NCBI RefSeq assembly: GCF_020731355.1
Contig: NZ_JAJFZK010000006.1
Coordinates: 248,001 to 312,000 of the forward strand
Source: Bacillus sp. REN16
GTDB taxonomy: Bacteria; Bacillota; Bacilli; Bacillales; Bacillaceae_L
Reading direction: 5' to 3'
Length of the DNA stretch: 64,000 bases
Position 1 is the stretch's first letter, and each line of letters opens with the position of its first letter. The position numbers were made by a program, and so were the translations under genes. The notes below the pieces were generated by a model that did not search any database, was not told the origin of the DNA, and was given only the letters and a program-made list of their open reading frames with translations. Below are positions 1-64,000 of the stretch, piece by piece.

Positions 1-1
1 C

Positions 2-1093
2 TCTTCATCGATCATGCTAATCAATGAGCTTGATCGGAATCAAATCCCTTTTTATATAAAAGATTCTGATAATCGATTTTTCTCACATTGGGTCGTCAAA
101 GACATCTTGAATTTTATGAGAATGACTTTTACAGATAAACGAGTCGATATTTTCCAGCAAATTTACACGAAATGCGGCTTTTATTTATCTAGAGAACAAT
201 TGTTCGAATTGGCAAAAAAGAAGCCAACTGAATCCATTTTTGAACGACTTTTACAAAATAAAGGCTTGAAGGACTATCAAGTGAAGCAAATTCAAGCATG
301 TCAGAAAACCTTTCAACAAATGAAGGGGGCTAAACCACTTAAAGCGATTAAGTTCATTAGAAATGATCTTGGGTATGATAAAACAATAAAGGAAATGAGC
401 AAGAAGCTTGGATTTAAAACGGATTACTTGTTCAGCGTACTTCAAACACTTGAGGAAATTGCCGATACACTCGATACGATGGAACAATTTGCAGAACGAT
501 TAAAGCATCTCGAAAATCTGATGAAAGTTTCAAAATTTAATAAGAATAAAGATGCGATCACCCTTTCCACCTTTCATAGCTCAAAAGGGCTTGAGTTTAA
601 AAAGGTTTATATGATTGATCTGATTGAAGGAGTGATTCCATCACATGATGAGATTAATAAATATAAGGATGGCGAAAGGGCACTCATGGAAGAAGCCGTT
701 CGACTATTTTATGTTGGGATGACCCGTGCTGAACAAGAGCTAGAGCTCTTATCCTATAAAAAGCAAAATGGAAAAGAGGTTGCCCAGTCTCGGTTTGTGG
801 CAAATGTAAAAAATATCATATCTCCTCCGGCTAGAGCAGCTGCACTGGAGCCTCAGAAAAAGCATTTACGAGAAAATTCGGTTGTCCCTTATAATCCAAA
901 TGCGATTAGAAAGGCTGAAGAAATTAGAGAGGGATTGGTCGTAAAACATCGTGTCTTTGGGCACGGAACAATTGTTTCAGTCACTGGAGATAGAATTGAG
1001 ATTCAATTTCACAAAGAGAAGAAAGCTTTACTGCTTGAAACCTGTTTAGACATGGGGTTGTTGGAGCCGACAGAGGGAATACAAGTTAAATAA
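2..1093 (+). CDS. UvrD/Rep-family DNA helicase, C-terminal part (5' end outside window)
   Basis: This is the C-terminal part of a superfamily 1 ATP-dependent DNA helicase. The reading frame is open from base 2, so the ATG at 14 is probably internal and the motor's Walker A part lies outside the window. What is visible is helicase motif V (STFHSSKGLEF, near residue 187 counted from that ATG) and motif VI (FYVGMTRAEQ). A C-terminal tail contains VFGHGTIVSVTGDRIEIQF, a small beta-barrel-like segment as in PcrA/YjcD-type helicases. Bacillus YjcD is the closest family I can suggest from this tail, but UvrD or PcrA paralogues are possible. A short hairpin follows the stop. Confidence 0.85.
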   Translation, partial: SSSIMLINELDRNQIPFYIKDSDNRFFSHWVVKDILNFMRMTFTDKRVDIFQQIYTKCGFYLSREQLFELAKKKPTESIFERLLQNKGLKDYQVKQIQACQKTFQQMKGAKPLKAIKFIRNDLGYDKTIKEMSKKLGFKTDYLFSVLQTLEEIADTLDTMEQFAERLKHLENLMKVSKFNKNKDAITLSTFHSSKGLEFKKVYMIDLIEGVIPSHDEINKYKDGERALMEEAVRLFYVGMTRAEQELELLSYKKQNGKEVAQSRFVANVKNIISPPARAAALEPQKKHLRENSVVPYNPNAIRKAEEIREGLVVKHRVFGHGTIVSVTGDRIEIQFHKEKKALLLETCLDMGLLEPTEGIQVK

Positions 1094-1100
1094 CAATAAA

Positions 1101-1121
1101 GGAAAGGTACAAAACCTTTCC
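1101..1121. terminator. Bidirectional hairpin between helicase and LapA-domain gene
   Basis: An 8-bp perfect stem (GGAAAGGT / ACCTTTCC) with a 5-nt loop lies between two convergent genes. T-rich sequence flanks both sides, so it can serve either strand. Confidence 0.6.
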
Positions 1122-1124
1122 TCA

Positions 1125-1445
1125 TTATTTACTATCTGCTTTTTCTGTTGTTTCTACTTCTGTACTTTTCCCGGAAGGCGTTTCTTCAACCATTGTACCA
1201 TTAAGTTGCTGTAACTCTTTCTCAAGCTTTTTGATTTGTCTTTGCTGCTTGAATTGGCGGAGAATACCGAACATACCTACAATCAGTCCACCAAGTAAAG
1301 CTGAACCCAAAATGATTAAAATAAGTGGAATCTCTGTATAACCAAACACAAAATTAACTCTTACAGAATCCACATTTACAACAGCAAATATTGCGATAAT
1401 TAGTGCAAATATAAGTCCTAATATTAAGTTCCACTGGAATCTCAA
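1125..1445 (-). CDS. LapA-domain (DUF1049) membrane protein, YrvD-like
   Basis: A small membrane protein with two N-terminal transmembrane segments (about residues 5-25 and 37-60) followed by a charged coiled-coil-like tail (KQQRQIKKLEKELQQL) and a polar end. This layout matches the LapA/DUF1049 family, represented in Bacillus by YrvD. The molecular role in Gram-positive bacteria is unclear. I take the TTG at 1445 as start because AAGGAG lies 9 nt upstream of it. The upstream TTG at 1454 directly abuts the ribosome-binding site. Its promoter region carries a 20-bp tandem repeat (1461-1540). Confidence 0.75.
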   Translation of the reverse strand: MRFQWNLILGLIFALIIAIFAVVNVDSVRVNFVFGYTEIPLILIILGSALLGGLIVGMFGILRQFKQQRQIKKLEKELQQLNGTMVEETPSGKSTEVETTEKADSK

Positions 1446-1460
1446 AACATACAACTCCTT

Positions 1461-1540
1461 AACTCATCTAATTGCACTTTATTCTGGATAATTGCGCTAT
1501 AATCTAGATAATTGCGCGTTATTCCTGATAATTGCATTTT
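1461..1540. repeat. Four-copy 20-bp tandem repeat
   Basis: Four consecutive 20-bp units begin at 1461, 1481, 1501 and 1521. All carry the core TAATTGC, and three carry GATAATTGC. The middle two are the best conserved; the outer two are diverged. The array starts 15 bp upstream of the chosen start of the LapA-domain gene, inside its likely leader or promoter region. Confidence 0.8.
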
Positions 1541-1718
1541 ATTATTATCTTACCCATTTTAGCAAAACATGTTCCTACTGAAAACCAATTATTCGAAATC
1601 CAGTTAAAAACTATTATATAATTGACATATTAAAGCAAAAGGATTAACAGTTGCGGAAAATAGAAGTGGACTATTCATTACGATGGAAATTCGCAATAAC
1701 AAAGAGGAGTGCTGACCA

Positions 1719-2003
1719 ATGGTGACTGAAATATACTTAAATGATTACAAATTGGAAGTTTCTAATTATCAGGAAGACAATAGTAATGATATTTTATTAG
1801 TAAAAATCGATTTTAAAGTATCTCATGCAGATTACCATGATGTAACCACACTTTTATATAAAGGGAATTTTGATTTAAAGGTTCCTGATCGAAATATTGC
1901 TTGTAAAGTTTCAATCCAAGAATACTCAACCTCAATTACGAATCTTTATGAAAAGGATCAGGTTGGGGTCTTCACACTAACACTAAGAGAAATGAGAGAG
2001 TAG
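1719..2003 (+). CDS. DUF3219 family protein (YkvR-like)
   Basis: A 94-residue soluble acidic protein without signal peptide or membrane segment. The wording of the sequence, notably the central DYHDVTTLLYKGNFDLKVP and the following STSITNLYEK, matches my memory of the small Bacillus-restricted DUF3219 family (YkvR in B. subtilis), whose function is unknown. The ATG is preceded by AAAGAGGAG at a suitable distance. The next gene, an LLM-class oxidoreductase, begins 12 bp after the stop with its own ribosome-binding site, so the two are probably co-transcribed. Confidence 0.65.
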   Translation: MVTEIYLNDYKLEVSNYQEDNSNDILLVKIDFKVSHADYHDVTTLLYKGNFDLKVPDRNIACKVSIQEYSTSITNLYEKDQVGVFTLTLREMRE

Positions 2004-2015
2004 GAGGGAGTTAAG

Positions 2016-3023
2016 ATGAAATTAAGTATTTTAGATCAAGCTCCTATTTCGGCTAATCAAACACCTCAGGAAGCATTGTTTGAGTCAATGAAACTAGCTC
2101 AAGCAGGTGAACGATTAGGCTACACAAGATATTGGATTGCTGAGCATCACGATTTATCTGGTCTGGCATGCCCGGCACCGGAAGTTATGCTTGGCTATAT
2201 TGGTGCTCAAACAAAATCTATACGAATTGGTTCTGGCGCTGTTTTGCTTCCTCACTATAAACCATATAAAGTAGCCGAGGTCTACAATATGCTTGCAACC
2301 CTCTTTCCAAATCGTATAGACATCGGTATTGGCAGGGCGCCTGGTGGCTCTGCTGAAGCGGCCAACGCGTTATCTGATAATTTTTTACAACAGGTATGGA
2401 AGATGCCAGAATTAATCGATTTGCTACTTCATTTTATACATAATGATTTTCCTGCTGATCATGAATTTGCTAACCTTATAGCTTCTCCAATACCATCAAC
2501 ACCGCCTGTGCCTTGGTTATTAGGCACGAGCAAAAAAAGTGCCATACTTGCTGCGGAAAAAGGGGTAGCATACACATTCGGACTGTTCATGAGCGACAAT
2601 GATGGCGTTGAAATCGTCAAGGAATACATTAATAACTTCACACCTCGAATAGAAGGGGACAAATCACAAGTGATTGTAACTGTATCTGCTATTTGTGCTG
2701 AGACCAAGGAGAAAGCAGAAGACATCGCATTAAGTTCATATGTGTGGGCTAAGCAAAAAGAGAAGAGGGAAGGGAAGGAAGGCATTCCATCCTTTTCAGA
2801 AGCAAAGGAATACTTAGAAAAGGAAAATCTCCATGAAGGCTTTGATAATTTCAAACAAAAAGCCGTCATTGGAACCCCAAAATTTGTGAAAGAAAGACTT
2901 CAAGAAATTAAACAGGCATACCAAGCCGATGAAATCATGATCGTTACAATTACACACTCCCCAGAGGACAGAATCAAATCCTATGAGTTAATCGCCAGAG
3001 AGGTAGGGCTCGCAACAATATGA
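2016..3023 (+). CDS. Luciferase-like (LLM class) flavin-dependent oxidoreductase
   Basis: A 335-residue TIM-barrel protein of the bacterial luciferase family, subgroup 'MsnO8-like'. Such enzymes use reduced FMN or F420 to oxidise small organic substrates; the substrate here cannot be read from sequence. Typical family signatures are the N-terminal SILDQAPIS, then YWIAEHHD around residue 40, SIRIGSGAVLLPHY around residue 72, and RIDIGIGRAPGG near residue 100. The gene is preceded by GGAGGGAG and lies 12 bp after the DUF3219 gene. A terminator hairpin follows. Length and motifs look intact. Confidence 0.85.
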   Translation: MKLSILDQAPISANQTPQEALFESMKLAQAGERLGYTRYWIAEHHDLSGLACPAPEVMLGYIGAQTKSIRIGSGAVLLPHYKPYKVAEVYNMLATLFPNRIDIGIGRAPGGSAEAANALSDNFLQQVWKMPELIDLLLHFIHNDFPADHEFANLIASPIPSTPPVPWLLGTSKKSAILAAEKGVAYTFGLFMSDNDGVEIVKEYINNFTPRIEGDKSQVIVTVSAICAETKEKAEDIALSSYVWAKQKEKREGKEGIPSFSEAKEYLEKENLHEGFDNFKQKAVIGTPKFVKERLQEIKQAYQADEIMIVTITHSPEDRIKSYELIAREVGLATI

Positions 3024-3030
3024 ATAAATA

Positions 3031-3061
3031 AGCCACGAAACATTTTGTTCCGTGGCTTTTA
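3031..3061. terminator. Bidirectional terminator
   Basis: A stem AGCCACG / CGTGGCT, extended by AAC/GTT after one mismatch, is followed by TTTT. It lies between the convergent LLM oxidoreductase and AI-2E permease genes. Confidence 0.75.
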
Positions 3062-3062
3062 T

Positions 3063-4163
3063 TCATATATCTGCCGTAAGTTCTGCCTTTTTCTTTGCTT
3101 TTAGGAATTTTGCAATATTGATGACAATTGTTTTAACTACGGCATAGGTTGGAATTGCTAAAATCATTCCCAACACACCTGCCAGATTTCCCGCTGCAAG
3201 CAAAAGGATGATAATCGTAGCAGGATGTGTATCTAAAGTTTTCCCAAGAATTAAAGGGGAGAGGACATTTCCTTCAATTTGCTGTGCAATTACAATTACT
3301 ACCACCACTAATGCAGCCTTCATAGGGGAGTCAAATAGTGCCACAATTACGGCAGGAGCACCCCCTAGAAGTGGTCCAACATACGGAATAATATTTGTCA
3401 CTGCAACAATCAATGCCATCACAAGTGCAAACGGTAAATCGATAATCAGATACCCGATAAAAGATAATGTTCCAACAGCTAAAGCCACTGTAACCTGCCC
3501 TTGAATATAAGCAGAAAGTGTTTCGCCTGTTTCTTTTAAAATTGTAAGGGCTTCGTCCCTGTATACTGACGGGAAAAACCTTGCAATCGCGTGCGGCAAG
3601 CGGTCGCCGTCCTTAAACATATAGAATAATAGAAACGGTACAGTTACAAGGATGATTGCGATACTCGTTACAACCCCAATAATTTGAGTAATTCCACCCG
3701 TAATACGATTTGGGATCGTATTCGCAAATGCAATTAGTTTTTCTTCCATTGTGTTCAAAAGATCCTGCTGTTCAGCTTGAATCCACTTGAATTCTGATGA
3801 TTTGGAGAAATCCTCGAAAAAGTCCATCGCTTGATTCGCATACCCTGGTAAGGCATTTCCGAGAGCCGTAAATTGATTTGAAATAATCGGAACTAAATTC
3901 ACGCCTGCAATTACGAGCAACCCAAAAAATACAATATAAATAATTAATATCCCTAGGCTTTTTGGAACTTTATGGCGATGAAGAAATTTGACGACGGGAT
4001 TTAAAAGAAAATAAAGAAAGCCAGTGATCAAAATCGGGAAAAAGACTGTTGAAAAAAATACACCGATTGGTTTAAATAAAAACGTAATTTTCGTAGAAAC
4101 AAAGATAATCGTTAAAATTAATAGGACTTGAATAAGCCAATATTGTAATTTCTTTTTCGACAA
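3063..4163 (-). CDS. AI-2E family transporter (PerM/YdbI type)
   Basis: A 366-residue polytopic membrane protein of the AI-2 exporter superfamily. These proteins have about eight transmembrane segments, and characterised relatives export AI-2 or move Na+/H+. Two N-terminal hydrophobic segments are followed by a soluble region (about residues 100-150), then by the family's conserved stretch containing NIIPYVGPLLGG and by several further membrane segments. The start is a TTG with AAGAAGG about 7 nt upstream. The gene lies downstream of the phn genes on the same strand, separated by 86 bp with no obvious terminator, so read-through is possible. The substrate is not predictable. Confidence 0.85.
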   Translation of the reverse strand: MSKKKLQYWLIQVLLILTIIFVSTKITFLFKPIGVFFSTVFFPILITGFLYFLLNPVVKFLHRHKVPKSLGILIIYIVFFGLLVIAGVNLVPIISNQFTALGNALPGYANQAMDFFEDFSKSSEFKWIQAEQQDLLNTMEEKLIAFANTIPNRITGGITQIIGVVTSIAIILVTVPFLLFYMFKDGDRLPHAIARFFPSVYRDEALTILKETGETLSAYIQGQVTVALAVGTLSFIGYLIIDLPFALVMALIVAVTNIIPYVGPLLGGAPAVIVALFDSPMKAALVVVVIVIAQQIEGNVLSPLILGKTLDTHPATIIILLLAAGNLAGVLGMILAIPTYAVVKTIVINIAKFLKAKKKAELTADI

Positions 4164-4249
4164 AGTATGTACCTTCTTTTCTATTTATATACTTGAAGTA
4201 TAACAATTCACGAAAAAGAATACAATTACTACCTTCATAGGGATTACTT

Positions 4250-4987
4250 TCATGAATGGTAGGTCTGATCAAACATTTCCTGTGTAAAATCATCCGGCTT
4301 TCCGTCAAAAATGATTTCCCCTTTTTTTAGGGTAATCAGTCTTGTTGCAAACTGTTTAGCAAGGTCCACATCATGAAGATTTATTACGGATAAAAGTCTG
4401 TGACGGTCATGTAATTCTTTGAGTAATGTAAAGATGCGATTGGAAGTTCCCGGATCTAAGCTTGCAACCGGTTCATCTCCAAGAAAAACACGTGGCTTTT
4501 GCAATAAGGCCCGCGCAATCCCTACACGTTGCTTTTGACCACCGCTCAAATGTTCAATCCGACGATTCTCAAATTCAGAAAGGCCCACAATATCCAAAAT
4601 ACGTTTTGCATTTTCAATTTCATCCTTAGAAAATATCCCAATCAAATTTTTCACCGAACTTCGATAGCCGAACATACCTGTTAACGTATTTTGTAAAACC
4701 GTCAAACGGGGAATCAGGTTAAAATGTTGAAAAATCATTCCGATTTCCCTTCGGATGAGGCGCTGTTGTTCCTTATTTTTATTTGTAAATGGTTCCCCAT
4801 TCCAATAAACTTCACCACTTGTTGGCTGCTGTAAGCCATTCATACAACGGATGAGCGTCGATTTCCCAGCTCCGCTTTTTCCGAGAACACAGACAAATTC
4901 ACCTTCATTCAATCTAAGATTAACAGATGAGAGAGCAGGGCGGTCTGTATTCGGATAATAGACAGTAACATCTGTTAATTTAATCAT
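4250..4987 (-). CDS. phnC: PhnC-type ABC transporter ATP-binding protein
   Basis: The ATPase of an ABC importer of the phosphonate family. Walker A (GKSGAGKST), the Q-loop region, the signature LSGGQKQR and Walker B (VFLGDEP) are all present, together with the family's closing H (NLHDVDLA). I prefer the ATG at 4987, which has GTGGAG about 9 nt upstream. The GTG at 5002 directly follows the phnE stop and has no good ribosome-binding site. It is the last gene of phnD-phnE-phnC. Members of this family import phosphonates, phosphite or related oxyanions, and substrate identity depends on the PhnD protein. Confidence 0.88.
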   Translation of the reverse strand: MIKLTDVTVYYPNTDRPALSSVNLRLNEGEFVCVLGKSGAGKSTLIRCMNGLQQPTSGEVYWNGEPFTNKNKEQQRLIRREIGMIFQHFNLIPRLTVLQNTLTGMFGYRSSVKNLIGIFSKDEIENAKRILDIVGLSEFENRRIEHLSGGQKQRVGIARALLQKPRVFLGDEPVASLDPGTSNRIFTLLKELHDRHRLLSVINLHDVDLAKQFATRLITLKKGEIIFDGKPDDFTQEMFDQTYHS

Positions 4988-5002
4988 TTCTTTGCTCTCC
5001 AC

Positions 5003-5758
5003 TTAAATCACCTTATTTCTGACATAGCTTCCAAATGAATCTACCAAAATCACAATAATCATGATTAAGAACACATCCAAAGAAACGGAAGAATATTGAA
5101 AACTTTTAAAATCATTAAAGAGACGTTGACCAATGCCGCCTCCACCAATAAAACCAAGAATGAGGGAGGTTCTGATCGCAACCTCAAAACGGTAAAAATA
5201 TTGGGACAAAACATTTGGCCAAATTTGTGGAAGAATGCTAAAAAGGGATGCCCACCAGTTTTTTGAACCAACTGCCCTCATGGCCTCGTGCGGACCAGGT
5301 TCTGCCGATTCAATCAGTTCAGAAATCAATTTTCCAAGAACTCCGATATTATGAAACATGATAGCTAGGACGGCAGGGAAGGGCCCAAGCCCCAACGCTG
5401 TTAATAATATTAAGCCGAATACAATTTCTGGAATAGATCGAACAAAGCTCATTAAAACCCTTGTAAAATTGAAAACAATTGCAGATGGTGACGTATTTTT
5501 GGCAGCTAGAAAACTAATCGATAAAGCAATAATAAGCCCAAAAACACTTCCTAAAAAAGCCATCGCAAGTGTCTCAGCACTATCCCTTAGCAACTGGGAC
5601 AAAGCTGAAAAATCCATAGGAAACCATTGTGAGAGGAAATCAATCATATTTCGAAAATCACGAAATTTTGAAAGATCAAATTCGGTTAATCTCATACTCA
5701 CAAACATCGCAAATACTAGAAGAACTACATAAAGGAAAGTAGCTCGTTTAAACCACAT
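5003..5758 (-). CDS. phnE: PhnE-type ABC transporter permease
   Basis: A 251-residue inner-membrane permease with about six predicted transmembrane segments. The ABC-permease cytoplasmic loop appears as EAMRAVGSKNWWASLFSILPQIWP, read in two parts around residue 165. It pairs with the PhnC ATPase encoded immediately downstream and with the PhnD lipoprotein encoded 11 bp upstream. A second hydrophobic region near the C-terminus ends in FGSYVRNKVI. The protein is a single permease and not a fused two-permease form. Confidence 0.86.
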   Translation of the reverse strand: MWFKRATFLYVVLLVFAMFVSMRLTEFDLSKFRDFRNMIDFLSQWFPMDFSALSQLLRDSAETLAMAFLGSVFGLIIALSISFLAAKNTSPSAIVFNFTRVLMSFVRSIPEIVFGLILLTALGLGPFPAVLAIMFHNIGVLGKLISELIESAEPGPHEAMRAVGSKNWWASLFSILPQIWPNVLSQYFYRFEVAIRTSLILGFIGGGGIGQRLFNDFKSFQYSSVSLDVFLIMIIVILVDSFGSYVRNKVI

Positions 5759-5769
5759 GACGATCAGCT

Positions 5770-6660
5770 CTATTCATTTATAATTCCTTGTTTTATAGCA
5801 GCCCGACGGATACTTTCATAGTCCTCATTAGAAGCTTCTGTAAATCCGCTGGCACCAAAAGCAGCTAGGATTTCTTCATCATCGATAGCTAAAAAGGCAT
5901 CCTTTAGTTTTTGAATGGTATCCTCATCCGTGTCTTTATGAACTGCCCATGGATATTGGAATAATTTTTCTGATTGCCAGATTGTTTTTATTAATGTGCC
6001 ATTAATTTTTCCTGACTCAACAAGCTGATTATAGATCGCACTATCAATGGCACCAGCGCCGACCTGTTGATTTTGAACAGCCAAGGCAGTTGCATCGTGA
6101 GACCCTGTATATCGGACAGATTTAAATTGGTTAACATCCTCAGATTCGAAAACTCCACGATCTTTTAGTTCAATAGAAGGGATGAGGGAACCTGATGTTG
6201 AGTTAATATCACCAAATGCAAAATCAATTTCCTTAGATTTTGCAACCAAATCTTCTATTGAATTTAATGGGCTATCTTTATGAGTGATGATATAAGAATG
6301 ATAGAATGGTTCACCGTCAATCAATTGCGTAATAATTGCTTTCGCCCCACTTTTTTCATGAGCTACTACATAGGTTAATGGACCAAAATATGCCATATCA
6401 ATTTTATTATAATTCATCGCTTCAACAACACCGTTATAATCAGGATACACCTCAACTGATACTTTACGGTTTAATTCCTTTGTTAAAATGGATTGAAGCT
6501 TATCCATAGCCGTTTCCATTTCACCAACCGTCTGGACAGGAATAACTCCGATTGTAAAAGGCTTTTCCTCCTCATTAATATTCTCATCAGCATTTGAACC
6601 GCATGCTGTTAGTAGTATGATAAAAACTAGCCAAATTGTATAAATCATTCTCTTTTTCAA
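5770..6660 (-). CDS. phnD: PhnD-like substrate-binding lipoprotein
   Basis: A substrate-binding lipoprotein of the PhnD / phosphate-phosphite-phosphonate family. The N-terminus is a lipoprotein signal with lipobox LLTAC, so the protein is anchored outside the membrane. The mature part contains the family features DMAYFGPLTYV and, later, GDINSTSGSLIPS, where the ligand-binding Ser/Thr residues sit. I choose the TTG at 6660, which has GAGG 8 nt upstream; a GTG at 6669 is possible. The PhnD fold binds phosphonates, phosphite (PtxB) or arsenite (AioX), so the ligand is open. The position next to selD makes a selenium oxyanion conceivable, but that is inference only. Confidence 0.82.
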   Translation of the reverse strand: MKKRMIYTIWLVFIILLTACGSNADENINEEEKPFTIGVIPVQTVGEMETAMDKLQSILTKELNRKVSVEVYPDYNGVVEAMNYNKIDMAYFGPLTYVVAHEKSGAKAIITQLIDGEPFYHSYIITHKDSPLNSIEDLVAKSKEIDFAFGDINSTSGSLIPSIELKDRGVFESEDVNQFKSVRYTGSHDATALAVQNQQVGAGAIDSAIYNQLVESGKINGTLIKTIWQSEKLFQYPWAVHKDTDEDTIQKLKDAFLAIDDEEILAAFGASGFTEASNEDYESIRRAAIKQGIINE

Positions 6661-6713
6661 AATAGACACCTCTTAAATCATATTGTTTTTGTTATTATTT
6701 CCTAACCACGTAA

Positions 6714-6737
6714 AAAGGACTCAGTTTCGAGTCCTTT
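6714..6737. terminator. Terminator of selD
   Basis: A perfect 9-bp stem (AAAGGACTC / GAGTCCTTT) with a 6-nt loop, followed on the minus strand by TTTTTACG. It overlaps the selD stop codon and separates selD from phnDEC, so the two units probably have separate transcripts with some read-through. Confidence 0.7.
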
Positions 6738-7788
6738 AAACTACCTTAATAAAACCGGGATTTTCGCTTGTAACTTCACCAATGATGCTCGCTTCTACAT
6801 TCTTTTCATGAAGCTCTAGCAACATTTTTTCGGCTTCAGCTTCCGGAACGGATACTAGGAGTCCGCCAGATGTAATCGCATCACATAAAATGAGTTGGTC
6901 AAGTTCGTCTAAATTAGAATTATAATCCACTCTGTCAGCAATCCAAGTATGATTTTTCTTTGTTCCACCAGGAACTACCTTTTGTTCAGCAAGCTCTTTT
7001 GTTCTTGGTAAAATAGGGACATTTGCAAACTGAATGGTCATCCCTACATTGCTTCCTTCAGCCATTTCCATTGCATGGCCAAGAAGACCAAACCCCGTTA
7101 CATCGGTACAGGCATGGACCTGATAGTTGTCCATTACCTCAGCAGCATTCTTATTCAATGTTGCCATGACTTCAGTTACTTTTTTAATATCCTCTCGTTC
7201 TAAAAGATCTCTTTTAATCGCTGTGGTTAAAATCCCAACACCGATCGGCTTCGTTAAGATAAGCCGATCACCCGGCTTAGCACCAGCATTTGCACGAATT
7301 CGATCTGGATGAACTGTACCGGTTACAGATAAGCCGAATTTCGGTTCTTTGTCATCGATGGAGTGACCACCGACTAATGAGGCACCTGATTCTCTCACTT
7401 TTTCACCAGCACCCGCTAGAATCTCCGCTAAAATACTTTTATCCAAAGTATTGATAGGGAAGGCAACGATATTCATTACCGTAATTGGCTTTCCTCCCAT
7501 TGCATAGACATCACTTAGAGCATTTGCAGCGGCAATTTGCCCAAACATATAAGGGTCGTCCACAATTGGTGTAAAAAAGTCCAGTGTTTGCACAAGTGCA
7601 AGCTCATCATTGATTTTATATACTCCTGCATCATCAGGGGTATCGAGACCAACTAATAGATTTGGATTTGGTGTAGCTTTCGGCAAATGACGCAGAACCT
7701 GCGTCAGGTCCTCAGGACCGATTTTGCATCCTCAGCCAGCTTTTGTTGAAAGGGAGGTTAATTTAATGATTTCTTCCTTCTTAGACAT
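6736..7788 (-). CDS. selD: Selenophosphate synthase, selenoprotein form (UGA = Sec19)
   Basis: SelD makes selenophosphate, the selenium donor for Sec-tRNA, from selenide and ATP. Uninterrupted translation gives only a 316-residue protein from a TTG at 7686, missing the catalytic loop. Reading through the TGA at 7732-7734 restores it: from the ATG at 7788 (GGAG 8 nt upstream) the protein is 350 residues and contains KAG-U-GCKI. This aligns with AGCGCKI of E. coli SelD, whose Cys17 and Lys20 are catalytic. The TGA therefore replaces the catalytic Cys codon. Downstream motifs DDAGVY, TLDFFTPIVDDPY, GGHSID and DVTGFGLLGHA are standard. A perfect hairpin lies 25 nt downstream of the TGA. The tRNA-Sec gene is immediately upstream on the same strand and selB is divergent. 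Confidence 0.95.
7688..7719 (-). promoter_or_regulatory. Candidate bacterial SECIS hairpin(s) in selD
   Basis: In transcript order after the TGA come a small hairpin (GGTCC-TGA-GGACC, 7707-7719) and then a perfect 8-bp stem with a 3-nt loop (TGACGCAG-GTT-CTGCGTCA, 7688-7706). Bacterial SECIS elements are hairpins within the coding region just downstream of the UGA and are bound by the SelB C-terminal domain. Which of the two stems SelB recognises is not clear. The first lies 12 nt after the UGA, the spacing most like known elements. Their presence inside coding sequence supports recoding. Confidence 0.65.
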
Positions 7789-7836
7789 CAACATCACTCC
7801 TTCCACATTATTTTATATCAAATTTAATATCAATAT

Positions 7837-7934
7837 TGGCGGGACTGTGTGGGAATCGAACCCACCGGAGACGACACGCGCCTCCCTTACGGGTTTTGAA
7901 GACCCAGGGGGACACCAGCACCCCAGCCAACCCC
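7837..7934 (-). tRNA. selC: tRNA-Sec (anticodon TCA)
   Basis: A 98-nt selenocysteine tRNA with encoded CCA. Reading the minus strand, the anticodon loop is CT-TCA-AA on a 5-bp stem (TGGGT/ACCCG). It has a long variable arm with a 7-bp stem (GGAGGCG / CGTCTCC), and a T arm GTGGG-TTCGATT-CCCAC followed by ACAGTCCC-G-CCA. The acceptor 5' strand is GGGGTTGG, which pairs over seven positions with two G-U wobbles; position 8 is an apparent G-A mismatch. The D stem starts GGGG and closes with CCCC. The gene lies 48 bp upstream of the selD start and is probably co-transcribed with it. Confidence 0.93.
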
Positions 7935-7951
7935 AATATAGAACAACTTTC

Positions 7952-7981
7952 ATTATAAACAGTAAACTCTTTTATAGGCAA
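7952..7981 (-). promoter_or_regulatory. Sigma-A promoter for tRNA-Sec / selD
   Basis: On the minus strand, TTGCCT (7976-7981) is separated by 18 bp from a consensus TATAAT (7952-7957). The tRNA 5' end follows 17 bp after the -10 box, placing the start a few bases before the mature tRNA. In the same divergent gap, TTGAAT (7998-8003) with TAAAGT (8022-8027, 18-bp spacer) could drive selB, but this is weaker. Confidence 0.65.
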
Positions 7982-8068
7982 ATAATAATCATCAAGCTTG
8001 AATTATTCACATTCAAACTAGTAAAGTAGATAGAAGAAAAGACGGAAAATAACGGGGAGGTGGCAGGC

Positions 8069-9952
8069 ATGACAGAAGCATTTTATACGATCGGAATGGC
8101 TGGTCATATTGATCATGGGAAAACAACATTAACAAAGGCATTAACTGGTGTTGATACCGACCGATTAAAAGAAGAAAAAGAACGCCAAATCTCAATAGAA
8201 CCAGGCTATGCGCCCCTAAAACTTGATAACGGAATCCATATATCCATAGTAGATGTACCGGGACACGAACGTTTTATTCGGCAAATGATAGCTGGCGTTG
8301 CCGGGATCGACCTTGTGTTACTTGTGATAGCTGCTGATGAAGGAGTCATGCCACAAACATTGGAGCACCTTCAGATTTTGAAATTTTTAGGGATTAAAAA
8401 ATGTATGGTCGTCATTTCGAGGATTAGCAGAGTAGAGGAAGATCTACTTGAGCTTGCTGCTGAAGAAATAAAAGTAGTATTGGCAGATACAGAATATAAT
8501 GATGCACCGATTCTTTATGTTGATAGTCTTACGGAAAAAGGGATACCGGAACTAAAGCAAGCTATTCAAAAGGAAATCATAGGTCTCGAACAAAAAGATA
8601 GCACTGGCGCATTTCGATTACCAATTGATCAGGCCTTTTCGGTTCAGGGACATGGAACAGTTGTAAGAGGAACCGTTTTTGAAGGTATGGTGAATAAGGA
8701 CAGTTCGCTAACACTTTTACCATCAGGGCAAAAAATAAAAATTCGGCAAATCCAAGTCCATAATCACGAAACAGAAAAAGCACAAGCAGGGCAAAGAGTT
8801 GCGCTAAACATTACCGGGGCTACAAAGGATGAAATAAAGCGTGGTGATGTACTTGTGGATTCAGAAAACTTCCAGGTGACGAGCACGATAGATATTGCTC
8901 TGCAGCTTGTTTCAACACTTGCGACTCCACTTAAGCAGCGCTCACCCGTTAAGCTGCATATTGGAACGAGTGAAGCTTACGGAAAAATTGTCTTTTTTGA
9001 TCGAAAAGAAGTTAAAGAATCGGCTAATGAAATACTTTGCCAGATTCGCTTGGAGGAAGAAATTGTTGTACGGCGAGGGGACAGGTTTATTTTACGCAGA
9101 CCTACTCCGGTTGAAACGCTAGGCGGGGGATGGATTATTCAACCTCAAGCGCAGAAGTACCGTTTTGGTGAAGAAACAATTTCTATGCTCAAGAAACAAT
9201 TAAAGAGTTCCCCTGCCGAAATTATAGATAACTTGCTGATTAAGAAGCAACAATTATCAAAACTTCAGCTGATTCAGATTTCTTCATTACAAGAGGATGA
9301 AGTAAACGAAATTATTAATGGTGGCCTTAGAACGGGTAAGTACGTTAAAATCACTAAACAAGTATATTGTTTAAAAAGAACGATTCTTAAAATCAATGAA
9401 GAGATATTAAACAAATTAACAGGGTATCACGAAGGATTTCCATTACGAATTGGCATGAGTAAAGCCGAACTTCTACAAGCCCTTGGTCAAAATAAAAATT
9501 TAATTGAGTATTGTATAGATGAGTTGCTGCAACTCGATAAAATAACGAAAGTAGATCAATTTTTGGCGGTATCAAATTTTAAGCCTAGCCTTCCAAATGA
9601 ATCGATGGAGATCATTGTTTCGTCACTGAGGAATGACGGCATCCAACCCCAAAAATGGGCTGATTATATCAAACATGGTAGCCTCTCTAAACAAGCATCA
9701 AATGAGCTCAAAAGTTACCTGCTTAAAACAAATCAAGCATTTATGCTTAATGAAGATACACTGATTTACAAAAATGCATTTGACAAAGCTGTTGTTGAAT
9801 TACAAGCAAAAACCGATGAAAATTTTAGCTTGTCAGAGGCAAAAGAAATCCTATCTCTTTCTCGTAAATATCTCATACCCTTCTTGGAGTTACTGGATTA
9901 TCACCAATACACAAGACGAGAAGAAGGAAATCGAGTATGGATCAATAAATAG
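8069..9952 (+). CDS. selB: Selenocysteine-specific elongation factor SelB
   Basis: SelB is the GTPase that delivers Sec-tRNA to UGA codons carrying a SECIS hairpin. The N-terminal G domain shows G1 (GHIDHGKT, residues 12-19) and G3 (DVPGHE, about 62-67). EF-Tu-like domains 2 and 3 follow ([12 protein letters not shown]). The C-terminal region of about 270 residues is the winged-helix array that binds the SECIS RNA. The ATG at 8069 is chosen because GGGGAGG lies 8 nt upstream. Length (627 residues) matches family norms. The odd point is G4: where TKxD/NKxD is expected, the frame reads SRIS (residues 117-120). The gene is divergent from tRNA-Sec/selD. selA is not in the window. Confidence 0.92.
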
Positions 9953-9954
9953 GG

Positions 9955-9983
9955 GGTGCCTGTAAAATAAGGCATCTTTTTTT
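9955..9983 (+). terminator. Terminator after selB
   Basis: Stem GGTGCCT / AGGCATC (one G-T pair) with an 8-nt loop, followed by a run of seven T. Confidence 0.85.
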
Positions 9984-10045
9984 CACTTATACCTCTATGC
10001 CCCAAAGGGAATACTTATAGAAAAACTCTTAAAAAGGTGAAAAAT

Positions 10046-10957
10046 ATGAAAATCCTTTGTATTGATGGGGGCGGAATTCGCGGAGTCTATGCGGTTGCCA
10101 TTTTACAAGCAATAGAAAAAGAATCTAAGAAACCCATTTCGGAAATGTTTGATATGATTGCCGGAACAAGTACAGGTGCAATTGTCGCGGCTTCTGCAAT
10201 CCTAGAACTAGATATGGGAGAGGTAAAAGAAAACTATATTAAATATGGAGAAAAAATTTTTACAAAACAATCGAAAATCGGGTTTCTAAAAAGTTTTTAT
10301 AGTGACCGTTTTTTACGCCACTTTATCCAAGGTGCATTTGGTGAAACAACCTTATTTGATATTAAGAAACCGCTTCTCATACCAACGGTTGATATCACTC
10401 ATGGAAATCCATTTGTTCATCGATCGAATTATGGGAATACCGAGCAGGACGATCACTCCATAAAACTTTGGGATGTCGTTCTTTCTTCATGTTCAGCACC
10501 CGTCTTTTTCCCGCCAAATAATATTAATAATCACTATTTAGCAATAGATGGGGGACTTTGGGCAAATAATCCATCACTTGTTTGTATCACAGAGGCCCAG
10601 CATCATTTTAAAAAGAACTTGGAAGACATTCATATTATGTCGATTGGTACTGGCCTACAAAAGATTAATTTCGCAATTGAAACCCAAAAAGAGTGGGGAG
10701 TAACCAAATGGCTGCCATTTCATCTGCCATCCATGAGAATGACACCGAAGTTACTAGACCTAGCCCTAAATCTTTCATCGGAATCAGTAACCTACCATTG
10801 TCAGCATTTGCTTGGTGATCACTATTTTCGGATTAACGAAGACCTCGGTCAGGAGGTTCCGTTTGATGCTCCAGAATTTATCGATTTTCTAGTAGAACTG
10901 GGAGACAAATCATACCATAAGCATCGGAAGGAAATCGCAGCATTTTTGACCAAATAA
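10046..10957 (+). CDS. Patatin-like phospholipase
   Basis: A 303-residue soluble patatin-fold lipid acyl hydrolase. It shows the oxyanion loop DGGGIRG near the N-terminus, the nucleophile elbow GTSTG (about residues 40-44, Ser nucleophile) and the catalytic DGG (AIDGGLWANNP). No signal peptide is seen, so it is probably cytoplasmic. The ATG at 10046 has AAGG 8 nt upstream; the GTG at 10037 lies within the ribosome-binding site itself. Similar stand-alone enzymes occur widely. CBASS effectors share this fold, but no nucleotide cyclase is adjacent. The physiological lipid substrate is unknown. htpG follows with its own promoter. Confidence 0.88.
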   Translation: MKILCIDGGGIRGVYAVAILQAIEKESKKPISEMFDMIAGTSTGAIVAASAILELDMGEVKENYIKYGEKIFTKQSKIGFLKSFYSDRFLRHFIQGAFGETTLFDIKKPLLIPTVDITHGNPFVHRSNYGNTEQDDHSIKLWDVVLSSCSAPVFFPPNNINNHYLAIDGGLWANNPSLVCITEAQHHFKKNLEDIHIMSIGTGLQKINFAIETQKEWGVTKWLPFHLPSMRMTPKLLDLALNLSSESVTYHCQHLLGDHYFRINEDLGQEVPFDAPEFIDFLVELGDKSYHKHRKEIAAFLTK

Positions 10958-10969
10958 ATATCTGCTTAA

Positions 10970-10998
10970 TTGACAGATAAAAAAATATATGGTATTAA
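10970..10998 (+). promoter_or_regulatory. Sigma-A promoter of htpG
   Basis: TTGACA (10970-10975), a 17-bp spacer and TATTAA (10993-10998). This is a near-consensus vegetative promoter ending 11 bp before the CIRCE operator. Confidence 0.85.
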
Positions 10999-11009
10999 AA
11001 AGTTGGGCA

Positions 11010-11036
11010 TTAGCACTCCGATGTTGCGAGTGCTAA
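11010..11036 (+). promoter_or_regulatory. CIRCE operator (HrcA-binding site)
   Basis: A perfect match to the CIRCE consensus: TTAGCACTC, 9-nt spacer, GAGTGCTAA. It begins just downstream of the -10 box, at about the transcription start, and lies 34 bp before the htpG ATG. CIRCE is bound by the HrcA repressor and is classically found at groESL and dnaK operons. Confidence 0.95.
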
Positions 11037-11070
11037 ACAAAATATCAACAATTTCGAAAGGGGAACTAGT

Positions 11071-12952
11071 TATGTCTAAGAAACAATTTAAAGCAGAGTC
11101 TAAAAGGTTATTAGAAATGATGATCAACTCGATTTATTCACAGCGTGAGGTATTTTTACGCGAGTTAATTTCAAACTCAAGTGATGCAATTGACAAAATT
11201 TATTATAAGGCATTAACAGATGACCGCTATCAATTTGATAAGGAAAGCTATTTCATCAAAATCCTACCGGACAAAGAAAAGCGGACTCTCACTATCACCG
11301 ATTCTGGTATTGGGATGACAAAGGAAGAACTTGAAACAAATCTTGGAACAATCGCAAAAAGCGGTTCATTAGCTTTTAAAAAGGAAACTGAAATTAAAGA
11401 TGGCCATGATATCATTGGACAATTCGGTGTCGGTTTTTATGCAGCTTTTATGGTTGCCGACGTTGTAACTGTTATAAGTAAAGCACTTGGCAGCGAAGAA
11501 GCATACAAATGGGAGTCAACAGGTGCAGATGGGTACACCATTGAAACAGTTGAAAAAGATACAGTTGGAACGGAAATTACCTTAAAAATCAAAGAAAATA
11601 CCGAAGAAGAATCCTATGATGAATTTTTAGAGGAATATCGCTTAAAATCAATCATCAAAAAATATTCAGATTTCATTCGCTATCCAATTAAGATGGATGT
11701 TACAACAAGCAAACTTAAAGATGGAAGCGAATCTGAATACGAGCAGGTAACAGAAGAAGAAGTTATCAACAGCATGGTTCCAATTTGGAGAAAAAACAAA
11801 AGCGAACTATCTGATGAAGACTATGAAAAGTTCTATAATGAAAAGCACTATGGATTTGATAAACCATTAAAGCATATTCACATCAGTGTTGATGGGACAA
11901 TCCGCTACAATGCCATTTTATATATTCCTGAAAATATTCCATTTGATTATTACTCAAAAGAATATGAAAAAGGGTTAGAGCTTTATTCAAACGGCGTTTT
12001 AATTATGAACAAATCCGCTGATTTACTTCCAGATTATTTTAGCTTTGTAAAAGGATTGGTAGATTCTGAGGATTTATCGCTTAATATTTCAAGAGAAATG
12101 CTTCAGCAGGACCGTCAATTAAAGCTGATTGCTAAAAACATCAATAAAAAAATTAAAAGCGAATTACAAAGCATGTTAAAAAATGAACGCGAAAAATATG
12201 AAAAGTTCTTTGACAGCTTTGGTCGGGGGTTAAAGTTTGGTGTATACAGTGATTATGGAAGCAATAAAGAAACGCTACAAGATTTGTTGCTATTCTATTC
12301 TTCCAAAGAGAAAAAGCCCGTCTCATTAGATGAATATGTCTCAAGAATGCCTGAAGATCAAAAATATATTTATTATGCAACTGGTGATTCTGTCGAGCGC
12401 ATTGACAAACTGCCACAAACTGAATTAGTAGCGGATAAGGGCTTTGAAATCCTATATTTTACTGAGGACATTGACGAATTTGCAATTAAAATGCTCATGA
12501 ATTACAAAGAAAAAGAATTCAAATCAGTTTCAAGCAGTGATCTAGGTTTCGAACCAAATGAAAGCGAAAAAGCAACAGAAAAAGAACAAAATGAAAACAA
12601 AGAGCTATTTGAATATATGAAAAATGCATTAGCTGGAAAGGTTTCAGATGTGAGAATATCTAAACGTCTTAAAACACATCCAGTTTGTTTATCAACAGAT
12701 GGTGAGATCTCTATCGAAATGGAGAAAATTTTGAATGCAATGCCTGACAACCAAAATGTTAAGGCTGATAAAGTGTTAGAAATTAACGTCCACCATGAAG
12801 TGTTCGCGTCATTAAAAACGGCATTTGAACAAGATAAAACAAAGCTTGATTTGTATACCCATTTATTGTATAACCAAGCTCTACTTATTGAGGGTCTGCC
12901 AATTCAAGATCCCGTTGAATTTACAAATGATATTTGTAAGATAATGGTTTGA
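11071..12952 (+). CDS. htpG: Molecular chaperone HtpG (Hsp90)
   Basis: The bacterial Hsp90, a dimeric ATP-dependent chaperone. The N-terminal GHKL ATPase has NSSDAIDKI (Mg/ATP-binding Asn), DSGIGMT and [11 protein letters not shown]. Middle and C-terminal dimerisation domains follow, for a total of about 626 residues. The correct start is the ATG at 11071, with GAAAGGGG upstream. The open frame extends back to 10970, but that part covers the promoter and CIRCE and is not translated. Regulation by HrcA is indicated by the perfect CIRCE. This differs from B. subtilis, where htpG is known to be controlled independently of HrcA. Confidence 0.95.
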
Positions 12953-12953
12953 T

Positions 12954-12989
12954 TAAAAAAAGCAACAGTCCAAAGTGACTGTTGCTTTC
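12954..12989. terminator. Bidirectional terminator htpG / niaR
   Basis: Perfect 10-bp stem AGCAACAGTC / GACTGTTGCT with a 6-nt loop. Seven T follow on the minus strand (niaR) and TTTCT on the plus strand (htpG). Confidence 0.85.
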
Positions 12990-12996
12990 TAATGTA

Positions 12997-13536
12997 TTAT
13001 TCTTTTAATAAAATATTCACTTCTTGCAAGGCTTCACAGGCTGCATCTAATTTTTCAACTGAATCTGCTTCAATTGTATGTAAGTGCACTCCATTCGTCA
13101 GCAATGAGAGGAGCGAGGCATTTGTTTCAGATAATTTTTCAATAAAACGCTTCACTTCAAACCGATTTTTTATCATTAATGATCCTGCTATTTCCCCGTA
13201 CACTGGATGTTCGACAATCACATCTCGAACGGTTACTCCATTATCAACTAAAATATTTAGTTCCTCGGCAGTCTGATCCGAAGTATGCTTCACGGCAATT
13301 ATTCTTGATATATGATCATCTATTGGTTGTTCCTGCAAATATATATAGCCCTGACTCGTTGCAACAATTGGTTCATTTTTTGCCTTTAATAACGAGATAT
13401 CCTGAACAATTACTTGACGACTTACATTTGCCCGTTTTGAAAGATCCTCACCAATAATAGGGGAGGGGCTTTCCTTTAACCATTTGATAATCGATTCTCT
13501 CCGTTTTTCTCCTAATAATTTTTTATCTGCACTCAT
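12997..13536 (-). CDS. niaR: Niacin-responsive repressor NiaR (NadR/YrxA family)
   Basis: A 179-residue transcriptional regulator with an N-terminal HTH domain (about residues 10-55, containing LSKRANVSRQVIVQDI). It is followed by a 3H ligand domain whose conserved histidines appear in EHPVYGE and GVHLHTIEA. In Bacillus, NiaR represses NAD de novo synthesis and niacin uptake genes when nicotinic acid is present. I choose the ATG at 13536, with GGAG 8 nt upstream; the frame extends to 13575 without a site. No nad genes are adjacent, so its targets lie elsewhere. Terminators on both sides mark it as monocistronic. Confidence 0.88.
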   Translation of the reverse strand: MSADKKLLGEKRRESIIKWLKESPSPIIGEDLSKRANVSRQVIVQDISLLKAKNEPIVATSQGYIYLQEQPIDDHISRIIAVKHTSDQTAEELNILVDNGVTVRDVIVEHPVYGEIAGSLMIKNRFEVKRFIEKLSETNASLLSLLTNGVHLHTIEADSVEKLDAACEALQEVNILLKE

Positions 13537-13622
13537 TTTTTTCACTCCATTTAAAGCTATAAGAGCCGTTTTCATTTATTTTATCAACAAGTTCATTTCA
13601 ACACAATTCTTGTAATCGCAAA

Positions 13623-13655
13623 AAAACAGCCTAATCCAGTGAATCAGGCTGTTTT
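13623..13655 (-). terminator. Terminator after ilvD
   Basis: Stem AAAACAGCCT / AGGCTGTTTT around a 13-nt loop, followed on the minus strand by a T-rich stretch. Confidence 0.8.
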
Positions 13656-13664
13656 GATAGATTA

Positions 13665-15344
13665 TTAGATTTTCATAATTCCACCAGTGCTAGCATTTGT
13701 GACAAGTTTTGAGTAACGAGCAAGGTAGCCTTTTTTCACTTTTGGTTCAAAGCCTTTCCATTCAGCTTTTCGTTTTTCAAATTCTTCATCAGAAATTTCT
13801 AAAGTGATTTTACGATTATTTAAATCAAGTTCAATTATGTCTCCATCATGAACAAATGCAATTGGTCCGCCTTCAGCAGCTTCTGGAGAGATATGACCAA
13901 TTGAAATACCACGAGATGCACCTGAGAAACGTCCATCCGTAATTAAGCCGACTTTTGCTCCTAGACCTCTACCAACAATTTGGGATGTAGGTGCGAGCAT
14001 CTCTGGCATTCCAGGACCGCCTTTAGGACCTTCATAGCGAATAACAACGACATCGCCTTCTTTTACCTTACCAACAATGATAGCTGATAGGGCATCTTCT
14101 TGCGAATCGAAGCAAACAGCAGGGCCCCTATGGTAGCCGCCAACCGATGGATCAACCGCACCTACCTTAACTACAGCACCCTCAGGAGCAAGGTTACCGA
14201 ATAAGATCGCTAATCCACCTTGTTCGGAATGCGGATTTTCAAGTGGTCGGATGACATTGTGATCCGTAATTTCGCAGCCAGCCACATTCTCACGTAATGT
14301 TTTACCAGTCACAGTTAAACAATCTCCGTTTATGGCACCCGGTTTTTTTAGTAATTCATTGATAATCGCACTAACACCACCAGCATTGTGGACATCTTCA
14401 ATATGATGATCCGAAGCAGGGGCGATTTTTGCTAAGTGCGGAACACGCGCTGCAATTTCATTAATACGTTCTAAAGAGTACTCAATTTCAGCTTCATTTG
14501 CCAACGCAAGAGTATGAAGAACAGTATTTGTTGAACCGCCCATCGCCATATCCAAAGCAAACGCATTATCGATTGTGTCTACTGTAACGATATCACGTGG
14601 CTTAATGTCTTTTTCGATTAAATACATTAATTGTTTTGCAGATTCTTTAACAAATTCTTTTCTTTCTTCAGCGACAGCTAATATTGTACCGTTGCCTGGA
14701 AGAGCAAGACCAAGTCCTTCAGCTAAACAGTTCATAGAGTTTGCTGTAAACATACCAGAACAAGAACCGCATGTAGGGCAAGCAACTTGTTCAATTTCTG
14801 TTAATCTAGCTTCGTCAATTTGACCGGATTGGAAAGCTCCAACTCCTTCAAACACAGAGTTCAGGTTAAGAGCATTACCTGCTGCATCACGACCAGCTTT
14901 CATTGGACCACCGCTAACAAAGATGGTAGGGATGTTCAGACGCATTGCAGCCATCATCATTCCCGGTGTGATTTTGTCACAGTTTGGAATACATACCATT
15001 CCATCAAACCAGTGTGCGGAAACAACTGTTTCAACTGAGTCAGCAATAATTTCACGACTCGGCAGGGAATATCTCATTCCAATATGACCCATTGCGATTC
15101 CATCATCAACACCAATTGTGTTCATTTCAAATGGAACACCACCAGCTTCACGAATTGCTTCTTTGACAATTTTTCCAAACTCTTGTAAATGTACATGACC
15201 TGGAACAATATCAATATATGAGTTGACCACCGCGATAAAAGGTTTGTTAAAATCTTCCTCTTTAACTCCAGCTGCACGAAGCAAGCTTCTATGTGGAGCC
15301 CGATCAAATCCTGATTTAATCATGTTACTGCGTAATTCTGCCAT
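13665..15344 (-). CDS. ilvD: Dihydroxy-acid dehydratase
   Basis: IlvD dehydrates 2,3-dihydroxy-isovalerate and -methylvalerate in valine/isoleucine synthesis and also supports CoA precursor supply. Iron-sulphur and active-site motifs are visible: [21 protein letters not shown], and [15 protein letters not shown]. The predicted length of 559 residues matches the Bacillus enzyme. The ATG at 15344 is supported by GGAGG 8 nt upstream, so the 5-residue upstream extension is not used. The gene stands alone and not in an ilv-leu operon, and I see no T-box leader in the upstream gap. Confidence 0.95.
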
Positions 15345-15691
15345 TAAAACTACCTCCAATTAAAAAGTACCACAAAATTGAAAATTTAAATTATTACTCA
15401 TTGTAACACTATTTATAAGATAATCAATTAATAAATTTCATAGATTTTATGAGAATTTTAAAAATAAAAGTTTATAATCTTCATAGAATCTACAAAATTC
15501 AACAATTGATGAATTGATTTAAAGAGGATAATCTTCTATAATATAAATAGTTAGTTTAGGAAACAAATTAATTATTTAAGTGAGACATAAACTTTTAATT
15601 TAAATTGTCATAATCACTTTAAAAGAAACACAAAATAACATCATGATTTGTTTTCTATCTTTATTACATAAGTAGAAAGGTTTGATTTTAA
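15345..15691. other. Divergent intergenic region ilvD / gnd
   Basis: An AT-rich gap of about 350 bp between divergent ilvD and gnd. It holds the gnd promoter (15514-15542) and a 5' leader of about 140 nt for gnd. I found no T-box, riboswitch or strong inverted repeat in it. Confidence 0.6.
15514..15542 (+). promoter_or_regulatory. Sigma-A promoter of gnd
   Basis: TTGATT (15514-15519), a 17-bp spacer and a perfect TATAAT (15537-15542). Transcription would start about 140 nt before the gnd ATG. Confidence 0.75.
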
Positions 15692-17104
15692 ATGTCTAAG
15701 CAACAAATTGGTGTAGTTGGTTTAGCAGTAATGGGTAAAAACTTAGCGTTGAACATAGAAAGCAGAGGATACTCTGTAGCTGTTTTTAACCGTTCATACG
15801 AAAAAACAGAAGAGTTCCTTCAAAATGAAGCAGTCGGCAAAAACTTTGTTGGTGCCAAGACAATAGAGGAATTTGTTAATTCTCTAGAAAAGCCACGCAA
15901 AATTTTATTAATGGTTAAGGCTGGTCCAGCAACTGATGCAACAATTGATTCATTAAAGCCATATCTTGAAGAAAATGATATTTTAATTGATGGTGGTAAT
16001 ACATTCTTCCAAGACACAATTCGCCGAAACAAAGAATTGGAATCTACTGGTATCCACTTCATTGGTACTGGGGTTTCTGGTGGTGAAGAGGGAGCATTAA
16101 AAGGACCTTCAATCATGCCTGGCGGACAAAAAGAAGCCTACGAGCTTGTCAAACCAATCTTAACCGCAATTTCTGCAAAAGTATCAGGAGACCCTTGCTG
16201 TACATATATCGGACCAAATGGTGCTGGACATTACGTTAAAATGGTACACAATGGTATTGAATATGGAGATATGCAATTAATCTGTGAAGCGTATTTTATC
16301 CTTAAAAATGTATTAGGTTTAAGCACAGATGAACTTCATGAAGTATTTGCTGAATGGAACAAAGGTGAACTAGACAGTTACTTAATTGAAATTACAGCAG
16401 ATATCTTCACTAAAAAAGATGAAGAAACTGGTAAACCACTTGTTGACGTTATCCTTGACACTGCTGGTCAAAAAGGAACTGGTAAATGGACTAGCCAAAA
16501 TGCGTTAGATCTAGGTGTTCCACTACCAATTATTACTGAGTCTGTATTTGCTCGTTTCATCTCAGCAATGAAAGATGAACGTGTGAAAGCTAGCCAGGTT
16601 CTTTCAGGTCCATCTGCACAAGGTTTTGATGGAGATAAACAGGAACTTATTGAAGCAGTACGTAAAGCACTTTACTTAAGTAAAATCGTTTCATATGCAC
16701 AAGGCTTTGCACAAATGCGTGTCGCTTCTGAAGAATATGACTGGAATTTAAACTACGGTGAAATTGCAATGATTTTCCGTGGCGGGTGTATCATTCGTGC
16801 AAAATTCCTACAAAACATTAAAGAAGCATATGACCGTGACCAACAACTAGCTAACCTATTATTAGATCCTTACTTCAAGGAAATTGCAGAAGGTTACCAA
16901 GATTCTTTACGTAAGGTTATTTCAGTTGCCATTGAAAAAGGAATTCCGGTTCCATGTTTCTCAAGTGCAATTGCATACTATGACAGTTATCGTACTGCAA
17001 CATTACCTGCAAACCTTCTTCAAGCACAACGCGATTACTTTGGTGCGCATACTTACCAACGTGTTGACAAAGAAGGAATCTTCCATACAAACTGGATGGA
17101 ATAA
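15692..17104 (+). CDS. gndA: 6-phosphogluconate dehydrogenase (decarboxylating)
   Basis: Converts 6-phosphogluconate to ribulose 5-phosphate, CO2 and NADPH. The N-terminal Rossmann domain starts with [16 protein letters not shown]. The family signature is [11 protein letters not shown], and catalytic residues lie in the [11 protein letters not shown] and [13 protein letters not shown] segments. Length (470 residues) is that of the long GndA type; NADP is the usual cofactor. The gene is monocistronic between a strong promoter and a terminator. Its neighbours downstream include gluconokinase, which produces its substrate, so the locus is coherent for gluconate use. Confidence 0.96.
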
Positions 17105-17114
17105 TTACTCTGTT

Positions 17115-17145
17115 GGGGTTTCAACATTGAAACCCCGGCTTTTAT
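17115..17145 (+). terminator. Terminator after gnd
   Basis: Perfect 10-bp stem GGGGTTTCAA / TTGAAACCCC with a 2-nt apex, followed by a T-rich tract. Confidence 0.8.
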
Positions 17146-17292
17146 TTGTAAGAATCTCATTTTTGATGTAAGGGATTACACATTTACACACAATTGGCTT
17201 CCGAAGGTTAAGTGCAAAAATAGAGACATCGGTTCTAAAAATGCGTAAACTGTTTTTAGATGATGGAAGTTTTAATAGAAGGGAGTCTTATC

Positions 17293-18561
17293 ATGGGTAT
17301 TCTCCAAGAGTTATTAAAGGATATTCCGGTTCCAAAAATGCTTAAAGTCAAACAGCATTTTGATGATTCTAAAGTTGAAAATCTTGTAGAAGATTTAACA
17401 AATAAATTACATCGGGAAGAAGTAAAACAAACCATTAAACCAGGCATGGAAATTGCAATTGCTGTGGGAAGTCGTGGAATTGATGCGTTAGTTGACCTTA
17501 CAAAAATAACTGTGCAATTTATTAAGGATATGGGCGGTAAGCCTTTTATTGTACCAAGTATGGGCAGTCATGGTGGCGCAACTGCTGAAGGTCAACGTGA
17601 TGTTTTAAAACATCTTGGTGTAACAGAAGAAAGTGTTGGCTGTGAAATACGTTCTTCGATGGAAGTTATTAAGCTGGGTGAACTACCAAATGGCTTACCT
17701 GTTTACATTGATAAATACGCTTCTAAAGCTGACGGAATTGTTGTTATTAATCGTGTAAAACCTCATACCGCTTTCCGTGGTTCTGTTGAAAGTGGAATCC
17801 AAAAAATGATTAGCATTGGTCTGGGTAAGCAAAAAGGGGCAGAGGCTTGCCATCAGTTAGGCTTCAAATACATGGCAGAAAATGTTCCCGCCATGGCACA
17901 AATGATTATGGAAAAAACACCGTTTCTTTTTGGCGTTGCAACTGTAGAAAACGCTTTTGATCGGGTGGCAAGAATTGAAGTTATGCTTACAAATGAAATT
18001 ATTGAGAAAGAACCTGAACTTCAAGCGCAAGCAAAACAATTACTACCTAAACTATTCTTTGATCAAATCGATGTTCTTGTCATTGATCAAATTGGTAAAA
18101 ACATTAGTGGGGACGGCATGGACCCTAATATTACAGGTCGCTATCCAACTCCATATGCACATGGCGGTCCTGAAGTGAACAAAATGGTTGTCTTAAACCT
18201 AACGCCGGAAACAGAAGGTAATGCGAATGGTGTTGGTACGGCCGATTTCACAACTCAGCGACTCGTTGACCAAATGGACCTTGAGTTCACATATGCAAAT
18301 GGATTGACTTCAACAGTGGTTGCGCCGACGAAAATTGCAACAACACTTCCAAATGATAAAGAAGCCATTCAAGCAGCCATCAAAACATGTAATATCTTAG
18401 ATTTTTCAACAGTAAAAATGGTTCGCATCAAAGATACACTGCATGTAAGTGAAATTGAAGTATCCGAAGCCTTATTAGATTACATCAAGAATCATCCAAA
18501 TATTGAGCAGGCATCAGACCTTTATGACTTCGATTTCAACGAAAACGGAAACTTATTTTAA
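17293..18561 (+). CDS. larA: LarA-family nickel-dependent 2-hydroxyacid racemase/epimerase
   Basis: A 422-residue member of the LarA (DUF2088) superfamily, whose members use the nickel-pincer nucleotide cofactor to racemise or epimerise 2-hydroxyacids. Residues equivalent to L. plantarum LarA His108, His174, Lys184 (cofactor anchor) and His200 can be placed at His93 (GSHGG), His158 (KPHTAF), Lys171 (IQKM) and His187 (ACHQ). The start is the ATG at 17293, with AGGGAG 7 nt upstream. The superfamily includes lactate and malate racemases and a D-gluconate 2-epimerase (GntE). Neighbouring gnd and gluconokinase favour a sugar-acid substrate, which is inference. Cofactor genes larE, larB and larC lie downstream. 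Confidence 0.85.
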   Translation: MGILQELLKDIPVPKMLKVKQHFDDSKVENLVEDLTNKLHREEVKQTIKPGMEIAIAVGSRGIDALVDLTKITVQFIKDMGGKPFIVPSMGSHGGATAEGQRDVLKHLGVTEESVGCEIRSSMEVIKLGELPNGLPVYIDKYASKADGIVVINRVKPHTAFRGSVESGIQKMISIGLGKQKGAEACHQLGFKYMAENVPAMAQMIMEKTPFLFGVATVENAFDRVARIEVMLTNEIIEKEPELQAQAKQLLPKLFFDQIDVLVIDQIGKNISGDGMDPNITGRYPTPYAHGGPEVNKMVVLNLTPETEGNANGVGTADFTTQRLVDQMDLEFTYANGLTSTVVAPTKIATTLPNDKEAIQAAIKTCNILDFSTVKMVRIKDTLHVSEIEVSEALLDYIKNHPNIEQASDLYDFDFNENGNLF

Positions 18562-18632
18562 CTGAATTTATTGGGGGAGAAATTCCTCTTTTCAGAATAA
18601 GTCTAATTACATATTGAAAAAGGGGAATAAAC

Positions 18633-19403
18633 ATGACTAACTTATTTGACTTAACTGGAAAAACAGCTGTAGCCATTGGCGGAAATAGTGTACTGGGTTC
18701 TTCAATCTGTAAAGGCTTTGCTGAACAAGGTGCAAAAGTAGCCATTGTTGGGCGTAACCTAGAAAGAGCAGAAGCAGTTGTTAAAGAAATTGAAGCAGAG
18801 GGTGGAGTTGCGAAAGCTTTCCCAGCAGACGTACTTAACCGTGAATCACTTGAAACTGCTGCACAAGAAATCACAGCATGGTCTGGCGGAATCGATATCC
18901 TTCTAAATGCTCCTGGTATGAACAGTCCAACTCCGTTCTTTGAGCTTGATATGGATGAATATGACAAAATCATGGATGTAAACCTTAAAGGATATGTTGT
19001 GGCAACTCAAATTTTCGCGAAGAAAATGATTGATCAAGGACGTAAAGGAAGCATTATCAATATTTCTTCTGTTTCATCTACAACACCACTATCTAAAGTA
19101 TTTACTTACTCAGTATCTAAAGCTGGCGTTAACAGCATGACTCAGTTCTTAGCAAGAGAATTCGCACCAAATGGAATTCGTGTCAATGCAATAATTCCAG
19201 GGTTCTTTCCAGCTGAACAAAACCGTAAAATCTTAAGTGAAGAGCGTGTAGCATCAATCATGGGACACACTCCAATGAATCGTTTCGGTAACCCTGATGA
19301 GTTAAAAGGAGCGGCTGTATTCTTAGCTTCAGAAAACGCTTCTAGCTTCGTAACTGGTACATTCATTCGAGTTGATGGCGGATTTGGAAGCATGACTATC
19401 TAA
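18633..19403 (+). CDS. SDR-family oxidoreductase, probable sugar-acid dehydrogenase
   Basis: A 256-residue classical short-chain dehydrogenase/reductase. The nucleotide-binding glycine motif is altered to GGNSVLGSS (residues 16-24), with the usual NVLNRE/DVLNRE acidic site downstream. The NAG motif reads NAPG. The catalytic tetrad includes Ser in NISSVSS and Tyr-x-x-x-Lys in YSVSK. The closing region PGFFPAEQNR is distinctive. It resembles SDRs that oxidise or reduce sugar acids (gluconate 5-dehydrogenase or fructuronate reductase type). It lies 71 bp after larA and could act on the epimerised product. The exact substrate is unknown. Confidence 0.8.
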   Translation: MTNLFDLTGKTAVAIGGNSVLGSSICKGFAEQGAKVAIVGRNLERAEAVVKEIEAEGGVAKAFPADVLNRESLETAAQEITAWSGGIDILLNAPGMNSPTPFFELDMDEYDKIMDVNLKGYVVATQIFAKKMIDQGRKGSIINISSVSSTTPLSKVFTYSVSKAGVNSMTQFLAREFAPNGIRVNAIIPGFFPAEQNRKILSEERVASIMGHTPMNRFGNPDELKGAAVFLASENASSFVTGTFIRVDGGFGSMTI

Positions 19404-19482
19404 AATAATCCTTCTGTTACATATTTTACCTGATATAAATAGATAGAGAACAATTACAACCGGGAAAGAAGGGGAGAAGACA

Positions 19483-20283
19483 ATGATCGACGAAAAGTAT
19501 CAAAAGCTAGTGTCAATTCTCCGAGAGATGGAATCAGTTGTCGTTGCTTTTTCTGGTGGCGTTGACAGTACCTTTTTATTAAAGGTTGCTGTTGACACAC
19601 TAGGGAAAGAAAATGTTTTAGCGGTAACTGCTGATTCAGAAACATATCCTTCAACTGAGTTAAAGGAAGCCGAAGTCCTTGCAAAACAGATAGGGGCCAA
19701 CCATCGTGTTATTGAAACATCGGAGCTAGCTATTCCTGGCTACACAGAAAATGATCGAAATCGTTGTTATTTCTGTAAGAGCAGTCTGTTTGATCATCTC
19801 ATTCCTGTTATGGAACGTGAGGGTTATCACAATGTTGTGTATGGCGTCATCGCGGATGATATGAATGAGTTTCGTCCAGGTATGAAGGCAGCCAAGGAAA
19901 AAGGAATTCGTGGTCCATTACAGGAGGCAAATCTTTTTAAAGATGAAATCAGGGAACTTTCCCGTGAATTTGATTTGCCAACTTGGAATAAACCATCATT
20001 TGCTTGTCTTTCATCTCGGATTGCTTATGGCGAAAAAATTACGATTGAAAAGTTAACAAAGGTTGAAAAAGCAGAGGAATTCCTTAAATCTCTTCAAATT
20101 CGTCAGGTTCGTGTTCGTACTCATCAAGATATTGCTCGGATCGAAGTTGAACCTAATGATATGAAAATTGTCTTAGATAATCATAAAGCCATTACAAAAG
20201 AACTTAATTCCATTGGCTATAAATATATAACTCTAGATTTAGTAGGTTACAAGAGTGGAAGTATGAATAAAGTCCTTTCTTAA
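19483..20283 (+). CDS. larE: LarE, sulfur transferase for nickel-pincer cofactor
   Basis: LarE inserts sulfur into the nicotinic-acid-derived precursor of the NPN cofactor in an ATP-dependent reaction. The PP-loop SGGVDST is at residues 24-30. Cys175 (SFACLSSR) matches the sacrificial Cys176 of L. plantarum LarE. Two further cysteines lie in RCYFC (95 and 98), giving a three-cysteine set as in the iron-sulfur type of LarE described from Thermotoga. Such a protein may use a [4Fe-4S] cluster and not lose its own sulfur. The ATG has GGGGAG upstream. A strong terminator follows, so larA-sdr-larE may form one unit. Confidence 0.88.
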   Translation: MIDEKYQKLVSILREMESVVVAFSGGVDSTFLLKVAVDTLGKENVLAVTADSETYPSTELKEAEVLAKQIGANHRVIETSELAIPGYTENDRNRCYFCKSSLFDHLIPVMEREGYHNVVYGVIADDMNEFRPGMKAAKEKGIRGPLQEANLFKDEIRELSREFDLPTWNKPSFACLSSRIAYGEKITIEKLTKVEKAEEFLKSLQIRQVRVRTHQDIARIEVEPNDMKIVLDNHKAITKELNSIGYKYITLDLVGYKSGSMNKVLS

Positions 20284-20285
20284 GC

Positions 20286-20320
20286 AGAAAAGCTTTGGAT
20301 TCTTTCCAAAGCTTTTTCTT
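20286..20320 (+). terminator. Terminator after larE
   Basis: A long stem GAAAAGCTTTGGA / TCCAAAGCTTTTTC followed by T residues. Confidence 0.85.
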
Positions 20321-20394
20321 TGAAAAGAATAATATGGTAACATTATGTCACAAACTAATAAAGTTATGATAGAACGTGAAAAGGAAGATGTAGT

Positions 20395-21867
20395 ATGTCA
20401 CATGAATACGTCATTGGTCTCGACCTTGGAACAACCAGTGCAAAAGCAGTTATTTTTACCTTAGATGGTAAGGTAGTTGCTGAAGCAGAGGATCTAGTTA
20501 CCTCTTACTACCCTAAGCAAGGTTGGGTTGAGCAAGATCCTGATGAAATTGAACGCTCTGCTGTAAAAGCAATCAATATGGCTATTCAACAGGCGAAAGT
20601 AAGTAAAGCGGAAATCATTAGCTTGGGTATTTCAGCTGCTATGCATTCCATCATTTGTATGGGGGATAATGGAGAAGCTCTTTCCCAAGCATTAATTTGG
20701 GCAGACGGCAGAAGTACAAAACAAGCAAATGAACTTTTGGAATCAGACGGACTTGACATTTTTTCAAGAACAGGGATGCCGATTCATCCAATGTCACCTT
20801 TATCAAAGTTTATTTGGATGAAGGAAATTGATTATATACCATATAGACAATCAAGCTATTTTTTATCCATTAAAGAATATTTGCTTTTAAAATGGTTTGG
20901 TCAGCGAGTAATTGATTATTCAGTGGCATCTGCAACAGGAATGTTTAATGGAAAAACATTTCAATGGGATGAAGAGGTGCTTAACAAAGCTGGTATCACA
21001 GAAGACATGCTTTCAAAAATCGTCCCACCAACTTACCAATTAACCGACATTAAACCAGCTATTGCTGATGAAATGGGAATTTCGAACGAAATGCCTTTTA
21101 TTATCGGTGCTGCCGATGGTCAATTTGCCAATTTAGGAATTGGAGCGATTTCTCCAGGGGAGGTTGCTGTTACAGCTGGTACAAGTGGAGCCATTCGCCA
21201 ATTTACAAAAGGATTCCAATCAAATAGAAAGCATGAAACTTTTTGTTATGCTTTTTCTGATGAATATTTTATTGTTGGCGGTCCAACGAATAACGGTGGA
21301 ATTGCCCTTCAATGGTTAAAAGAGCTGCTTAATTACCAAAAAAGCTTTGATCATTTTACTGCTGAGGCGGCAAAGGTTGGCCCTGGCGCTGAAGGTTTAT
21401 TTTTCCACCCATATATTAATGGGGAACGCGCTCCTTTGTGGAACCAACAAGCCCGTGGTAACTTCTTCGGTATGTCCGTTACTCATAAAACAGAGCACTT
21501 TGTTCGTGCCGTATTAGAGGGGATTACATTTAATCTATACCAAATCGGACAAGCATTAGAAAAACAAGCTGGAAAAACAGAAAAGCTTTATGTAAACGGT
21601 GGATTAGCACGTTCACCATTGTGGCTTCAAATGCTTGCTGATATTTTTGGTAAAGAGGTTTATGTCCCGGAAAGCCATCACAGTGCGGCTTGGGGCGCAG
21701 CTTGGACCGCATTAGTAGGCATCGGTAAAGTGAATTCCTTTGAAGAGATCAAGAACAATATCCCAATGGGAGAGCCTGTTTTACCAAATAGCGAAACCCA
21801 TGAGAAATACAAAGCTATATACGCAAAATATGAAGCAATTGGAAAAGATATTATCAAACATTTCTAA
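20395..21867 (+). CDS. gntK: Gluconokinase (FGGY family)
   Basis: A 490-residue FGGY carbohydrate kinase. Motifs are GLDLGTTSAKAVIF at the N-terminus, the substrate-side MHSIICMG and WADGRS, then GTSGAIRQ and GGPTNNGG. The C-terminal ATP-binding region has NGGLARSPLWLQM. These features, especially GMPIHPMSPLSK and the GGP(V/T)NNGG block, match B. subtilis GntK and not xylulokinase or glycerol kinase. It phosphorylates gluconate to 6-phosphogluconate, the substrate of the gnd product encoded 3 kb upstream. It sits between two terminators and is probably monocistronic. No gntR or gntP is in the window. Confidence 0.87.
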   Translation: MSHEYVIGLDLGTTSAKAVIFTLDGKVVAEAEDLVTSYYPKQGWVEQDPDEIERSAVKAINMAIQQAKVSKAEIISLGISAAMHSIICMGDNGEALSQALIWADGRSTKQANELLESDGLDIFSRTGMPIHPMSPLSKFIWMKEIDYIPYRQSSYFLSIKEYLLLKWFGQRVIDYSVASATGMFNGKTFQWDEEVLNKAGITEDMLSKIVPPTYQLTDIKPAIADEMGISNEMPFIIGAADGQFANLGIGAISPGEVAVTAGTSGAIRQFTKGFQSNRKHETFCYAFSDEYFIVGGPTNNGGIALQWLKELLNYQKSFDHFTAEAAKVGPGAEGLFFHPYINGERAPLWNQQARGNFFGMSVTHKTEHFVRAVLEGITFNLYQIGQALEKQAGKTEKLYVNGGLARSPLWLQMLADIFGKEVYVPESHHSAAWGAAWTALVGIGKVNSFEEIKNNIPMGEPVLPNSETHEKYKAIYAKYEAIGKDIIKHF

Positions 21868-21873
21868 AATATA

Positions 21874-21903
21874 AGCGTCAGTTTGATACTGACGCTTTAC
21901 TTT
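21874..21903 (+). terminator. Terminator after gntK
   Basis: Perfect 9-bp stem AGCGTCAGT / ACTGACGCT with a 5-nt loop, then a T-rich tract. Confidence 0.8.
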
Positions 21904-21911
21904 AGGTATAC

Positions 21912-21929
21912 ATCGATTTTGAAATCGAT
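21912..21929. promoter_or_regulatory. Palindromic operator candidate upstream of larBC
   Basis: A perfect 18-bp palindrome with halves ATCGATTT and AAATCGAT around TG, ending 15 bp before the larB ATG and adjacent to its ribosome-binding site. A cre site was considered, but the last conserved C is missing. Confidence 0.45.
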
Positions 21930-21944
21930 TAAGGTGTGTGAAAC

Positions 21945-22706
21945 ATGGTAGAAGAAATCTTAGAGCAGGTCAAACAAGGAACATTAAGTATAGTGGATGC
22001 TAAAAAACAACTTGCAACCTATGAAAATTTAGGATTTGCAAAAATTGACCATCATCGAAAAAATAGACAGGGTTTTCCTGAAATTGTTTTTGGAGAGGGC
22101 AAAACGAAGGAACAAATTCACTCGATCATTAATATAATCAAAAAGCGTGGAGACAATGTCCTTGTTACCCGAATTTCTAAAGAAAAAGCAGATTTTATTT
22201 TGAAATTAAACCCAGAGTTTGTATACAATGAAACAGCTCGGGTTCTATATTGGAAAGATGAGACAAGGGGAAATACGCAAAGGAATGGCTATATCGCAAT
22301 TGTATGTGCAGGAACCTCTGATCTACGAGTAGCTGAAGAGGCCGCTATAACAGCTGAAGTTCTAGGCAGTAATATTCGTCGTTTCTATGATGTAGGTGTT
22401 GCCGGCATCCATCGTTTATTTGATAACATTGAGGAGATTCGAAATGCAAATGTGTCAGTTGTTGTCGCTGGCATGGAGGGGGCTTTACCAAGTGTAGTCG
22501 GTGGACTTGTTTCTCATCCGATTATCGCAGTCCCAACAAGTATCGGTTATGGGGCAAATTTTCAAGGGCTATCAGCTTTACTTACAATGCTGAATTCCTG
22601 TGCATCTGGAATTAGTGTCGTAAATATCGACAACGGTTTCGGTGGTGCATACAACGCAGTCTTAATTGATCAACTTGCCCAAAAAGGAGAGAATCAGACT
22701 AAATGA
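21945..22706 (+). CDS. larB: LarB, NPN cofactor carboxylase/hydrolase
   Basis: LarB carboxylates nicotinic acid adenine dinucleotide and hydrolyses its phosphoanhydride, the first step to the nickel-pincer cofactor. The C-terminal half is a PurE-like fold, visible as IVCAGTSDLRVAEEAA followed by VVVAGMEGALPSVVGGLV and PTSIGYG. Length is 253 residues. The gene overlaps larC by 4 bp (ATGA), indicating translational coupling. It follows a terminator and an 18-bp palindrome, so larBC appears to be a separately controlled unit from larA-sdr-larE. Confidence 0.92.
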   Translation: MVEEILEQVKQGTLSIVDAKKQLATYENLGFAKIDHHRKNRQGFPEIVFGEGKTKEQIHSIINIIKKRGDNVLVTRISKEKADFILKLNPEFVYNETARVLYWKDETRGNTQRNGYIAIVCAGTSDLRVAEEAAITAEVLGSNIRRFYDVGVAGIHRLFDNIEEIRNANVSVVVAGMEGALPSVVGGLVSHPIIAVPTSIGYGANFQGLSALLTMLNSCASGISVVNIDNGFGGAYNAVLIDQLAQKGENQTK

Positions 22707-23599
22707 AAACACTATATTTTGACTGTTTTTCCGGAATTAGTGGAGACATGGTCATTGGAGCATTACTTGATGCAGGTGGAGACCCACAAAATCTTGTTCA
22801 GGAATTAAAAAAGCTGCATTTTGAAGATGAATATGAACTACAATGGAAAAAAGTCGTGAAAAACGGAATCACCTCCACGAAATTTGATGTCATTTTAAAA
22901 GATGATAGTCATAGGCACTCACATACACATGATCAGCACCATGAGCATACTCATGACCACCATCATGATCATGAACACGAGCATCATCATGATCACCATC
23001 ATAATCATGAACTTGAACACGATCATTTACATACACATGATCATGACCATCAGCACAATGTGCATACTCATGACCATCACCACCATCATTCACATCGTGC
23101 TTATACGGATATTGTGAAGATGATTGAGGATTCCGAATTAGCACCTGAAGTTAAGGATATATCACTAAAGATTTTTAGGAAAATTGGAAAAGCTGAAGGT
23201 CTTATACATGGACTTCCATTAGAAAAAGTTCATTTCCATGAAGTAGGTGCTGTTGATTCTATCATCGATATTGTCGGAGCAGCTATATTATTACATCAGC
23301 TGGAAATTTCAACGGTAAAATCATCTGCTGTACCAGTTGGAACCGGAAAAATCCATATTGACCATGGAATTTATCCGGTTCCGGCTCCTGCTACGCTTGA
23401 AATATTAAAAGGAGTGCCGATTGAACAGAGTGATATTCGCTTTGAACTTACGACACCAACGGGAGCAGGTATTATCTCCGTGCTTACAGATGAATTTTGC
23501 AGTTTTCCTTCAATGAAGGCCTCAGCAATTGGTTACGGAGCAGGCACAAAAACGTTTAAAGATCGCCCAAATGTTCTACGTGTCATCGTTGGAGAATAG
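22703..23599 (+). CDS. larC: LarC nickel insertase, N-terminal (LarC1) form with His-rich insert
   Basis: LarC inserts nickel into the pincer nucleotide in a CTP-dependent reaction. The N-terminus MKTLYFDCFSGISGDM is the family hallmark. Residues 70-131 hold 35 histidines interspersed with Asp/Glu, a likely nickel store. Later motifs KVHFHEVGAVDSI, VPAPATLEIL and TTPTGAGI are intact. The protein ends (RPNVLRVIVGE) where L. plantarum LarC1 meets LarC2, whose junction there depends on a programmed frameshift. No LarC2-like sequence follows in any plus-strand frame before a terminator 11 bp later. It is therefore a short form (298 residues), or its C-terminal part is encoded elsewhere. Confidence 0.88.
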   Translation: MKTLYFDCFSGISGDMVIGALLDAGGDPQNLVQELKKLHFEDEYELQWKKVVKNGITSTKFDVILKDDSHRHSHTHDQHHEHTHDHHHDHEHEHHHDHHHNHELEHDHLHTHDHDHQHNVHTHDHHHHHSHRAYTDIVKMIEDSELAPEVKDISLKIFRKIGKAEGLIHGLPLEKVHFHEVGAVDSIIDIVGAAILLHQLEISTVKSSAVPVGTGKIHIDHGIYPVPAPATLEILKGVPIEQSDIRFELTTPTGAGIISVLTDEFCSFPSMKASAIGYGAGTKTFKDRPNVLRVIVGE

Positions 23600-23609
23600 C
23601 CTTTTATCT

Positions 23610-23641
23610 AGTCCTCACTATAATGTGGGGACTTTTTTTTT
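23610..23641 (+). terminator. Terminator after larC
   Basis: Stem AGTCCTCAC / GTGGGGACT (one wobble) followed by nine T. Confidence 0.88.
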
Positions 23642-23782
23642 CAGAACTCCTTAATTGACACATATTAAATTAGGCTGTATAATTATCCTGAATTTAAGAT
23701 ATATAGTTTAAAGATATTATCGATAAGTTTCTTATTGCTAGGAAAAACTAAAATACACACAACGGAATTGGAGGCATAAATA

Positions 23783-24760
23783 ATGAACGGATTAAAAGGA
23801 ATACACCATGTCACTGCGATCACGAGTAGTGCAGAAAAAAACTATGAATTTTTTACCTATGTATTAGGAATGCGTTTAGTAAAGAAAACAGTAAACCAGG
23901 ATGATATTCAAACATATCACCTCTTTTTTGCAGACGATACAGGCAGTCCAGGTACAGACATGACCTTCTTCGATTTTCCAGGAATCCCAAAAGGAGTTCA
24001 TGGTTCAAATGAAATATCAAAAACATCCTTCCGTGTTCCAACCGATGCCGCAATCGATTATTGGGAAAAACGCTTTGACCGATTAAATGTTAAACATTTT
24101 GGAGTGAAAGAACAATTTGGCATAAAAACAATATCTTTTGTTGACTTTGATGACCAACAATATCAATTAGTTTCAGATGAAAACAATAAAGGTGTGCCTG
24201 CTGGAACTCCATGGCAAAAAGGGCCAATTCCATTAGAATATGCAATCACTGGTTTAGGACCACTATTTGTACGAACTGCCCATTTTGATTTCTTTAAAGA
24301 AATGCTTGAAAAAGTATTACAATTTAAAGAAATTGCAGCAGATGGCTCATACCACTTGTTTGAAGTAGGCGAGGGGGGGAATGGGGCTCGGGTTGTTGTA
24401 GAGAATAACACCATTCTTCCACCGGCACAGCAAGGCTTTGGAACGGTCCACCATGCAGCTTTTAGGGTAGACGATAAATCTGTCCTAAATGAATGGGACA
24501 AGCATTTACACGAATTTGGTTTCCAAACTTCAGGCTTTGTTGATCGCTTCTTCTTTGGATCACTTTATTCTAGGGTGGCACCAGGAATACTATTTGAATT
24601 TGCTACCGATGGCCCTGGGTTTATGGGGGATGAACCATACGAAACATTAGGTGAAAAGCTATCTTTACCACCATTCCTAGAATCAAAGCGTGAAGCCATT
24701 GAAAGCTATGTACGACCTATTGACACCGTTAGAAGCACAAAAGAATTTGTAAAAGAATAA
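23783..24760 (+). CDS. Ring-cleaving dioxygenase, two VOC domains (MhqA/MhqO-like)
   Basis: A 325-residue extradiol-type dioxygenase built from two vicinal-oxygen-chelate (glyoxalase) domains. Metal ligands are expected in GIHHVTAI (His, N-terminal domain), in GTVHHAAFRV (second domain) and in the C-terminal glutamate near ILFEFATDGPG. It closely resembles the Bacillus Mhq proteins, which are induced by quinones and are proposed to open hydroquinone rings in detoxification. The ATG has GGAGG 8 nt upstream. Monocistronic; no MhqR-type repressor is encoded adjacent. Confidence 0.88.
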   Translation: MNGLKGIHHVTAITSSAEKNYEFFTYVLGMRLVKKTVNQDDIQTYHLFFADDTGSPGTDMTFFDFPGIPKGVHGSNEISKTSFRVPTDAAIDYWEKRFDRLNVKHFGVKEQFGIKTISFVDFDDQQYQLVSDENNKGVPAGTPWQKGPIPLEYAITGLGPLFVRTAHFDFFKEMLEKVLQFKEIAADGSYHLFEVGEGGNGARVVVENNTILPPAQQGFGTVHHAAFRVDDKSVLNEWDKHLHEFGFQTSGFVDRFFFGSLYSRVAPGILFEFATDGPGFMGDEPYETLGEKLSLPPFLESKREAIESYVRPIDTVRSTKEFVKE

Positions 24761-24768
24761 GCTTGTTT

Positions 24769-24803
24769 AAAGATGTCCCTTTTATAAATCGGGGCATCTT
24801 TTT
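24769..24803 (+). terminator. Terminator after dioxygenase gene
   Basis: AAAGATGTCCC pairs with GGGGCATCTTT, followed by T residues. Confidence 0.85.
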
Positions 24804-25013
24804 GTAATTAAGGATCGGATGCTCGAGAAATCAAACATTTACCAGTTGTCCATTGTACATAGGTCAAAAGGCGTGAAACCTTGCTTTCCCCACGTTAATT
24901 TCTTCCATTACCACTGACCATCGAAGGATTTTATCGAAATCAATCGAAATTTGTCTTATTTCATTGTATAATTATCTGTTGTAAGACAAAAAGCTTTGAA
25001 AGGATGATGTCCA

Positions 25014-25397
25014 ATGATGGAATGGGCGTTGGTCATATTATTTGGGGTAGCAGCAGTATTGCTCATTTTATCCTATGCACTTACGAAAAAAGCAAAAAAG
25101 GCTGAGCAACGAGAGCTTGAATTATATTCAGTAAGTTTTATGGAGGAAATAAATAAGCTACAAGAGCAAATGAGAAACCTTGAATTAGACAATGAAATTC
25201 TTGCAAACCAAGCAGGAATAGATACAACAGATAAAGAACATCGCGCTTTACTTCGTGATGCGCTCGATTTATATAAAAGAGGGTACTCAGTAACAAGCAT
25301 TGCGAATGAAACAAATCAAAGTGAAATCGAAGTACAAGGTTTGCTGTCTCCATTTATGAAACAAGCAGAAGGGAGAAAAGCAGCCAATGACCGCTAA
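25014..25397 (+). CDS. Small membrane-anchored coiled-coil protein, unknown
   Basis: A 127-residue protein I do not recognise by name. One N-terminal transmembrane segment (about residues 3-23) is followed by a basic stretch. Residues 30-65 are a likely coiled coil, and the C-terminal part (GYSVTSIANETNQSEIEVQGLL) resembles a helix-turn-helix. The topology predicts a cytoplasmic C-terminus. It has a GAAAGGATG ribosome-binding site and overlaps the following gene by 11 bp, so the two are translationally coupled and probably act together. Confidence 0.7.
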   Translation: MMEWALVILFGVAAVLLILSYALTKKAKKAEQRELELYSVSFMEEINKLQEQMRNLELDNEILANQAGIDTTDKEHRALLRDALDLYKRGYSVTSIANETNQSEIEVQGLLSPFMKQAEGRKAANDR

Positions 25398-25902
25398 AAC
25401 ATTAACTAGCTTTGCATCTGGACTATTACTTGCAGCAGTTGTGTGTGCGGCTGTTTATTTTTTCGGGCCCCAACAAGCAACAAACACAAAGGCTGGAGAA
25501 AAACCAACTGTCGAAGAGCTAAAAAGTCTTCTATCAGCTGAAGGTTATGTTGTTCATACAGAAGAAGAATGGAATCAAGCGACTGCTGAAGCGAAGAATC
25601 CAGTTGAAAATACTGAGGAACAACCAAAAGAAGAGATAAAAGAAGAAACTCCGGAAGAACAAAAAGAAGAACCGGCTGAGCCAGTTGTCAATAAAACTGT
25701 CATCACCGTCTCAGAGGGTATGACAAGCTATGAAGTTGGAAAAGCTCTTATATCTGCCCAAATCATAAGCGGGGATGCATGGGATTTCGCAAACCTGGTT
25801 GAGCAAAAAGGTGTAGCCAAATACTTAAAGCTTGGCACATTTGAAATTAATAGCGATATGACAACAGACGAAATCATTTCGATCATTTTTAAAAAAAGAT
25901 AA
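25387..25902 (+). CDS. Exported protein with MltG/YceG-like LysM-type domain
   Basis: A 171-residue protein with an N-terminal membrane anchor (about residues 5-27), then a Glu/Lys/Pro-rich linker (about 60-105). The C-terminal domain of about 65 residues (ITVSEGMTSYEVGKALISAQIISG) looks like the N-terminal LysM-like part of MltG/YceG endolytic transglycosylases. The catalytic MltG domain is absent. It is likely to lie outside the membrane and may bind peptidoglycan or a partner. It overlaps the upstream gene and ends at a terminator. Function unknown. Confidence 0.72.
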   Translation: MTAKTLTSFASGLLLAAVVCAAVYFFGPQQATNTKAGEKPTVEELKSLLSAEGYVVHTEEEWNQATAEAKNPVENTEEQPKEEIKEETPEEQKEEPAEPVVNKTVITVSEGMTSYEVGKALISAQIISGDAWDFANLVEQKGVAKYLKLGTFEINSDMTTDEIISIIFKKR

Positions 25903-25910
25903 TCTAACAG

Positions 25911-25953
25911 AAAAAGACCTAAACCACTAAAATGTGATTTGGTCTTTTTCTTA
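25911..25953 (+). terminator. Terminator
   Basis: AAAAAGACC / GGTCTTTTT outer stem with an inner CAC/GTG pairing, followed by T-rich sequence. Confidence 0.8.
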
Positions 25954-26184
25954 TTTTCGTGAAACATTTTTTGTGAAACAAGAAAATTCGGGCGCTGACA
26001 TGCACCGAAATGTAGGCATTTCACACAAAAAGTAGACAATTGTTATCATTTTGCCTTTGCTTACATATTATAGAATATAATTAAATATTAATTATTAACT
26101 TGGTAAATAAATTTGATGTGTTTTATAAATAGGATTTCTGTCAAGAATGATTGTATAGTAAATAAGCTAATGGGGTGATACGAA

Positions 26185-27198
26185 ATGTATACCAATAAAG
26201 CAATTCAGGTTCTTGACCGTATGCGCTTATCAAATGGTGCTTATACCGCAAGTTTATCAAATGATTATAGCTATGTATGGATTCGAGATATAGTATATAC
26301 TGTTCTTCCATTTATCAATGAACCGTCTGACAGATATGCGAAGGCCTATCATGCTTTATTTGATATGTTTAAGACGTATGAGTGGAAAATTGATATCCAT
26401 CGGAAAAAGAAACCAATCTATTTATTTGAATATATTCATTCACGCTATTCCACTGATTTAAAGGAGATGCATGTCGAATGGGGGCATGCCCAAAACGATG
26501 CGATTGGCGCATTTTTATGGGGCGTTGGTGAAGGATACCGCTTAGGCCAAAAAGTAATTCGAGATAAAAAAGATATTGAAATTGTTCAAAAGCTTGTCGA
26601 TTATCTGGAATGCCTTCAATATTGGCACGCAAAAGATAATGGCATGTGGGAAGAAAATATGGAAGTTCATGCTTCAAGTCTTGGTGCCTGTGTGGCTGGA
26701 CTGAATGCTGTTAAAATCCTTGTTAATGTAAATGAGGATTTAATCAAAAAAGGTGAGAATGCCCTCCGAAATCTTTTACCTCGAGAAAGCGAAACAAAGA
26801 ATACTGATTTAGCTTTACTTTCCCTAGTATTCCCATACCGGGTCGTAGATCGGGATACTGCAATTAAGATTGTTGAAACCGTTTCCTCAAAATTAGAGCG
26901 GACATATGGTGTAATTCGCTATGAAAATGACCAATATTATAATGAAGGAAAAGAGGCCGAGTGGTGTTTTGGATTCCCATGGTTAGGTCTTTGCCACCTT
27001 GAATTAGGTCAATTTCATAAAGCAAGTGAGTATATAGAAAAAACTAAGAGAATTGTGCCTGACAACTGGGAGGTTCCTGAGCTATATGTAGGTGGTACAA
27101 ATAGGCCAAATGGAAACACCCCATTAGCATGGTCAGTTGCGATGTCCTATATTTTCCTCACAAAAATAGATGACATTGCTCAACAAAAAATTTCTTAA
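26185..27198 (+). CDS. GH15-like (glucoamylase-fold) protein
   Basis: A 337-residue soluble protein with an (alpha/alpha) barrel reminiscent of glycoside hydrolase family 15 and phosphorylase-kinase alpha subunits. SYVWIRDIVYTVLPF near residue 30 corresponds to the substrate-binding WIRD block. VEWGHAQNDAIGAFLW (about 95-110) and GKEAEWCFGFPWLGL (about 255-270) are the other conserved stretches, with Glu residues that may be catalytic. It is shorter than typical GH15 enzymes and has no signal peptide. It lies just upstream of glgBCDA, which suggests a role in glycogen or maltodextrin handling. Substrate not proven. Confidence 0.7.
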   Translation: MYTNKAIQVLDRMRLSNGAYTASLSNDYSYVWIRDIVYTVLPFINEPSDRYAKAYHALFDMFKTYEWKIDIHRKKKPIYLFEYIHSRYSTDLKEMHVEWGHAQNDAIGAFLWGVGEGYRLGQKVIRDKKDIEIVQKLVDYLECLQYWHAKDNGMWEENMEVHASSLGACVAGLNAVKILVNVNEDLIKKGENALRNLLPRESETKNTDLALLSLVFPYRVVDRDTAIKIVETVSSKLERTYGVIRYENDQYYNEGKEAEWCFGFPWLGLCHLELGQFHKASEYIEKTKRIVPDNWEVPELYVGGTNRPNGNTPLAWSVAMSYIFLTKIDDIAQQKIS

Positions 27199-27223
27199 AA
27201 AGCTGCGAATGCAGCTTTTTTTG
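27197..27223 (+). terminator. Terminator after GH15-like gene
   Basis: Perfect 10-bp stem AAAAAGCTGC / GCAGCTTTTT with a GAAT loop and a T tail. The first bases overlap the stop codon. Confidence 0.88.
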
Positions 27224-27616
27224 TTTGGGTAAAACTTTTTACTTACACCAATATTATTCTACAATAGTAAAATCTCTGGTGACCCCATCCTTATTCATAT
27301 TATTTCACAATATCAAATTTGTGCACAAATATGTAAAAAATCTCCACAAATCAACGAAATGTTGTAAACGGTTTCATCTTTTCTTTCAAAAATATTTTCA
27401 TTAAAATAATAATTTTCCGTCTTTTCTACCTTATTTGACAATAAAAAACATTATTCGCCAAAGGAATATTTTGAACACAAGACGAATCTATATAATAAAG
27501 TGAAAAAGTGATACCAAACCATGGTCTTATTTATTTTATCGACTTTCATACAAATGACATAAATTTTTGGTATTACAAACTTTCTCTTTACATATATCAA
27601 AAGGAGGATAACAATC
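27199..27616. other. Upstream region of the glycogen operon
   Basis: A 418-bp AT-rich gap. After the GH15 terminator it holds a consensus cre site (27362-27376). Several TATAAT-like boxes occur nearer glgB, but no convincing -35/-10 pair stands out. Confidence 0.5.
27362..27376. promoter_or_regulatory. cre site (CcpA operator) upstream of glgB
   Basis: TTGTAAACGGTTTCA matches all fixed positions of the cre consensus WTGNAANCGNWNNCW. It lies about 240 bp before glgB, which points to carbon catabolite control of the glycogen genes by CcpA. Whether it represses or activates depends on the promoter position, which I cannot place. Confidence 0.75.
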
Positions 27617-29560
27617 TTGAATTCTACGCTTGAAAAAAGAGCGGATCTTATTCCAAGTGAGTTTGACCTGTATTTATTTCACGAAGGAACATTATTAGAA
27701 GGCTATAACATACTAGGTGCACATGTTATGACCTATGAAGGGAAAGAAGGGGTTCGATTTTCAGTTTGGGCACCACATGCCAAGGCAGTATCTGTAGTTG
27801 GCGACTTTACTAACTGGGATGGTCGTGAAAATCACCTTGAAATGATACCAAACTCTGGTATATGGGTTGGCTTTATCCCAGGATTAAAAGAGGGTGAGCT
27901 TTATAAATACGAAATCACAAATGCAAATGATGACAAGAATCTAAAAGCAGATCCCTATGCATTCTTTTCTGAATTAAGACCTAACACAGCTTCCGTTATT
28001 ACTAGACTCGACCAATATAAATGGAATGATAAGAAATGGATCAAGAACCGTGAAAAGGTGGAATCCTACAATCAATCAATGCTAATTTACGAATTGCATA
28101 CTGGTTCTTGGAAAAAGAAAGAAGATGGCGGCTTTTATACATATCGCGAGCTAGCGGATGAAGTCATTGAATATGTAGTTGAACATGGGTTTACACATAT
28201 AGAGTTAATGCCGATCATGGAGCATCCTTTTGACTTATCTTGGGGCTATCAAATAACTGGCTTTTATTCTGTAACAAGTAGACATGGTTCACCACAAGAT
28301 TTCATGTATTTTGTGGATCAATGTCACCAAAAAGGTATAGGTGTCATCCTTGATTGGGTTCCAGTTCATTTCTGCCGTGATGCACACGGACTAGGAAGAT
28401 TTGATGGGACTCCTCTTTATGAGCCTGCCGAATCAAAACGAGCTGACAGACCTTTATGGGGAACGTACAACTTTGATTTTACAAAACCGGAGATTCATAG
28501 TTTTTTACTTTCCAATCTTGCTTTTTGGATGGATATGTACCATATTGATGGCTTTCGAATCGACGCTGTTTCATCATTGATATACCTCAACCACGACAAC
28601 CCGCAACATGAAAAGCTATTTAATCAATTTGGTGGCGAAGAAAATCTAGAAGCAATCGAATTTATAAAAAAAGCAAATGAAGAAATGTTCAAAAGATACC
28701 CGGGAGTCTTGATGATTGCAGAAGAAGCAACTGACTATCCCCTTGTAACTGCACCAACTTCTGCCGGCGGATTGGGCTTTAATTATAAATGGAATATGGG
28801 CTGGGTGAATGATGTCCTTAAGTACATGCGACTGCACCCGTCCGACAGACGCTATCACCATAATTTATTAACTTTTTCTTTCTTCTATGCATTTTCAGAA
28901 AATTTTGTTTTACCTTTTTCTCATGATGATGTTGTACACGGGAAGAAATCCCTTTTAGATAAAATGCCAGGTGACTACTGGCAGAAGTTTGCAAATTTAC
29001 GTTTATTATATGGCTATTTGATGACCCATCCCGGAAAAAAACTTCTCTTCATGGGTGGAGAGTTTGGCCAATTCACCGAATGGAAAGAGCTTGAAGAGCT
29101 AGATTGGATGCTGCTAAAATATGATTCTCACTCTAAGCTGCAAACATATTTTAAAGAGCTTCAGCATTTTTACCAAATGAATTCTAGTCTTTGGAGACTG
29201 GATCATGAACAAGAAGGTTTTGAATGGATTGACCCTGATAACCATGATCAATCTGTGATTACATTCATGAGACATGGGAAGCGCAAAGGTGATTATTCCA
29301 TTATCGTATGTAACTTCGGAGCCGAGGTTTATGAAGATTATCGTATTGGCGTCCCAGCAACTGGGAGTTATATAGAATTATTTAACAGTGATTCCGTAGA
29401 ATTTGGAGGATCTGGTCAGATTAACGAGGCTGCTATTTCGGTTGATAATGAGCCAGCGCATAATCAGCCATACAGTATGTCAATTAAAGTTCCACCTTTA
29501 GCAATAAGTATTTTTAGAAAAGTGACAAAAAAGAGAAAAAGAGGTGTCATCAAAAAATGA
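27617..29560 (+). CDS. glgB: 1,4-alpha-glucan branching enzyme
   Basis: GlgB forms alpha-1,6 branches in glycogen. An N-terminal CBM48 domain ([19 protein letters not shown]) precedes the GH13 barrel. Catalytic residues are in [11 protein letters not shown] (Asp nucleophile) and [11 protein letters not shown] (Glu acid/base), and [11 protein letters not shown] is the third conserved region. Length is 647 residues. The start is a TTG with AAAGGAGG 9 nt upstream. The stop overlaps the glgC start (ATGA). It is the first gene of glgBCDA. Confidence 0.95.
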
Positions 29561-30711
29561 GGTCAAAGAAGTGGATTGCAGTTGTATTAGCAGGTGGTCA
29601 AGGGTCAAGATTGGGGGAATTAACGACAACCCTTGCCAAACCCGCTGTTCCGTTTGGAGGAAAGTACCGAATTATTGATTTTCCGTTAAGTAATTGTACT
29701 CATTCAGGCATCGATACAGTCGGTGTCGTAACTCAATATCGTCCTCATGTACTTAATAACTATGTAAGCAATGGGCGACCTTGGGATCTAGACAGGAACA
29801 ATGGGGGAGTAACAGTCCTACCGCCTTACCTTGGTAAGAATGGCGGAGATTGGTACAAAGGAACTGCCAACGCAGTCTACCAAAATATCCATTATATAGA
29901 GCAATATGACCCAGAATATGTGGTTATTTTATCTGGCGATCATATTTACAAAATGGATTATAGTAAAATGCTTCGCTTCCACCTGGAAAAGGATGCTGCC
30001 GCTACAATTGCAGTCATTGAGGTTCCGTGGGCAGAGGCAAGCCGCTTTGGGATCATGAATACAAATGAAGAAAAGAAAATTGTTGAATTTGATGAAAAAC
30101 CAGCAAATCCAAAAAGTAATCTTGCGTCAATGGGGATTTACCTATTCAAATGGAAATTATTAAAGAAATATTTAAACGAAGATGAATTAAACATTCATTC
30201 TTCAAACGATTTCGGGAAAGACATTATTCCGAAATTACTTGAAGACAATAATCAGTTATATGCATACCAGTTTGATAGTTATTGGAAGGATGTCGGTACA
30301 ATCGAAAGCCTATGGGAAGCACACATGGACCTTTTAGATGATGCTCCTGGTTTTGATTTACATGACCCAAGCTGGCCATTCTTTACCGGAATTGCGACAC
30401 ATCCACCACAATATATTTCACCAGCTGCTGAAATTTCTCAATCACTGATTAATGAAGGCTGTATTGTACAAGGAACAATTGACCACTCTGTTCTCTCATA
30501 CAATGTACAGGTCGGAGAGAACTCGATTATTAAAGACTCTGTTATCATGCCGAATGTTCAAATCGGCAAAAATGTGACCATTCATAAAGCAATTATTGCA
30601 AGTGATTTATGCATCCCAGATGGAGCACATATTGGGTCAGATGCCCCGAACGCTACCATAACGTTAGTTGGAGATGAAGACACTGTTAGACCATTAACCG
30701 TAAGTAAATAA
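29557..30711 (+). CDS. glgC: Glucose-1-phosphate adenylyltransferase, catalytic subunit
   Basis: Makes ADP-glucose from glucose-1-phosphate and ATP, the committed step of glycogen synthesis. The nucleotidyltransferase domain begins with [15 protein letters not shown] and has [20 protein letters not shown]. The C-terminal beta-helix includes hexapeptide-like repeats near residues 290-370. Length is 384 residues. Start and glgB stop overlap by 4 bp. In Bacillaceae the active enzyme is usually a GlgC-GlgD heteromer, and glgD follows. Confidence 0.95.
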
Positions 30712-30735
30712 ATTTCACATGAGGAGCGATTGGGA

Positions 30736-31842
30736 TTGGAACGAGTAATTGGTGTAATTAATTTAGTGAATGATAAGCAATATTTAAAAGAATTAACCCA
30801 GCACCGGTGTCTGGCAGCTGTACCATTCGGAGGAAGATATCGACTAATTGATTTTACAATGTCCAATTTTATTAACGCCCACATTAAAAAGGTGGGTATC
30901 TTCACAAAGGATAAATATCGTTCCATCATGGATCATCTTGGCAATGGAAAAGAATGGGATCTTGATCGGCGAAATGGGGGATTATTTATTTTACCTCCAA
31001 TTCACCCGGATAAAAGTATAGTCGGTGACATTCAGCAATATTTTGATCATCTGGAGTTCTTTAAGCGATCCCATGAGGATACAGTCCTATTTTCTCCAGG
31101 TCACCATGTTTATAAAATCAATTTTAATGAAGTGATAAAAAGCCATAGAGAAAGTGGAGCTGACATCACGATTGTTTACAAGCAATTCGATGGAGAGCCT
31201 GTCGAAAAACCAATTTATCATAAATGCATCCTGAATGCGGATGATAAAGTATCCAATCTAGAACTCTATACATCTCCAAAACAGGGTGATCCCGTATGTA
31301 CAGAAACGTTTGTTTTTTCAAAAAAGCTATTAATTGAGCTTATTACAAAATGTTATGAAAATGGGGAATACGATTTTATACGAGATTTAGTCAAGGCAAA
31401 CCTGCCTCGACTAAAAGCAAACAGCTATCATTTTAAAGGATATATGCCATTTATTCATTCAATTTCAAGTTATTATAAAACGAATATGGAGTTCTTAAAT
31501 CCGCAGGTTACAAAGGAATTTTTCTTTGATAACTGGGAGATTTATACGAAAACAAAGCATGAGCCCCCAGTTAAATATTCCACAACTTCTAATGTCAGCA
31601 ATTCCTTAATTGCAAATGGAAGTGATATCGAAGGAACGGTTGAAAATAGCATTATCTTCCGCGGGGTAAAAATACGCAAAGGGGCAACTGTCAAAAACAG
31701 TATTATCATGCAAAAAGGTGTTATTGACGAGGGAACATATCTTGAAAATGTGATAACAGATAAACAAGTAAATATCACTTCTGAAAAGGTCATCATTGGA
31801 GAATCTTCTCCAACTGTTATAAAAAAAGCTGAGATTATCTAA
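30736..31842 (+). CDS. glgD: GlgD, regulatory/second ADP-glucose pyrophosphorylase subunit
   Basis: A paralogue of GlgC that lacks the AGGxGxRL nucleotide-binding signature. The corresponding region reads HRCLAAVPFGGRYRLIDFTMSNF, so it is a modulatory subunit in the Bacillus-type GlgCD complex. A left-handed beta-helix occupies the C-terminal third (SNSLIANGSDIEGTVENS, NSIIMQKG). The start is most likely the TTG at 30736, 9 nt after GAGGAG; the TTG at 30730 is too close. It lies 24 bp after glgC. Confidence 0.92.
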   Translation: MERVIGVINLVNDKQYLKELTQHRCLAAVPFGGRYRLIDFTMSNFINAHIKKVGIFTKDKYRSIMDHLGNGKEWDLDRRNGGLFILPPIHPDKSIVGDIQQYFDHLEFFKRSHEDTVLFSPGHHVYKINFNEVIKSHRESGADITIVYKQFDGEPVEKPIYHKCILNADDKVSNLELYTSPKQGDPVCTETFVFSKKLLIELITKCYENGEYDFIRDLVKANLPRLKANSYHFKGYMPFIHSISSYYKTNMEFLNPQVTKEFFFDNWEIYTKTKHEPPVKYSTTSNVSNSLIANGSDIEGTVENSIIFRGVKIRKGATVKNSIIMQKGVIDEGTYLENVITDKQVNITSEKVIIGESSPTVIKKAEII

Positions 31843-31854
31843 TGGGGGAAAATC

Positions 31855-33291
31855 ATGAACGTATTATTCGCAGCATCAGAGTGTGCTCCATTTATTAAAA
31901 CAGGCGGACTAGGGGATGTAATAGGGGCTTTACCAAATGCTTTACAACAGGAAGGGATTCATGTAAATGTAATCCTTCCAAAATATGGTGACCTGGCTGA
32001 CAAGTATAAGGATCAGCTTGTATTAGAACGTATTATCGAGGTTCCATTAGGATGGCGGCGACAATATTGCGGCATCGAAAAATTAGTCCACAATGGAATT
32101 AGCTATTATTTTTTAGATAATGAATATTATTTTAAACGGTATGGCAGCTACGGTTTTTATGATGATGGAGAGCGGTTTGCATTCTTCTCGAGAGCGGTGC
32201 TGGAAGCAATCCCATATCTGGAGAAAAAGCCAGATGTGATTCATTGTCATGACTGGCAAGCTGGACCGATTCCACTTTTATTAAATGCACATTATTCGAA
32301 CCATCCTGACTACCAGCGGATTAAAACAGTATTTACAATTCATAATCTTCGCTATCAAGGGGTTTACCCGAAATCTGTTTTAGGCGAATTACTTGATGTG
32401 AGTGAACGTTATTTTCATATAGACGGGGTTGAGTTTTTTGGGAATGTCAGTTATATGAAGGCTGGATTGTCCTTTGCTGACGCCCTTACAACTGTAAGTC
32501 CAACCTATGCAAACGAAATACAAACAGCTTATTTCGGTGAACAGTTAGATGGATTTTTACGAAAACGAAATTCTGAATTGCAAGGAATTGTAAATGGGAT
32601 TGACGATGAAAATTATAATCCCGCTTCAGACAAGGCGATTTTTAGCTTTTATGATACGTATGAAGGAAAAATGGAGAATAAAAGGGCCTTACAAAAGCAA
32701 CTTGGTTTACCAGTTAATGATGAAATACCAGTTATTTCAATGATTACACGACTTGTTGAACAAAAGGGTATTGACCTTGTTTTGCATGTATTTGAAGAAA
32801 TTCTTAACCAAAATGTACAGTTTATTTTGCTTGGAACAGGCGAAAGCCATTATGAGGATGCCTTCCGTGAACTAGCATCCCGATATCCATCAAAAGTTTC
32901 AGTTAATATCTTTTTTGATGAAGGGCTTTCCAGAAAAATCTATGCGGGTTCTGATTTATTTTTAATGCCATCTCAATTTGAGCCTTGTGGGATTGGTCAA
33001 TTACTCGCTTTCCGCTATGGGGCGCTCCCACTTGTGAGAGAGACAGGTGGACTTAAGGATACTGTTCAACCTTACAATGAGTTTACGGGCAAAGGGAATG
33101 GCTTTAGCTTCACGAATTATAATGCACACGACATGTTGTATACAGTTGAGCGGGCGATTTGGTTGTATCGTTTTCAACCAAGGAAATGGAAGGAGCTTTC
33201 AGAAAAAGCACTAAAACTTGATTTTAGCTGGAATGCTTCTTCCAAAGAATATATAAAATTGTATGAGGAACTGCAATTTGCTTTTCGTTAA
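31855..33291 (+). CDS. glgA: Glycogen synthase
   Basis: A GT5 ADP-glucose-dependent glycogen synthase of 478 residues. The ADP-glucose-binding KTGGLGDVIGALP lies near the N-terminus. The C-terminal GT-B half includes EPCGIGQLLAFRYGALPLVRETGGLKDTV, read here in two pieces, with the catalytic-site EPCG and the conserved ETGGL. GGGGGAA precedes the ATG, 12 bp after glgD. It ends the operon before a strong terminator. In B. subtilis glgP would follow; it is absent here. Confidence 0.95.
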   Translation: MNVLFAASECAPFIKTGGLGDVIGALPNALQQEGIHVNVILPKYGDLADKYKDQLVLERIIEVPLGWRRQYCGIEKLVHNGISYYFLDNEYYFKRYGSYGFYDDGERFAFFSRAVLEAIPYLEKKPDVIHCHDWQAGPIPLLLNAHYSNHPDYQRIKTVFTIHNLRYQGVYPKSVLGELLDVSERYFHIDGVEFFGNVSYMKAGLSFADALTTVSPTYANEIQTAYFGEQLDGFLRKRNSELQGIVNGIDDENYNPASDKAIFSFYDTYEGKMENKRALQKQLGLPVNDEIPVISMITRLVEQKGIDLVLHVFEEILNQNVQFILLGTGESHYEDAFRELASRYPSKVSVNIFFDEGLSRKIYAGSDLFLMPSQFEPCGIGQLLAFRYGALPLVRETGGLKDTVQPYNEFTGKGNGFSFTNYNAHDMLYTVERAIWLYRFQPRKWKELSEKALKLDFSWNASSKEYIKLYEELQFAFR

Positions 33292-33297
33292 CACGAT

Positions 33298-33329
33298 AAA
33301 ACGTTAGGGACATGACCCTAACGTTTTTT
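33298..33329. terminator. Terminator after glgA
   Basis: Perfect 11-bp stem AAACGTTAGGG / CCCTAACGTTT, 6-nt loop, T tail. It also lies at the end of the minus-strand 42-aa ORF. Confidence 0.88.
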
Positions 33330-33456
33330 ACCTTTTTCGACTCAAGTGTGTAAGTGCAATTCTCCTAAGCGATGAGCTGCTAAAATCAGTTGCATTTCTC
33401 TTTCTTATCTGTTCGCGGATCGGATTGTCATTTATTTTACTTTCGCTATTTGCCAT
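33328..33456 (-). CDS. Small basic protein, 42 residues, unknown
   Basis: A short minus-strand ORF starting MANSESKINDNPIREQ and ending in a run of basic residues. The ribosome-binding site is strong (AAGGAGGAG, about 8 nt before the ATG), which is the main evidence that it is real. It is hydrophilic, with no membrane segment. I do not recognise the family. Size, charge and the setting in a spore-former suggest a minor spore or regulatory protein, but this is a guess. The shared terminator with glgA fits as its 3' end. Confidence 0.55.
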   Translation of the reverse strand: MANSESKINDNPIREQIRKRNATDFSSSSLRRIALTHLSRKR

Positions 33457-33534
33457 TATAGGGACTCCTCCTTATAGGATTATCATCCCCAATTAAAAAA
33501 ATCTTTATAAAACTAGCTTGTAGCACCATCCTAA

Positions 33535-33562
33535 AAAAAGTGATTCTCTAGAATCACTTTTT
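33535..33562 (-). terminator. Terminator downstream of 44-aa ORF
   Basis: Perfect 12-bp stem AAAAAGTGATTC / GAATCACTTTTT with a TCTA loop, followed by T residues on the minus strand. It lies 6 bp after the 44-aa ORF. Confidence 0.8.
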
Positions 33563-33568
33563 GCTGCG

Positions 33569-33703
33569 TTATTTATCCTTATTAATCTGTACATTTTGTG
33601 GTCTTTTTGGATGTCCAACTCTATTTTCATCATCAGGACCTGTTAGGGTATTTCGTTTATCTAATACTTTTCCTGTAAATTCAACTGGATTACGATTTGC
33701 CAT
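33569..33703 (-). CDS. Small hydrophilic protein, 44 residues, unknown
   Basis: A minus-strand ORF beginning MANRNPVEFTGKVLDKRN with a near-perfect ribosome-binding site (GGAGGTG) upstream of the ATG and a strong terminator 6 bp downstream. The protein is polar and rich in Asn, Asp and Lys. It shares the opening MAN with the neighbouring 42-residue ORF but otherwise looks different. It is downstream of the GH18 gene on the same strand. I do not recognise the family. The well-formed expression signals make it a credible gene. Confidence 0.6.
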   Translation of the reverse strand: MANRNPVEFTGKVLDKRNTLTGPDDENRVGHPKRPQNVQINKDK

Positions 33704-33758
33704 GTATTTCACCTCCATTTTTAGGATGGTTGAAAATCAAAAAAACATGACAGCTAAT

Positions 33759-34910
33759 TTATTTTTTCAGTGTATAATAGTTCTTTATATTGGCCGCTGT
33801 TACCGATTCATACATGGTATTTGTAAGACTGTATTTCCCTTTTGCATCAAGACCAAGTTCCCAGATCATCATGCCGCCAAAACCGTGATTTAAGGCAAGC
33901 TCCGTTTTTCTTGTCATCATTGATTTTCCATTATAATAATACGTTGTACCATTCATAACGACAGAATCTTTACCTGCGTTTTCAGTATTGTTTGCAATAA
34001 TGGCTTCATATGATACTTGCTTGATGTTTACATCGGCAGGTTGTCCATAAAATGGAACACCTAATACAAGTTTTTCCTTAGGCAATTTGTGTGCATCAAA
34101 CAGGTTCGACCAGTAGCCCACAATACTCTCGGAAAATGGATACGGAGATAAATTTTCGGCATGATAGCCGCCATCCCATTGACCATCATATGCCATAATA
34201 TTAACATAATCGACATATTGAAACATATTCGGTTCATATTTTACATATCCAAGCTCTGTTAATGTTTGTGCGTGAATTTTTGAATGAACGGCAATTGACA
34301 ACTCCTTGTTTTGGGCATGCAGCTTGTCACCTAATGTTTTCATAAATTGATGTAAATTCTTCGCATCTGCATCTGTTCGGGGATGTTCAAAATCAATATC
34401 AATCCCATCAAGATTTTCACGTTCAACTACTCCCATTAGCTCATCTGCGAGCTTTGATTGAGAATTTGGGTTTGCCAGTGCCGCTGAAAAATAACCATAA
34501 GATTCGCCGCCATTCATATGGAACCAACCACCAACGGCAAGCATCGCTTTTGTATGATGTTTATGTGCATTTGCAACCATGCTTCTCAGATTCTTAGTTG
34601 CGTGATCACCTGTAAATAGAATTTGTCCATCCTTTGTTGGATGAACAAAGGAGAAGATAATATGTGTAAGTTTCGAATAATCGATTTGATTTGGATCACG
34701 AAAATCCTGAACATACCCAACTAAAACCTTAGATTGCGTTTTATCAAGCTTCGGCAATTCTTTGGGTACCGGCGTTTTGGATGAATAAGGGGCATTCTTC
34801 GTTAATTTATTTTCATGTTGATTTTGGTTTGAAAGCATCGTCCCTGTTAACAATCCACCAACAAATATCACAACCAACAAAATAGATAGGAAGATATATC
34901 GTCTTTTCAT
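33759..34910 (-). CDS. Glycoside hydrolase family 18 protein, membrane-anchored
   Basis: A 383-residue chitinase-fold enzyme with an N-terminal signal/anchor (about residues 5-25), so it acts outside the cytoplasm. The GH18 catalytic motif DxxDxDxE appears as DGIDIDFE (Glu acid), with the earlier LAVGGW strand and the later MAYDGQWDGG and GVPFYGQ blocks. Relatives include chitinases and spore cortex or peptidoglycan N-acetylglucosaminidases (YaaH/YdhD type). Without LysM repeats, the target is uncertain. The ATG has CAGGAGGA upstream. Divergent from the SUV3-like helicase gene. Confidence 0.85.
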   Translation of the reverse strand: MKRRYIFLSILLVVIFVGGLLTGTMLSNQNQHENKLTKNAPYSSKTPVPKELPKLDKTQSKVLVGYVQDFRDPNQIDYSKLTHIIFSFVHPTKDGQILFTGDHATKNLRSMVANAHKHHTKAMLAVGGWFHMNGGESYGYFSAALANPNSQSKLADELMGVVERENLDGIDIDFEHPRTDADAKNLHQFMKTLGDKLHAQNKELSIAVHSKIHAQTLTELGYVKYEPNMFQYVDYVNIMAYDGQWDGGYHAENLSPYPFSESIVGYWSNLFDAHKLPKEKLVLGVPFYGQPADVNIKQVSYEAIIANNTENAGKDSVVMNGTTYYYNGKSMMTRKTELALNHGFGGMMIWELGLDAKGKYSLTNTMYESVTAANIKNYYTLKK

Positions 34911-35060
34911 GATGTTGTCCTCCTGATTAACTTTATCTTTAAAATTGTATCAAACAGATCAAGCATATAGGTGTGGTAATATCATCCTATATAACATAAA
35001 TATTTTTACCCTTCTTATATAAACTAAAAGCAATACGACATGTTGGCAAGGAGCAATTAT

Positions 35061-37556
35061 ATGAGCAATCAACTTGAACAGTACTATAATCAAGCAATCA
35101 TACGGGCGAAACAGATGATAATGGATGATATCCATCATTACTTAGAACAAAAAGAAGAAATCTCTACTTATGAACAATATGTGCGTGAACGTGGGGCTTT
35201 TATCAATCAACTCTGGCAAAACGCTTGGCTAAATACGGCAGTTCAAGCGCCAATTTCCGAAAAAAAAGCCTATTTAGCTGAACGGGGCTTTGAGGTAGAA
35301 GGTATTGCAAAAAAGCTGCTTAATAAATTATTTCGAACAGAGATTCGCGATGTAGAAGCTCATGATTTAGTTAGTTGGCTTGAAGAAACGTTTGCAAATG
35401 ACACTGAAAAATGGGTTCAAAAATATCGTATTGCAAGAAAAGACTATAAAGCTCGATTGAAAAAACAACAGGAGAGAGAAAAAAAGCGAAAATTCATAAT
35501 GAAGCTTAACTTTTATCTTAATGAAATCCTTAGTGACCATTATGATGAACTCTATCTTAGGATTCGTTATTTACTAGGGAGCCATTTATCAATCGAAATT
35601 GAGCAAAAAGGTATGGTTTTATCATCGGACGATATCACTTTCTCCGCTTATTTATACAAAGAAACCGAGCTCGCACATAACCGTTATTTCTATCAAGAAA
35701 ATTTAATCGAACAATATGAGGATCTCATTTTACATCAACTCATGGATTTTGGACCTCATTGGTTAAAATCTCACTTACCAGAACATATATTCGCAGAGTG
35801 TAAAAATAGCTTTAGTGAACCATTATCAGATGCATTTTTACAGGAAGTAGCATATGAATACTTTCTAGATGTACGTGATGATTTATTTGAAGATATTTTA
35901 GAGGAATATGTGTCCGATCTTGTAAAATTGATTGATATTCCATTTGATTTGGACATACATAAACAAGTATTTGAACGGGATATTACGGAGCGGAAAGAAC
36001 GGGCCGAAAAGGAAGAAAAGGAACTTCGACGCCAAAAGGAAGAAGAGCAAAAAATGATGGAGGATATTTTCGGACGCGCCTACCATCTATCCCCAGGAAG
36101 AAATATCCAATACAGTCTACATGTTGGAGAAACAAATACCGGAAAGACCTTTCAAGCAATTCAACGAATGAAGGATGCCAGGAGCGGGATCTATTTAGCT
36201 CCATTACGATTATTAGCACTTGAAATTTACGAAACATTGAACGTTGAAGGTGTTCCATGCAATTTAAAAACAGGTGAAGAAGAAAAAGTTGTAGAAGGCG
36301 CAAATCATCTTTCAGCAACCGTTGAAATGCTAAGAGAAAAAGACTTTTATGAAGTGGTTGTGATTGATGAGGCACAAATGATTTCGGATAAAGATCGAGG
36401 CTTCTCTTGGTATAAAGCCATTACAAATGCTAACGCAGAAGAGGTTCACATCATTTGTAGCTTTCATGCAAAATGGATGATCCTTCAGTTGCTTGGTAAC
36501 TCCAATGTGGAAGTGCACGAATATCATCGGGATGTACCATTAGAAGTGGAACCACATGCGTTTCGTTTGAATCATACTCGAAATGGGGACGCCCTTGTTT
36601 GTTTTTCAAGAAGAAGAGTGCTCGAAACAGCATCTGAGCTACAAAGGAGCGGTCGCCGGGTAAGTATGATCTACGGCAGTATGCCACCTGAAACACGCAA
36701 AAAACAAATTCAACGTTTTAATGATGGGGAAACAACCGTCATTGTTGCGACCGATGCAATCGGAATGGGGTTAAACCTGCCGATTCAACGGATTGTGTTT
36801 TTAGAAAATGACAAATTTGATGGAACGAGAAGAAGATTATTAACCTCTCAGGAAGTAAAGCAAATAGCAGGACGGGCCGGAAGACGAGGTATTTATGATA
36901 TCGGAAAAGTCGCTTTTACAAGTGATATAAAGACAATGACACGACTATTGGAGCAAGAGGATGACCCGCTCGAGGGCTTTGCGATCGCACCTACAAATGC
37001 GGTGCTGGAACGTTTCCAAAAATACTCTCGAAAAATGAGGATGTTCTTCTACCTTTGGGATCAATTCAAAAGCCCTGAGGGTACAAAAAAAGCCACTCTT
37101 TCTGAGGAAAGAATGCTGAATGAATTGGTTGAAGATACAATTATCGAGGCAAAGCTTTCGTTACCTGATCTATATGGATTTTTGCATTTACCATTTTCAT
37201 CAAATGAACCGTCACTTCGTGCACAATGGAAGAAAACTCTCGAGGCGGTTGTCGATGGTGCCCCATTACCAGATCCAATCCTAAAAGATTCTGGATTAGA
37301 GGAGCTTGAACTTTCATATAAAGCTGTTGGTCTTCACTTGTTATTCTTATATAAATTAGGAAAACAGACTGAGGCACATTATTGGGAAAGGGTACGCGAA
37401 GAAATTAGTGACAAGATACATGAACAATTAAAGAGTGGAATCCAGTCAACCAAACGAGGATGCAAATGTTGCGGGAAAAACCTCCCCATCGGCTTTTCGT
37501 TTGCAATCTGTAATGAATGTTATTTCGAGCGACCAAAAAGAGGGCACTATGGATGA
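35061..37556 (+). CDS. SUV3-like DExH helicase with C-terminal zinc-finger
   Basis: A large (about 831-residue) superfamily 2 helicase related to mitochondrial SUV3. The N-terminal 330 residues are a charged, mostly helical region. The motor starts with Walker A GETNTGKT. Motif II is DEAQ (VVIDEAQMIS), and motifs V and VI are ATDAIGMGLNLP and QIAGRAGRRG. The C-terminus has CKCCGK...CNEC, a four-cysteine zinc finger. The likely substrate is RNA, by analogy with SUV3. The start is the ATG at 35061 (AAGGAG 7 nt upstream), not the ATG at 35040. Monocistronic. Confidence 0.85.
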   Translation: MSNQLEQYYNQAIIRAKQMIMDDIHHYLEQKEEISTYEQYVRERGAFINQLWQNAWLNTAVQAPISEKKAYLAERGFEVEGIAKKLLNKLFRTEIRDVEAHDLVSWLEETFANDTEKWVQKYRIARKDYKARLKKQQEREKKRKFIMKLNFYLNEILSDHYDELYLRIRYLLGSHLSIEIEQKGMVLSSDDITFSAYLYKETELAHNRYFYQENLIEQYEDLILHQLMDFGPHWLKSHLPEHIFAECKNSFSEPLSDAFLQEVAYEYFLDVRDDLFEDILEEYVSDLVKLIDIPFDLDIHKQVFERDITERKERAEKEEKELRRQKEEEQKMMEDIFGRAYHLSPGRNIQYSLHVGETNTGKTFQAIQRMKDARSGIYLAPLRLLALEIYETLNVEGVPCNLKTGEEEKVVEGANHLSATVEMLREKDFYEVVVIDEAQMISDKDRGFSWYKAITNANAEEVHIICSFHAKWMILQLLGNSNVEVHEYHRDVPLEVEPHAFRLNHTRNGDALVCFSRRRVLETASELQRSGRRVSMIYGSMPPETRKKQIQRFNDGETTVIVATDAIGMGLNLPIQRIVFLENDKFDGTRRRLLTSQEVKQIAGRAGRRGIYDIGKVAFTSDIKTMTRLLEQEDDPLEGFAIAPTNAVLERFQKYSRKMRMFFYLWDQFKSPEGTKKATLSEERMLNELVEDTIIEAKLSLPDLYGFLHLPFSSNEPSLRAQWKKTLEAVVDGAPLPDPILKDSGLEELELSYKAVGLHLLFLYKLGKQTEAHYWERVREEISDKIHEQLKSGIQSTKRGCKCCGKNLPIGFSFAICNECYFERPKRGHYG

Positions 37557-37568
37557 TTTTTAATGAAT

Positions 37569-37602
37569 GATCAACTAGTTTTTACCTAGTTGGTCCTTTT
37601 TA
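37569..37602 (+). terminator. Terminator after helicase gene
   Basis: GATCAACTAG / CTAGTTGGTC stem, 7-nt loop, then CTTTTTAGG. Confidence 0.78.
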
Positions 37603-37694
37603 GGCTCACATGATGTGGGTCACAAAGACGAAGACATCAAAATGTGGGGATTTTAGTCTTTGATCCTATGAAATTTAAAATTTTTAAAAAAAAA

Positions 37695-37721
37695 TGAAAC
37701 CTTTTGGCAGTCTATGCCGTC
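37695..37721 (+). promoter_or_regulatory. ECF-sigma promoter of yknXYZ-type operon
   Basis: TGAAAC (37695-37700), 17-bp spacer, CGTC (37718-37721). This is the -35/-10 pattern of Bacillus ECF sigma factors; CGTC is favoured by SigM/SigX/SigV and CGTA by SigW. It lies 84 bp before the first gene. Confidence 0.75.
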
Positions 37722-37805
37722 TTACTATTTAGGGATAAATTTGGATATTTTTACTCAAATTCAACATTTACCCAATGAAATGAGAACTATATAGGGGGAA
37801 GTCTG

Positions 37806-39071
37806 GTGAAGAAAAAGAAGGTTTTAATTTGGATCTTGTCGATTGTTGGTGTCCTGGCAATCGCAGGAGGTGCAGCAGCCTTTTTGATGAAGGAAAAGAG
37901 CGTGGCATCTGTTGGAGGAGAAACTGAAGAAGTAAATGTAACTGTTCAAAAAGCAAAGGAGCAAGAATTAATTGAAACGATTCTAGTAACAGGGGAAATC
38001 GTACCTGAAGGTGAGCAGAAGGTTTTCTTAAATCCAGAGCATGGAGAAATCAGCGAATATAAGGTAGATGAAAACCAAACTGTTAAAGCTGGAGATCCTC
38101 TATTTGTCTATGATTCTTCAAAACTAGACACCGAGATAACCCGTGCTACTAGAGAAAGAGACTTAATACAGACGAGAGCAAAAACGGAACAAAACCAAAT
38201 TGCGGCACTAAATAAACGAATTGAAGAGGCTAAAAAAGCTCTAGCTGCACAAAAAAATAAGCCAAAGTCGGAAGCTCCTGAGACTGAAGAAGGCACAGAA
38301 CCAGCACAAGTAGAAGAAGTCGTGATTGAAGATGTTAACCAGCTCACAAGTGAAAAGGTTCAAATGGAGCTGCAATATGAAAATACGAAATCAGAGATTA
38401 CAGCAGCAAACGAAAGAATTACAGAAATAACAAATCAGAAAAAAGAAATGACAGTTGTAAGTAAAATCGATGGAGTCATTGTTAAAATCAATAAAAATGT
38501 TTCCGCAACAGAAGCGGGTGCAAATGAGCCAGTCATACATACCATTTCCAATAAACCGTATAAGGTTATTGGTACAATGAGTGAATTTGATGCAGTTAAA
38601 ATCCAACAAGGTCAAGAAGTAATTGTACGTCCAAAGGTATTTAAGGATCGCGAATGGAAGGGTGCAATCGAAACCGTTTCCCATTTCCCAAATGAAACTG
38701 GCGGCGGTGAAGGGGAGTTCTATGGTATGGGTGGTGGAGGAAATGTCACAATGTACCCATTCAAGGTTGCTATAACAGACGATACTTCTGAGCTTCGTCA
38801 TGGCTTTCACGTTTCACTTGAGGTAAGAATTCCTGGAACTGAAATTCTTCCAGTTATTCCGCATACTGCTATTTTGGACGAAGGTGGAGTAGCGGTTGTA
38901 TACGTCCTAGCAGACGGACTCTTACAAAGACGTGAAGTTCAAACAGGTTCAATGAATGATGAATTTATCCAAGTTACAGAAGGTGTTACAAAGGATGAGC
39001 TTGTTGTTATAACACCATACGAAGGAATGTACGACGGAATGGAAGTGACCTCCTTTGATGAAATTGAGTAA
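37806..39071 (+). CDS. yknX: HlyD/MacA-type efflux adaptor (YknX-like)
   Basis: A 421-residue membrane-fusion (adaptor) protein. An N-terminal transmembrane segment (about residues 6-27) precedes a lipoyl-like half-motif, a long coiled-coil hairpin (about 105-210, with a Pro/Glu-rich interruption) and a beta-barrel domain. It works with the ATPase and permease genes that follow, as in the MacAB-like YknXYZ transporter of B. subtilis, which protects against the SdpC toxin. The start is GTG after GGGGGAAG. YknW, the Yip1-type protein present in B. subtilis, is missing. The gene overlaps yknY by 14 bp. Confidence 0.87.
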   Translation: MKKKKVLIWILSIVGVLAIAGGAAAFLMKEKSVASVGGETEEVNVTVQKAKEQELIETILVTGEIVPEGEQKVFLNPEHGEISEYKVDENQTVKAGDPLFVYDSSKLDTEITRATRERDLIQTRAKTEQNQIAALNKRIEEAKKALAAQKNKPKSEAPETEEGTEPAQVEEVVIEDVNQLTSEKVQMELQYENTKSEITAANERITEITNQKKEMTVVSKIDGVIVKINKNVSATEAGANEPVIHTISNKPYKVIGTMSEFDAVKIQQGQEVIVRPKVFKDREWKGAIETVSHFPNETGGGEGEFYGMGGGGNVTMYPFKVAITDDTSELRHGFHVSLEVRIPGTEILPVIPHTAILDEGGVAVVYVLADGLLQRREVQTGSMNDEFIQVTEGVTKDELVVITPYEGMYDGMEVTSFDEIE

Positions 39072-39735
39072 GATTACAAAGGTATATGGAAATGGTGCAC
39101 TTGAGGTACCGGTTCTGCACGGGATTGATTTAACCATTGAAGACGGGGAATTTATTGCCATTATGGGTCCATCGGGGTCCGGGAAATCCACTTTAATGAA
39201 TATTATTGGTTTTCTAGATTCGCCAACTTCAGGATCATTTGAATTGAATGATGAAAAAATAGGGCTGGTCAAGGATAAAAAACTAGCAAAATTACGAAAC
39301 GAGCACATCGGCTTTGTGTTTCAGCAGTTCTTTCTGTTACCACGCCATAATGCACTTAAAAATGTAGAATCTCCGCTTATTTATGCGGGTATTTCAAAGC
39401 GGGAACGAACCGAAAGGGCTAAACAAATGTTAGACAAGGTAGGACTTGGAGATCGTGTAAAGCATTTGCCGAATCAGCTTTCAGGTGGACAAAAACAAAG
39501 GGTTGCGATTGCAAGGGCTCTTGTCAATAATCCTTCGATTGTGTTAGCAGATGAACCAACCGGTGCTCTTGACTCCAAAACGAGTGAACAAATAATGGAG
39601 TTGATGGTTCAATTAAATAACGAAGGTAGAACCGTCATTATTGTAACTCATGAGGAAGAAGTTGCAGCATACGCAAATAGGGTTATCACCTTAAAGGATG
39701 GGTTGATAACGGATGATCAGAGGAGAGGACTATGA
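39058..39735 (+). CDS. yknY: MacB-type ABC transporter ATP-binding protein (YknY-like)
   Basis: A 225-residue ATPase of the LolD/MacB group. Walker A (GPSGSGKST), signature LSGGQKQR, Walker B with VLADEPTGALD and the H-loop THEEE are all visible. The preferred start is the ATG at 39058, overlapping the adaptor gene by 14 bp; a TTG lies one codon earlier. It energises the permease encoded next, whose start overlaps its stop. Confidence 0.93.
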   Translation: MKLSKITKVYGNGALEVPVLHGIDLTIEDGEFIAIMGPSGSGKSTLMNIIGFLDSPTSGSFELNDEKIGLVKDKKLAKLRNEHIGFVFQQFFLLPRHNALKNVESPLIYAGISKRERTERAKQMLDKVGLGDRVKHLPNQLSGGQKQRVAIARALVNNPSIVLADEPTGALDSKTSEQIMELMVQLNNEGRTVIIVTHEEEVAAYANRVITLKDGLITDDQRRGL

Positions 39736-40943
39736 GTCTATTGGAAAGCTTTAAAGTAGCATTATCCTCGATATGGAATCATAAAGTACGGTCTATTTTA
39801 ACAATGCTTGGAATCATCATTGGCGTCGCAGCAGTTATAATTATTGTCGCGATTGGACAAGGTGCAAAAACGAAAATGACAGAAGATTTATTCAGCCTTG
39901 AAAAAAATGCAGTGGATCTTTGGTATCAGCCGATGCCAAAAGAAGGTGAAGAAGAATCAGAGATGGCCTGGATTGAACCTGAATTATCCTCTGAAGATGT
40001 CGTAACCCTAGCTCAGGTTCCTGGTGTAAAAGCAGTTATCGCTACAAACCAAGGTTGGGGTCCGATGATCTATAATGATATGCAAGCTGATATGGAGATT
40101 ACCGGAGTAGGACCTGAGTTCTTTACAGCTCGTGATATCCAAATTGTCGAAGGACGGCCAATCAATACAAGAGACAATGATGGAAGAAATCGAGTTGTCA
40201 TGATTGATACAGTCGCAAAAGAAAAATTCTTTAAAGATAAAGAAGATATTATCGGAGAAATTGTCGACCTAAATGGAAATCCATACAAGCTTGTGGGTGT
40301 TTATGAATCACCAATCCCCGAACAATATCGTTATAATGAATCAGGCGAAATGCTTATGCCACGTGGTGTCATTTCGATGATGTTTGGCAATCGGGAAATT
40401 GAGCGCTTAGCAATAATCGCGGATGACCCGGAACGTATTTCCGAAATTGGTCGTTCAGCGGCGGATGCCTTAACTAGATCCAAAAAACTGGAAGACGGGA
40501 TGTATACAGTGAACGATTTCTCTGAATATGAAGAAGAAGTCAATACTGTTCTTACCATTATGACGTTAGTAATCGGAAGTATTGCAGGCATCTCCTTACT
40601 AGTCGGCGGAATAGGTGTTATGAACATCATGCTCGTTTCTGTTACCGAAAGAACGCGTGAAATTGGTTTGCGTAAAGCACTTGGAGCAACACGCGGCCGA
40701 ATTTTACTCCAATTCTTAATTGAATCGATGACATTAACCTCATTGGGAGGATTATTGGGTATTGGCTTAGCAACATTGGGGACAATTATTGTTACGAAAT
40801 TTGCACCAATCTCTGCAACCGTTAGCCCCCTTATCGTGCTCATTGGCGTTGGGTTCTCCGCGTTCATTGGTATCATTTTTGGGATATTGCCGGCAAATAA
40901 AGCCTCAAAACTTAGTCCAATTGACGCATTACGTTATGAATAA
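39732..40943 (+). CDS. yknZ: MacB/FtsX-type ABC transporter permease (YknZ-like)
   Basis: A 403-residue permease with the FtsX/MacB topology: one N-terminal transmembrane segment (about 20-43), a large extracellular MacB periplasmic-core domain (about 45-275) and three C-terminal membrane segments. TERTREIGLRKALGATRGRIL is the typical cytoplasmic coupling region, here quoted in part as VTERTREIGLRKALGA. It overlaps yknY by 4 bp and ends the operon at a terminator. Likely exports or excludes envelope-acting peptides, by homology. Confidence 0.92.
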   Translation: MSLLESFKVALSSIWNHKVRSILTMLGIIIGVAAVIIIVAIGQGAKTKMTEDLFSLEKNAVDLWYQPMPKEGEEESEMAWIEPELSSEDVVTLAQVPGVKAVIATNQGWGPMIYNDMQADMEITGVGPEFFTARDIQIVEGRPINTRDNDGRNRVVMIDTVAKEKFFKDKEDIIGEIVDLNGNPYKLVGVYESPIPEQYRYNESGEMLMPRGVISMMFGNREIERLAIIADDPERISEIGRSAADALTRSKKLEDGMYTVNDFSEYEEEVNTVLTIMTLVIGSIAGISLLVGGIGVMNIMLVSVTERTREIGLRKALGATRGRILLQFLIESMTLTSLGGLLGIGLATLGTIIVTKFAPISATVSPLIVLIGVGFSAFIGIIFGILPANKASKLSPIDALRYE

Positions 40944-40966
40944 GGCTGGATTTCCAGCCTTTTTTC
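40942..40966 (+). terminator. Terminator after yknZ
   Basis: AAGGCTGG / CCAGCCTT stem with a 4-nt loop followed by six T; it overlaps the stop codon. Confidence 0.88.
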
Positions 40967-41039
40967 ATTTTAACAGCAGGAAGTCAAAAATAAATGTCGA
41001 AAACCTATAAATAATACTTTCATAAAAGGTGTGAGAACA

Positions 41040-41855
41040 ATGATTCATGAAAAATATGAGTTATTCCATAACAACGATAAAGCAGATTTCTTTACATATT
41101 TACTCGATAACTCACAAAGTATAGACCCAGACCGCAAAAGACCTATGATTGTCATCTGCCCAGGTGGAGGCTATGTACATACATCTGACCGTGAAGCAGA
41201 ACCAGTTGCCATACAGATGCTTAGTCGAGGATACCACGCAAGTGTTTTAAGATATAGTGTGGAGCCATCTGTTTTCCCGGCATCCCTCTGCCAGTTAGCA
41301 AGTGCAATTGGCTTAATTCGCGAAAATGCCGAAACCTGGAATGTTGATCCCAACAAAGTCATTGTCATGGGCTTTTCAGCTGGCGGTCATTTAACAGCTA
41401 GTTTAGGAGTATTCTGGAATAAAGAATTTCTAGCAGAACAAATCACCTTTGCAAAAGAACAGATTAAACCAAATGGGCTAATTTTAAGCTATCCTGTTAT
41501 TTCCTCTGGTCCTCATGCACATGAAGGCAGCTTTAAGGCGTTATTGGGAGAAAAGTTCGAAGACCAACAGAGCAGGGAATTTTTATCCTTAGAAAATCAG
41601 GTAACGAACGAAACCCCACCGACTTTTTTATGGCATACAGTTTCAGATATGGCAGTCCCGGTTGAAAACAGCATGCTATTTGCGCATAGCTTATTAAAAC
41701 ACAAAGTCCCGCTCGAAATGCATATTTATCCGGAAGGTGTCCATGGATTATCCCTTGGTACTGAAGAAACACAAGCAAAAGGTAAAGATAACCATATACA
41801 ACCAGAGGTGGTAAATTGGATTGAAATGGCTGCAAGATGGGTCAAAGGTTTATAA
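41040..41855 (+). CDS. Alpha/beta-hydrolase, esterase/acetylhydrolase type
   Basis: A 271-residue alpha/beta-hydrolase. CPGGGYVHTSDRE supplies the oxyanion glycine stretch (the HGGG position reads PGGG), the nucleophile elbow is GFSAGG, and the histidine is in GVHGLS near the C-terminus. It resembles xylan esterase-like or BD-FAE family proteins acting on acetylated or feruloylated sugars. No signal peptide, hence cytoplasmic. The ATG at 41040 is preferred (AAGG 10 nt upstream) over the GTG at 41031. Monocistronic, between two ECF-controlled operons. Confidence 0.85.
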   Translation: MIHEKYELFHNNDKADFFTYLLDNSQSIDPDRKRPMIVICPGGGYVHTSDREAEPVAIQMLSRGYHASVLRYSVEPSVFPASLCQLASAIGLIRENAETWNVDPNKVIVMGFSAGGHLTASLGVFWNKEFLAEQITFAKEQIKPNGLILSYPVISSGPHAHEGSFKALLGEKFEDQQSREFLSLENQVTNETPPTFLWHTVSDMAVPVENSMLFAHSLLKHKVPLEMHIYPEGVHGLSLGTEETQAKGKDNHIQPEVVNWIEMAARWVKGL

Positions 41856-41890
41856 AAACTGGGTGGATGTTTCCATCCAGTTTTCCTTTT
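41855..41890 (+). terminator. Terminator
   Basis: A continuous stem AAAACTGGGTGGA / TCCATCCAGTTTT (one G-T pair) with a 4-nt loop and a T-rich tail. Confidence 0.85.
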
Positions 41891-41906
41891 TCCAATTAGT
41901 ATTAAA

Positions 41907-41933
41907 TGAAACCTTTCGCCTAGTAAAATCGTA
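41907..41933 (+). promoter_or_regulatory. SigW-type promoter of the SPFH operon
   Basis: TGAAAC (41907-41912), 17-bp spacer, CGTA (41930-41933) followed by TAAC. This is the SigW consensus. It lies 115 bp before the ydjI-like start. The homologous B. subtilis pspA-ydjGHI operon is SigW-dependent. Confidence 0.82.
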
Positions 41934-42048
41934 TAACAATACTAGCTAACGAAAACGAAAAGCACTTAAATCTGATATCATTAACGTATAATGAGTAATC
42001 TATTTCATATAGTTACAAGACTTAAGTTCTATGCAGGAGGGGTTATCA

Positions 42049-43335
42049 ATGGGAATTATTAAAGCAGCAGTTGGTGCGGTAACAGGAAACTTAGCAGATC
42101 AGTGGCTTGAGGTCATTGAACCACAAGCGATGAGTGATACGACAGTCATGTCGGTTGGTGTAAAAGTTCGCGCAAAAGATCGCCGTAATCAAAACTTTAA
42201 AGGAACAGATTCTACAATCACAAATGGCTCCATCGTTCATGTATACCCAAATCAATTTATGATATTAGTTGATGGTGGAAAAATTATTGATTATACAGCT
42301 GAAGAGGGCTATTACCAAGTTGTAAACTCTTCTCAGCCATCCTTATTCAATGGGCAATTTGAAGAAGCTTTACACGAAACTTTTAATCGGTTTAAATTTG
42401 GTGGTGTTCCATCCACATCACAAAAAGTATATTTTATCAATCTTCAAGAAATCAAAGGAATAAAGTTTGGTACACGCAACCCGATTAATTACTTCGATAA
42501 TTTTTATAATGCGGAATTATTTTTACGCGCCCATGGGACCTATTCAATTAAAATTGTGGACCCAATTAAATTTTACATGGAAGCCATACCACGAAATAAA
42601 TCAAATGTCGACATCAATGAAATTAATAGCCAGTACTTATCTGAATATATGAATGCTATGCAAACGGCTATTAATAAAATGTCAGCAGATGGCATTCGGA
42701 TTTCTCACGTAACTTCAAAAGGAATGGAACTTGCAAAATATATGTCTGAAGTCCTTGATGAAGATTGGACTCGGATGCGCGGTATGCAGGTTGAATCTGT
42801 CGGAATCAACAGTATTACGTACGATGAGGAGTCTCAAAAGCTTATAAATATGAGAAACCAAGGTGCAATGCTTCAAGACCCATCCGTTCGTGAAGGGTAT
42901 GTACAGGGCGCCATTGCAAGGGGATTAGAGGCTGCCGGCTCCAATGAAGCGGGTTCGATGCAAGGATTTTTAGGCATGGGCATGGGGATGCAAGGTACGA
43001 GCGGTTTCATGGGTACTGCTTCCGAAACTAATCGTCAGCAAATGCAACAAAAAGCAGGGCAGCAAAAAAATCAACAACCAGTAAACGCAAACCAATGGAA
43101 ATGTTCGTGCGGACACACAAACACGGGCAATTTCTGTTCAGAATGCGGATCGCCAAAACAGGAAGTAAAAAAAGACACTTGGAAGTGTGATTGTGGCCAA
43201 GAAAACAGCGGAAAGTTCTGTTCGAACTGCGGCAATAAAAAGCCTGAAGAATTGACATGTCAAAATTGCGGGTTTAAACCGACTAATCAAAGCGCAAAAT
43301 TCTGCCCAGAATGCGGATCGCGATTTGAGCATTAA
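42049..43335 (+). CDS. ydjI: SPFH-domain protein with three zinc ribbons (YdjI-like)
   Basis: A 428-residue protein with an N-terminal SPFH/'virion core'-like domain (about residues 1-270), a Gly/Met/Gln-rich linker and three consecutive C-terminal zinc ribbons (CSCGH...CSECG, CDCGQ...CSNCG, CQNCG...CPECG). YdjI of B. subtilis belongs to a membrane-stress complex with PspA, YdjG and YdjH. The ATG at 42049 follows AGGAGGGG. Here the gene comes first in the operon, and pspA is not present in the window. The zinc ribbons may mediate binding to partners. Confidence 0.87.
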   Translation: MGIIKAAVGAVTGNLADQWLEVIEPQAMSDTTVMSVGVKVRAKDRRNQNFKGTDSTITNGSIVHVYPNQFMILVDGGKIIDYTAEEGYYQVVNSSQPSLFNGQFEEALHETFNRFKFGGVPSTSQKVYFINLQEIKGIKFGTRNPINYFDNFYNAELFLRAHGTYSIKIVDPIKFYMEAIPRNKSNVDINEINSQYLSEYMNAMQTAINKMSADGIRISHVTSKGMELAKYMSEVLDEDWTRMRGMQVESVGINSITYDEESQKLINMRNQGAMLQDPSVREGYVQGAIARGLEAAGSNEAGSMQGFLGMGMGMQGTSGFMGTASETNRQQMQQKAGQQKNQQPVNANQWKCSCGHTNTGNFCSECGSPKQEVKKDTWKCDCGQENSGKFCSNCGNKKPEELTCQNCGFKPTNQSAKFCPECGSRFEH

Positions 43336-43369
43336 TCAACCATAAACAAAAGATAAGAGGTGATAGTGG

Positions 43370-44449
43370 TTGGGAGTTGTCGTATATAAATGTATAAACT
43401 GCGGGGGACCATTAGCCTTTAAGGCAGATACTCAAAATTGGACCTGTGACTATTGTTTAAGTGAATTTACTGAGGATGATGTGAAAAATTTTATCAATAA
43501 TGAAAAAGCAGATGAAGAAGCAGAAACAAGTGCAGAATCCATACATCAAGCAAAAGAATTAGATCAAGAATTCAATGAGAAAGCAACAGGCTATACGTGC
43601 AGCAGCTGTGGAGCGGAAATCGTAACCGATGATACCACCGCTGCAACCTTTTGTTATTATTGCCATAATCCAACGATTATCCCAAGGCAATTGGAGGGAG
43701 AATACCGCCCTGAAAAAGTGATTCCTTTTAAAATTGAACGCAAAAAAGCGGAAGAATTATTTATTAAATGGTGTAAAGGGAAGCCACTGCTTCCAAAGTT
43801 CTTTACTTCAAATTCACAGCTAGAAAAATTATCAGGGATCTATGTTCCATTTTGGTTGTTTGACAGTAACACATTTGGAAAAATCGAAGGGGAAGCAAGA
43901 AGAGTCAGAACCTATACAAGAGGGGATACAAGGTATACCGAAACAAAATATTATAAGGTGATGCGTGAAGGCAACGCAAAATTCCGCGACGTGCCTGCTG
44001 ACGGTTCAAAGAAAATGGATGACAAGCTTATGACCATCCTAGAACCTTATGATTATAAGGATTTAACCGATTTTTCAATGTCCTATTTATCTGGTTTTTT
44101 TGCCGAAAAATATGATATGACTCAAAACGACGTCTACGGCAGGATCTCAAACCTCCTACGTGATAATCTAGGAACCCTGCTTGAAGGAACGGTTCACGGG
44201 TATAGCACGGTTTCCATTCATAATACAAATGTAAAACTAACAAAAGTTAAAGCAAAATATGTGTTATTACCAGTTTGGATGTTTACGTATCAATTTAAAG
44301 GCAAGACATACGTATTTGCGATGAATGGCCAAACTGGTAAAATTGCTGGAGACTTGCCAATTAGTATCGGAAGAGCCAGCAAGTGGTTCGGCATGATTTC
44401 AGCCAGTATTTTTGCAGTATTATCGTTAGGAGGGCTATTTATATGGTAA
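43370..44449 (+). CDS. ydjG: Zinc-ribbon membrane protein (YdjG-like)
   Basis: A 359-residue protein whose first 120 residues carry two zinc-binding regions (CINCGG...CDYC and CSSCG...CYYC), of the TFIIB-type ribbon kind. A beta-rich middle section and a C-terminal transmembrane helix (about residues 337-358) follow. YdjG is the membrane partner of the Psp-like stress module in Bacillus. The start is TTG after AGAGGTGATAG. It lies 34 bp after ydjI and overlaps ydjH by 7 bp. Confidence 0.83.
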   Translation: MGVVVYKCINCGGPLAFKADTQNWTCDYCLSEFTEDDVKNFINNEKADEEAETSAESIHQAKELDQEFNEKATGYTCSSCGAEIVTDDTTAATFCYYCHNPTIIPRQLEGEYRPEKVIPFKIERKKAEELFIKWCKGKPLLPKFFTSNSQLEKLSGIYVPFWLFDSNTFGKIEGEARRVRTYTRGDTRYTETKYYKVMREGNAKFRDVPADGSKKMDDKLMTILEPYDYKDLTDFSMSYLSGFFAEKYDMTQNDVYGRISNLLRDNLGTLLEGTVHGYSTVSIHNTNVKLTKVKAKYVLLPVWMFTYQFKGKTYVFAMNGQTGKIAGDLPISIGRASKWFGMISASIFAVLSLGGLFIW

Positions 44450-45306
44450 AGAAAAAGGCTCTCTTGATACCATTTTTCCTCCTATTATTTTTGGCTTTTG
44501 CGATTACAGCATTTGCAAACACCGAACTTGTTTTTGATCAGGCCCATTTATTTTCAGATACTGAAAAGGCAGAATTACAAGAGCAGGCTAGCAGCTTAAC
44601 GGAACAATTCCAAATGGACATCCGGATTGTCACCACCAATGACAGTGAGGGAAAATCAGCAAGACAATATGCAAGTGATTTTTATGACAGTCACGGATTC
44701 GGATACGGAGGGACAGAGGACGGTATCCTTTACCTAATCGATATGGATAACCGTGAAGTGTATATCTTTACAAGAGACAGGATCGTTGATTACTTCCCTG
44801 ATGTAACCGTGGAGGAAGTTTTAGATCATGTCTATCCATACCTAACCGAGGAAGCATTTGGTGAAAGCGCGAAGGCCTTTTTGTCAGATCTAGAGGCAAT
44901 AATGAATGAAGGGATTCCCGAAGGTTCATCCTCTTCTGGAGGTTATGATCAATCAGACAGTTCGTCTTCATCAGGAGGTTACGCACAATCTGATAGTCCA
45001 TATTCATCAAGTAGCTCTCAAGGAGATTTGGTAAAAGAGCTATTAACCTATCTGGCGATTGCAATCGGGATTGGCGTAATCTCAGTCGGAATAATGGCGA
45101 TGTATAATAAAGGTCGATCCACAACAACAGCCCATACTTATTTAGACTCAAATTCGTTCGCAGTTACAAATAAAATGGACCTGCATTACAATACAAGAGT
45201 TACACAGCAAAAAATTCAACAAAATAACAATAATGGCGGAGGATCCTCTTTTTCCGGCGGAGGCGGCGGTGGTGGCCGTTCTGGCGGTGGGGGAAGAGGG
45301 TTTTAG
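44443..45306 (+). CDS. ydjH: TPM-domain membrane protein (YdjH-like)
   Basis: A 287-residue protein with an N-terminal signal peptide (residues 1-23), a TPM domain outside the membrane (about 25-160, with VFDQAHLFSDTEKAELQ), a Ser/Gly-rich linker, one transmembrane helix (about 200-220) and a glycine-rich C-terminus ending GGGGRGF. This order is typical of YgcG/YdjH proteins. The ATG at 44443 has TAGGAGGG upstream. It closes the ydjI-ydjG-ydjH operon; the B. subtilis order is pspA-ydjG-ydjH-ydjI. Confidence 0.85.
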   Translation: MVKKKALLIPFFLLLFLAFAITAFANTELVFDQAHLFSDTEKAELQEQASSLTEQFQMDIRIVTTNDSEGKSARQYASDFYDSHGFGYGGTEDGILYLIDMDNREVYIFTRDRIVDYFPDVTVEEVLDHVYPYLTEEAFGESAKAFLSDLEAIMNEGIPEGSSSSGGYDQSDSSSSSGGYAQSDSPYSSSSSQGDLVKELLTYLAIAIGIGVISVGIMAMYNKGRSTTTAHTYLDSNSFAVTNKMDLHYNTRVTQQKIQQNNNNGGGSSFSGGGGGGGRSGGGGRGF

Positions 45307-45307
45307 G

Positions 45308-45346
45308 AAAGCATGAGGAGTTGATAAGACCCTCATGCTTTTTTTA
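45308..45346 (+). terminator. Terminator after ydjH-like gene
   Basis: AAAGCATGAGG / CCTCATGCTTT stem with a run of T following. Confidence 0.85.
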
Positions 45347-45360
45347 TAATTAAAAAATGG

Positions 45361-46527
45361 CTATTTAACATTAAATAAATATTTCTCTTTATACATTTCC
45401 TTATCCGCATTTTCTAAAATATCATCAAAAGACATTTCCATACCCGACTTAAAATAAAACAAGCCATGACTTGCCGAAAAAGGATACTGCTTATCCGTTG
45501 TATGGCTTAATTGTTCTAATAAGGTTAGAATTCTTTCCCATGTTTTCTCCACATGCAATGGTGTCTTTGAAAAAAAGATGACTATGAATTCATCTCCTCC
45601 ATATCGAAAAAGAACATCTTCCTCATTTACTACATTTCTAATGACATTACATATGGTTTGAATTAAATAATCCCCCTCTGGGTGACCAAATTTGTCGTTC
45701 ACTACTTTCAAATTATTAATATCAATAAAACATAATGTGAACTCTATTTGCTCAAGATTTGCCCTTAATAACGCATCTTGTAAAACTTCAATCCCATATC
45801 TTCGATTGTATACTCCTGTAAGTGGGTCTAAAGAAGCTTTTATTTTTAACTCATTTTGTATTCTTTTTAGTTCGGTGATACTTTCATTTAATTTCAATTT
45901 ATTAATATGATCCTCTTTTTTATAAACAAAAAGAGTGAAAGATATTAAACATGAGATTAAAACAGTAGCAGTTGTATTTATTTGTTTTGATACTAGACTA
46001 AAAGCATTTTGACTAAAACTTGTAAGTAACATAAGGAAAACGATGTGATTTGAAAAAACGATGGTCAGAAAATGATTTGGACGTATCGGAAACAAAACGG
46101 CCACACTAATTAAGATAATAATATAAGCATCAATATTACCAGTAAGGCGTTGACTATTAAGGGATGCAGCAGCACCCATAAGAACGTACAAAGTAATATA
46201 TGAGTTAATGATAAAAGTAGACCACTTTGAATATATGAAACGTTGATTATCTCTAAATTTTGGATAGATACATAGAAAACAAATGGACAGCAGAAAACCA
46301 AACAAATGAATACCGGCAAGAGTATATGTAAATGTAGGATCAGTTATGCCATTAAATAATATGAAGTCACAATACAAATAATATCCATATATAAGTACAA
46401 GACCGATAGATACTAGTTTTAACCGACTAAACACTAAAATTTTGTTTCCTATGAAGAAATCCTTTAGATCAAGATCGTTTGCAAAGACCTTATCATAATA
46501 TTGCAAGTATAAATTTTTTATTTTCAT
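45361..46527 (-). CDS. Membrane-bound diguanylate cyclase (GGDEF)
   Basis: A 388-residue protein. The N-terminal 215 residues hold about six transmembrane segments. A GGDEF domain (about 225-388) has DPLTGVYNRR at its start, FGHPEGDYLI and the active-site RYGGDEF. No RxxD inhibitory site is obvious upstream of the motif. It probably makes cyclic di-GMP at the membrane in response to an unknown signal. The ATG is preceded by CAGGAG at 8 nt. Monocistronic. Adjacent genes give no hint of its output. Confidence 0.9.
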   Translation of the reverse strand: MKIKNLYLQYYDKVFANDLDLKDFFIGNKILVFSRLKLVSIGLVLIYGYYLYCDFILFNGITDPTFTYTLAGIHLFGFLLSICFLCIYPKFRDNQRFIYSKWSTFIINSYITLYVLMGAAASLNSQRLTGNIDAYIIILISVAVLFPIRPNHFLTIVFSNHIVFLMLLTSFSQNAFSLVSKQINTTATVLISCLISFTLFVYKKEDHINKLKLNESITELKRIQNELKIKASLDPLTGVYNRRYGIEVLQDALLRANLEQIEFTLCFIDINNLKVVNDKFGHPEGDYLIQTICNVIRNVVNEEDVLFRYGGDEFIVIFFSKTPLHVEKTWERILTLLEQLSHTTDKQYPFSASHGLFYFKSGMEMSFDDILENADKEMYKEKYLFNVK

Positions 46528-47144
46528 CTTGGGTACTCCTGGTCGTACATTAATTTTCTAATTCAATATGGATGTAATGTAATTATACCTAGTGACTTTT
46601 GAAAAATAAATATATGATATAGCAATGCCTAAAAATAATTTATTAATTTCATTAAAATTCTGCTGAAAAGCCGATGTTATTTCAAAATAACACCTATATT
46701 GGAGGAGAATAATTTATTTCCCGACTGCTTGTCGAAAGGGGAGTATTGAATTATGTAATGGAGCAAAAAATATTTGCACGCTATATGTAATGTTCTAGAT
46801 TAGCAGGAAGACTGCAAAAATATTTTTCTTGTTTTTCATAAACGCAAAGATATTTGCGTATTTAATAAATTTTGAATTAATCAGCTTAAAGTTTTTCAGC
46901 CAATAAACCTATTTGCCTGAGGTATTAATTCATTTGCTTTATAAGTCAAGGGGTTAGTAAGCCACCAGGTACTAAGGAGGAACTTATTTCAAAAAACCAT
47001 TGATTTCTTTTGCTGGGCAGCGTTTTTAAATTTGCTTTTTTCCCTTGAAAAAAGTTCATAATATTAAAGTTGATTTCCAGAATGTATGTTCTTATAATAA
47101 GATTAAGAACAAATGTTCCGTATCTTTTGTGAAGGGATGATATG
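46528..47144. other. AT-rich gap with repeated GCAAA palindromes
   Basis: About 615 bp without a supported gene. It holds two related palindromes (46763-46777 and 46842-46859) and a half-like copy near 46814. A short inverted repeat GTTATTT/AAATAAC lies near 46677, and two Shine-Dalgarno-like GGAGG strings have no start codon behind them. No group I or II intron core was recognised. Confidence 0.5.
46763..46859. repeat. Pair of palindromes with arms GCAAA/TTTGC
   Basis: Site 1 is GCAAAAAATATTTGC (46763-46777). Site 2 is the perfect ACGCAAA-GATA-TTTGCGT (46842-46859). Centres lie about 80 bp apart, and a third, imperfect GCAAAAATATT lies between them. They are 280-380 bp upstream of the homing endonuclease gene and 235-330 bp beyond the start of the GGDEF gene. 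Possible operators of either gene. Confidence 0.45.
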
Positions 47145-48143
47145 ATGAGTGAAATTAATAGAAGGGTAAAAAGAAAAAGAACTTTAGAATTTGATGAAAT
47201 AATTAAACTTTATAAGGATGGAAACGAAATCACTGAGATTGCAAAGCTTGCTAATGTAGGTCCTAGATACATAAGAAAAGTATTAGCAGAACATATTGTG
47301 GAATTGAGACCATTTGGAAGTTGGAGACGACAGTACACTCTTAATGAACCTTATTTTAAGGAATGGTCAAATAATATGGCTTATATTTTAGGCTTTATTC
47401 TTGCAGACGGGTGCATTTCTGGTGCAACGCAGACCGTTACTATTGCACAAAAAGAACCAGAGATATTAGAAAAGATTAAGATTGAACTAGGATCAAATTA
47501 TCCTTTACAACAAAATAAGAAAACAGGTGTTTATCTACTAAATCTAAACAGCAAAATTTTAAAGGAAGACTTGATAAATATCCATGGGATATCACAAAAC
47601 AAATCTCTTTCCGTACTTTTTCCGCATGTTCCCAATGAATACCTTCATCACTTTGTTAGGGGCTATTTTGATGGAGATGGGAATATTTATTCCAGAGGAT
47701 ACCTTGTAAGTTTTGTGGGTGGGTCTCTTGATTTTATGGAGGGATTAAAAAAGGTTTTAGATAATAAGGGTTTTGAACCCCGAATTATTAGTAAAGGTAA
47801 ATTCTTTCGATTATATATTAGTGGTAGAAAAACCATTAAGGAATTTTACAATTGGATATATAAGGAAAGTGAAATATATTTAAATAGAAAATATGAAAGC
47901 TTTCCGGACAAAGATATAAGTGCTACCGAATTAGAAAACTCAAAATTAAAGTACACAAAGGCAGCCGTGAGAAATAGAAAATCACAATTTATTGAAATCT
48001 ATTCCTTAAATTTCTCCATTGAATTAACTTGTGAAGAAGTAGGAATAAGTAAAGCCACGTATCAACAATGGCTAAAAAAAGATGATGAGTTTCAATTGGC
48101 AATTGTGCAGACCCAAAAGGAAAGTGAAAATAGCATTTTATAA
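47145..48143 (+). CDS. Free-standing LAGLIDADG homing endonuclease
   Basis: A protein of about 332 residues. An N-terminal helix-turn-helix (about 15-50, ITEIAKLANVGPRYIRKVL) is followed by a two-motif LAGLIDADG core: AYILGFILADGCIS near residue 78 and FVRGYFDGDGNI near 165. A second HTH-like segment (CEEVGISKATYQQWL) lies near the C-terminus. Each LAGLIDADG motif carries a catalytic acidic residue. The ATG at 47145 has AAGGG upstream. It is not inside an obvious intron or intein, so it may be a mobile, solitary endonuclease. It is AT-richer than neighbouring core genes. Confidence 0.82.
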   Translation: MSEINRRVKRKRTLEFDEIIKLYKDGNEITEIAKLANVGPRYIRKVLAEHIVELRPFGSWRRQYTLNEPYFKEWSNNMAYILGFILADGCISGATQTVTIAQKEPEILEKIKIELGSNYPLQQNKKTGVYLLNLNSKILKEDLINIHGISQNKSLSVLFPHVPNEYLHHFVRGYFDGDGNIYSRGYLVSFVGGSLDFMEGLKKVLDNKGFEPRIISKGKFFRLYISGRKTIKEFYNWIYKESEIYLNRKYESFPDKDISATELENSKLKYTKAAVRNRKSQFIEIYSLNFSIELTCEEVGISKATYQQWLKKDDEFQLAIVQTQKESENSIL

Positions 48144-48515
48144 CTTTCTGCTTGTTTATTCGAATTCATTTTTCCGGTACACTTGAAACCGTTCAACTAG
48201 TACAAGGTATTCCACCAATATGATTAACCTAAAAATCGCCTAATACGGCGATTTTTTTGTTTTATATTTAATTTAATAAAGAGTGAAGAAGGGTAAAAGA
48301 ATTTCGAATTTATTTCTCATATATTTACTAGTAGACATAATATCTATTCTCGGAAGCTAGTTAAAATCAACTAAAAAACAGCAAATTCATGCTATAATTA
48401 ACTTAATTACCATTTTCAATGCATTTTTTATAATTTTCCACTTATACATATTCCAATTTTGCTATGTAACTTGTAGTTCGCGTAATTTAATATTAACCTA
48501 GGAGTTGATCTACAT
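48144..48515. other. Gap after homing endonuclease
   Basis: A 372-bp AT-rich gap. It contains the terminator at 48231-48258. Just before that, a short open stretch (ending at the TGA near 48222) reads like a protein C-terminus, but it is too short to identify. Nothing else is clear. Confidence 0.4.
48231..48258 (+). terminator. Terminator
   Basis: AAAAATCGCC / GGCGATTTTT stem, 6-nt loop, T tail. Confidence 0.85.
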
Positions 48516-48860
48516 ATGCCTTACGAAAGCAAAATTAGACCGCATAATGCGGATCGTGTAACCAAAAATACAACCATTAGCCGATGTTTGCTTCAGCAAA
48601 TTAAAGAAATTGCAAATCAACAACACGTTCCATTTAATCAATTACTTACTGAAGGAATTGATTATGTATTAACAACTTATAAGAAACCTAAAGAATTTGC
48701 TGCTCCAATTAAACCTAAGGATCGAATTCAAATGGCCACAACATTTAGTAATACCCAATATGAATTACTAAAAGATCGTGCTCGTAGACTTCATACACAT
48801 GCAAACACGTTAATCGAAATAGGTATGGATTATATCATAAAAAAATATCACGAAGTTTGA
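48516..48860 (+). CDS. Tandem ribbon-helix-helix-like protein
   Basis: A 114-residue basic protein made of two similar halves. TTISRCLLQQIKEIANQQ (about residues 19-36) followed by LLTEGIDYVL is echoed by TTFSNTQYELLKDRARRL (about 72-89) followed by LIEIGMDYII. Each half has a short beta-like strand and two helices, as in ribbon-helix-helix (CopG/Arc) DNA-binding proteins. A single chain would then form one pseudo-dimeric unit. I do not recognise a named family. AGGAG precedes the ATG. The gene has a strongly AT-rich setting beside the homing endonuclease. Confidence 0.6.
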   Translation: MPYESKIRPHNADRVTKNTTISRCLLQQIKEIANQQHVPFNQLLTEGIDYVLTTYKKPKEFAAPIKPKDRIQMATTFSNTQYELLKDRARRLHTHANTLIEIGMDYIIKKYHEV

Positions 48861-49300
48861 TATCAATCCTCCTTCGTATTTTCACAATTTAGTTTACATA
48901 ATATAATTATGATAAACTATAATCTTTTTCTTTTTATCATTCTTAATTCAACTTCCGACGACTTGATTCTAACAGGACTCTGATCATTTTAGGTGACAAC
49001 ATGCTCCTGTTCCTTCCTCTTTTCTACCTTTCATCAAGTAGTTATAACTAGCCTTAAGCCTCTTCTACAATTACAGTTTGTGTCTTCAATTGTTACGTAT
49101 TGCGTAAATACATAATGCATCTTCTTCTACAATCTCTCCAGCAGTTAATCCGTTTTTTTTCTCGCAATTTTTGTCCCCTTTTCTTAGGTCAAATCCCTCT
49201 TCCTCCCTTCTTTTTATTATAAGTACCATTTAATTAATTGAATCTTTGTCACTTTTCTAGTATGTTTTTAATATCTGAAATCGAAAGGATCGAGTACGTG
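48861..49300. other. AT-rich gap upstream of alaX
   Basis: A 440-bp gap with pyrimidine-rich stretches on the plus strand. A 47-codon minus-strand ORF lies within it but has no ribosome-binding site. No promoter or RNA structure could be supported. Confidence 0.4.
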
Positions 49301-50482
49301 ATGTCAAATAGGCTATATTATGAAAATCCTTATTTAACAAAGTGGACAACTACAATTACCAATATCATTACAAAGGATGACTATGTCCTTGTTACGCTAG
49401 CGGAAACAGCATTTTATCCTGAAGGCGGTGGGCAGCCATCTGATACAGGATTAATTGATCATATTCCCGTTATGGATGTCTTTCAGGAGTTTGGCGAAGT
49501 ATATCATAAACTCCCCCATTCCCCAGAAAATCGTGAAGTAGAATGCGTGATTAATTGGGAGTTGCGATATGACCATATGCAACAGCATACGGGACAGCAT
49601 TTGCTGTCAGCAATTTGTATCGACGAATATGATGCACATACAACTAGCTTCCATTTAGGAAAAGACACCGTTTCAATTGATTTAAGTGTTCCGGAATTTA
49701 GTGATGATCAACTTTTACATATTGAAAACCAGGTGAATAAAGCAATCTATGAAAACCGTGAAATTAACACCTATTTTGTCCCGAAGGAAAAAGCAAGCAC
49801 CTTACCTCTTCGGAAAACCCCCGATGTTGAAGGAAATGAAATGCGGATTGTTGAAATAGAGGGAATTGATACGTCTGCATGTGCAGGTACACATGTAAAA
49901 AGAACCGGCGAATTGGGATTAATGAAGCTTTTAAAAACGGAAAAAAGCAAAGGCAATACACGTGTTTATTTTATTTTTGGAGGCCGTGCCCTTAAGGATT
50001 ACCAAGAAACACATTCAATTTTAACTAGCTTAACTAACCAGTATAGTACGAATCGCGGTGGTCTCATTGAAAAAATCACCAAAATTGAAAATGAAAATAA
50101 ACAATATCAAAGAGACATTGAGGAGTTAAACGGGAGAATCTCTCAATTGCTCGCGAAGGAACTGATTCAAACCCATCAGGAACGAGTGATTACAGAGGAA
50201 TTTGAGGATAAATCTCTAAAAGAACTTCAAGGAATTGCGAAACAAATTAATGAATTATCTAATCAATGTGTTATTTTTACAACAACACTCGAAAATAAGC
50301 TGCTTATTTCGCATAACGGCTCAGTTCCGGTTCAATGTGGTCAATTATTCAAACAAGAATTAAAAAACTATCATGGTAAAGGCGGTGGCAACAATACTAC
50401 TGCCCAAGCTGCTTTCGATAACATAAATGACCTTGACGCCTTTAAAAGCATGTTACAATCCAAAATAAAGGAATTGGTATAA
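49301..50482 (+). CDS. AlaX-type alanyl-tRNA editing hydrolase
   Basis: A 393-residue stand-alone relative of the AlaRS editing domain. It is predicted to remove Ser or Gly from mischarged tRNA-Ala in trans. The N-terminal domain contains EGGGQPSDTG. The zinc ligands are in QQHTGQHLLS (HxxxH) and CAGTHVKRTGE (Cys and His). A coiled coil (about 255-300) and a DHHA1-like C-terminal domain ending in GKGGGNN follow, making it the long AlaX-L type. I place the start at the ATG at 49301; the frame is open further upstream, but without a good ribosome-binding site. Confidence 0.88.
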   Translation: MSNRLYYENPYLTKWTTTITNIITKDDYVLVTLAETAFYPEGGGQPSDTGLIDHIPVMDVFQEFGEVYHKLPHSPENREVECVINWELRYDHMQQHTGQHLLSAICIDEYDAHTTSFHLGKDTVSIDLSVPEFSDDQLLHIENQVNKAIYENREINTYFVPKEKASTLPLRKTPDVEGNEMRIVEIEGIDTSACAGTHVKRTGELGLMKLLKTEKSKGNTRVYFIFGGRALKDYQETHSILTSLTNQYSTNRGGLIEKITKIENENKQYQRDIEELNGRISQLLAKELIQTHQERVITEEFEDKSLKELQGIAKQINELSNQCVIFTTTLENKLLISHNGSVPVQCGQLFKQELKNYHGKGGGNNTTAQAAFDNINDLDAFKSMLQSKIKELV

Positions 50483-50485
50483 GCG

Positions 50486-50516
50486 AAAAAGCTACCCATA
50501 AAGGTAGCTTTTTTCT
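50486..50516. terminator. Bidirectional terminator
   Basis: AAAAAGCTACC / GGTAGCTTTTTT with a 6-nt loop between convergent alaX and the AI-2E permease gene. Confidence 0.88.
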
Positions 50517-51571
50517 TATATTTTTTCAGATTTAAATCCGAAATTGATCACACCAGCTTTTGTAAGCGAATCGTAAAGGATCACTAGAAGTGGTCCAAGC
50601 AATAAACCAACTATCCCAATTATTTTAAATCCTAAATACATACTAATTAGTGCTGCTAAAGCACTAATACCAAAGCTTTGTGAATAAATCTTGGGTTCGA
50701 TGATTTTTCGAATCACAGTGATTAGTACAAATAAAATCAACAATCCGATTCCAAGTTTTGTGTTCCCATTAATTAAGACAAAAACGGCCCAAGGAACAAT
50801 GAAGGATCCAGTCCCCAGTATTGGAAGTAAATCGACAACTACAATGAGAAGAGAAATAATTAGGAGATATTTAACGTCCAAAATCCACAGACCAATATAT
50901 GTAATAATAAAGGTTACACCACTTAACACTAGTTGTGCTTTTAAAAATCCGACAAATATCCTTTTCAATTGGGTGGTTACAATCTTAATCTTTTCAATTG
51001 AACTCTCTTGGAGCATATCTTTTAACTTATTTTTAATTGTAGGAAGATCATTCATGATTAGAAAAGCTGCAACTAAATACACAATTAATTCTAATAATAG
51101 TTGTGGAAGACTTGAAACAAAACTAAAAGTTCCCTCAGTAATATTCCTAGCAACAACTATCAATAAATCTTGGAAGGAATACAGCGTATTCATGATTGAA
51201 TCCAAGACTTCCTTTGGTAGGTCCTCAAAATAGGTTTCAAATTTTTCAAAGTTTGCAATAATCTGGTCTGTATCAATACTTGAGACATAAAACGGAATAT
51301 TTTTTACAATCGTAATCAATTGATTAATAATAACATTAATTAATAAGTAACCCAAAAACAATATGAATACCATGAAAACGACAAACGTTAATGTAACGGA
51401 ATAGATTCGTTTGAATCGGTATTTTGTTATTAGTAAATTAACAACTGGCTCTAATAACAGAGCAGTTAGAAAGGCTAAAATTAGTGAAATTGACATTGGT
51501 AATAAATAAATCAAAACAATTAAACCGATGACAAGAAGAATATTTCTTTTATTAATATATTTTTTAACCAT
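50516..51571 (-). CDS. AI-2E family transporter (YtvI-like)
   Basis: A 351-residue polytopic membrane protein of the AI-2 exporter superfamily. Two N-terminal membrane hairpins, a soluble segment (about 95-135) and a C-terminal bundle of membrane helices are visible. The family region LVVVDLLPILGTGSF is present. It is close in layout to Bacillus YtvI, a sporulation-expressed member. It differs from the other AI-2E protein in the window (3063-4163), and the two are probably paralogues with different roles. The ribosome-binding site is weak. Upstream lies a nested inverted-repeat element. Confidence 0.84.
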   Translation of the reverse strand: MVKKYINKRNILLVIGLIVLIYLLPMSISLILAFLTALLLEPVVNLLITKYRFKRIYSVTLTFVVFMVFILFLGYLLINVIINQLITIVKNIPFYVSSIDTDQIIANFEKFETYFEDLPKEVLDSIMNTLYSFQDLLIVVARNITEGTFSFVSSLPQLLLELIVYLVAAFLIMNDLPTIKNKLKDMLQESSIEKIKIVTTQLKRIFVGFLKAQLVLSGVTFIITYIGLWILDVKYLLIISLLIVVVDLLPILGTGSFIVPWAVFVLINGNTKLGIGLLILFVLITVIRKIIEPKIYSQSFGISALAALISMYLGFKIIGIVGLLLGPLLVILYDSLTKAGVINFGFKSEKI

Positions 51572-51600
51572 TTTCGCAATATTACCTACTCTCTACTAAA

Positions 51601-51740
51601 TCAAATGCGCCTTGGCGTATTTGCGCCCGATTTTTTTCGAGCAAGCCCGAAAAATTTCCTTTGAAAAATCGTGGCATCCGCCGGAGGCTTTAACTTTATT
51701 CAGTCGGGTACAAACCCATACTGAATAAAGTTAAAGCCGA
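51601..51740. repeat. Nested inverted-repeat element (MITE- or repeat-family candidate)
   Basis: A GC-richer patch in an AT-rich gap. It contains a perfect 19-bp inverted repeat (51686-51704 and 51720-51738) whose 15-nt loop itself contains GGGT-ACAA-ACCC. Just left of it, CGATTTTT is mirrored by AAAAATCG about 35 bp later. The left end repeats GCGCC and GGCG words. The layout suggests a mobile or repeated intergenic element. The gap 51572-51875 otherwise holds only the parC terminator. Confidence 0.6.
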
Positions 51741-51837
51741 AATCCTTTATAAAATTATTGTACAGTAAAGCAGTGATATTTAAAATATAAATATTTTTCG
51801 AAATTAAGACATTTGGTTTGACAATTTTTCATTATCA

Positions 51838-51867
51838 AAAAACAGCTACCCTTAAGTAGCTGTTTTA
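51838..51867 (-). terminator. Terminator after parC
   Basis: AACAGCTAC / GTAGCTGTT stem with a short loop, followed on the minus strand by T residues. Confidence 0.82.
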
Positions 51868-51875
51868 TCTTATCA

Positions 51876-54320
51876 TTATTTTGTTTCGTTATTCTTTTCT
51901 TCATGAGTGACAATCCATGTATCGATTACTACACCCGCTTCATCTGTATCTACTGCAAACGAACCATTGCTATAGCGATCATTTGGACGTAATGAATTTG
52001 CTTCGACGGATTCAACTTTTCCATTTTGTGTTTTAAGGAAAATTTCATCAAGATTTGTCACAAAATGAGCTCCTGCAATGCGATGTGGGTGATTCTTTAA
52101 CTCACGCAGCATGACTAATCCACGTTTTGCTCGGGTTGCTTTTTCAAATTCCGAGATTTTCATTTTCTTGACAGCGCCACGTTGTGTAACAATGCTTAAT
52201 TCAGCTGGTGTAGATGGTGGTACAACGTATCCGGCGATAACATAATCATCGTCTTTTAGATTAATTCCTTTAACTCCTGCTGCTCGTTGCCCAACAACAT
52301 TTACTTCTTCTTCCCCAAACCATAGTCCATACCCTAGTTGTGTAATTAAGAAGACATCCATATTTCCATTTGTAATGTGAACATTTACGACTTCATCATC
52401 ATTTTTCAGGTTAACTGCAACAAGTGGTTTTGAATATCGTTGCGCTTTATATAATGAAAGCTCTGATTTTTTCACCATACCATTTTTCGTAATGAAAAGA
52501 AGATATTCCGGCAGTTCAAAGTTTGTGACAGGGAATGCCTCAATAATAGACTCATCGCGGTCAATACTTATAATATTGGCAACATGCTGGCCAAGGTCCT
52601 TCCACCTTATATCAGGAAGCTCGTGTACAGGAATATATAAGTAGTTCCCTTTGTTTGTAAAAAGTAATAATGTGTCCGTTGTATTGATATCAAATTGACG
52701 TAACAATCGATCCGTATCCTTCATGCCAAAATCAAGGCCGTTTGATGCTGCGTAGGATCTGGGGCTTGTCCGTTTTACATAACCGTCCTGGGTCACAGTT
52801 ACAATTACATCCTCAGATGGAATCATTACTTCAAGGTTAATTTTAATTTCTTCAATTTTTTCTTCAATTTTTGAACGACGATTATCTGCATATGTTTTTT
52901 TAACACGTTTAAGGTCGGTTTTAATCACTTGCAAAAGCCTTCGTTCATTTTGAAGAATCTCAACTAATTCACTAATTTTATTGTTTAATTCATCAAATTC
53001 CTGTTGTAGTGCTGTGATGTCTGTATTTGTTAAACGATATAGCTGCAAGGAAACAATTGCTTCTGACTGAGGTTCCGTAAATTCGAATTTATTGATTAAG
53101 TTATTTTTCGCATCCTTCTTATCTTTTGAAGCACGAATTGTTGCAATTACTTCATCTAAGATTGATAAAGCCTTAATCAGACCCTCTACAACATGCTGGC
53201 GTTCGCGTGCTTTTTCCAATTCATAATGAGAACGGTTTGTAATAACCTCTTTTTGATGGTTAATATACGCGTCTAACATTTTTGGTAAACTCATCAATAC
53301 TGGTCGTCTGTCTAAAATGGCAACCATGTTAAAATTATAGGTTATTTGAAGATCCGTATTTTTATAGAGGTAGTTTAATACCCCTTGTGCATCCGCATCT
53401 TTTTTAAGTTCAATAACGATTCTTAAGCCTGTCCGGTCTGTTTCATCACGTACTTCATTTATCCCTTCCACTTTGCGGTCTAAGCGAATTTCGTCAATCT
53501 TTTTAACCATATTGGCTTTATTCACTTCATATGGAATTTCAGTTACAACAATTTGCTGTTTTCCACCACGAAGATCCTCAATGTCCGCCTTACTACGTAC
53601 AATGATTTTTCCTTTTCCTGTTTCATAGGCTTTTTTGATCCCGTCAATCCCTTGGATGATACCGCCTGTTGGAAAATCAGGACCCTTGATGACCTGCATA
53701 AGGTCATCAACTGTTGAATTTGGATGATCGATTCGTTTTATTACGCCATCAATGACCTCACCAAGATGATGCGGCGGAATATCCGTAGCATATCCTGCTG
53801 AGATTCCCGTTGAACCATTAACGAGTAAATTAGGAAAACTAGCCGGTAAGACTACTGGTTCTTTACTTGTATCATCAAAGTTTGGAATAAATTCAACTGT
53901 TCTTTTTTCGATATCACGTAAAAGCTCAGAAGCAAGAGTTGAAAGACGTGCTTCCGTATAACGCATCGCTGCTGGTGGGTCGCCATCATTACTACCGTTA
54001 TTTCCATGCATTTCAACCAAGACATTTCGAACCTTCCAGTCTTGACTCAAACGAACCATTGCATCATAAACAGAGGTATCACCATGTGGATGGTAGTTAC
54101 CAATTACATTCCCCACTGTTTTAGCTGATTTACGGAAACCTTTATCAGCAGTATTACCCTCCACATGCATCGCATACAGAATACGTCTTTGAACTGGTTT
54201 TAAACCATCCCTTGCATCCGGTAATGCACGGTCTTGAATTATATATTTACTATATCTCCCGAAACGATCACCGATAACGTCTTCAAGAGGCAAATCACGA
54301 AATTTCTCTGTTTGTACCAT
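51876..54320 (-). CDS. parC: DNA topoisomerase IV subunit A
   Basis: The breakage-reunion subunit of topoisomerase IV, which decatenates chromosomes. The 814-residue protein has the [23 protein letters not shown] start of the winged-helix region, the active-site tyrosine in [11 protein letters not shown], and a C-terminal beta-pinwheel with repeated blades (for example RGAVKKM and GAAGVKG-like motifs). It is 7 bp after parE, with GGGGAG at the junction. Intact. Confidence 0.95.
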
Positions 54321-54327
54321 CCTTCAG

Positions 54328-56289
54328 TTACTCCCCTTCTACGACCGATAAATTTTCATTGTCCAAAATATTTGAATCATCATCAAGACCAAAGGCAACA
54401 TTGGATTCAATCCACTTACGTCGCGGTTCTACTTTATCACCCATAAGTGTTGTAACTCTACGATCGGCTCTTGCTCCATCATCAATTCGGACTCGAATTA
54501 GCGTTCTCGTTTCAGGGTTCATCGTTGTGTCCCAAAGTTGATCAGCATTCATTTCCCCTAGACCTTTATAGCGTTGAATGATATACCCTTTTCCTACTTT
54601 GTTGATAGCACTATTTAATTCACTTTCATCCCAGGCATATTCGATGACTTCCTTCTTTCCAGTACCTTTACTAACCTTGTAAAGCGGTGGCAGGGCAATA
54701 TAAACCTTACCTGCATCAATTAAAGGCTTCATATAGCGATAAAAGAAGGTTAAGAGCAATACCTGAATATGAGCTCCGTCAGTATCAGCATCCGTCATAA
54801 TCACAACTTTATCATAATTGATGTCTTCAATAGTAAAGTCTGCTCCGACACCGCCACCGACTGTATGGATAATTGTATTGATTTCTTCATTCTTGAAAAT
54901 ATCAGCAAGCTTTGCTTTTTCCGTATTGATGACCTTACCTCTTAATGGAAGAACAGCTTGGAAACGACGGTCACGTCCTTGTTTAGCAGAACCTCCAGCT
55001 GAATCACCCTCAACTAAGTAAAGTTCATTTTTTTCGGGATTTCGTGATTGAGCAGGAGTTAGCTTACCACTTAATAATGCCTCGGATTTCTTTCTCTTTT
55101 TCCCGCTTCTCGCTTCTTCCCTTGCTTTTCTGGCGGCTTCTCTTGCTTGTGAAGCTTTAATGGCTTTCTTTACAAGAAGTGTACTTACATCTGGATTTTC
55201 TTCAAGGAAATAGGCTAGGTTTTCTGACACAACTGAATCAACGGCAGAACGTGCTTCACTTGTTCCAAGCTTACCTTTTGTTTGACCCTCAAATTGTAAT
55301 AACTCTTCAGGAATACGAACAGATACAATCGCTGTTAATCCTTCACGAATATCAGAGCCATCAAGGTTTTTATCCTTTTCTTTTAATTGGCCAGTTTTTC
55401 GTGCATATTCATTAAAGGCACGGGTTAATGCTGTCTTTGATCCAACTTCATGGGTCCCTCCATCCTTTGTTCGAACGTTATTTACAAAGGATAAAATATT
55501 TTCTGAATACCCATCATTAAATTCAAACGCAAAATCGACTTCAATTCGGTTCTGAATACCCTCAAATGATACAACAGGATGTAAGACATCTTTTTCCTCG
55601 TTCAAATATTGTACAAATGCTTCGAGACCATTCTCATAATGATAAACCTCATTGGAATGATTTCGTTCATCGATAATTTCAATTTTTAATCCTTTTAATA
55701 AAAATGCTGATTCTCTTAAACGTTCACTTAGTATTTCAAAATTAAAAGTGGTTGTACTAAAAATGGTTGGATCTGGTTTGAAATGAATAGTTGTTCCTGT
55801 CTGGTTCGTTTTCCCGATGTTTTCAAGCGTGGTAGCAGGTTTTCCACCATTTTCAAAGCGCTGCTCATATACAAACCCATTACGTTTGATTGTAACAGTT
55901 AACCATTCAGATAAAGCATTCACAACAGAAGCTCCAACCCCATGAAGACCCCCACTTGCTTTATAGCCACCCTGTCCAAACTTTCCACCTGCATGTAGTA
56001 CAGTAAAAATTACCTCTGGTGTTGGTTTACCCATTTTATGCATTCCGGTTGGCATTCCGCGTCCTTTATCTTGGACACTAATACTATTATCCTTATGAAT
56101 TTTAACAATGATGTGATTTCCATAACCAGATAGAGCTTCATCCACTGAATTGTCTACAATTTCATAAACAAGGTGGTGAAGACCTTTACTATCAGTGCTC
56201 CCAATATACATGCCAGGTCTTTTTCTAACGGCTTCAAGGCCTTCTAGTACCTGAATTGCATCATCATTATAATCAAATTGTTGCTTCAC
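54328..56289 (-). CDS. parE: DNA topoisomerase IV subunit B
   Basis: The ATPase subunit of topoisomerase IV. The GHKL domain is marked by YEIVDNSVDEAL and GRGMPTG. The TOPRIM domain has LVEGDSAGGSAKQGRDR and DADTDGAH, for Mg2+ and cleavage. I set the start at the GTG at 56289 (653 residues, the usual length), with AAAGGGG upstream; a TTG one codon before it is an alternative. The frame is open to 56352, but that part has no ribosome-binding site. It is followed by parC 7 bp on. yneT and plsY lie upstream as in B. subtilis. Confidence 0.95.
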   Translation of the reverse strand: MKQQFDYNDDAIQVLEGLEAVRKRPGMYIGSTDSKGLHHLVYEIVDNSVDEALSGYGNHIIVKIHKDNSISVQDKGRGMPTGMHKMGKPTPEVIFTVLHAGGKFGQGGYKASGGLHGVGASVVNALSEWLTVTIKRNGFVYEQRFENGGKPATTLENIGKTNQTGTTIHFKPDPTIFSTTTFNFEILSERLRESAFLLKGLKIEIIDERNHSNEVYHYENGLEAFVQYLNEEKDVLHPVVSFEGIQNRIEVDFAFEFNDGYSENILSFVNNVRTKDGGTHEVGSKTALTRAFNEYARKTGQLKEKDKNLDGSDIREGLTAIVSVRIPEELLQFEGQTKGKLGTSEARSAVDSVVSENLAYFLEENPDVSTLLVKKAIKASQAREAARKAREEARSGKKRKKSEALLSGKLTPAQSRNPEKNELYLVEGDSAGGSAKQGRDRRFQAVLPLRGKVINTEKAKLADIFKNEEINTIIHTVGGGVGADFTIEDINYDKVVIMTDADTDGAHIQVLLLTFFYRYMKPLIDAGKVYIALPPLYKVSKGTGKKEVIEYAWDESELNSAINKVGKGYIIQRYKGLGEMNADQLWDTTMNPETRTLIRVRIDDGARADRRVTTLMGDKVEPRRKWIESNVAFGLDDDSNILDNENLSVVEGE

Positions 56290-56490
56290 CAAAAAACATA
56301 CCCCTTTCATATACAAAACACTTGGGAGAATCCCCAAGTATACAGCTAACAAATAGCCTCTCTCTATATAAGTAGTATCACTATTATAAGCATTTCTTAC
56401 TTAACAGAACAAACGTTTTGTTTTTTAATGCCCTAACCTTTATTTTATATCTTTATCTAGATTTCGCAAACCGTTTCTCGCGAAAAGGCG

Positions 56491-56518
56491 AAAATCCTTG
56501 TGTAAAAACAAGGATTTT
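56491..56518 (-). terminator. Terminator after yneT
   Basis: Perfect 11-bp stem AAAATCCTTGT / ACAAGGATTTT with a 6-nt loop. Confidence 0.8.
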
Positions 56519-56535
56519 GACTAAATTAAGATCTG

Positions 56536-56949
56536 TTATTTTGTCAGCGCATGCTCAACCTTAATACAGCGATCCATAACAACGGTATGTCCACGATCCT
56601 TTAAGAAGTTATATGCTTCTTCACTAACACAACCTAGCTGTGACCAAAACACATCTGCATCAATTTCATCATATTCGTTCGCAACATCCATTAAATACTC
56701 AGGGCGGCGAAAAACGTTAACAATATCAATATGCCCTTTTATATCTTTGAGTGACTTAACCGCTTTTACACCTAAAGTCTCCTCAATTGTTGGATTTACA
56801 GGAATAATTTCATATCCAGCATCTTGCATTGCCTTACTCACCATATTAGAGGTTCTTTCAGGATTATCAGATAATCCTACAACGGCGATCCTTTTACTTT
56901 TCTTTAAAATTTCACCGAGTTCAGCACGAGCTGGAATTTCTAATGCCAT
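56536..56949 (-). CDS. yneT: CoA-binding domain protein (YneT/YccU)
   Basis: A 137-residue single Rossmann-domain protein of the CoA-binding (YccU) family. The nucleotide loop is IAVVGLSDNPERTSN, followed by PVNPTIEETLG and VNVFRRPE. It is the size of the family as a stand-alone domain and lacks the succinyl-CoA ligase extension. Its place next to parE and plsY matches B. subtilis yneT. The exact role is unknown. AAAGGGG precedes the ATG. Divergent from plsY. Confidence 0.9.
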   Translation of the reverse strand: MALEIPARAELGEILKKSKRIAVVGLSDNPERTSNMVSKAMQDAGYEIIPVNPTIEETLGVKAVKSLKDIKGHIDIVNVFRRPEYLMDVANEYDEIDADVFWSQLGCVSEEAYNFLKDRGHTVVMDRCIKVEHALTK

Positions 56950-57227
56950 ATTTGTATCCCCTTTATTAAATAGTAATCAAATGTTATCTTTCATAGTATT
57001 TCGGTCTCAATCCCAGTTATTCCTGCATCTATTTTGATTTTCAACACCATCGATTGTTTATTATACGGTATTCTGCTATTTTTTGTTGAAATTAATAAAA
57101 AAAATGATTATCAGGAAAAATTTCTAGTATAATGAAAATACTTAGACAAGCATGGTATTATCACAAAAGAATGGTACAATGTTGCAGGTAGAACTATCTT
57201 TATTATTTTATTAAAGGAGTTATGAAT

Positions 57228-57839
57228 ATGGCACTATATATTGTAATTATTCTCCTAGCTTATCTTCTTGGCTCGATTCCTTCTGGGTTAATCGTCGGGA
57301 AAGTTGGCTACGGTATTGATATTCGGGAGCATGGAAGCGGAAATTTAGGTGGGACAAACACTTTCCGTACGCTTGGGAAAAAAGCCGGACTAATTGTAAC
57401 GACCGCTGATATTTTAAAAGGAACATTGGCAACCTTGCTTCCTTCTCTTTTATTGGGAGATTCCTTTCCAAATTATTTCCCATTGTTGGTTGGTATGGTG
57501 GCAGTTGTGGGTCATATGTTCCCAATTTTTGCAGGCTTTAAAGGTGGTAAAGCTGTTGCAACCTCTGGTGGGGTACTGTTAGGTTATAATCCAATTCTGT
57601 TTTTAACGACACTGTTATGCTTCTTTATTTTCTTAAAATTGACGAAAATGGTTTCACTCTCTTCTATGCTAGTTGCCATTTATTGTATTACTTTCAGTGT
57701 TGTATATAGTATTTTTATTAAAACAGATTATCCGCTGATCATCGTTGTAACGTTATTAGCAGCATTTGTATTTTATCGTCACCGCGCAAACATTGTCCGG
57801 ATTAAAAATAAGACCGAACCAAAAATTAAATGGTTATAA
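57228..57839 (+). CDS. plsY: Glycerol-3-phosphate acyltransferase PlsY
   Basis: The membrane acyltransferase that transfers an acyl group from acyl-phosphate to glycerol-3-phosphate, the first step of phospholipid synthesis. Motifs on the outer loops are [23 protein letters not shown] and [13 protein letters not shown]. About five transmembrane helices, 203 residues. I choose the ATG at 57228 (GGAG 8 nt upstream); the ATG at 57222 is only 2 nt from it. Known in B. subtilis as yneS. Confidence 0.94.
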
Positions 57840-57842
57840 GGC

Positions 57843-57877
57843 AAAGACGTGTGATCAATTGGTCACACGTCTTTTTT
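57843..57877 (+). terminator. Terminator after plsY
   Basis: AAAGACGTGTGA / TCACACGTCTTT, 7-nt loop, T tail. Confidence 0.88.
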
Positions 57878-57961
57878 CGCCATTATTCGATAAATTTCTA
57901 ACATTTTTTCATAGTTTTATATTATAGTAGAGGTATTATCTATTTTGGGGAGCAATGTCAT

Positions 57962-59149
57962 ATGAGAAGAAGTAGAAAGAAAAAAAGGTCATTTAATATC
58001 ACTAAATATCTGATTAGTATAATTATTCTATTACTTGTTCCGTTAGTTGTTTATTTCACTTTAAATAATGTAAAAGCAAATACGAATACGGCAAGCTACA
58101 CTGCTCGAAATCATGATTTTAAAAAGACTGAGCAAGAATTTAAGCCATTTACAACCTCGATGACACTTTCAGCAATTGGGGATATTTTAATCCATTCCAT
58201 TGTTTATAATGATGCGAACACAGGCAACGGATATGATTTCAAACCAATGATTGCAAATGTAAAGGATTTACTTGAAAACGCGGACCTTACAATTGCAAAT
58301 CAAGAAACAATTGTTGGCGGAACTGAAATTGGATTATCAACCTATCCTAGCTTTAATAGTCCTTTTGAGGTGGCTGACGCATTTAAAGATGCAGGTGTTG
58401 ATATTGTTTCAATTGCGAATAACCATACGCTTGACCGGGGCGAAAAGGCCATTATAAGCGCAACAAATTATTTAAATAGCATTGATATAGAATACACAGG
58501 TGGATACCAGAGTCCTGAAGATAAAAGCAGAATTCGTATATTAAATCGAAATGGAATCAATATTGCATTCCTTTCCTACACATATGGGACGAATGGCATT
58601 CCTGTACCGAATGGAAAAGACTATCTTGTAAACTTAATTGATATGGAATTGATTAAAAAAGATATTAAAGCGGCAAAGGAAGCAGCGGATGTAGTATCGG
58701 TAAGCATGCACTGGGGTAATGAGTATCAATTGTTGCCGAATGATCATCAAAAACAACTAGCTCAGCAGTTGGCAGATGAGGGTGTTGACATCATTATTGG
58801 TCACCATCCTCACGTATTGCAGCCAATGGATTGGTTAACAGGTAAAGATGGAAATCAAACATTTGTTGTTTACTCACTTGGTAATTTTTTATCTGGACAG
58901 ATGTGGGATTATAAGGACATTGGCGGGGTTTTACAGGTTGAAATCGTCAAAGAGGTAAAATCAAAGGATGAAACCATCATTCGTGTTCAAAATCCACAAT
59001 TCACACCAACATTTGTATCTAACAGCCACAATAAAAATTTTAAAGTCGTACAACTAAAAGACGCTGGATCGTTTGGGTTAAACAATGCGACTAGTAAATA
59101 TGAAGAAATGACTCAACATATGAATCAATGGTTAGATGCTGCACAATAA
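57962..59149 (+). CDS. CapA-family metallophosphatase-like protein (PgsA/CapA)
   Basis: A 395-residue protein with an N-terminal basic stretch and a transmembrane anchor (about residues 15-35), placing the catalytic domain outside. The calcineurin-like CapA domain has SAIGDILIHS, NQETIVGG, SIANNHTLDRG, SMHWGNEY and GHHPHVLQP, all metal-site segments. CapA/PgsA homologues take part in poly-gamma-glutamate synthesis, but no pgsBC/capBC is adjacent. The role here may therefore be a different surface function. GGGGAG precedes the ATG. Confidence 0.88.
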   Translation: MRRSRKKKRSFNITKYLISIIILLLVPLVVYFTLNNVKANTNTASYTARNHDFKKTEQEFKPFTTSMTLSAIGDILIHSIVYNDANTGNGYDFKPMIANVKDLLENADLTIANQETIVGGTEIGLSTYPSFNSPFEVADAFKDAGVDIVSIANNHTLDRGEKAIISATNYLNSIDIEYTGGYQSPEDKSRIRILNRNGINIAFLSYTYGTNGIPVPNGKDYLVNLIDMELIKKDIKAAKEAADVVSVSMHWGNEYQLLPNDHQKQLAQQLADEGVDIIIGHHPHVLQPMDWLTGKDGNQTFVVYSLGNFLSGQMWDYKDIGGVLQVEIVKEVKSKDETIIRVQNPQFTPTFVSNSHNKNFKVVQLKDAGSFGLNNATSKYEEMTQHMNQWLDAAQ

Positions 59150-59167
59150 CCAATAAGCATGTAGAAC

Positions 59168-59198
59168 AAGGCACATCCTATGGATATGCCTTTATTTT
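59168..59198. terminator. Bidirectional terminator capA / yneP
   Basis: AAGGCACATCC / GGATATGCCTT (one mismatch) between convergent genes, T-rich tail on the plus strand. Confidence 0.75.
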
Positions 59199-59623
59199 TA
59201 TTCCTGTTTCTTTTTTGCGTTTTCGTAAGCATTATGCCAGGCAGGGTAATGTTTTCTAATCGAGATCGGACGGAATGAATCTTTTTTCACACAAACATGT
59301 GATGAGGTCGCATTAACGGAAATCTCACCATTCGGTCTTTCAATTTGATAGCCATAAATGACACGAAGCCCATCGTAATGTTCAATCCAAGTTTTAACTA
59401 ATGCTGTTTCTCCATATCTTAACGGTTTTTTGTAGGCAACCTGCAGATCAATTACAGGAGAAAGGATACCATCGCTCTCCATTTCCGCGTAGCTAAAACC
59501 CAAATCCTGAATCAGCTGGGTTCTACCAAGCTCCATCCATACTAAATAATTTGCATGGTAAACGACACCCATTTGGTCTGTTTCTGCATATCGTACTTCG
59601 ACTTCTTTCTTTGAAATAAGCAA
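59198..59623 (-). CDS. yneP: Acyl-CoA thioesterase, YbgC/hot-dog type (YneP)
   Basis: A 141-residue hot-dog fold thioesterase. The active-site loop is RYAETDQMGVVYHANYLVW near residue 10, with the catalytic Asp in ETDQMG. This is the 4HBT/YbgC signature. It hydrolyses short or medium acyl-CoAs in related enzymes; the natural substrate is unknown. The start is TTG after GGGAGAGG. The B. subtilis homologue yneP lies in the same neighbourhood. Confidence 0.9.
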   Translation of the reverse strand: MLISKKEVEVRYAETDQMGVVYHANYLVWMELGRTQLIQDLGFSYAEMESDGILSPVIDLQVAYKKPLRYGETALVKTWIEHYDGLRVIYGYQIERPNGEISVNATSSHVCVKKDSFRPISIRKHYPAWHNAYENAKKKQE

Positions 59624-59710
59624 TTTATACCTCTCCCTATACTATATTGTAGTGTTTTCTCTTATCATATAGTATCACATTAAAAAAGCCCTTAAAAATG
59701 AAATGAAAAT

Positions 59711-59737
59711 GGAGTATGCCATAACCAGGCATACTCC
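59711..59737 (-). terminator. Terminator after tlp
   Basis: Perfect 10-bp stem GGAGTATGCC / GGCATACTCC, then a T-rich stretch on the minus strand. Confidence 0.82.
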
Positions 59738-59743
59738 TTGATG

Positions 59744-59977
59744 TTATTGATACCCATTTTCACGAGCTGATGCTTCGTCTTGAATTTCTTCCTTCATTGC
59801 CTCAATTGATTGTTGGCGACGTTCATTTTTTGCTTGAATTCGTTGTTGATCTTGTTCATTTGAGAACTGCATAGACTCTTTGGATTCCTCAATGTTCTCG
59901 ATTGTGTTTTGAACCATGTCCTGCAGCTTTTCTACATTATCACTGCGATCATCAGGTTTTGGCTTATTGTGTGTCAT
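59744..59977 (-). CDS. tlp: Small acid-soluble spore protein Tlp
   Basis: A 77-residue charged protein containing the Tlp core [20 protein letters not shown] and the C-terminal ENGYQ, nearly identical to B. subtilis Tlp, an SASP family member named for its thioredoxin-like sequence. The ATG at 59977 has AGGAGG upstream; the frame's extension to 60022 is not used. sspN lies upstream on the same strand, as in B. subtilis (sspN-tlp), although here a terminator separates them. Expected in the forespore. Confidence 0.95.
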
Positions 59978-60092
59978 GCTTATTCCTCCTATGTAATGTC
60001 CTACACCTCTATTTTGCTTCATAAAGTAATAATTTATTTCTAAAATAATGAGGATTCATATGTAAAAAAAGGATATTCATTTGTAAAAAAAT

Positions 60093-60122
60093 AAAAGGAC
60101 GTTATTAAAAACGTCCTTTTTT
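60093..60122 (-). terminator. Terminator after sspN
   Basis: AAAAGGACGTT / AACGTCCTTTT stem with a 6-nt loop and a T tail on the minus strand. Confidence 0.82.
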
Positions 60123-60137
60123 CCAGTGTATTTATGA

Positions 60138-60275
60138 TTATTCACCTTTAGTTTGCATAACCTGAGCATGTTTTCCTGATTTATCCTGCATCTTTTTCCC
60201 TTTATTTCCACCAAATCCACGTGGTTGTGTACCAAGATGGTTAGGTTTGAATTGTTCATGGTCTTTTTGTGGCAT
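60138..60275 (-). CDS. sspN: Small acid-soluble spore protein N
   Basis: A 45-residue basic protein, MPQKDHEQFKPNHLGTQPRG at the start and DKSGKHAQVMQTKGE at the end. The closing block matches the SspN family (DKSGKHPQVIQTKGE in B. subtilis). The ribosome-binding site is GGAGGAGGA just upstream. It precedes tlp on the same strand. It is shorter than common gene-finder cut-offs and is easily missed. Expected to be made in the forespore under SigG, although I could not confirm a promoter. Confidence 0.9.
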   Translation of the reverse strand: MPQKDHEQFKPNHLGTQPRGFGGNKGKKMQDKSGKHAQVMQTKGE

Positions 60276-60374
60276 TTTTTATCCTCCTCCTCCTTTTCAT
60301 TATCACCTGTAACAGTGATTCTCATGTAAAAAGAAGAATGGAGATTGTATCCATATCAAAGATTGAAGGAAAAT

Positions 60375-60506
60375 CTACTCAGCTTTTTCTAATCTTTTTT
60401 TCTCTAATCTCGCCTCGATACGCTCCATTGCTTCTTGGTCTTTTAACAACTGTTGCTTGTTTTCTTTAACCAAATCAGCAAATGATACCTTTCTAACTTT
60501 TCTCAA
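60375..60506 (-). CDS. FbpB-family small basic protein
   Basis: A 43-residue basic protein starting (M)RKVRKVSFADLVKENKQQ from a TTG with GAAGG 8 nt upstream. This matches the FbpB/FbpC family of small basic proteins, which act with the Fur-regulated small RNA FsrA in iron-sparing control in B. subtilis. Strong helical propensity and a Lys/Glu-rich tail fit. No clear Fur box is seen upstream, but a palindrome (60526-60543) lies just before the ribosome-binding site. Confidence 0.78.
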   Translation of the reverse strand: MRKVRKVSFADLVKENKQQLLKDQEAMERIEARLEKKRLEKAE

Positions 60507-60525
60507 TTTTCTCACCTTCCTCTAT

Positions 60526-60543
60526 TTACTATTCTAATAGTAA
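60526..60543. promoter_or_regulatory. Palindrome upstream of fbpB-like gene
   Basis: Perfect inverted repeat TTACTATT-CT-AATAGTAA, 20 bp upstream of the TTG start. It does not match the Fur-box consensus. Possible operator. Confidence 0.4.
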
Positions 60544-60632
60544 TAATCTCCAAAAACGGTGCTAATTATTACAAATTTTCGAAAATTTATTTAAAAAATT
60601 CAAAATGACTATATTTTGTTGAAAAATGACAT

Positions 60633-60666
60633 AAAAAAAGAACCAAATTACCACTGGTTCTTTTTG
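60633..60666 (-). terminator. Terminator after yneN-like gene
   Basis: AAAAAGAACC / GGTTCTTTTT outer stem, T tail on the minus strand. Confidence 0.82.
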
Positions 60667-61191
60667 TTACTTTAATTTATTGACTTTGCTTTCAAGCATA
60701 TCTAAATCTTTTATTTGTCCTCTGGTATATTCACCAATTGTTCCGTCAGAATTAATGAAAAATGTTTCAGGTAATCCAAGTACCTTATAATCACTGCTTG
60801 CTTGGTTTTTCGGATCCATTAAGAGTGGGAAAGTGTAACCCTTGCCTTCAACAAATTTATATGCATTTTCTGCCTTTACTTCAGAAGCTGTCATGTTGAC
60901 TGCAAGCACTTCAACATCTTCTCCCTTTTTCTCGTAAAACGTTTGAATAACAGGCATTTCTTCTCGACATGGCTTACACCACGATGCCCAGAAGTTCACA
61001 ACAACCTTTTTCCCTTTTAGATCGGATAAACGAATCGTCTCGTTTTCATCATTTAATAATTGTACTTCAAAATCAGGTGCCATATTACCGATTTCAATAC
61101 CGGTTACCCCTCTTTTTTGATCTTGAACAAAATCAAGAACAGCATATCCTACTAGCCCGATTAGAACGAGTGCAATAATAATTTTTTTCAC
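60667..61191 (-). CDS. yneN: TlpA/ResA-type thiol-disulfide oxidoreductase (YneN-like)
   Basis: A 174-residue membrane-anchored thioredoxin-like protein. The N-terminal helix (about residues 2-20) is an uncleaved anchor. The thioredoxin domain has the active-site WCKPCREEMP and the cis-Pro region GLPETFFI. It lies outside the membrane and would reduce or exchange disulfides, as ResA or StoA do; the target is unknown. The start is the GTG at 61191 (GGAGG 9 nt upstream). It is 3' of the aconitase gene, as yneN is of citB in B. subtilis. Confidence 0.9.
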   Translation of the reverse strand: MKKIIIALVLIGLVGYAVLDFVQDQKRGVTGIEIGNMAPDFEVQLLNDENETIRLSDLKGKKVVVNFWASWCKPCREEMPVIQTFYEKKGEDVEVLAVNMTASEVKAENAYKFVEGKGYTFPLLMDPKNQASSDYKVLGLPETFFINSDGTIGEYTRGQIKDLDMLESKVNKLK

Positions 61192-61282
61192 GATTAAAAT
61201 CCTCCGTAAAAGTTTCAACAAAATAAATATAATATACCTATTTTCATTATACCTATTTAACCATACAAAAGGACAAAATTAA

Positions 61283-61315
61283 AAGGCAGTTTTGTGAACC
61301 CCACAAAACTGCCTT
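61283..61315 (-). terminator. Terminator after aconitase
   Basis: Perfect 13-bp stem AAGGCAGTTTTGT / ACAAAACTGCCTT with a 7-nt loop. Confidence 0.85.
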
Positions 61316-61328
61316 AAATCAAGGGATA

Positions 61329-64000
61329 TTACCCCTTCATTTTATCACGAAGAACCATTTGAAGAATCCCGCCATGACGATAGTAATCAATTTCAACTTC
61401 ACTATCAAAACGAACAAGTACTTCAAATTCTTTCTTATTTCCTTCTTCGTCAGTAGCTGTAACTTTTACATAGTCACGTGGTTTTACACTTTCGTCAATT
61501 TGAACTTCGATCGCTTCTTTACCAGTTAGGCCAAGAGTTTCTGCATTTTCACCTTGCTTGAATTGTAATGGAAGTACTCCCATTAAAACAAGGTTACTAC
61601 GGTGAATACGCTCAAAACTTTCAGCAATAACTGTTTTAATGCCAAGAAGGTTTGTACCTTTTGCAGCCCAGTCACGTGAAGAACCCATACCATAGTCGTT
61701 ACCAGCGATAACAGCTAGGCCAGTGCCATCTTGCTTGTATTTCATACATGCATCATAGATTGACATAACTTCTTCAGTTGGCCAGTAAGTAGTCCATCCA
61801 CCTTCTGTACCAGGAGCGATTTGGTTGCGAATACGGATATTCGCGAAAGTTCCTCTTGTCATTACACGGTCGTTACCACGACGAGAGCCATAAGAGTTGA
61901 AATCACGTGGAGTTACACCGTTTTCTTGTAGGTATTTACCTGCCGGTGTATCTTTACCAATAGAACCTGCTGGTGAAATGTGGTCAGTTGTAACGGAATC
62001 ACCGAATTTTCCAACTACTCGTAAACCACTAAGTGGCTGAACTTCCCCTGGCTCTTTAGATAAACCTTCAAAGAATGGTGGGTTTTGAATATATGTTGAA
62101 TCTTCATCCCACACATAAAGAGCTTGGTCGGTAGTATCTATTTCGTTCCATCGTTCGTTATCATCAAATACACGCTGGTATTCTTTTCTGAATAGTTCAG
62201 GTGTAACAGTCTTTTTAACTTCTGCTTTAACTTCTTCTGCTGAAGGCCAGATGTCATTAAAGAATACATCGTTTCCGTCTTTGTCTTTACCGAGTGGTTC
62301 TTTTTCAAGGTCGATATCAACAGTTCCAGCTAGTGCATATGCCACTACAAGAGGTGGTGATGCAAGGTAGTTACCTTTAACTAGTGGGTGAATACGTCCT
62401 TCAAAGTTACGGTTACCTGAAAGAACAGAAGTAATAACTAGGTCATTCTCAGCAACCGCTTTTTCGATTTCTGGAGCCAATGGACCTGAGTTACCGATAC
62501 AAGTTGTACAACCATAACCAACTGTGCTAAAGCCAAGCTTTTCAAGGTATGGAAGTAAACCTGAATCTTCTAAATAACCTGTAACAACCTTAGATCCAGG
62601 TGCTAAAGATGTTTTTACAAATTTAGGTACTTCTAAGCCTTTTTCAACTGCTTTTTTCGCAACAAGACCAGCACCTAACATTACGTATGGGTTTGAAGTA
62701 TTTGTACAGCTTGTGATTGCAGCGATTGCGATATCACCTGTTTTCATTTGTACTTCATCACCATCGTTGAATTTAACGGTAATTTCTTTCTTAATTTCTT
62801 CAGGTGTTAAACCATAGCCTTGGTTACCAGTTGCAGTTAGTGCTGTATGGTAAGCTTCTTTCATTTTTGAAAGTGGAATTAAGTCTTGTGGACGCTTAGG
62901 ACCAGAAAGATTTGCTTCAATTTCAGAAAGATCAATCTCAACAACGTCTGTGAAAATTGGATCCTCTAAATCAGCTGTATAGAATAAGCCATTAGCCTTA
63001 CTGTATTCCTCTACAACTTTAATTTGTTCTTCATCACGGCCAGTTAAACGAAGATATTCTAAAGCTTCTCCGTCTACTGGGAAGAATCCGCATGTAGCAC
63101 CGTATTCTGGAGCCATGTTAGAAATTGTTGCACGGTCTGCAAGTGGAAGCTGTGAAACTCCAGGACCGAAGAATTCAACAAATTTACCAACAACACCTTT
63201 TTGACGTAATACTTGAGTTACTTTAAGTGCTAAGTCAGTAGCTGTAGTGCCATTTGGTAATGCGCCTACTAATTTCACACCGATTACTTCAGGTACTGGG
63301 AAATAGGATGGCTGTCCAAGCATTCCTGCTTCAGCTTCAATTCCTCCAACACCCCAACCAAGTACACCAATACCGTTGATCATTGTAGTATGTGAGTCAG
63401 TACCTACAAGTGTATCAGGGAATGTTTCGAATTCACCATTTTCACCTTCAACCGCATGCACAACATTTGCTAAGTATTCAAGGTTAACTTGGTGAACAAT
63501 ACCAGTTGCTGGTGGTACAGCGCGGTAGTTGTCGAATGCTTTGGTTGCCCAGCTTAAGAACTTATAACGCTCAGCATTACGTTCGAATTCTAGGTCCATA
63601 TTGAATTTTAAAGCGTCAAGTGTACCTGCTTTGTCTACTTGTACAGAGTGGTCAATAACTAAGTCAACTGGGATTTCCGGGTTGATTTTTTGTGGATCTC
63701 CGCCCATGTCAGCCATTGCTTTACGTAGTGAAGCTAAATCGACTACTGCTGGTACCCCAGTGAAGTCTTGAAGAATTACACGTGAAGGCTTGAACGGAAC
63801 ATCAACCTCTTGTAACTCATCAGTTCCCCATTTTGCTAAGTTTTCAACATGCTCTTTTGTAATTACTCTTCCATCAACCTGACGTAATACAGATTCTAAG
63901 AGAACCTTAATGGAATATGGCAATTTTGAAACGTTACCAATTTTAGCATCTTCTAATGCTTGTAAGCTATAATAGTTATATTTTTTGCCGTTTGCTTCGA
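61329..64000 (-). CDS. acnA: Aconitate hydratase (5' end outside window)
   Basis: Aconitase of the IRP/AcnA type, which interconverts citrate and isocitrate in the TCA cycle and, in Bacillus, can bind RNA when iron is low. The cluster ligands lie in TSCTNTSNP and [12 protein letters not shown], with [11 protein letters not shown] nearby. The swivel domain includes [10 protein letters not shown]. The reading frame is open to the end of the window, so the extreme N-terminus (about 20-30 residues) is missing. The ATG at 63923 is internal. Known as citB in B. subtilis. Confidence 0.96.

Follow-up and report, generated by a model that had tools for sequence, protein, structure and literature searches.

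The window, a 64,000-nucleotide stretch of the Bacillus sp. REN16 genome, includes a block of seven genes (gnd, larA, an SDR, larE, a kinase, larB and larC), all of them found intact, on the same strand and in the order given by an earlier sequence-only reading of this DNA. The genes and the features associated with them are:

15692..17104, + strand: gnd, 6-phosphogluconate dehydrogenase (decarboxylating); 797 bits, cut-off 413
17112..17139, + strand: terminator-like hairpin in the gnd/larA gap; 12-pair stem with a T tail
17167..17180, no strand assigned: candidate operator TGTAAGGGATTACA; pattern TGTAA-N4-TTACA
17293..18561, + strand: larA22, nickel-pincer isomerase group 22, 422 aa, proposed D-mannonate/D-gluconate 2-epimerase; NF052515
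18633..19403, + strand: SDR, proposed fructuronate reductase; PRK08277
19483..20283, + strand: larE, sulfur insertase with a CxxC-C motif; TIGR00268, 370 bits, cut-off 150
20395..21867, + strand: FGGY kinase, proposed gluconate (or mannonate) kinase; best model TIGR01314
21945..22706, + strand: larB, cofactor biosynthesis; NF033503, 305 bits, cut-off 175
22703..23599, + strand: larC1 only, with a His-rich linker; TIGR00299, 217 bits, cut-off 90
23610..23633, + strand: terminator-like hairpin at the cluster end; 9-pair stem followed by a T run

The seven-gene block was retained in all seven other genomes of the same genus that hold larA22, indicating that it is not a chance arrangement; the eighth other member of the genus (G008) had no group 22 match. 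The terminator-like hairpin separating gnd from larA, whose arms were seen in 8/8 aligned genus members, makes a single transcript improbable, and the cluster is probably transcribed as more than one unit. The presence of gnd at this position may simply be housekeeping, since the gene is followed by a terminator of its own and no other full-length copy was found in the genome (the gnd search of the host gave one full match, of 473 bits, and one partial match, of 85 bits).

The nickel-pincer isomerase and its cofactor genes

The product of larA22 scored 566 bits on NF052515, the model for nickel-pincer isomerase group 22 (cut-off 400 bits); no assayed member of this group was found in the literature. 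The longest open reading frame begins at 17260; however, the start is probably at 17293, because the MGILQ start is preceded by a GGAG-type site and is common to the aligned relatives. Lactate racemase (NF033504, 18 bits versus a cut-off of 460) and malate racemase (two models, 21 and 28 bits versus cut-offs of 462 and 500) were both ruled out, and the protein does not fall among the true lactate racemases. Kinship with the characterised GntE groups was not supported: PDB searches with the single sequence and with a 76-row profile returned no GntE chain (LarAH groups 19 and 20) at E-values up to 10, the structure of Thermotoga maritima GntE2 being 4NAR (PMC7583248, cited here, like the other papers, from part of its text).

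Six residues (R72, H104, H169, K182, H198 and K280, 433-aa numbering) were invariant in 76/76 larA22 rows (filtering at 93% identity left 76 of the 96 proteins, and this set was also used for the tree). They correspond by motif to LarA R75, H108, H174, K184, H200 and K298, whose roles in LarA are those of the catalytic His pair, the NPN-binding Arg and Lys, the Ni-ligand His and the catalytic Lys; the two His of larA22 were also equated with those of LarA through the 2yjg alignment. The Gly preceding the catalytic Lys is the same as in GntE2 (GntE2 residue from the text seen of PMC7583248). Three positions before the conserved Arg, Val was found in 73/76 rows, and no equivalent of LarA Asp72 was placeable from the sequence. 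A second group 22 copy was observed in the host genome, within a KDPG-aldolase cluster.

The larE product carries, judging from its cysteines (C95, C98 and C175), the CxxC-C motif of the [4Fe-4S]-dependent LarE, described for the T. maritima type in the portion consulted of PMC9283937. A LarC family gene is present at the end of the block, as the sequence-only reading had it, but it encodes LarC1 alone (PF01969 positions 1-234 of 375). LarC2 is a separate open reading frame on another contig (G000:C29:3096-3515; 149 bits versus a cut-off of 50), directly behind uxaC, the gene for glucuronate isomerase; the host genome encodes both LarC parts, but not as one polypeptide. A larC broken in the window, with its other half downstream, was ruled out by the terminator-like hairpin directly 3' of larC1. 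Group 22 loci were divided by identity and context into clades A, B and C (one locus, L105, lies outside all three). A further point against a broken larC is that the relatives in clade A encode larC1 and larC2 as separate open reading frames; at both junctions that were read (L067 and L071), larC2 is preceded by a ribosome site of its own. We infer that LarC1 and LarC2 would work together as separate polypeptides.

Sugar-acid enzymes and the link to uxaC

Of the SDR models, PRK08277 (D-mannonate oxidoreductase) gave the best score with the window SDR, as it did with each of the three clade SDRs that were scanned. The window SDR exceeded its cut-off of 281 bits by a single bit (282 bits); among the clade SDRs, L062 was over the cut-off (292 bits), and L092 and L107 were under it (264 and 275 bits). 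The window SDR was 41-43% identical to the SDRs adjoining uxuA in four of five loci. The assignment of the kinase as a gluconokinase held as far as the best model (TIGR01314), but the score of 487-489 bits missed the cut-off of 648.55. The protein was nevertheless the top gluconokinase-like protein of the host genome (next, 296 bits), and its best PDB match was the gluconate kinase 3gbt/3ll3 (E-value 1.9e-84; next, 1.6e-51). The sole clade B (Paenibacillus-type) kinase scanned, L092, from a larA22-SDR-gnd locus, cleared the same cut-off with 675 bits.

The search of the host genome found uxaC, and detected neither UxuA (mannonate dehydratase) nor altronate dehydratase; consequently, the window cluster is the only outlet found for the UxaC product. 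In two genomes of another genus (G014 and G015), uxaC, larA22, the SDR, larE, the FGGY kinase, larB, larC1 and larC2 form one run in this order, with gnd nearby. In an order-wide survey of 396 genomes, uxaC was present in 36/36 genomes with a larA22 orthologue (68% identity or more) versus 88/360 without it, and in 9/42 of those having distant group 22 copies alone. The 36 orthologue holders belong to 15 genera (counted by hand), and the Fisher values for this co-occurrence ignore kinship. Left out of the count were four genomes whose uxaC matches fell below the cut-off (G125, G152, G181, G224) and 13 whose UxuA matches were partial or weak, G326 being the only orthologue holder among these 13; G277, whose match was a 72-residue fragment at 69%, was placed under 'other'.

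Genomic context within clade A follows the same trend: the SDR was found in 29/32 loci, the kinase in 24/32, and uxaC within 10 kb in 15/32, always on the larA strand. Several observations count against the glucuronate reading set out below: full UxuA is also present in 17/36 orthologue holders (18/36 including G326); 18 genomes have uxaC with neither the orthologue nor UxuA (in G008, the one of these that was followed up, altronate dehydratase adjoins uxaC); uxaC was within reach in 0/19 clade B loci; neither SDR nor kinase lies near larA22 in L075 and L078; and the kinase is absent near larA22 in L073, L074 and L076.

The TGTAA-N4-TTACA pattern of the candidate operator had 19 raw matches in 99 stretches (1.905 Mb), 11 of them lying upstream of larA22 or uxaC at a distance of no more than 600 bp. 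No operator common to the window cluster and the uxaC-larC2 genes of the host was found, the larA palindrome having no match in L005. Matches to the ACATCGRTTYTRAAA repeat that precedes larA and larB (3 versus 2.73 expected) and to CcpA-type sites (7 versus 5.5 expected) were at chance level. The host uxaC sits behind a LacI-type gene, where AACGTT-like repeats were noticed by eye.

A proposed glucuronate route and its alternatives

The cluster is best read as the lower half of a pathway for glucuronate catabolism via mannonate/gluconate epimerisation, to which we assign a probability of roughly 0.6; glucuronate is proposed as the source because uxaC shares the same gene run in relatives. UxaC, encoded elsewhere beside larC2, would convert D-glucuronate into D-fructuronate, which the SDR would reduce to D-mannonate; LarA22, with a nickel-pincer cofactor built by LarB, LarE, LarC1 and LarC2, would invert C2, giving D-gluconate; the FGGY kinase would then form 6-phosphogluconate, and Gnd would decarboxylate it to ribulose-5-phosphate. 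Such a route would replace UxuA, and the carbon would enter the pentose-phosphate pathway rather than the KDG/KDPG branch. We infer every one of these reactions, as well as the order reduction, epimerisation, phosphorylation. Comparative genomics lends good support, as a prediction, to the mannonate/gluconate epimerisation put forward by the sequence-only reading, with the kinase and Gnd as its drain: the chemistry which that reading proposed fits the findings, but the likely purpose, glucuronate use, was missed. More tentatively, and with slightly less than even odds, many Bacillales genera may use glucuronate by a second nickel-dependent route, recruited independently, in which group 22 epimerises mannonate, or a keto or phosphorylated form of it, into the gluconate series in place of UxuA, LarC having been split and one of its genes moved beside the uronate isomerase in the window genus. 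Through this location of one LarC half, completing the nickel cofactor could be made dependent on glucuronate being present.

The order of the reactions might be different. Fructuronate is 5-dehydro-D-mannonate, and inversion at C2 yields 5-dehydro-D-gluconate; LarA22 might epimerise first, with the SDR acting afterwards as a gluconate 5-dehydrogenase to form gluconate. The window SDR scored 217 bits on PRK08213 (gluconate 5-dehydrogenase; cut-off 279), above the UxuA-linked SDRs (163 and 158 bits), and its 282 bits on PRK08277 are far below theirs (451 and 462 bits); moreover, of the two PDB matches that it had at E-values up to 1e-40, one (1vl8) bears the name gluconate 5-dehydrogenase. Nevertheless, D-mannonate oxidoreductase is still the top model for this SDR and the three clade SDRs, and the assayed gluconate epimerases use mannonate/gluconate (PMC7583248 and PMC11770544, in the parts consulted), making this order quite improbable. 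Phosphorylation might instead come first, the FGGY protein being a mannonate kinase and LarA22 a 6-phosphomannonate 2-epimerase, as the sub-cut-off gluconokinase score of the window-type kinase would allow and as such activities, reported from Lactobacillus suebicus extracts in the consulted text of PMC6978723, would suggest; this is unlikely, given that the clade B kinase L092, beside a like epimerase and SDR, clears the gluconokinase cut-off, and that the LarA enzymes assayed in the same parts of PMC7583248 and PMC11770544 use unphosphorylated 2-hydroxy acids.

We also consider it rather unlikely that LarA22 and its neighbours serve another sugar acid or 2-hydroxy acid, with the uxaC link reflecting a shared habitat or regulon. 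The more distant group 22 members of clade C adjoin IlvD/Edd-like dehydratases (21/30 loci) and KDPG-type aldolases (7/30), the latter context being also that of the second host copy; substrates would therefore vary within the group (two loci assigned to clade C, L106 and L110, lie among the clade B rows in the tree). LarA activity is, in addition, not always predicted by genomic context, according to the available text of PMC7583248. However, the SDR stays with larA22 in 48/51 clade A and B loci, mostly together with the kinase and gnd, and it is the orthologue, not the distant copies, that shows the uxaC link.

The glucuronate reading offers a testable function for LarA group 22 and, if true, would account for possible glucuronate use by Bacillales with UxaC and without UxuA; LarC1 and LarC2 as separate genes would be useful for dissecting nickel insertion.

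Comparison with known systems

The cofactor genes are those of the lactate racemase operon (larA, larB, larC, larE), and the His pair, the Lys and the Ni-ligand His are shared by motif with lactate racemase; the window cluster differs in having LarC as two genes, sugar-acid enzymes alongside, and a LarA far below the lactate racemase cut-off (18 versus 460 bits). With the canonical UxaC-UxuB-UxuA-KdgK pathway it would have in common UxaC and a UxuB-type SDR, whereas the epimerase, the kinase and Gnd would replace UxuA, KDG kinase and KDPG aldolase. The galacturonate route of L. suebicus via 6-phosphomannonate 2-epimerase (Valk 2020, PMC6978723) similarly joins an upper uronate-isomerase route to 6-phosphogluconate and is redox-neutral to ribulose-5-phosphate, as the route proposed here would be, a property which Valk 2020 called interesting for engineering; unlike in our best reading, phosphorylation precedes epimerisation there, and the genes are described as unidentified in the text consulted, which mentions neither 'LarA' nor 'racemase'.

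A close parallel is the T. maritima operon gnd-uxaRED-gntEK, in which GntE2 (LarAH group 20) turns mannonate into gluconate (PMC3750489 and PMC7583248, as far as consulted): gnd, a reductase, an NPN-type 2-epimerase and a gluconate kinase are likewise grouped for uronate catabolism. Unlike GntE2, the window LarA belongs to group 22 and has no PDB match to GntE; unlike the T. maritima operon, the window cluster includes the cofactor genes; and UxuA, not detected in the host, is present in the T. maritima control genome. The proposed route would resemble the Thermotoga GntE route, but its epimerase belongs to a LarA branch for which no sequence match to GntE was detected.

Gene content of the window cluster

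The cluster at window positions 15692-23599 (plus strand) comprises gnd, a LarA homologue, an SDR (the proposed fructuronate reductase), larE, an FGGY kinase, larB and larC1; all seven are intact, which bears out the gene observation of the sequence-only reading. The LarA homologue (larA22), likely starting at 17293 to give 422 amino acids, matched the model 'nickel pincer cofactor-dependent isomerase, group 22' with 566 bits (cut-off 400); a lactate or malate racemase identity was rejected (18-28 bits; cut-offs 460-500). Residues R72, H104, H169, K182, H198 and K280 (numbered on the 433-aa reading) are kept, and are invariant in 76 of 76 aligned proteins. Three residues ahead of the Arg, Val stands in 73 of the 76, and no counterpart of LarA D72 was located. 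In LarA-family enzymes the nickel-pincer cofactor is described as transiently oxidising C2, two histidines serving as acid and base (PMC7583248, PMC11770544). The window LarE carries the CxxC-C motif, which binds a [4Fe-4S] cluster in T. maritima LarE (PMC9283937); 'sacrificial', as NCBIfam labels the window protein, is therefore probably a poor fit. LarC1 includes a His-rich linker (window 22910-23105; residues 71-135 of the 298-aa protein, 34 of them His), perhaps involved in nickel binding.

The seven-gene block is kept in all seven other same-genus genomes holding larA22; the eighth other genus member (G008) gave no group 22 match. Terminator-like hairpins were found between gnd and larA (arms present in 8/8 aligned genus members) and 3' of larC1; the cluster is therefore probably transcribed as more than one unit in the window genome.

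Elsewhere, the window holds a selenocysteine locus (4250-9952), whose ABC transporter might import a selenium compound:
4250-6669, minus strand, phosphonate-type ABC transporter, adjoining selD
6736-7686, minus strand, selD-like AIRS protein
7841-7934, minus strand, tRNA-Sec (Rfam RF01852, 58.6 bits)
8060-9952, plus strand, selB

Glucuronate isomerase and the split LarC

The gene previously read as larC does belong to the LarC family, but encodes only the LarC1 part (positions 1-234 of 375); LarC2 is encoded on another contig of the window genome (C29), directly downstream of the glucuronate isomerase gene uxaC (657 bits, cut-off 387), with a LacI-type regulator gene ahead of the pair. LarC2 is present in 10 of the 17 genomes of the family, exactly the 10 with a group 22 LarA. 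In all seven other genus members larC2 lies apart from larC1; uxaC is immediately upstream of larC2 in five of them, and in G011 and G012 the two share a contig at a distance of 12-16 kb. Two genomes of another genus (G014, G015; loci L035, L037) show a single run, uxaC-larA22-SDR-larE-FGGY-larB-larC1-larC2, with gnd nearby; the arrangement in the window genus is most simply explained by uxaC and larC2 having left such a run together. In L. plantarum, LarC1 and LarC2 are joined by a frameshift. In clade A of the relatives (see table) larC1 and larC2 are separate ORFs, larC2 having its own ribosome site in both junctions read (L067, L071), and seven further loci carry LarC ORFs of fused length (416-528 aa); the split therefore looks like a clade feature, not damage.

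The 396 genomes of the order include 36 with a larA22 orthologue (68% identity or more; next matches 56% or less, save a 72-residue fragment in G277). UxaC was over the cut-off in 36/36 of these, compared to 88/360 of the others (Fisher 1.3e-20, kinship ignored); genomes with distant group 22 copies alone show no such link (9/42). Full UxuA (mannonate dehydratase) is missing from 19 of the 36 orthologue holders and, among the 88 genomes that have uxaC but lack the orthologue, from 18. About half of the holders could therefore use the larA22 route in place of UxuA, and in the rest the two coexist. In the window genome, an assembly of 73 contigs with a completeness rating of 100%, uxaC and one full-length gnd are present, and neither UxuA nor altronate dehydratase was detected; among its gluconokinase-like proteins the window kinase scores highest (489 bits; next 296).

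In 99 stretches totalling 1.905 Mb the pattern TGTAA-N4-TTACA gave 19 matches, of which 11 fall in the 600 bp upstream of either larA22 (9) or uxaC (2). Six of these 11 sites belong to the window genus (window, L028, L031-L034); the others precede larA22 (L061, L064, L077) or uxaC (L068, L076). One more, in L079, lies between the operon and a 399-aa ORF on the opposite strand whose length matches that of ROK-type regulators (ROK by Pfam for the L035 protein). This candidate operator may connect larA22 with uxaC across species through a common type of site; within the window genome, no such site links the two.

Relatives of the cluster

At least 584 relatives were matched by a profile search of genome contigs, and the 80 best of them were kept. 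Clade A comprises 32 loci: 30 named (including Neobacillus, Mesobacillus, Niallia, Oceanobacillus, Virgibacillus, Gracilibacillus, Domibacillus and several Paenibacillus) plus G014 and G015.

Table. Genes around group 22 larA by clade, grouped by identity and context (counts leave out locus L105)
Clade A (32 loci): SDR 29, kinase 24, larE 26, larB 25, larC1 20, larC2 23, uxaC 15 (all on the larA strand), gnd 15
Clade B (19 loci, mostly Paenibacillus, 61-67% identity): SDR 19, kinase 18, gnd 16, uxaC 0
Clade C (30 loci, 52-62% identity, 28 at 59% or less): SDR 0, IlvD/Edd-like dehydratase 21, KDPG-type aldolase 7

In the tree, the window falls within a 31-row clade (support 100/99), 29 of whose rows are SDR-bearing. 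The window kinase and four from relatives were scanned (gluconokinase cut-off 648.55): clade B kinase L092 passed with 675 bits; L107 (520), L115 (539), L062 (486) and the window kinase (487) scored under it. Because L092, one scanned protein, passes beside an epimerase and SDR of the same kind, it points to gluconate as the product.

A transketolase gene (Pfam) lies directly 3' of the operon in L063 (16998-19019), as would suit a route feeding the pentose-phosphate pathway; an ORF of that length, a putative counterpart, has the same place in L066 (13690-15711). The operon of Compostibacillus humi (L079, about 9437-9852) begins with an ORF that by eye is methylglyoxal synthase-like, and similar-length ORFs have the same position in L080 and L085. 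A group 22 paralogue in G011 (C3, 388206-391195; L043) appears to be in two pieces in different frames. Distant group 22 copies (L036, L038, L117-L138) adjoin a 736-aa-type IlvD/Edd-like dehydratase, TRAP transporters and KDPG-type aldolases, hinting at an epimerase ahead of a dehydratase. The window genome's second group 22 LarA (540 bits; L006 3837-8549, contig C8) has a TRAP transporter ahead, a 2-hydroxyacid dehydrogenase, a KDPG-type aldolase, an RraA-like protein and a protein read as DgoK-like (without NCBIfam match), probably another sugar-acid pathway.

Order of steps and known systems

The proposed route would run from glucuronate through fructuronate, mannonate, gluconate and 6-phosphogluconate to ribulose-5-phosphate and CO2. 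Epimerisation might instead come ahead of reduction: fructuronate is 5-dehydro-D-mannonate, and its C2 epimer is 5-dehydro-D-gluconate. The window SDR scored 282 bits as D-mannonate oxidoreductase (cut-off 281) and 217 as gluconate 5-dehydrogenase, and two UxuA-linked SDRs 451 and 462 against 163 and 158; these scores do not cleanly settle the order. Phosphorylation could also come ahead of epimerisation, the order described for L. suebicus (Valk 2020, PMC6978723). The earlier proposal, that the LarA homologue may interconvert gluconate and mannonate, is close to what the gene and genome comparisons support; added to it are chiefly the connection to glucuronate, the division of LarC and the lack of any detectable sequence similarity of the epimerase to GntE chains in the PDB at E up to 10.

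The main texts of PMC7583248, PMC11770544, PMC12611868 and PMC11796402 do not contain 'Group 22' or 'LarAH22'. Among the open-access papers searched (subscription journals mostly lie outside them), none paired nickel pincer with glucuronate isomerase or fructuronate, lactate racemase with uxaC, or DUF2088 with gluconate and operon; 'nickel-pincer' was in none of the matches listed by a broader search of the same papers. In T. maritima, gnd-uxaRED-gntEK is described within the UxaR regulon (PMC3750489), and GntE2 was shown to convert mannonate to gluconate (PMC7583248); the original proposal is cited by others as Rodionova 2012. Compared to GntE2, the window LarA22 has the same Gly ahead of the catalytic Lys, whereas the second His is followed by Thr-Ala in LarA22 and by Glu-Ser in GntE2.
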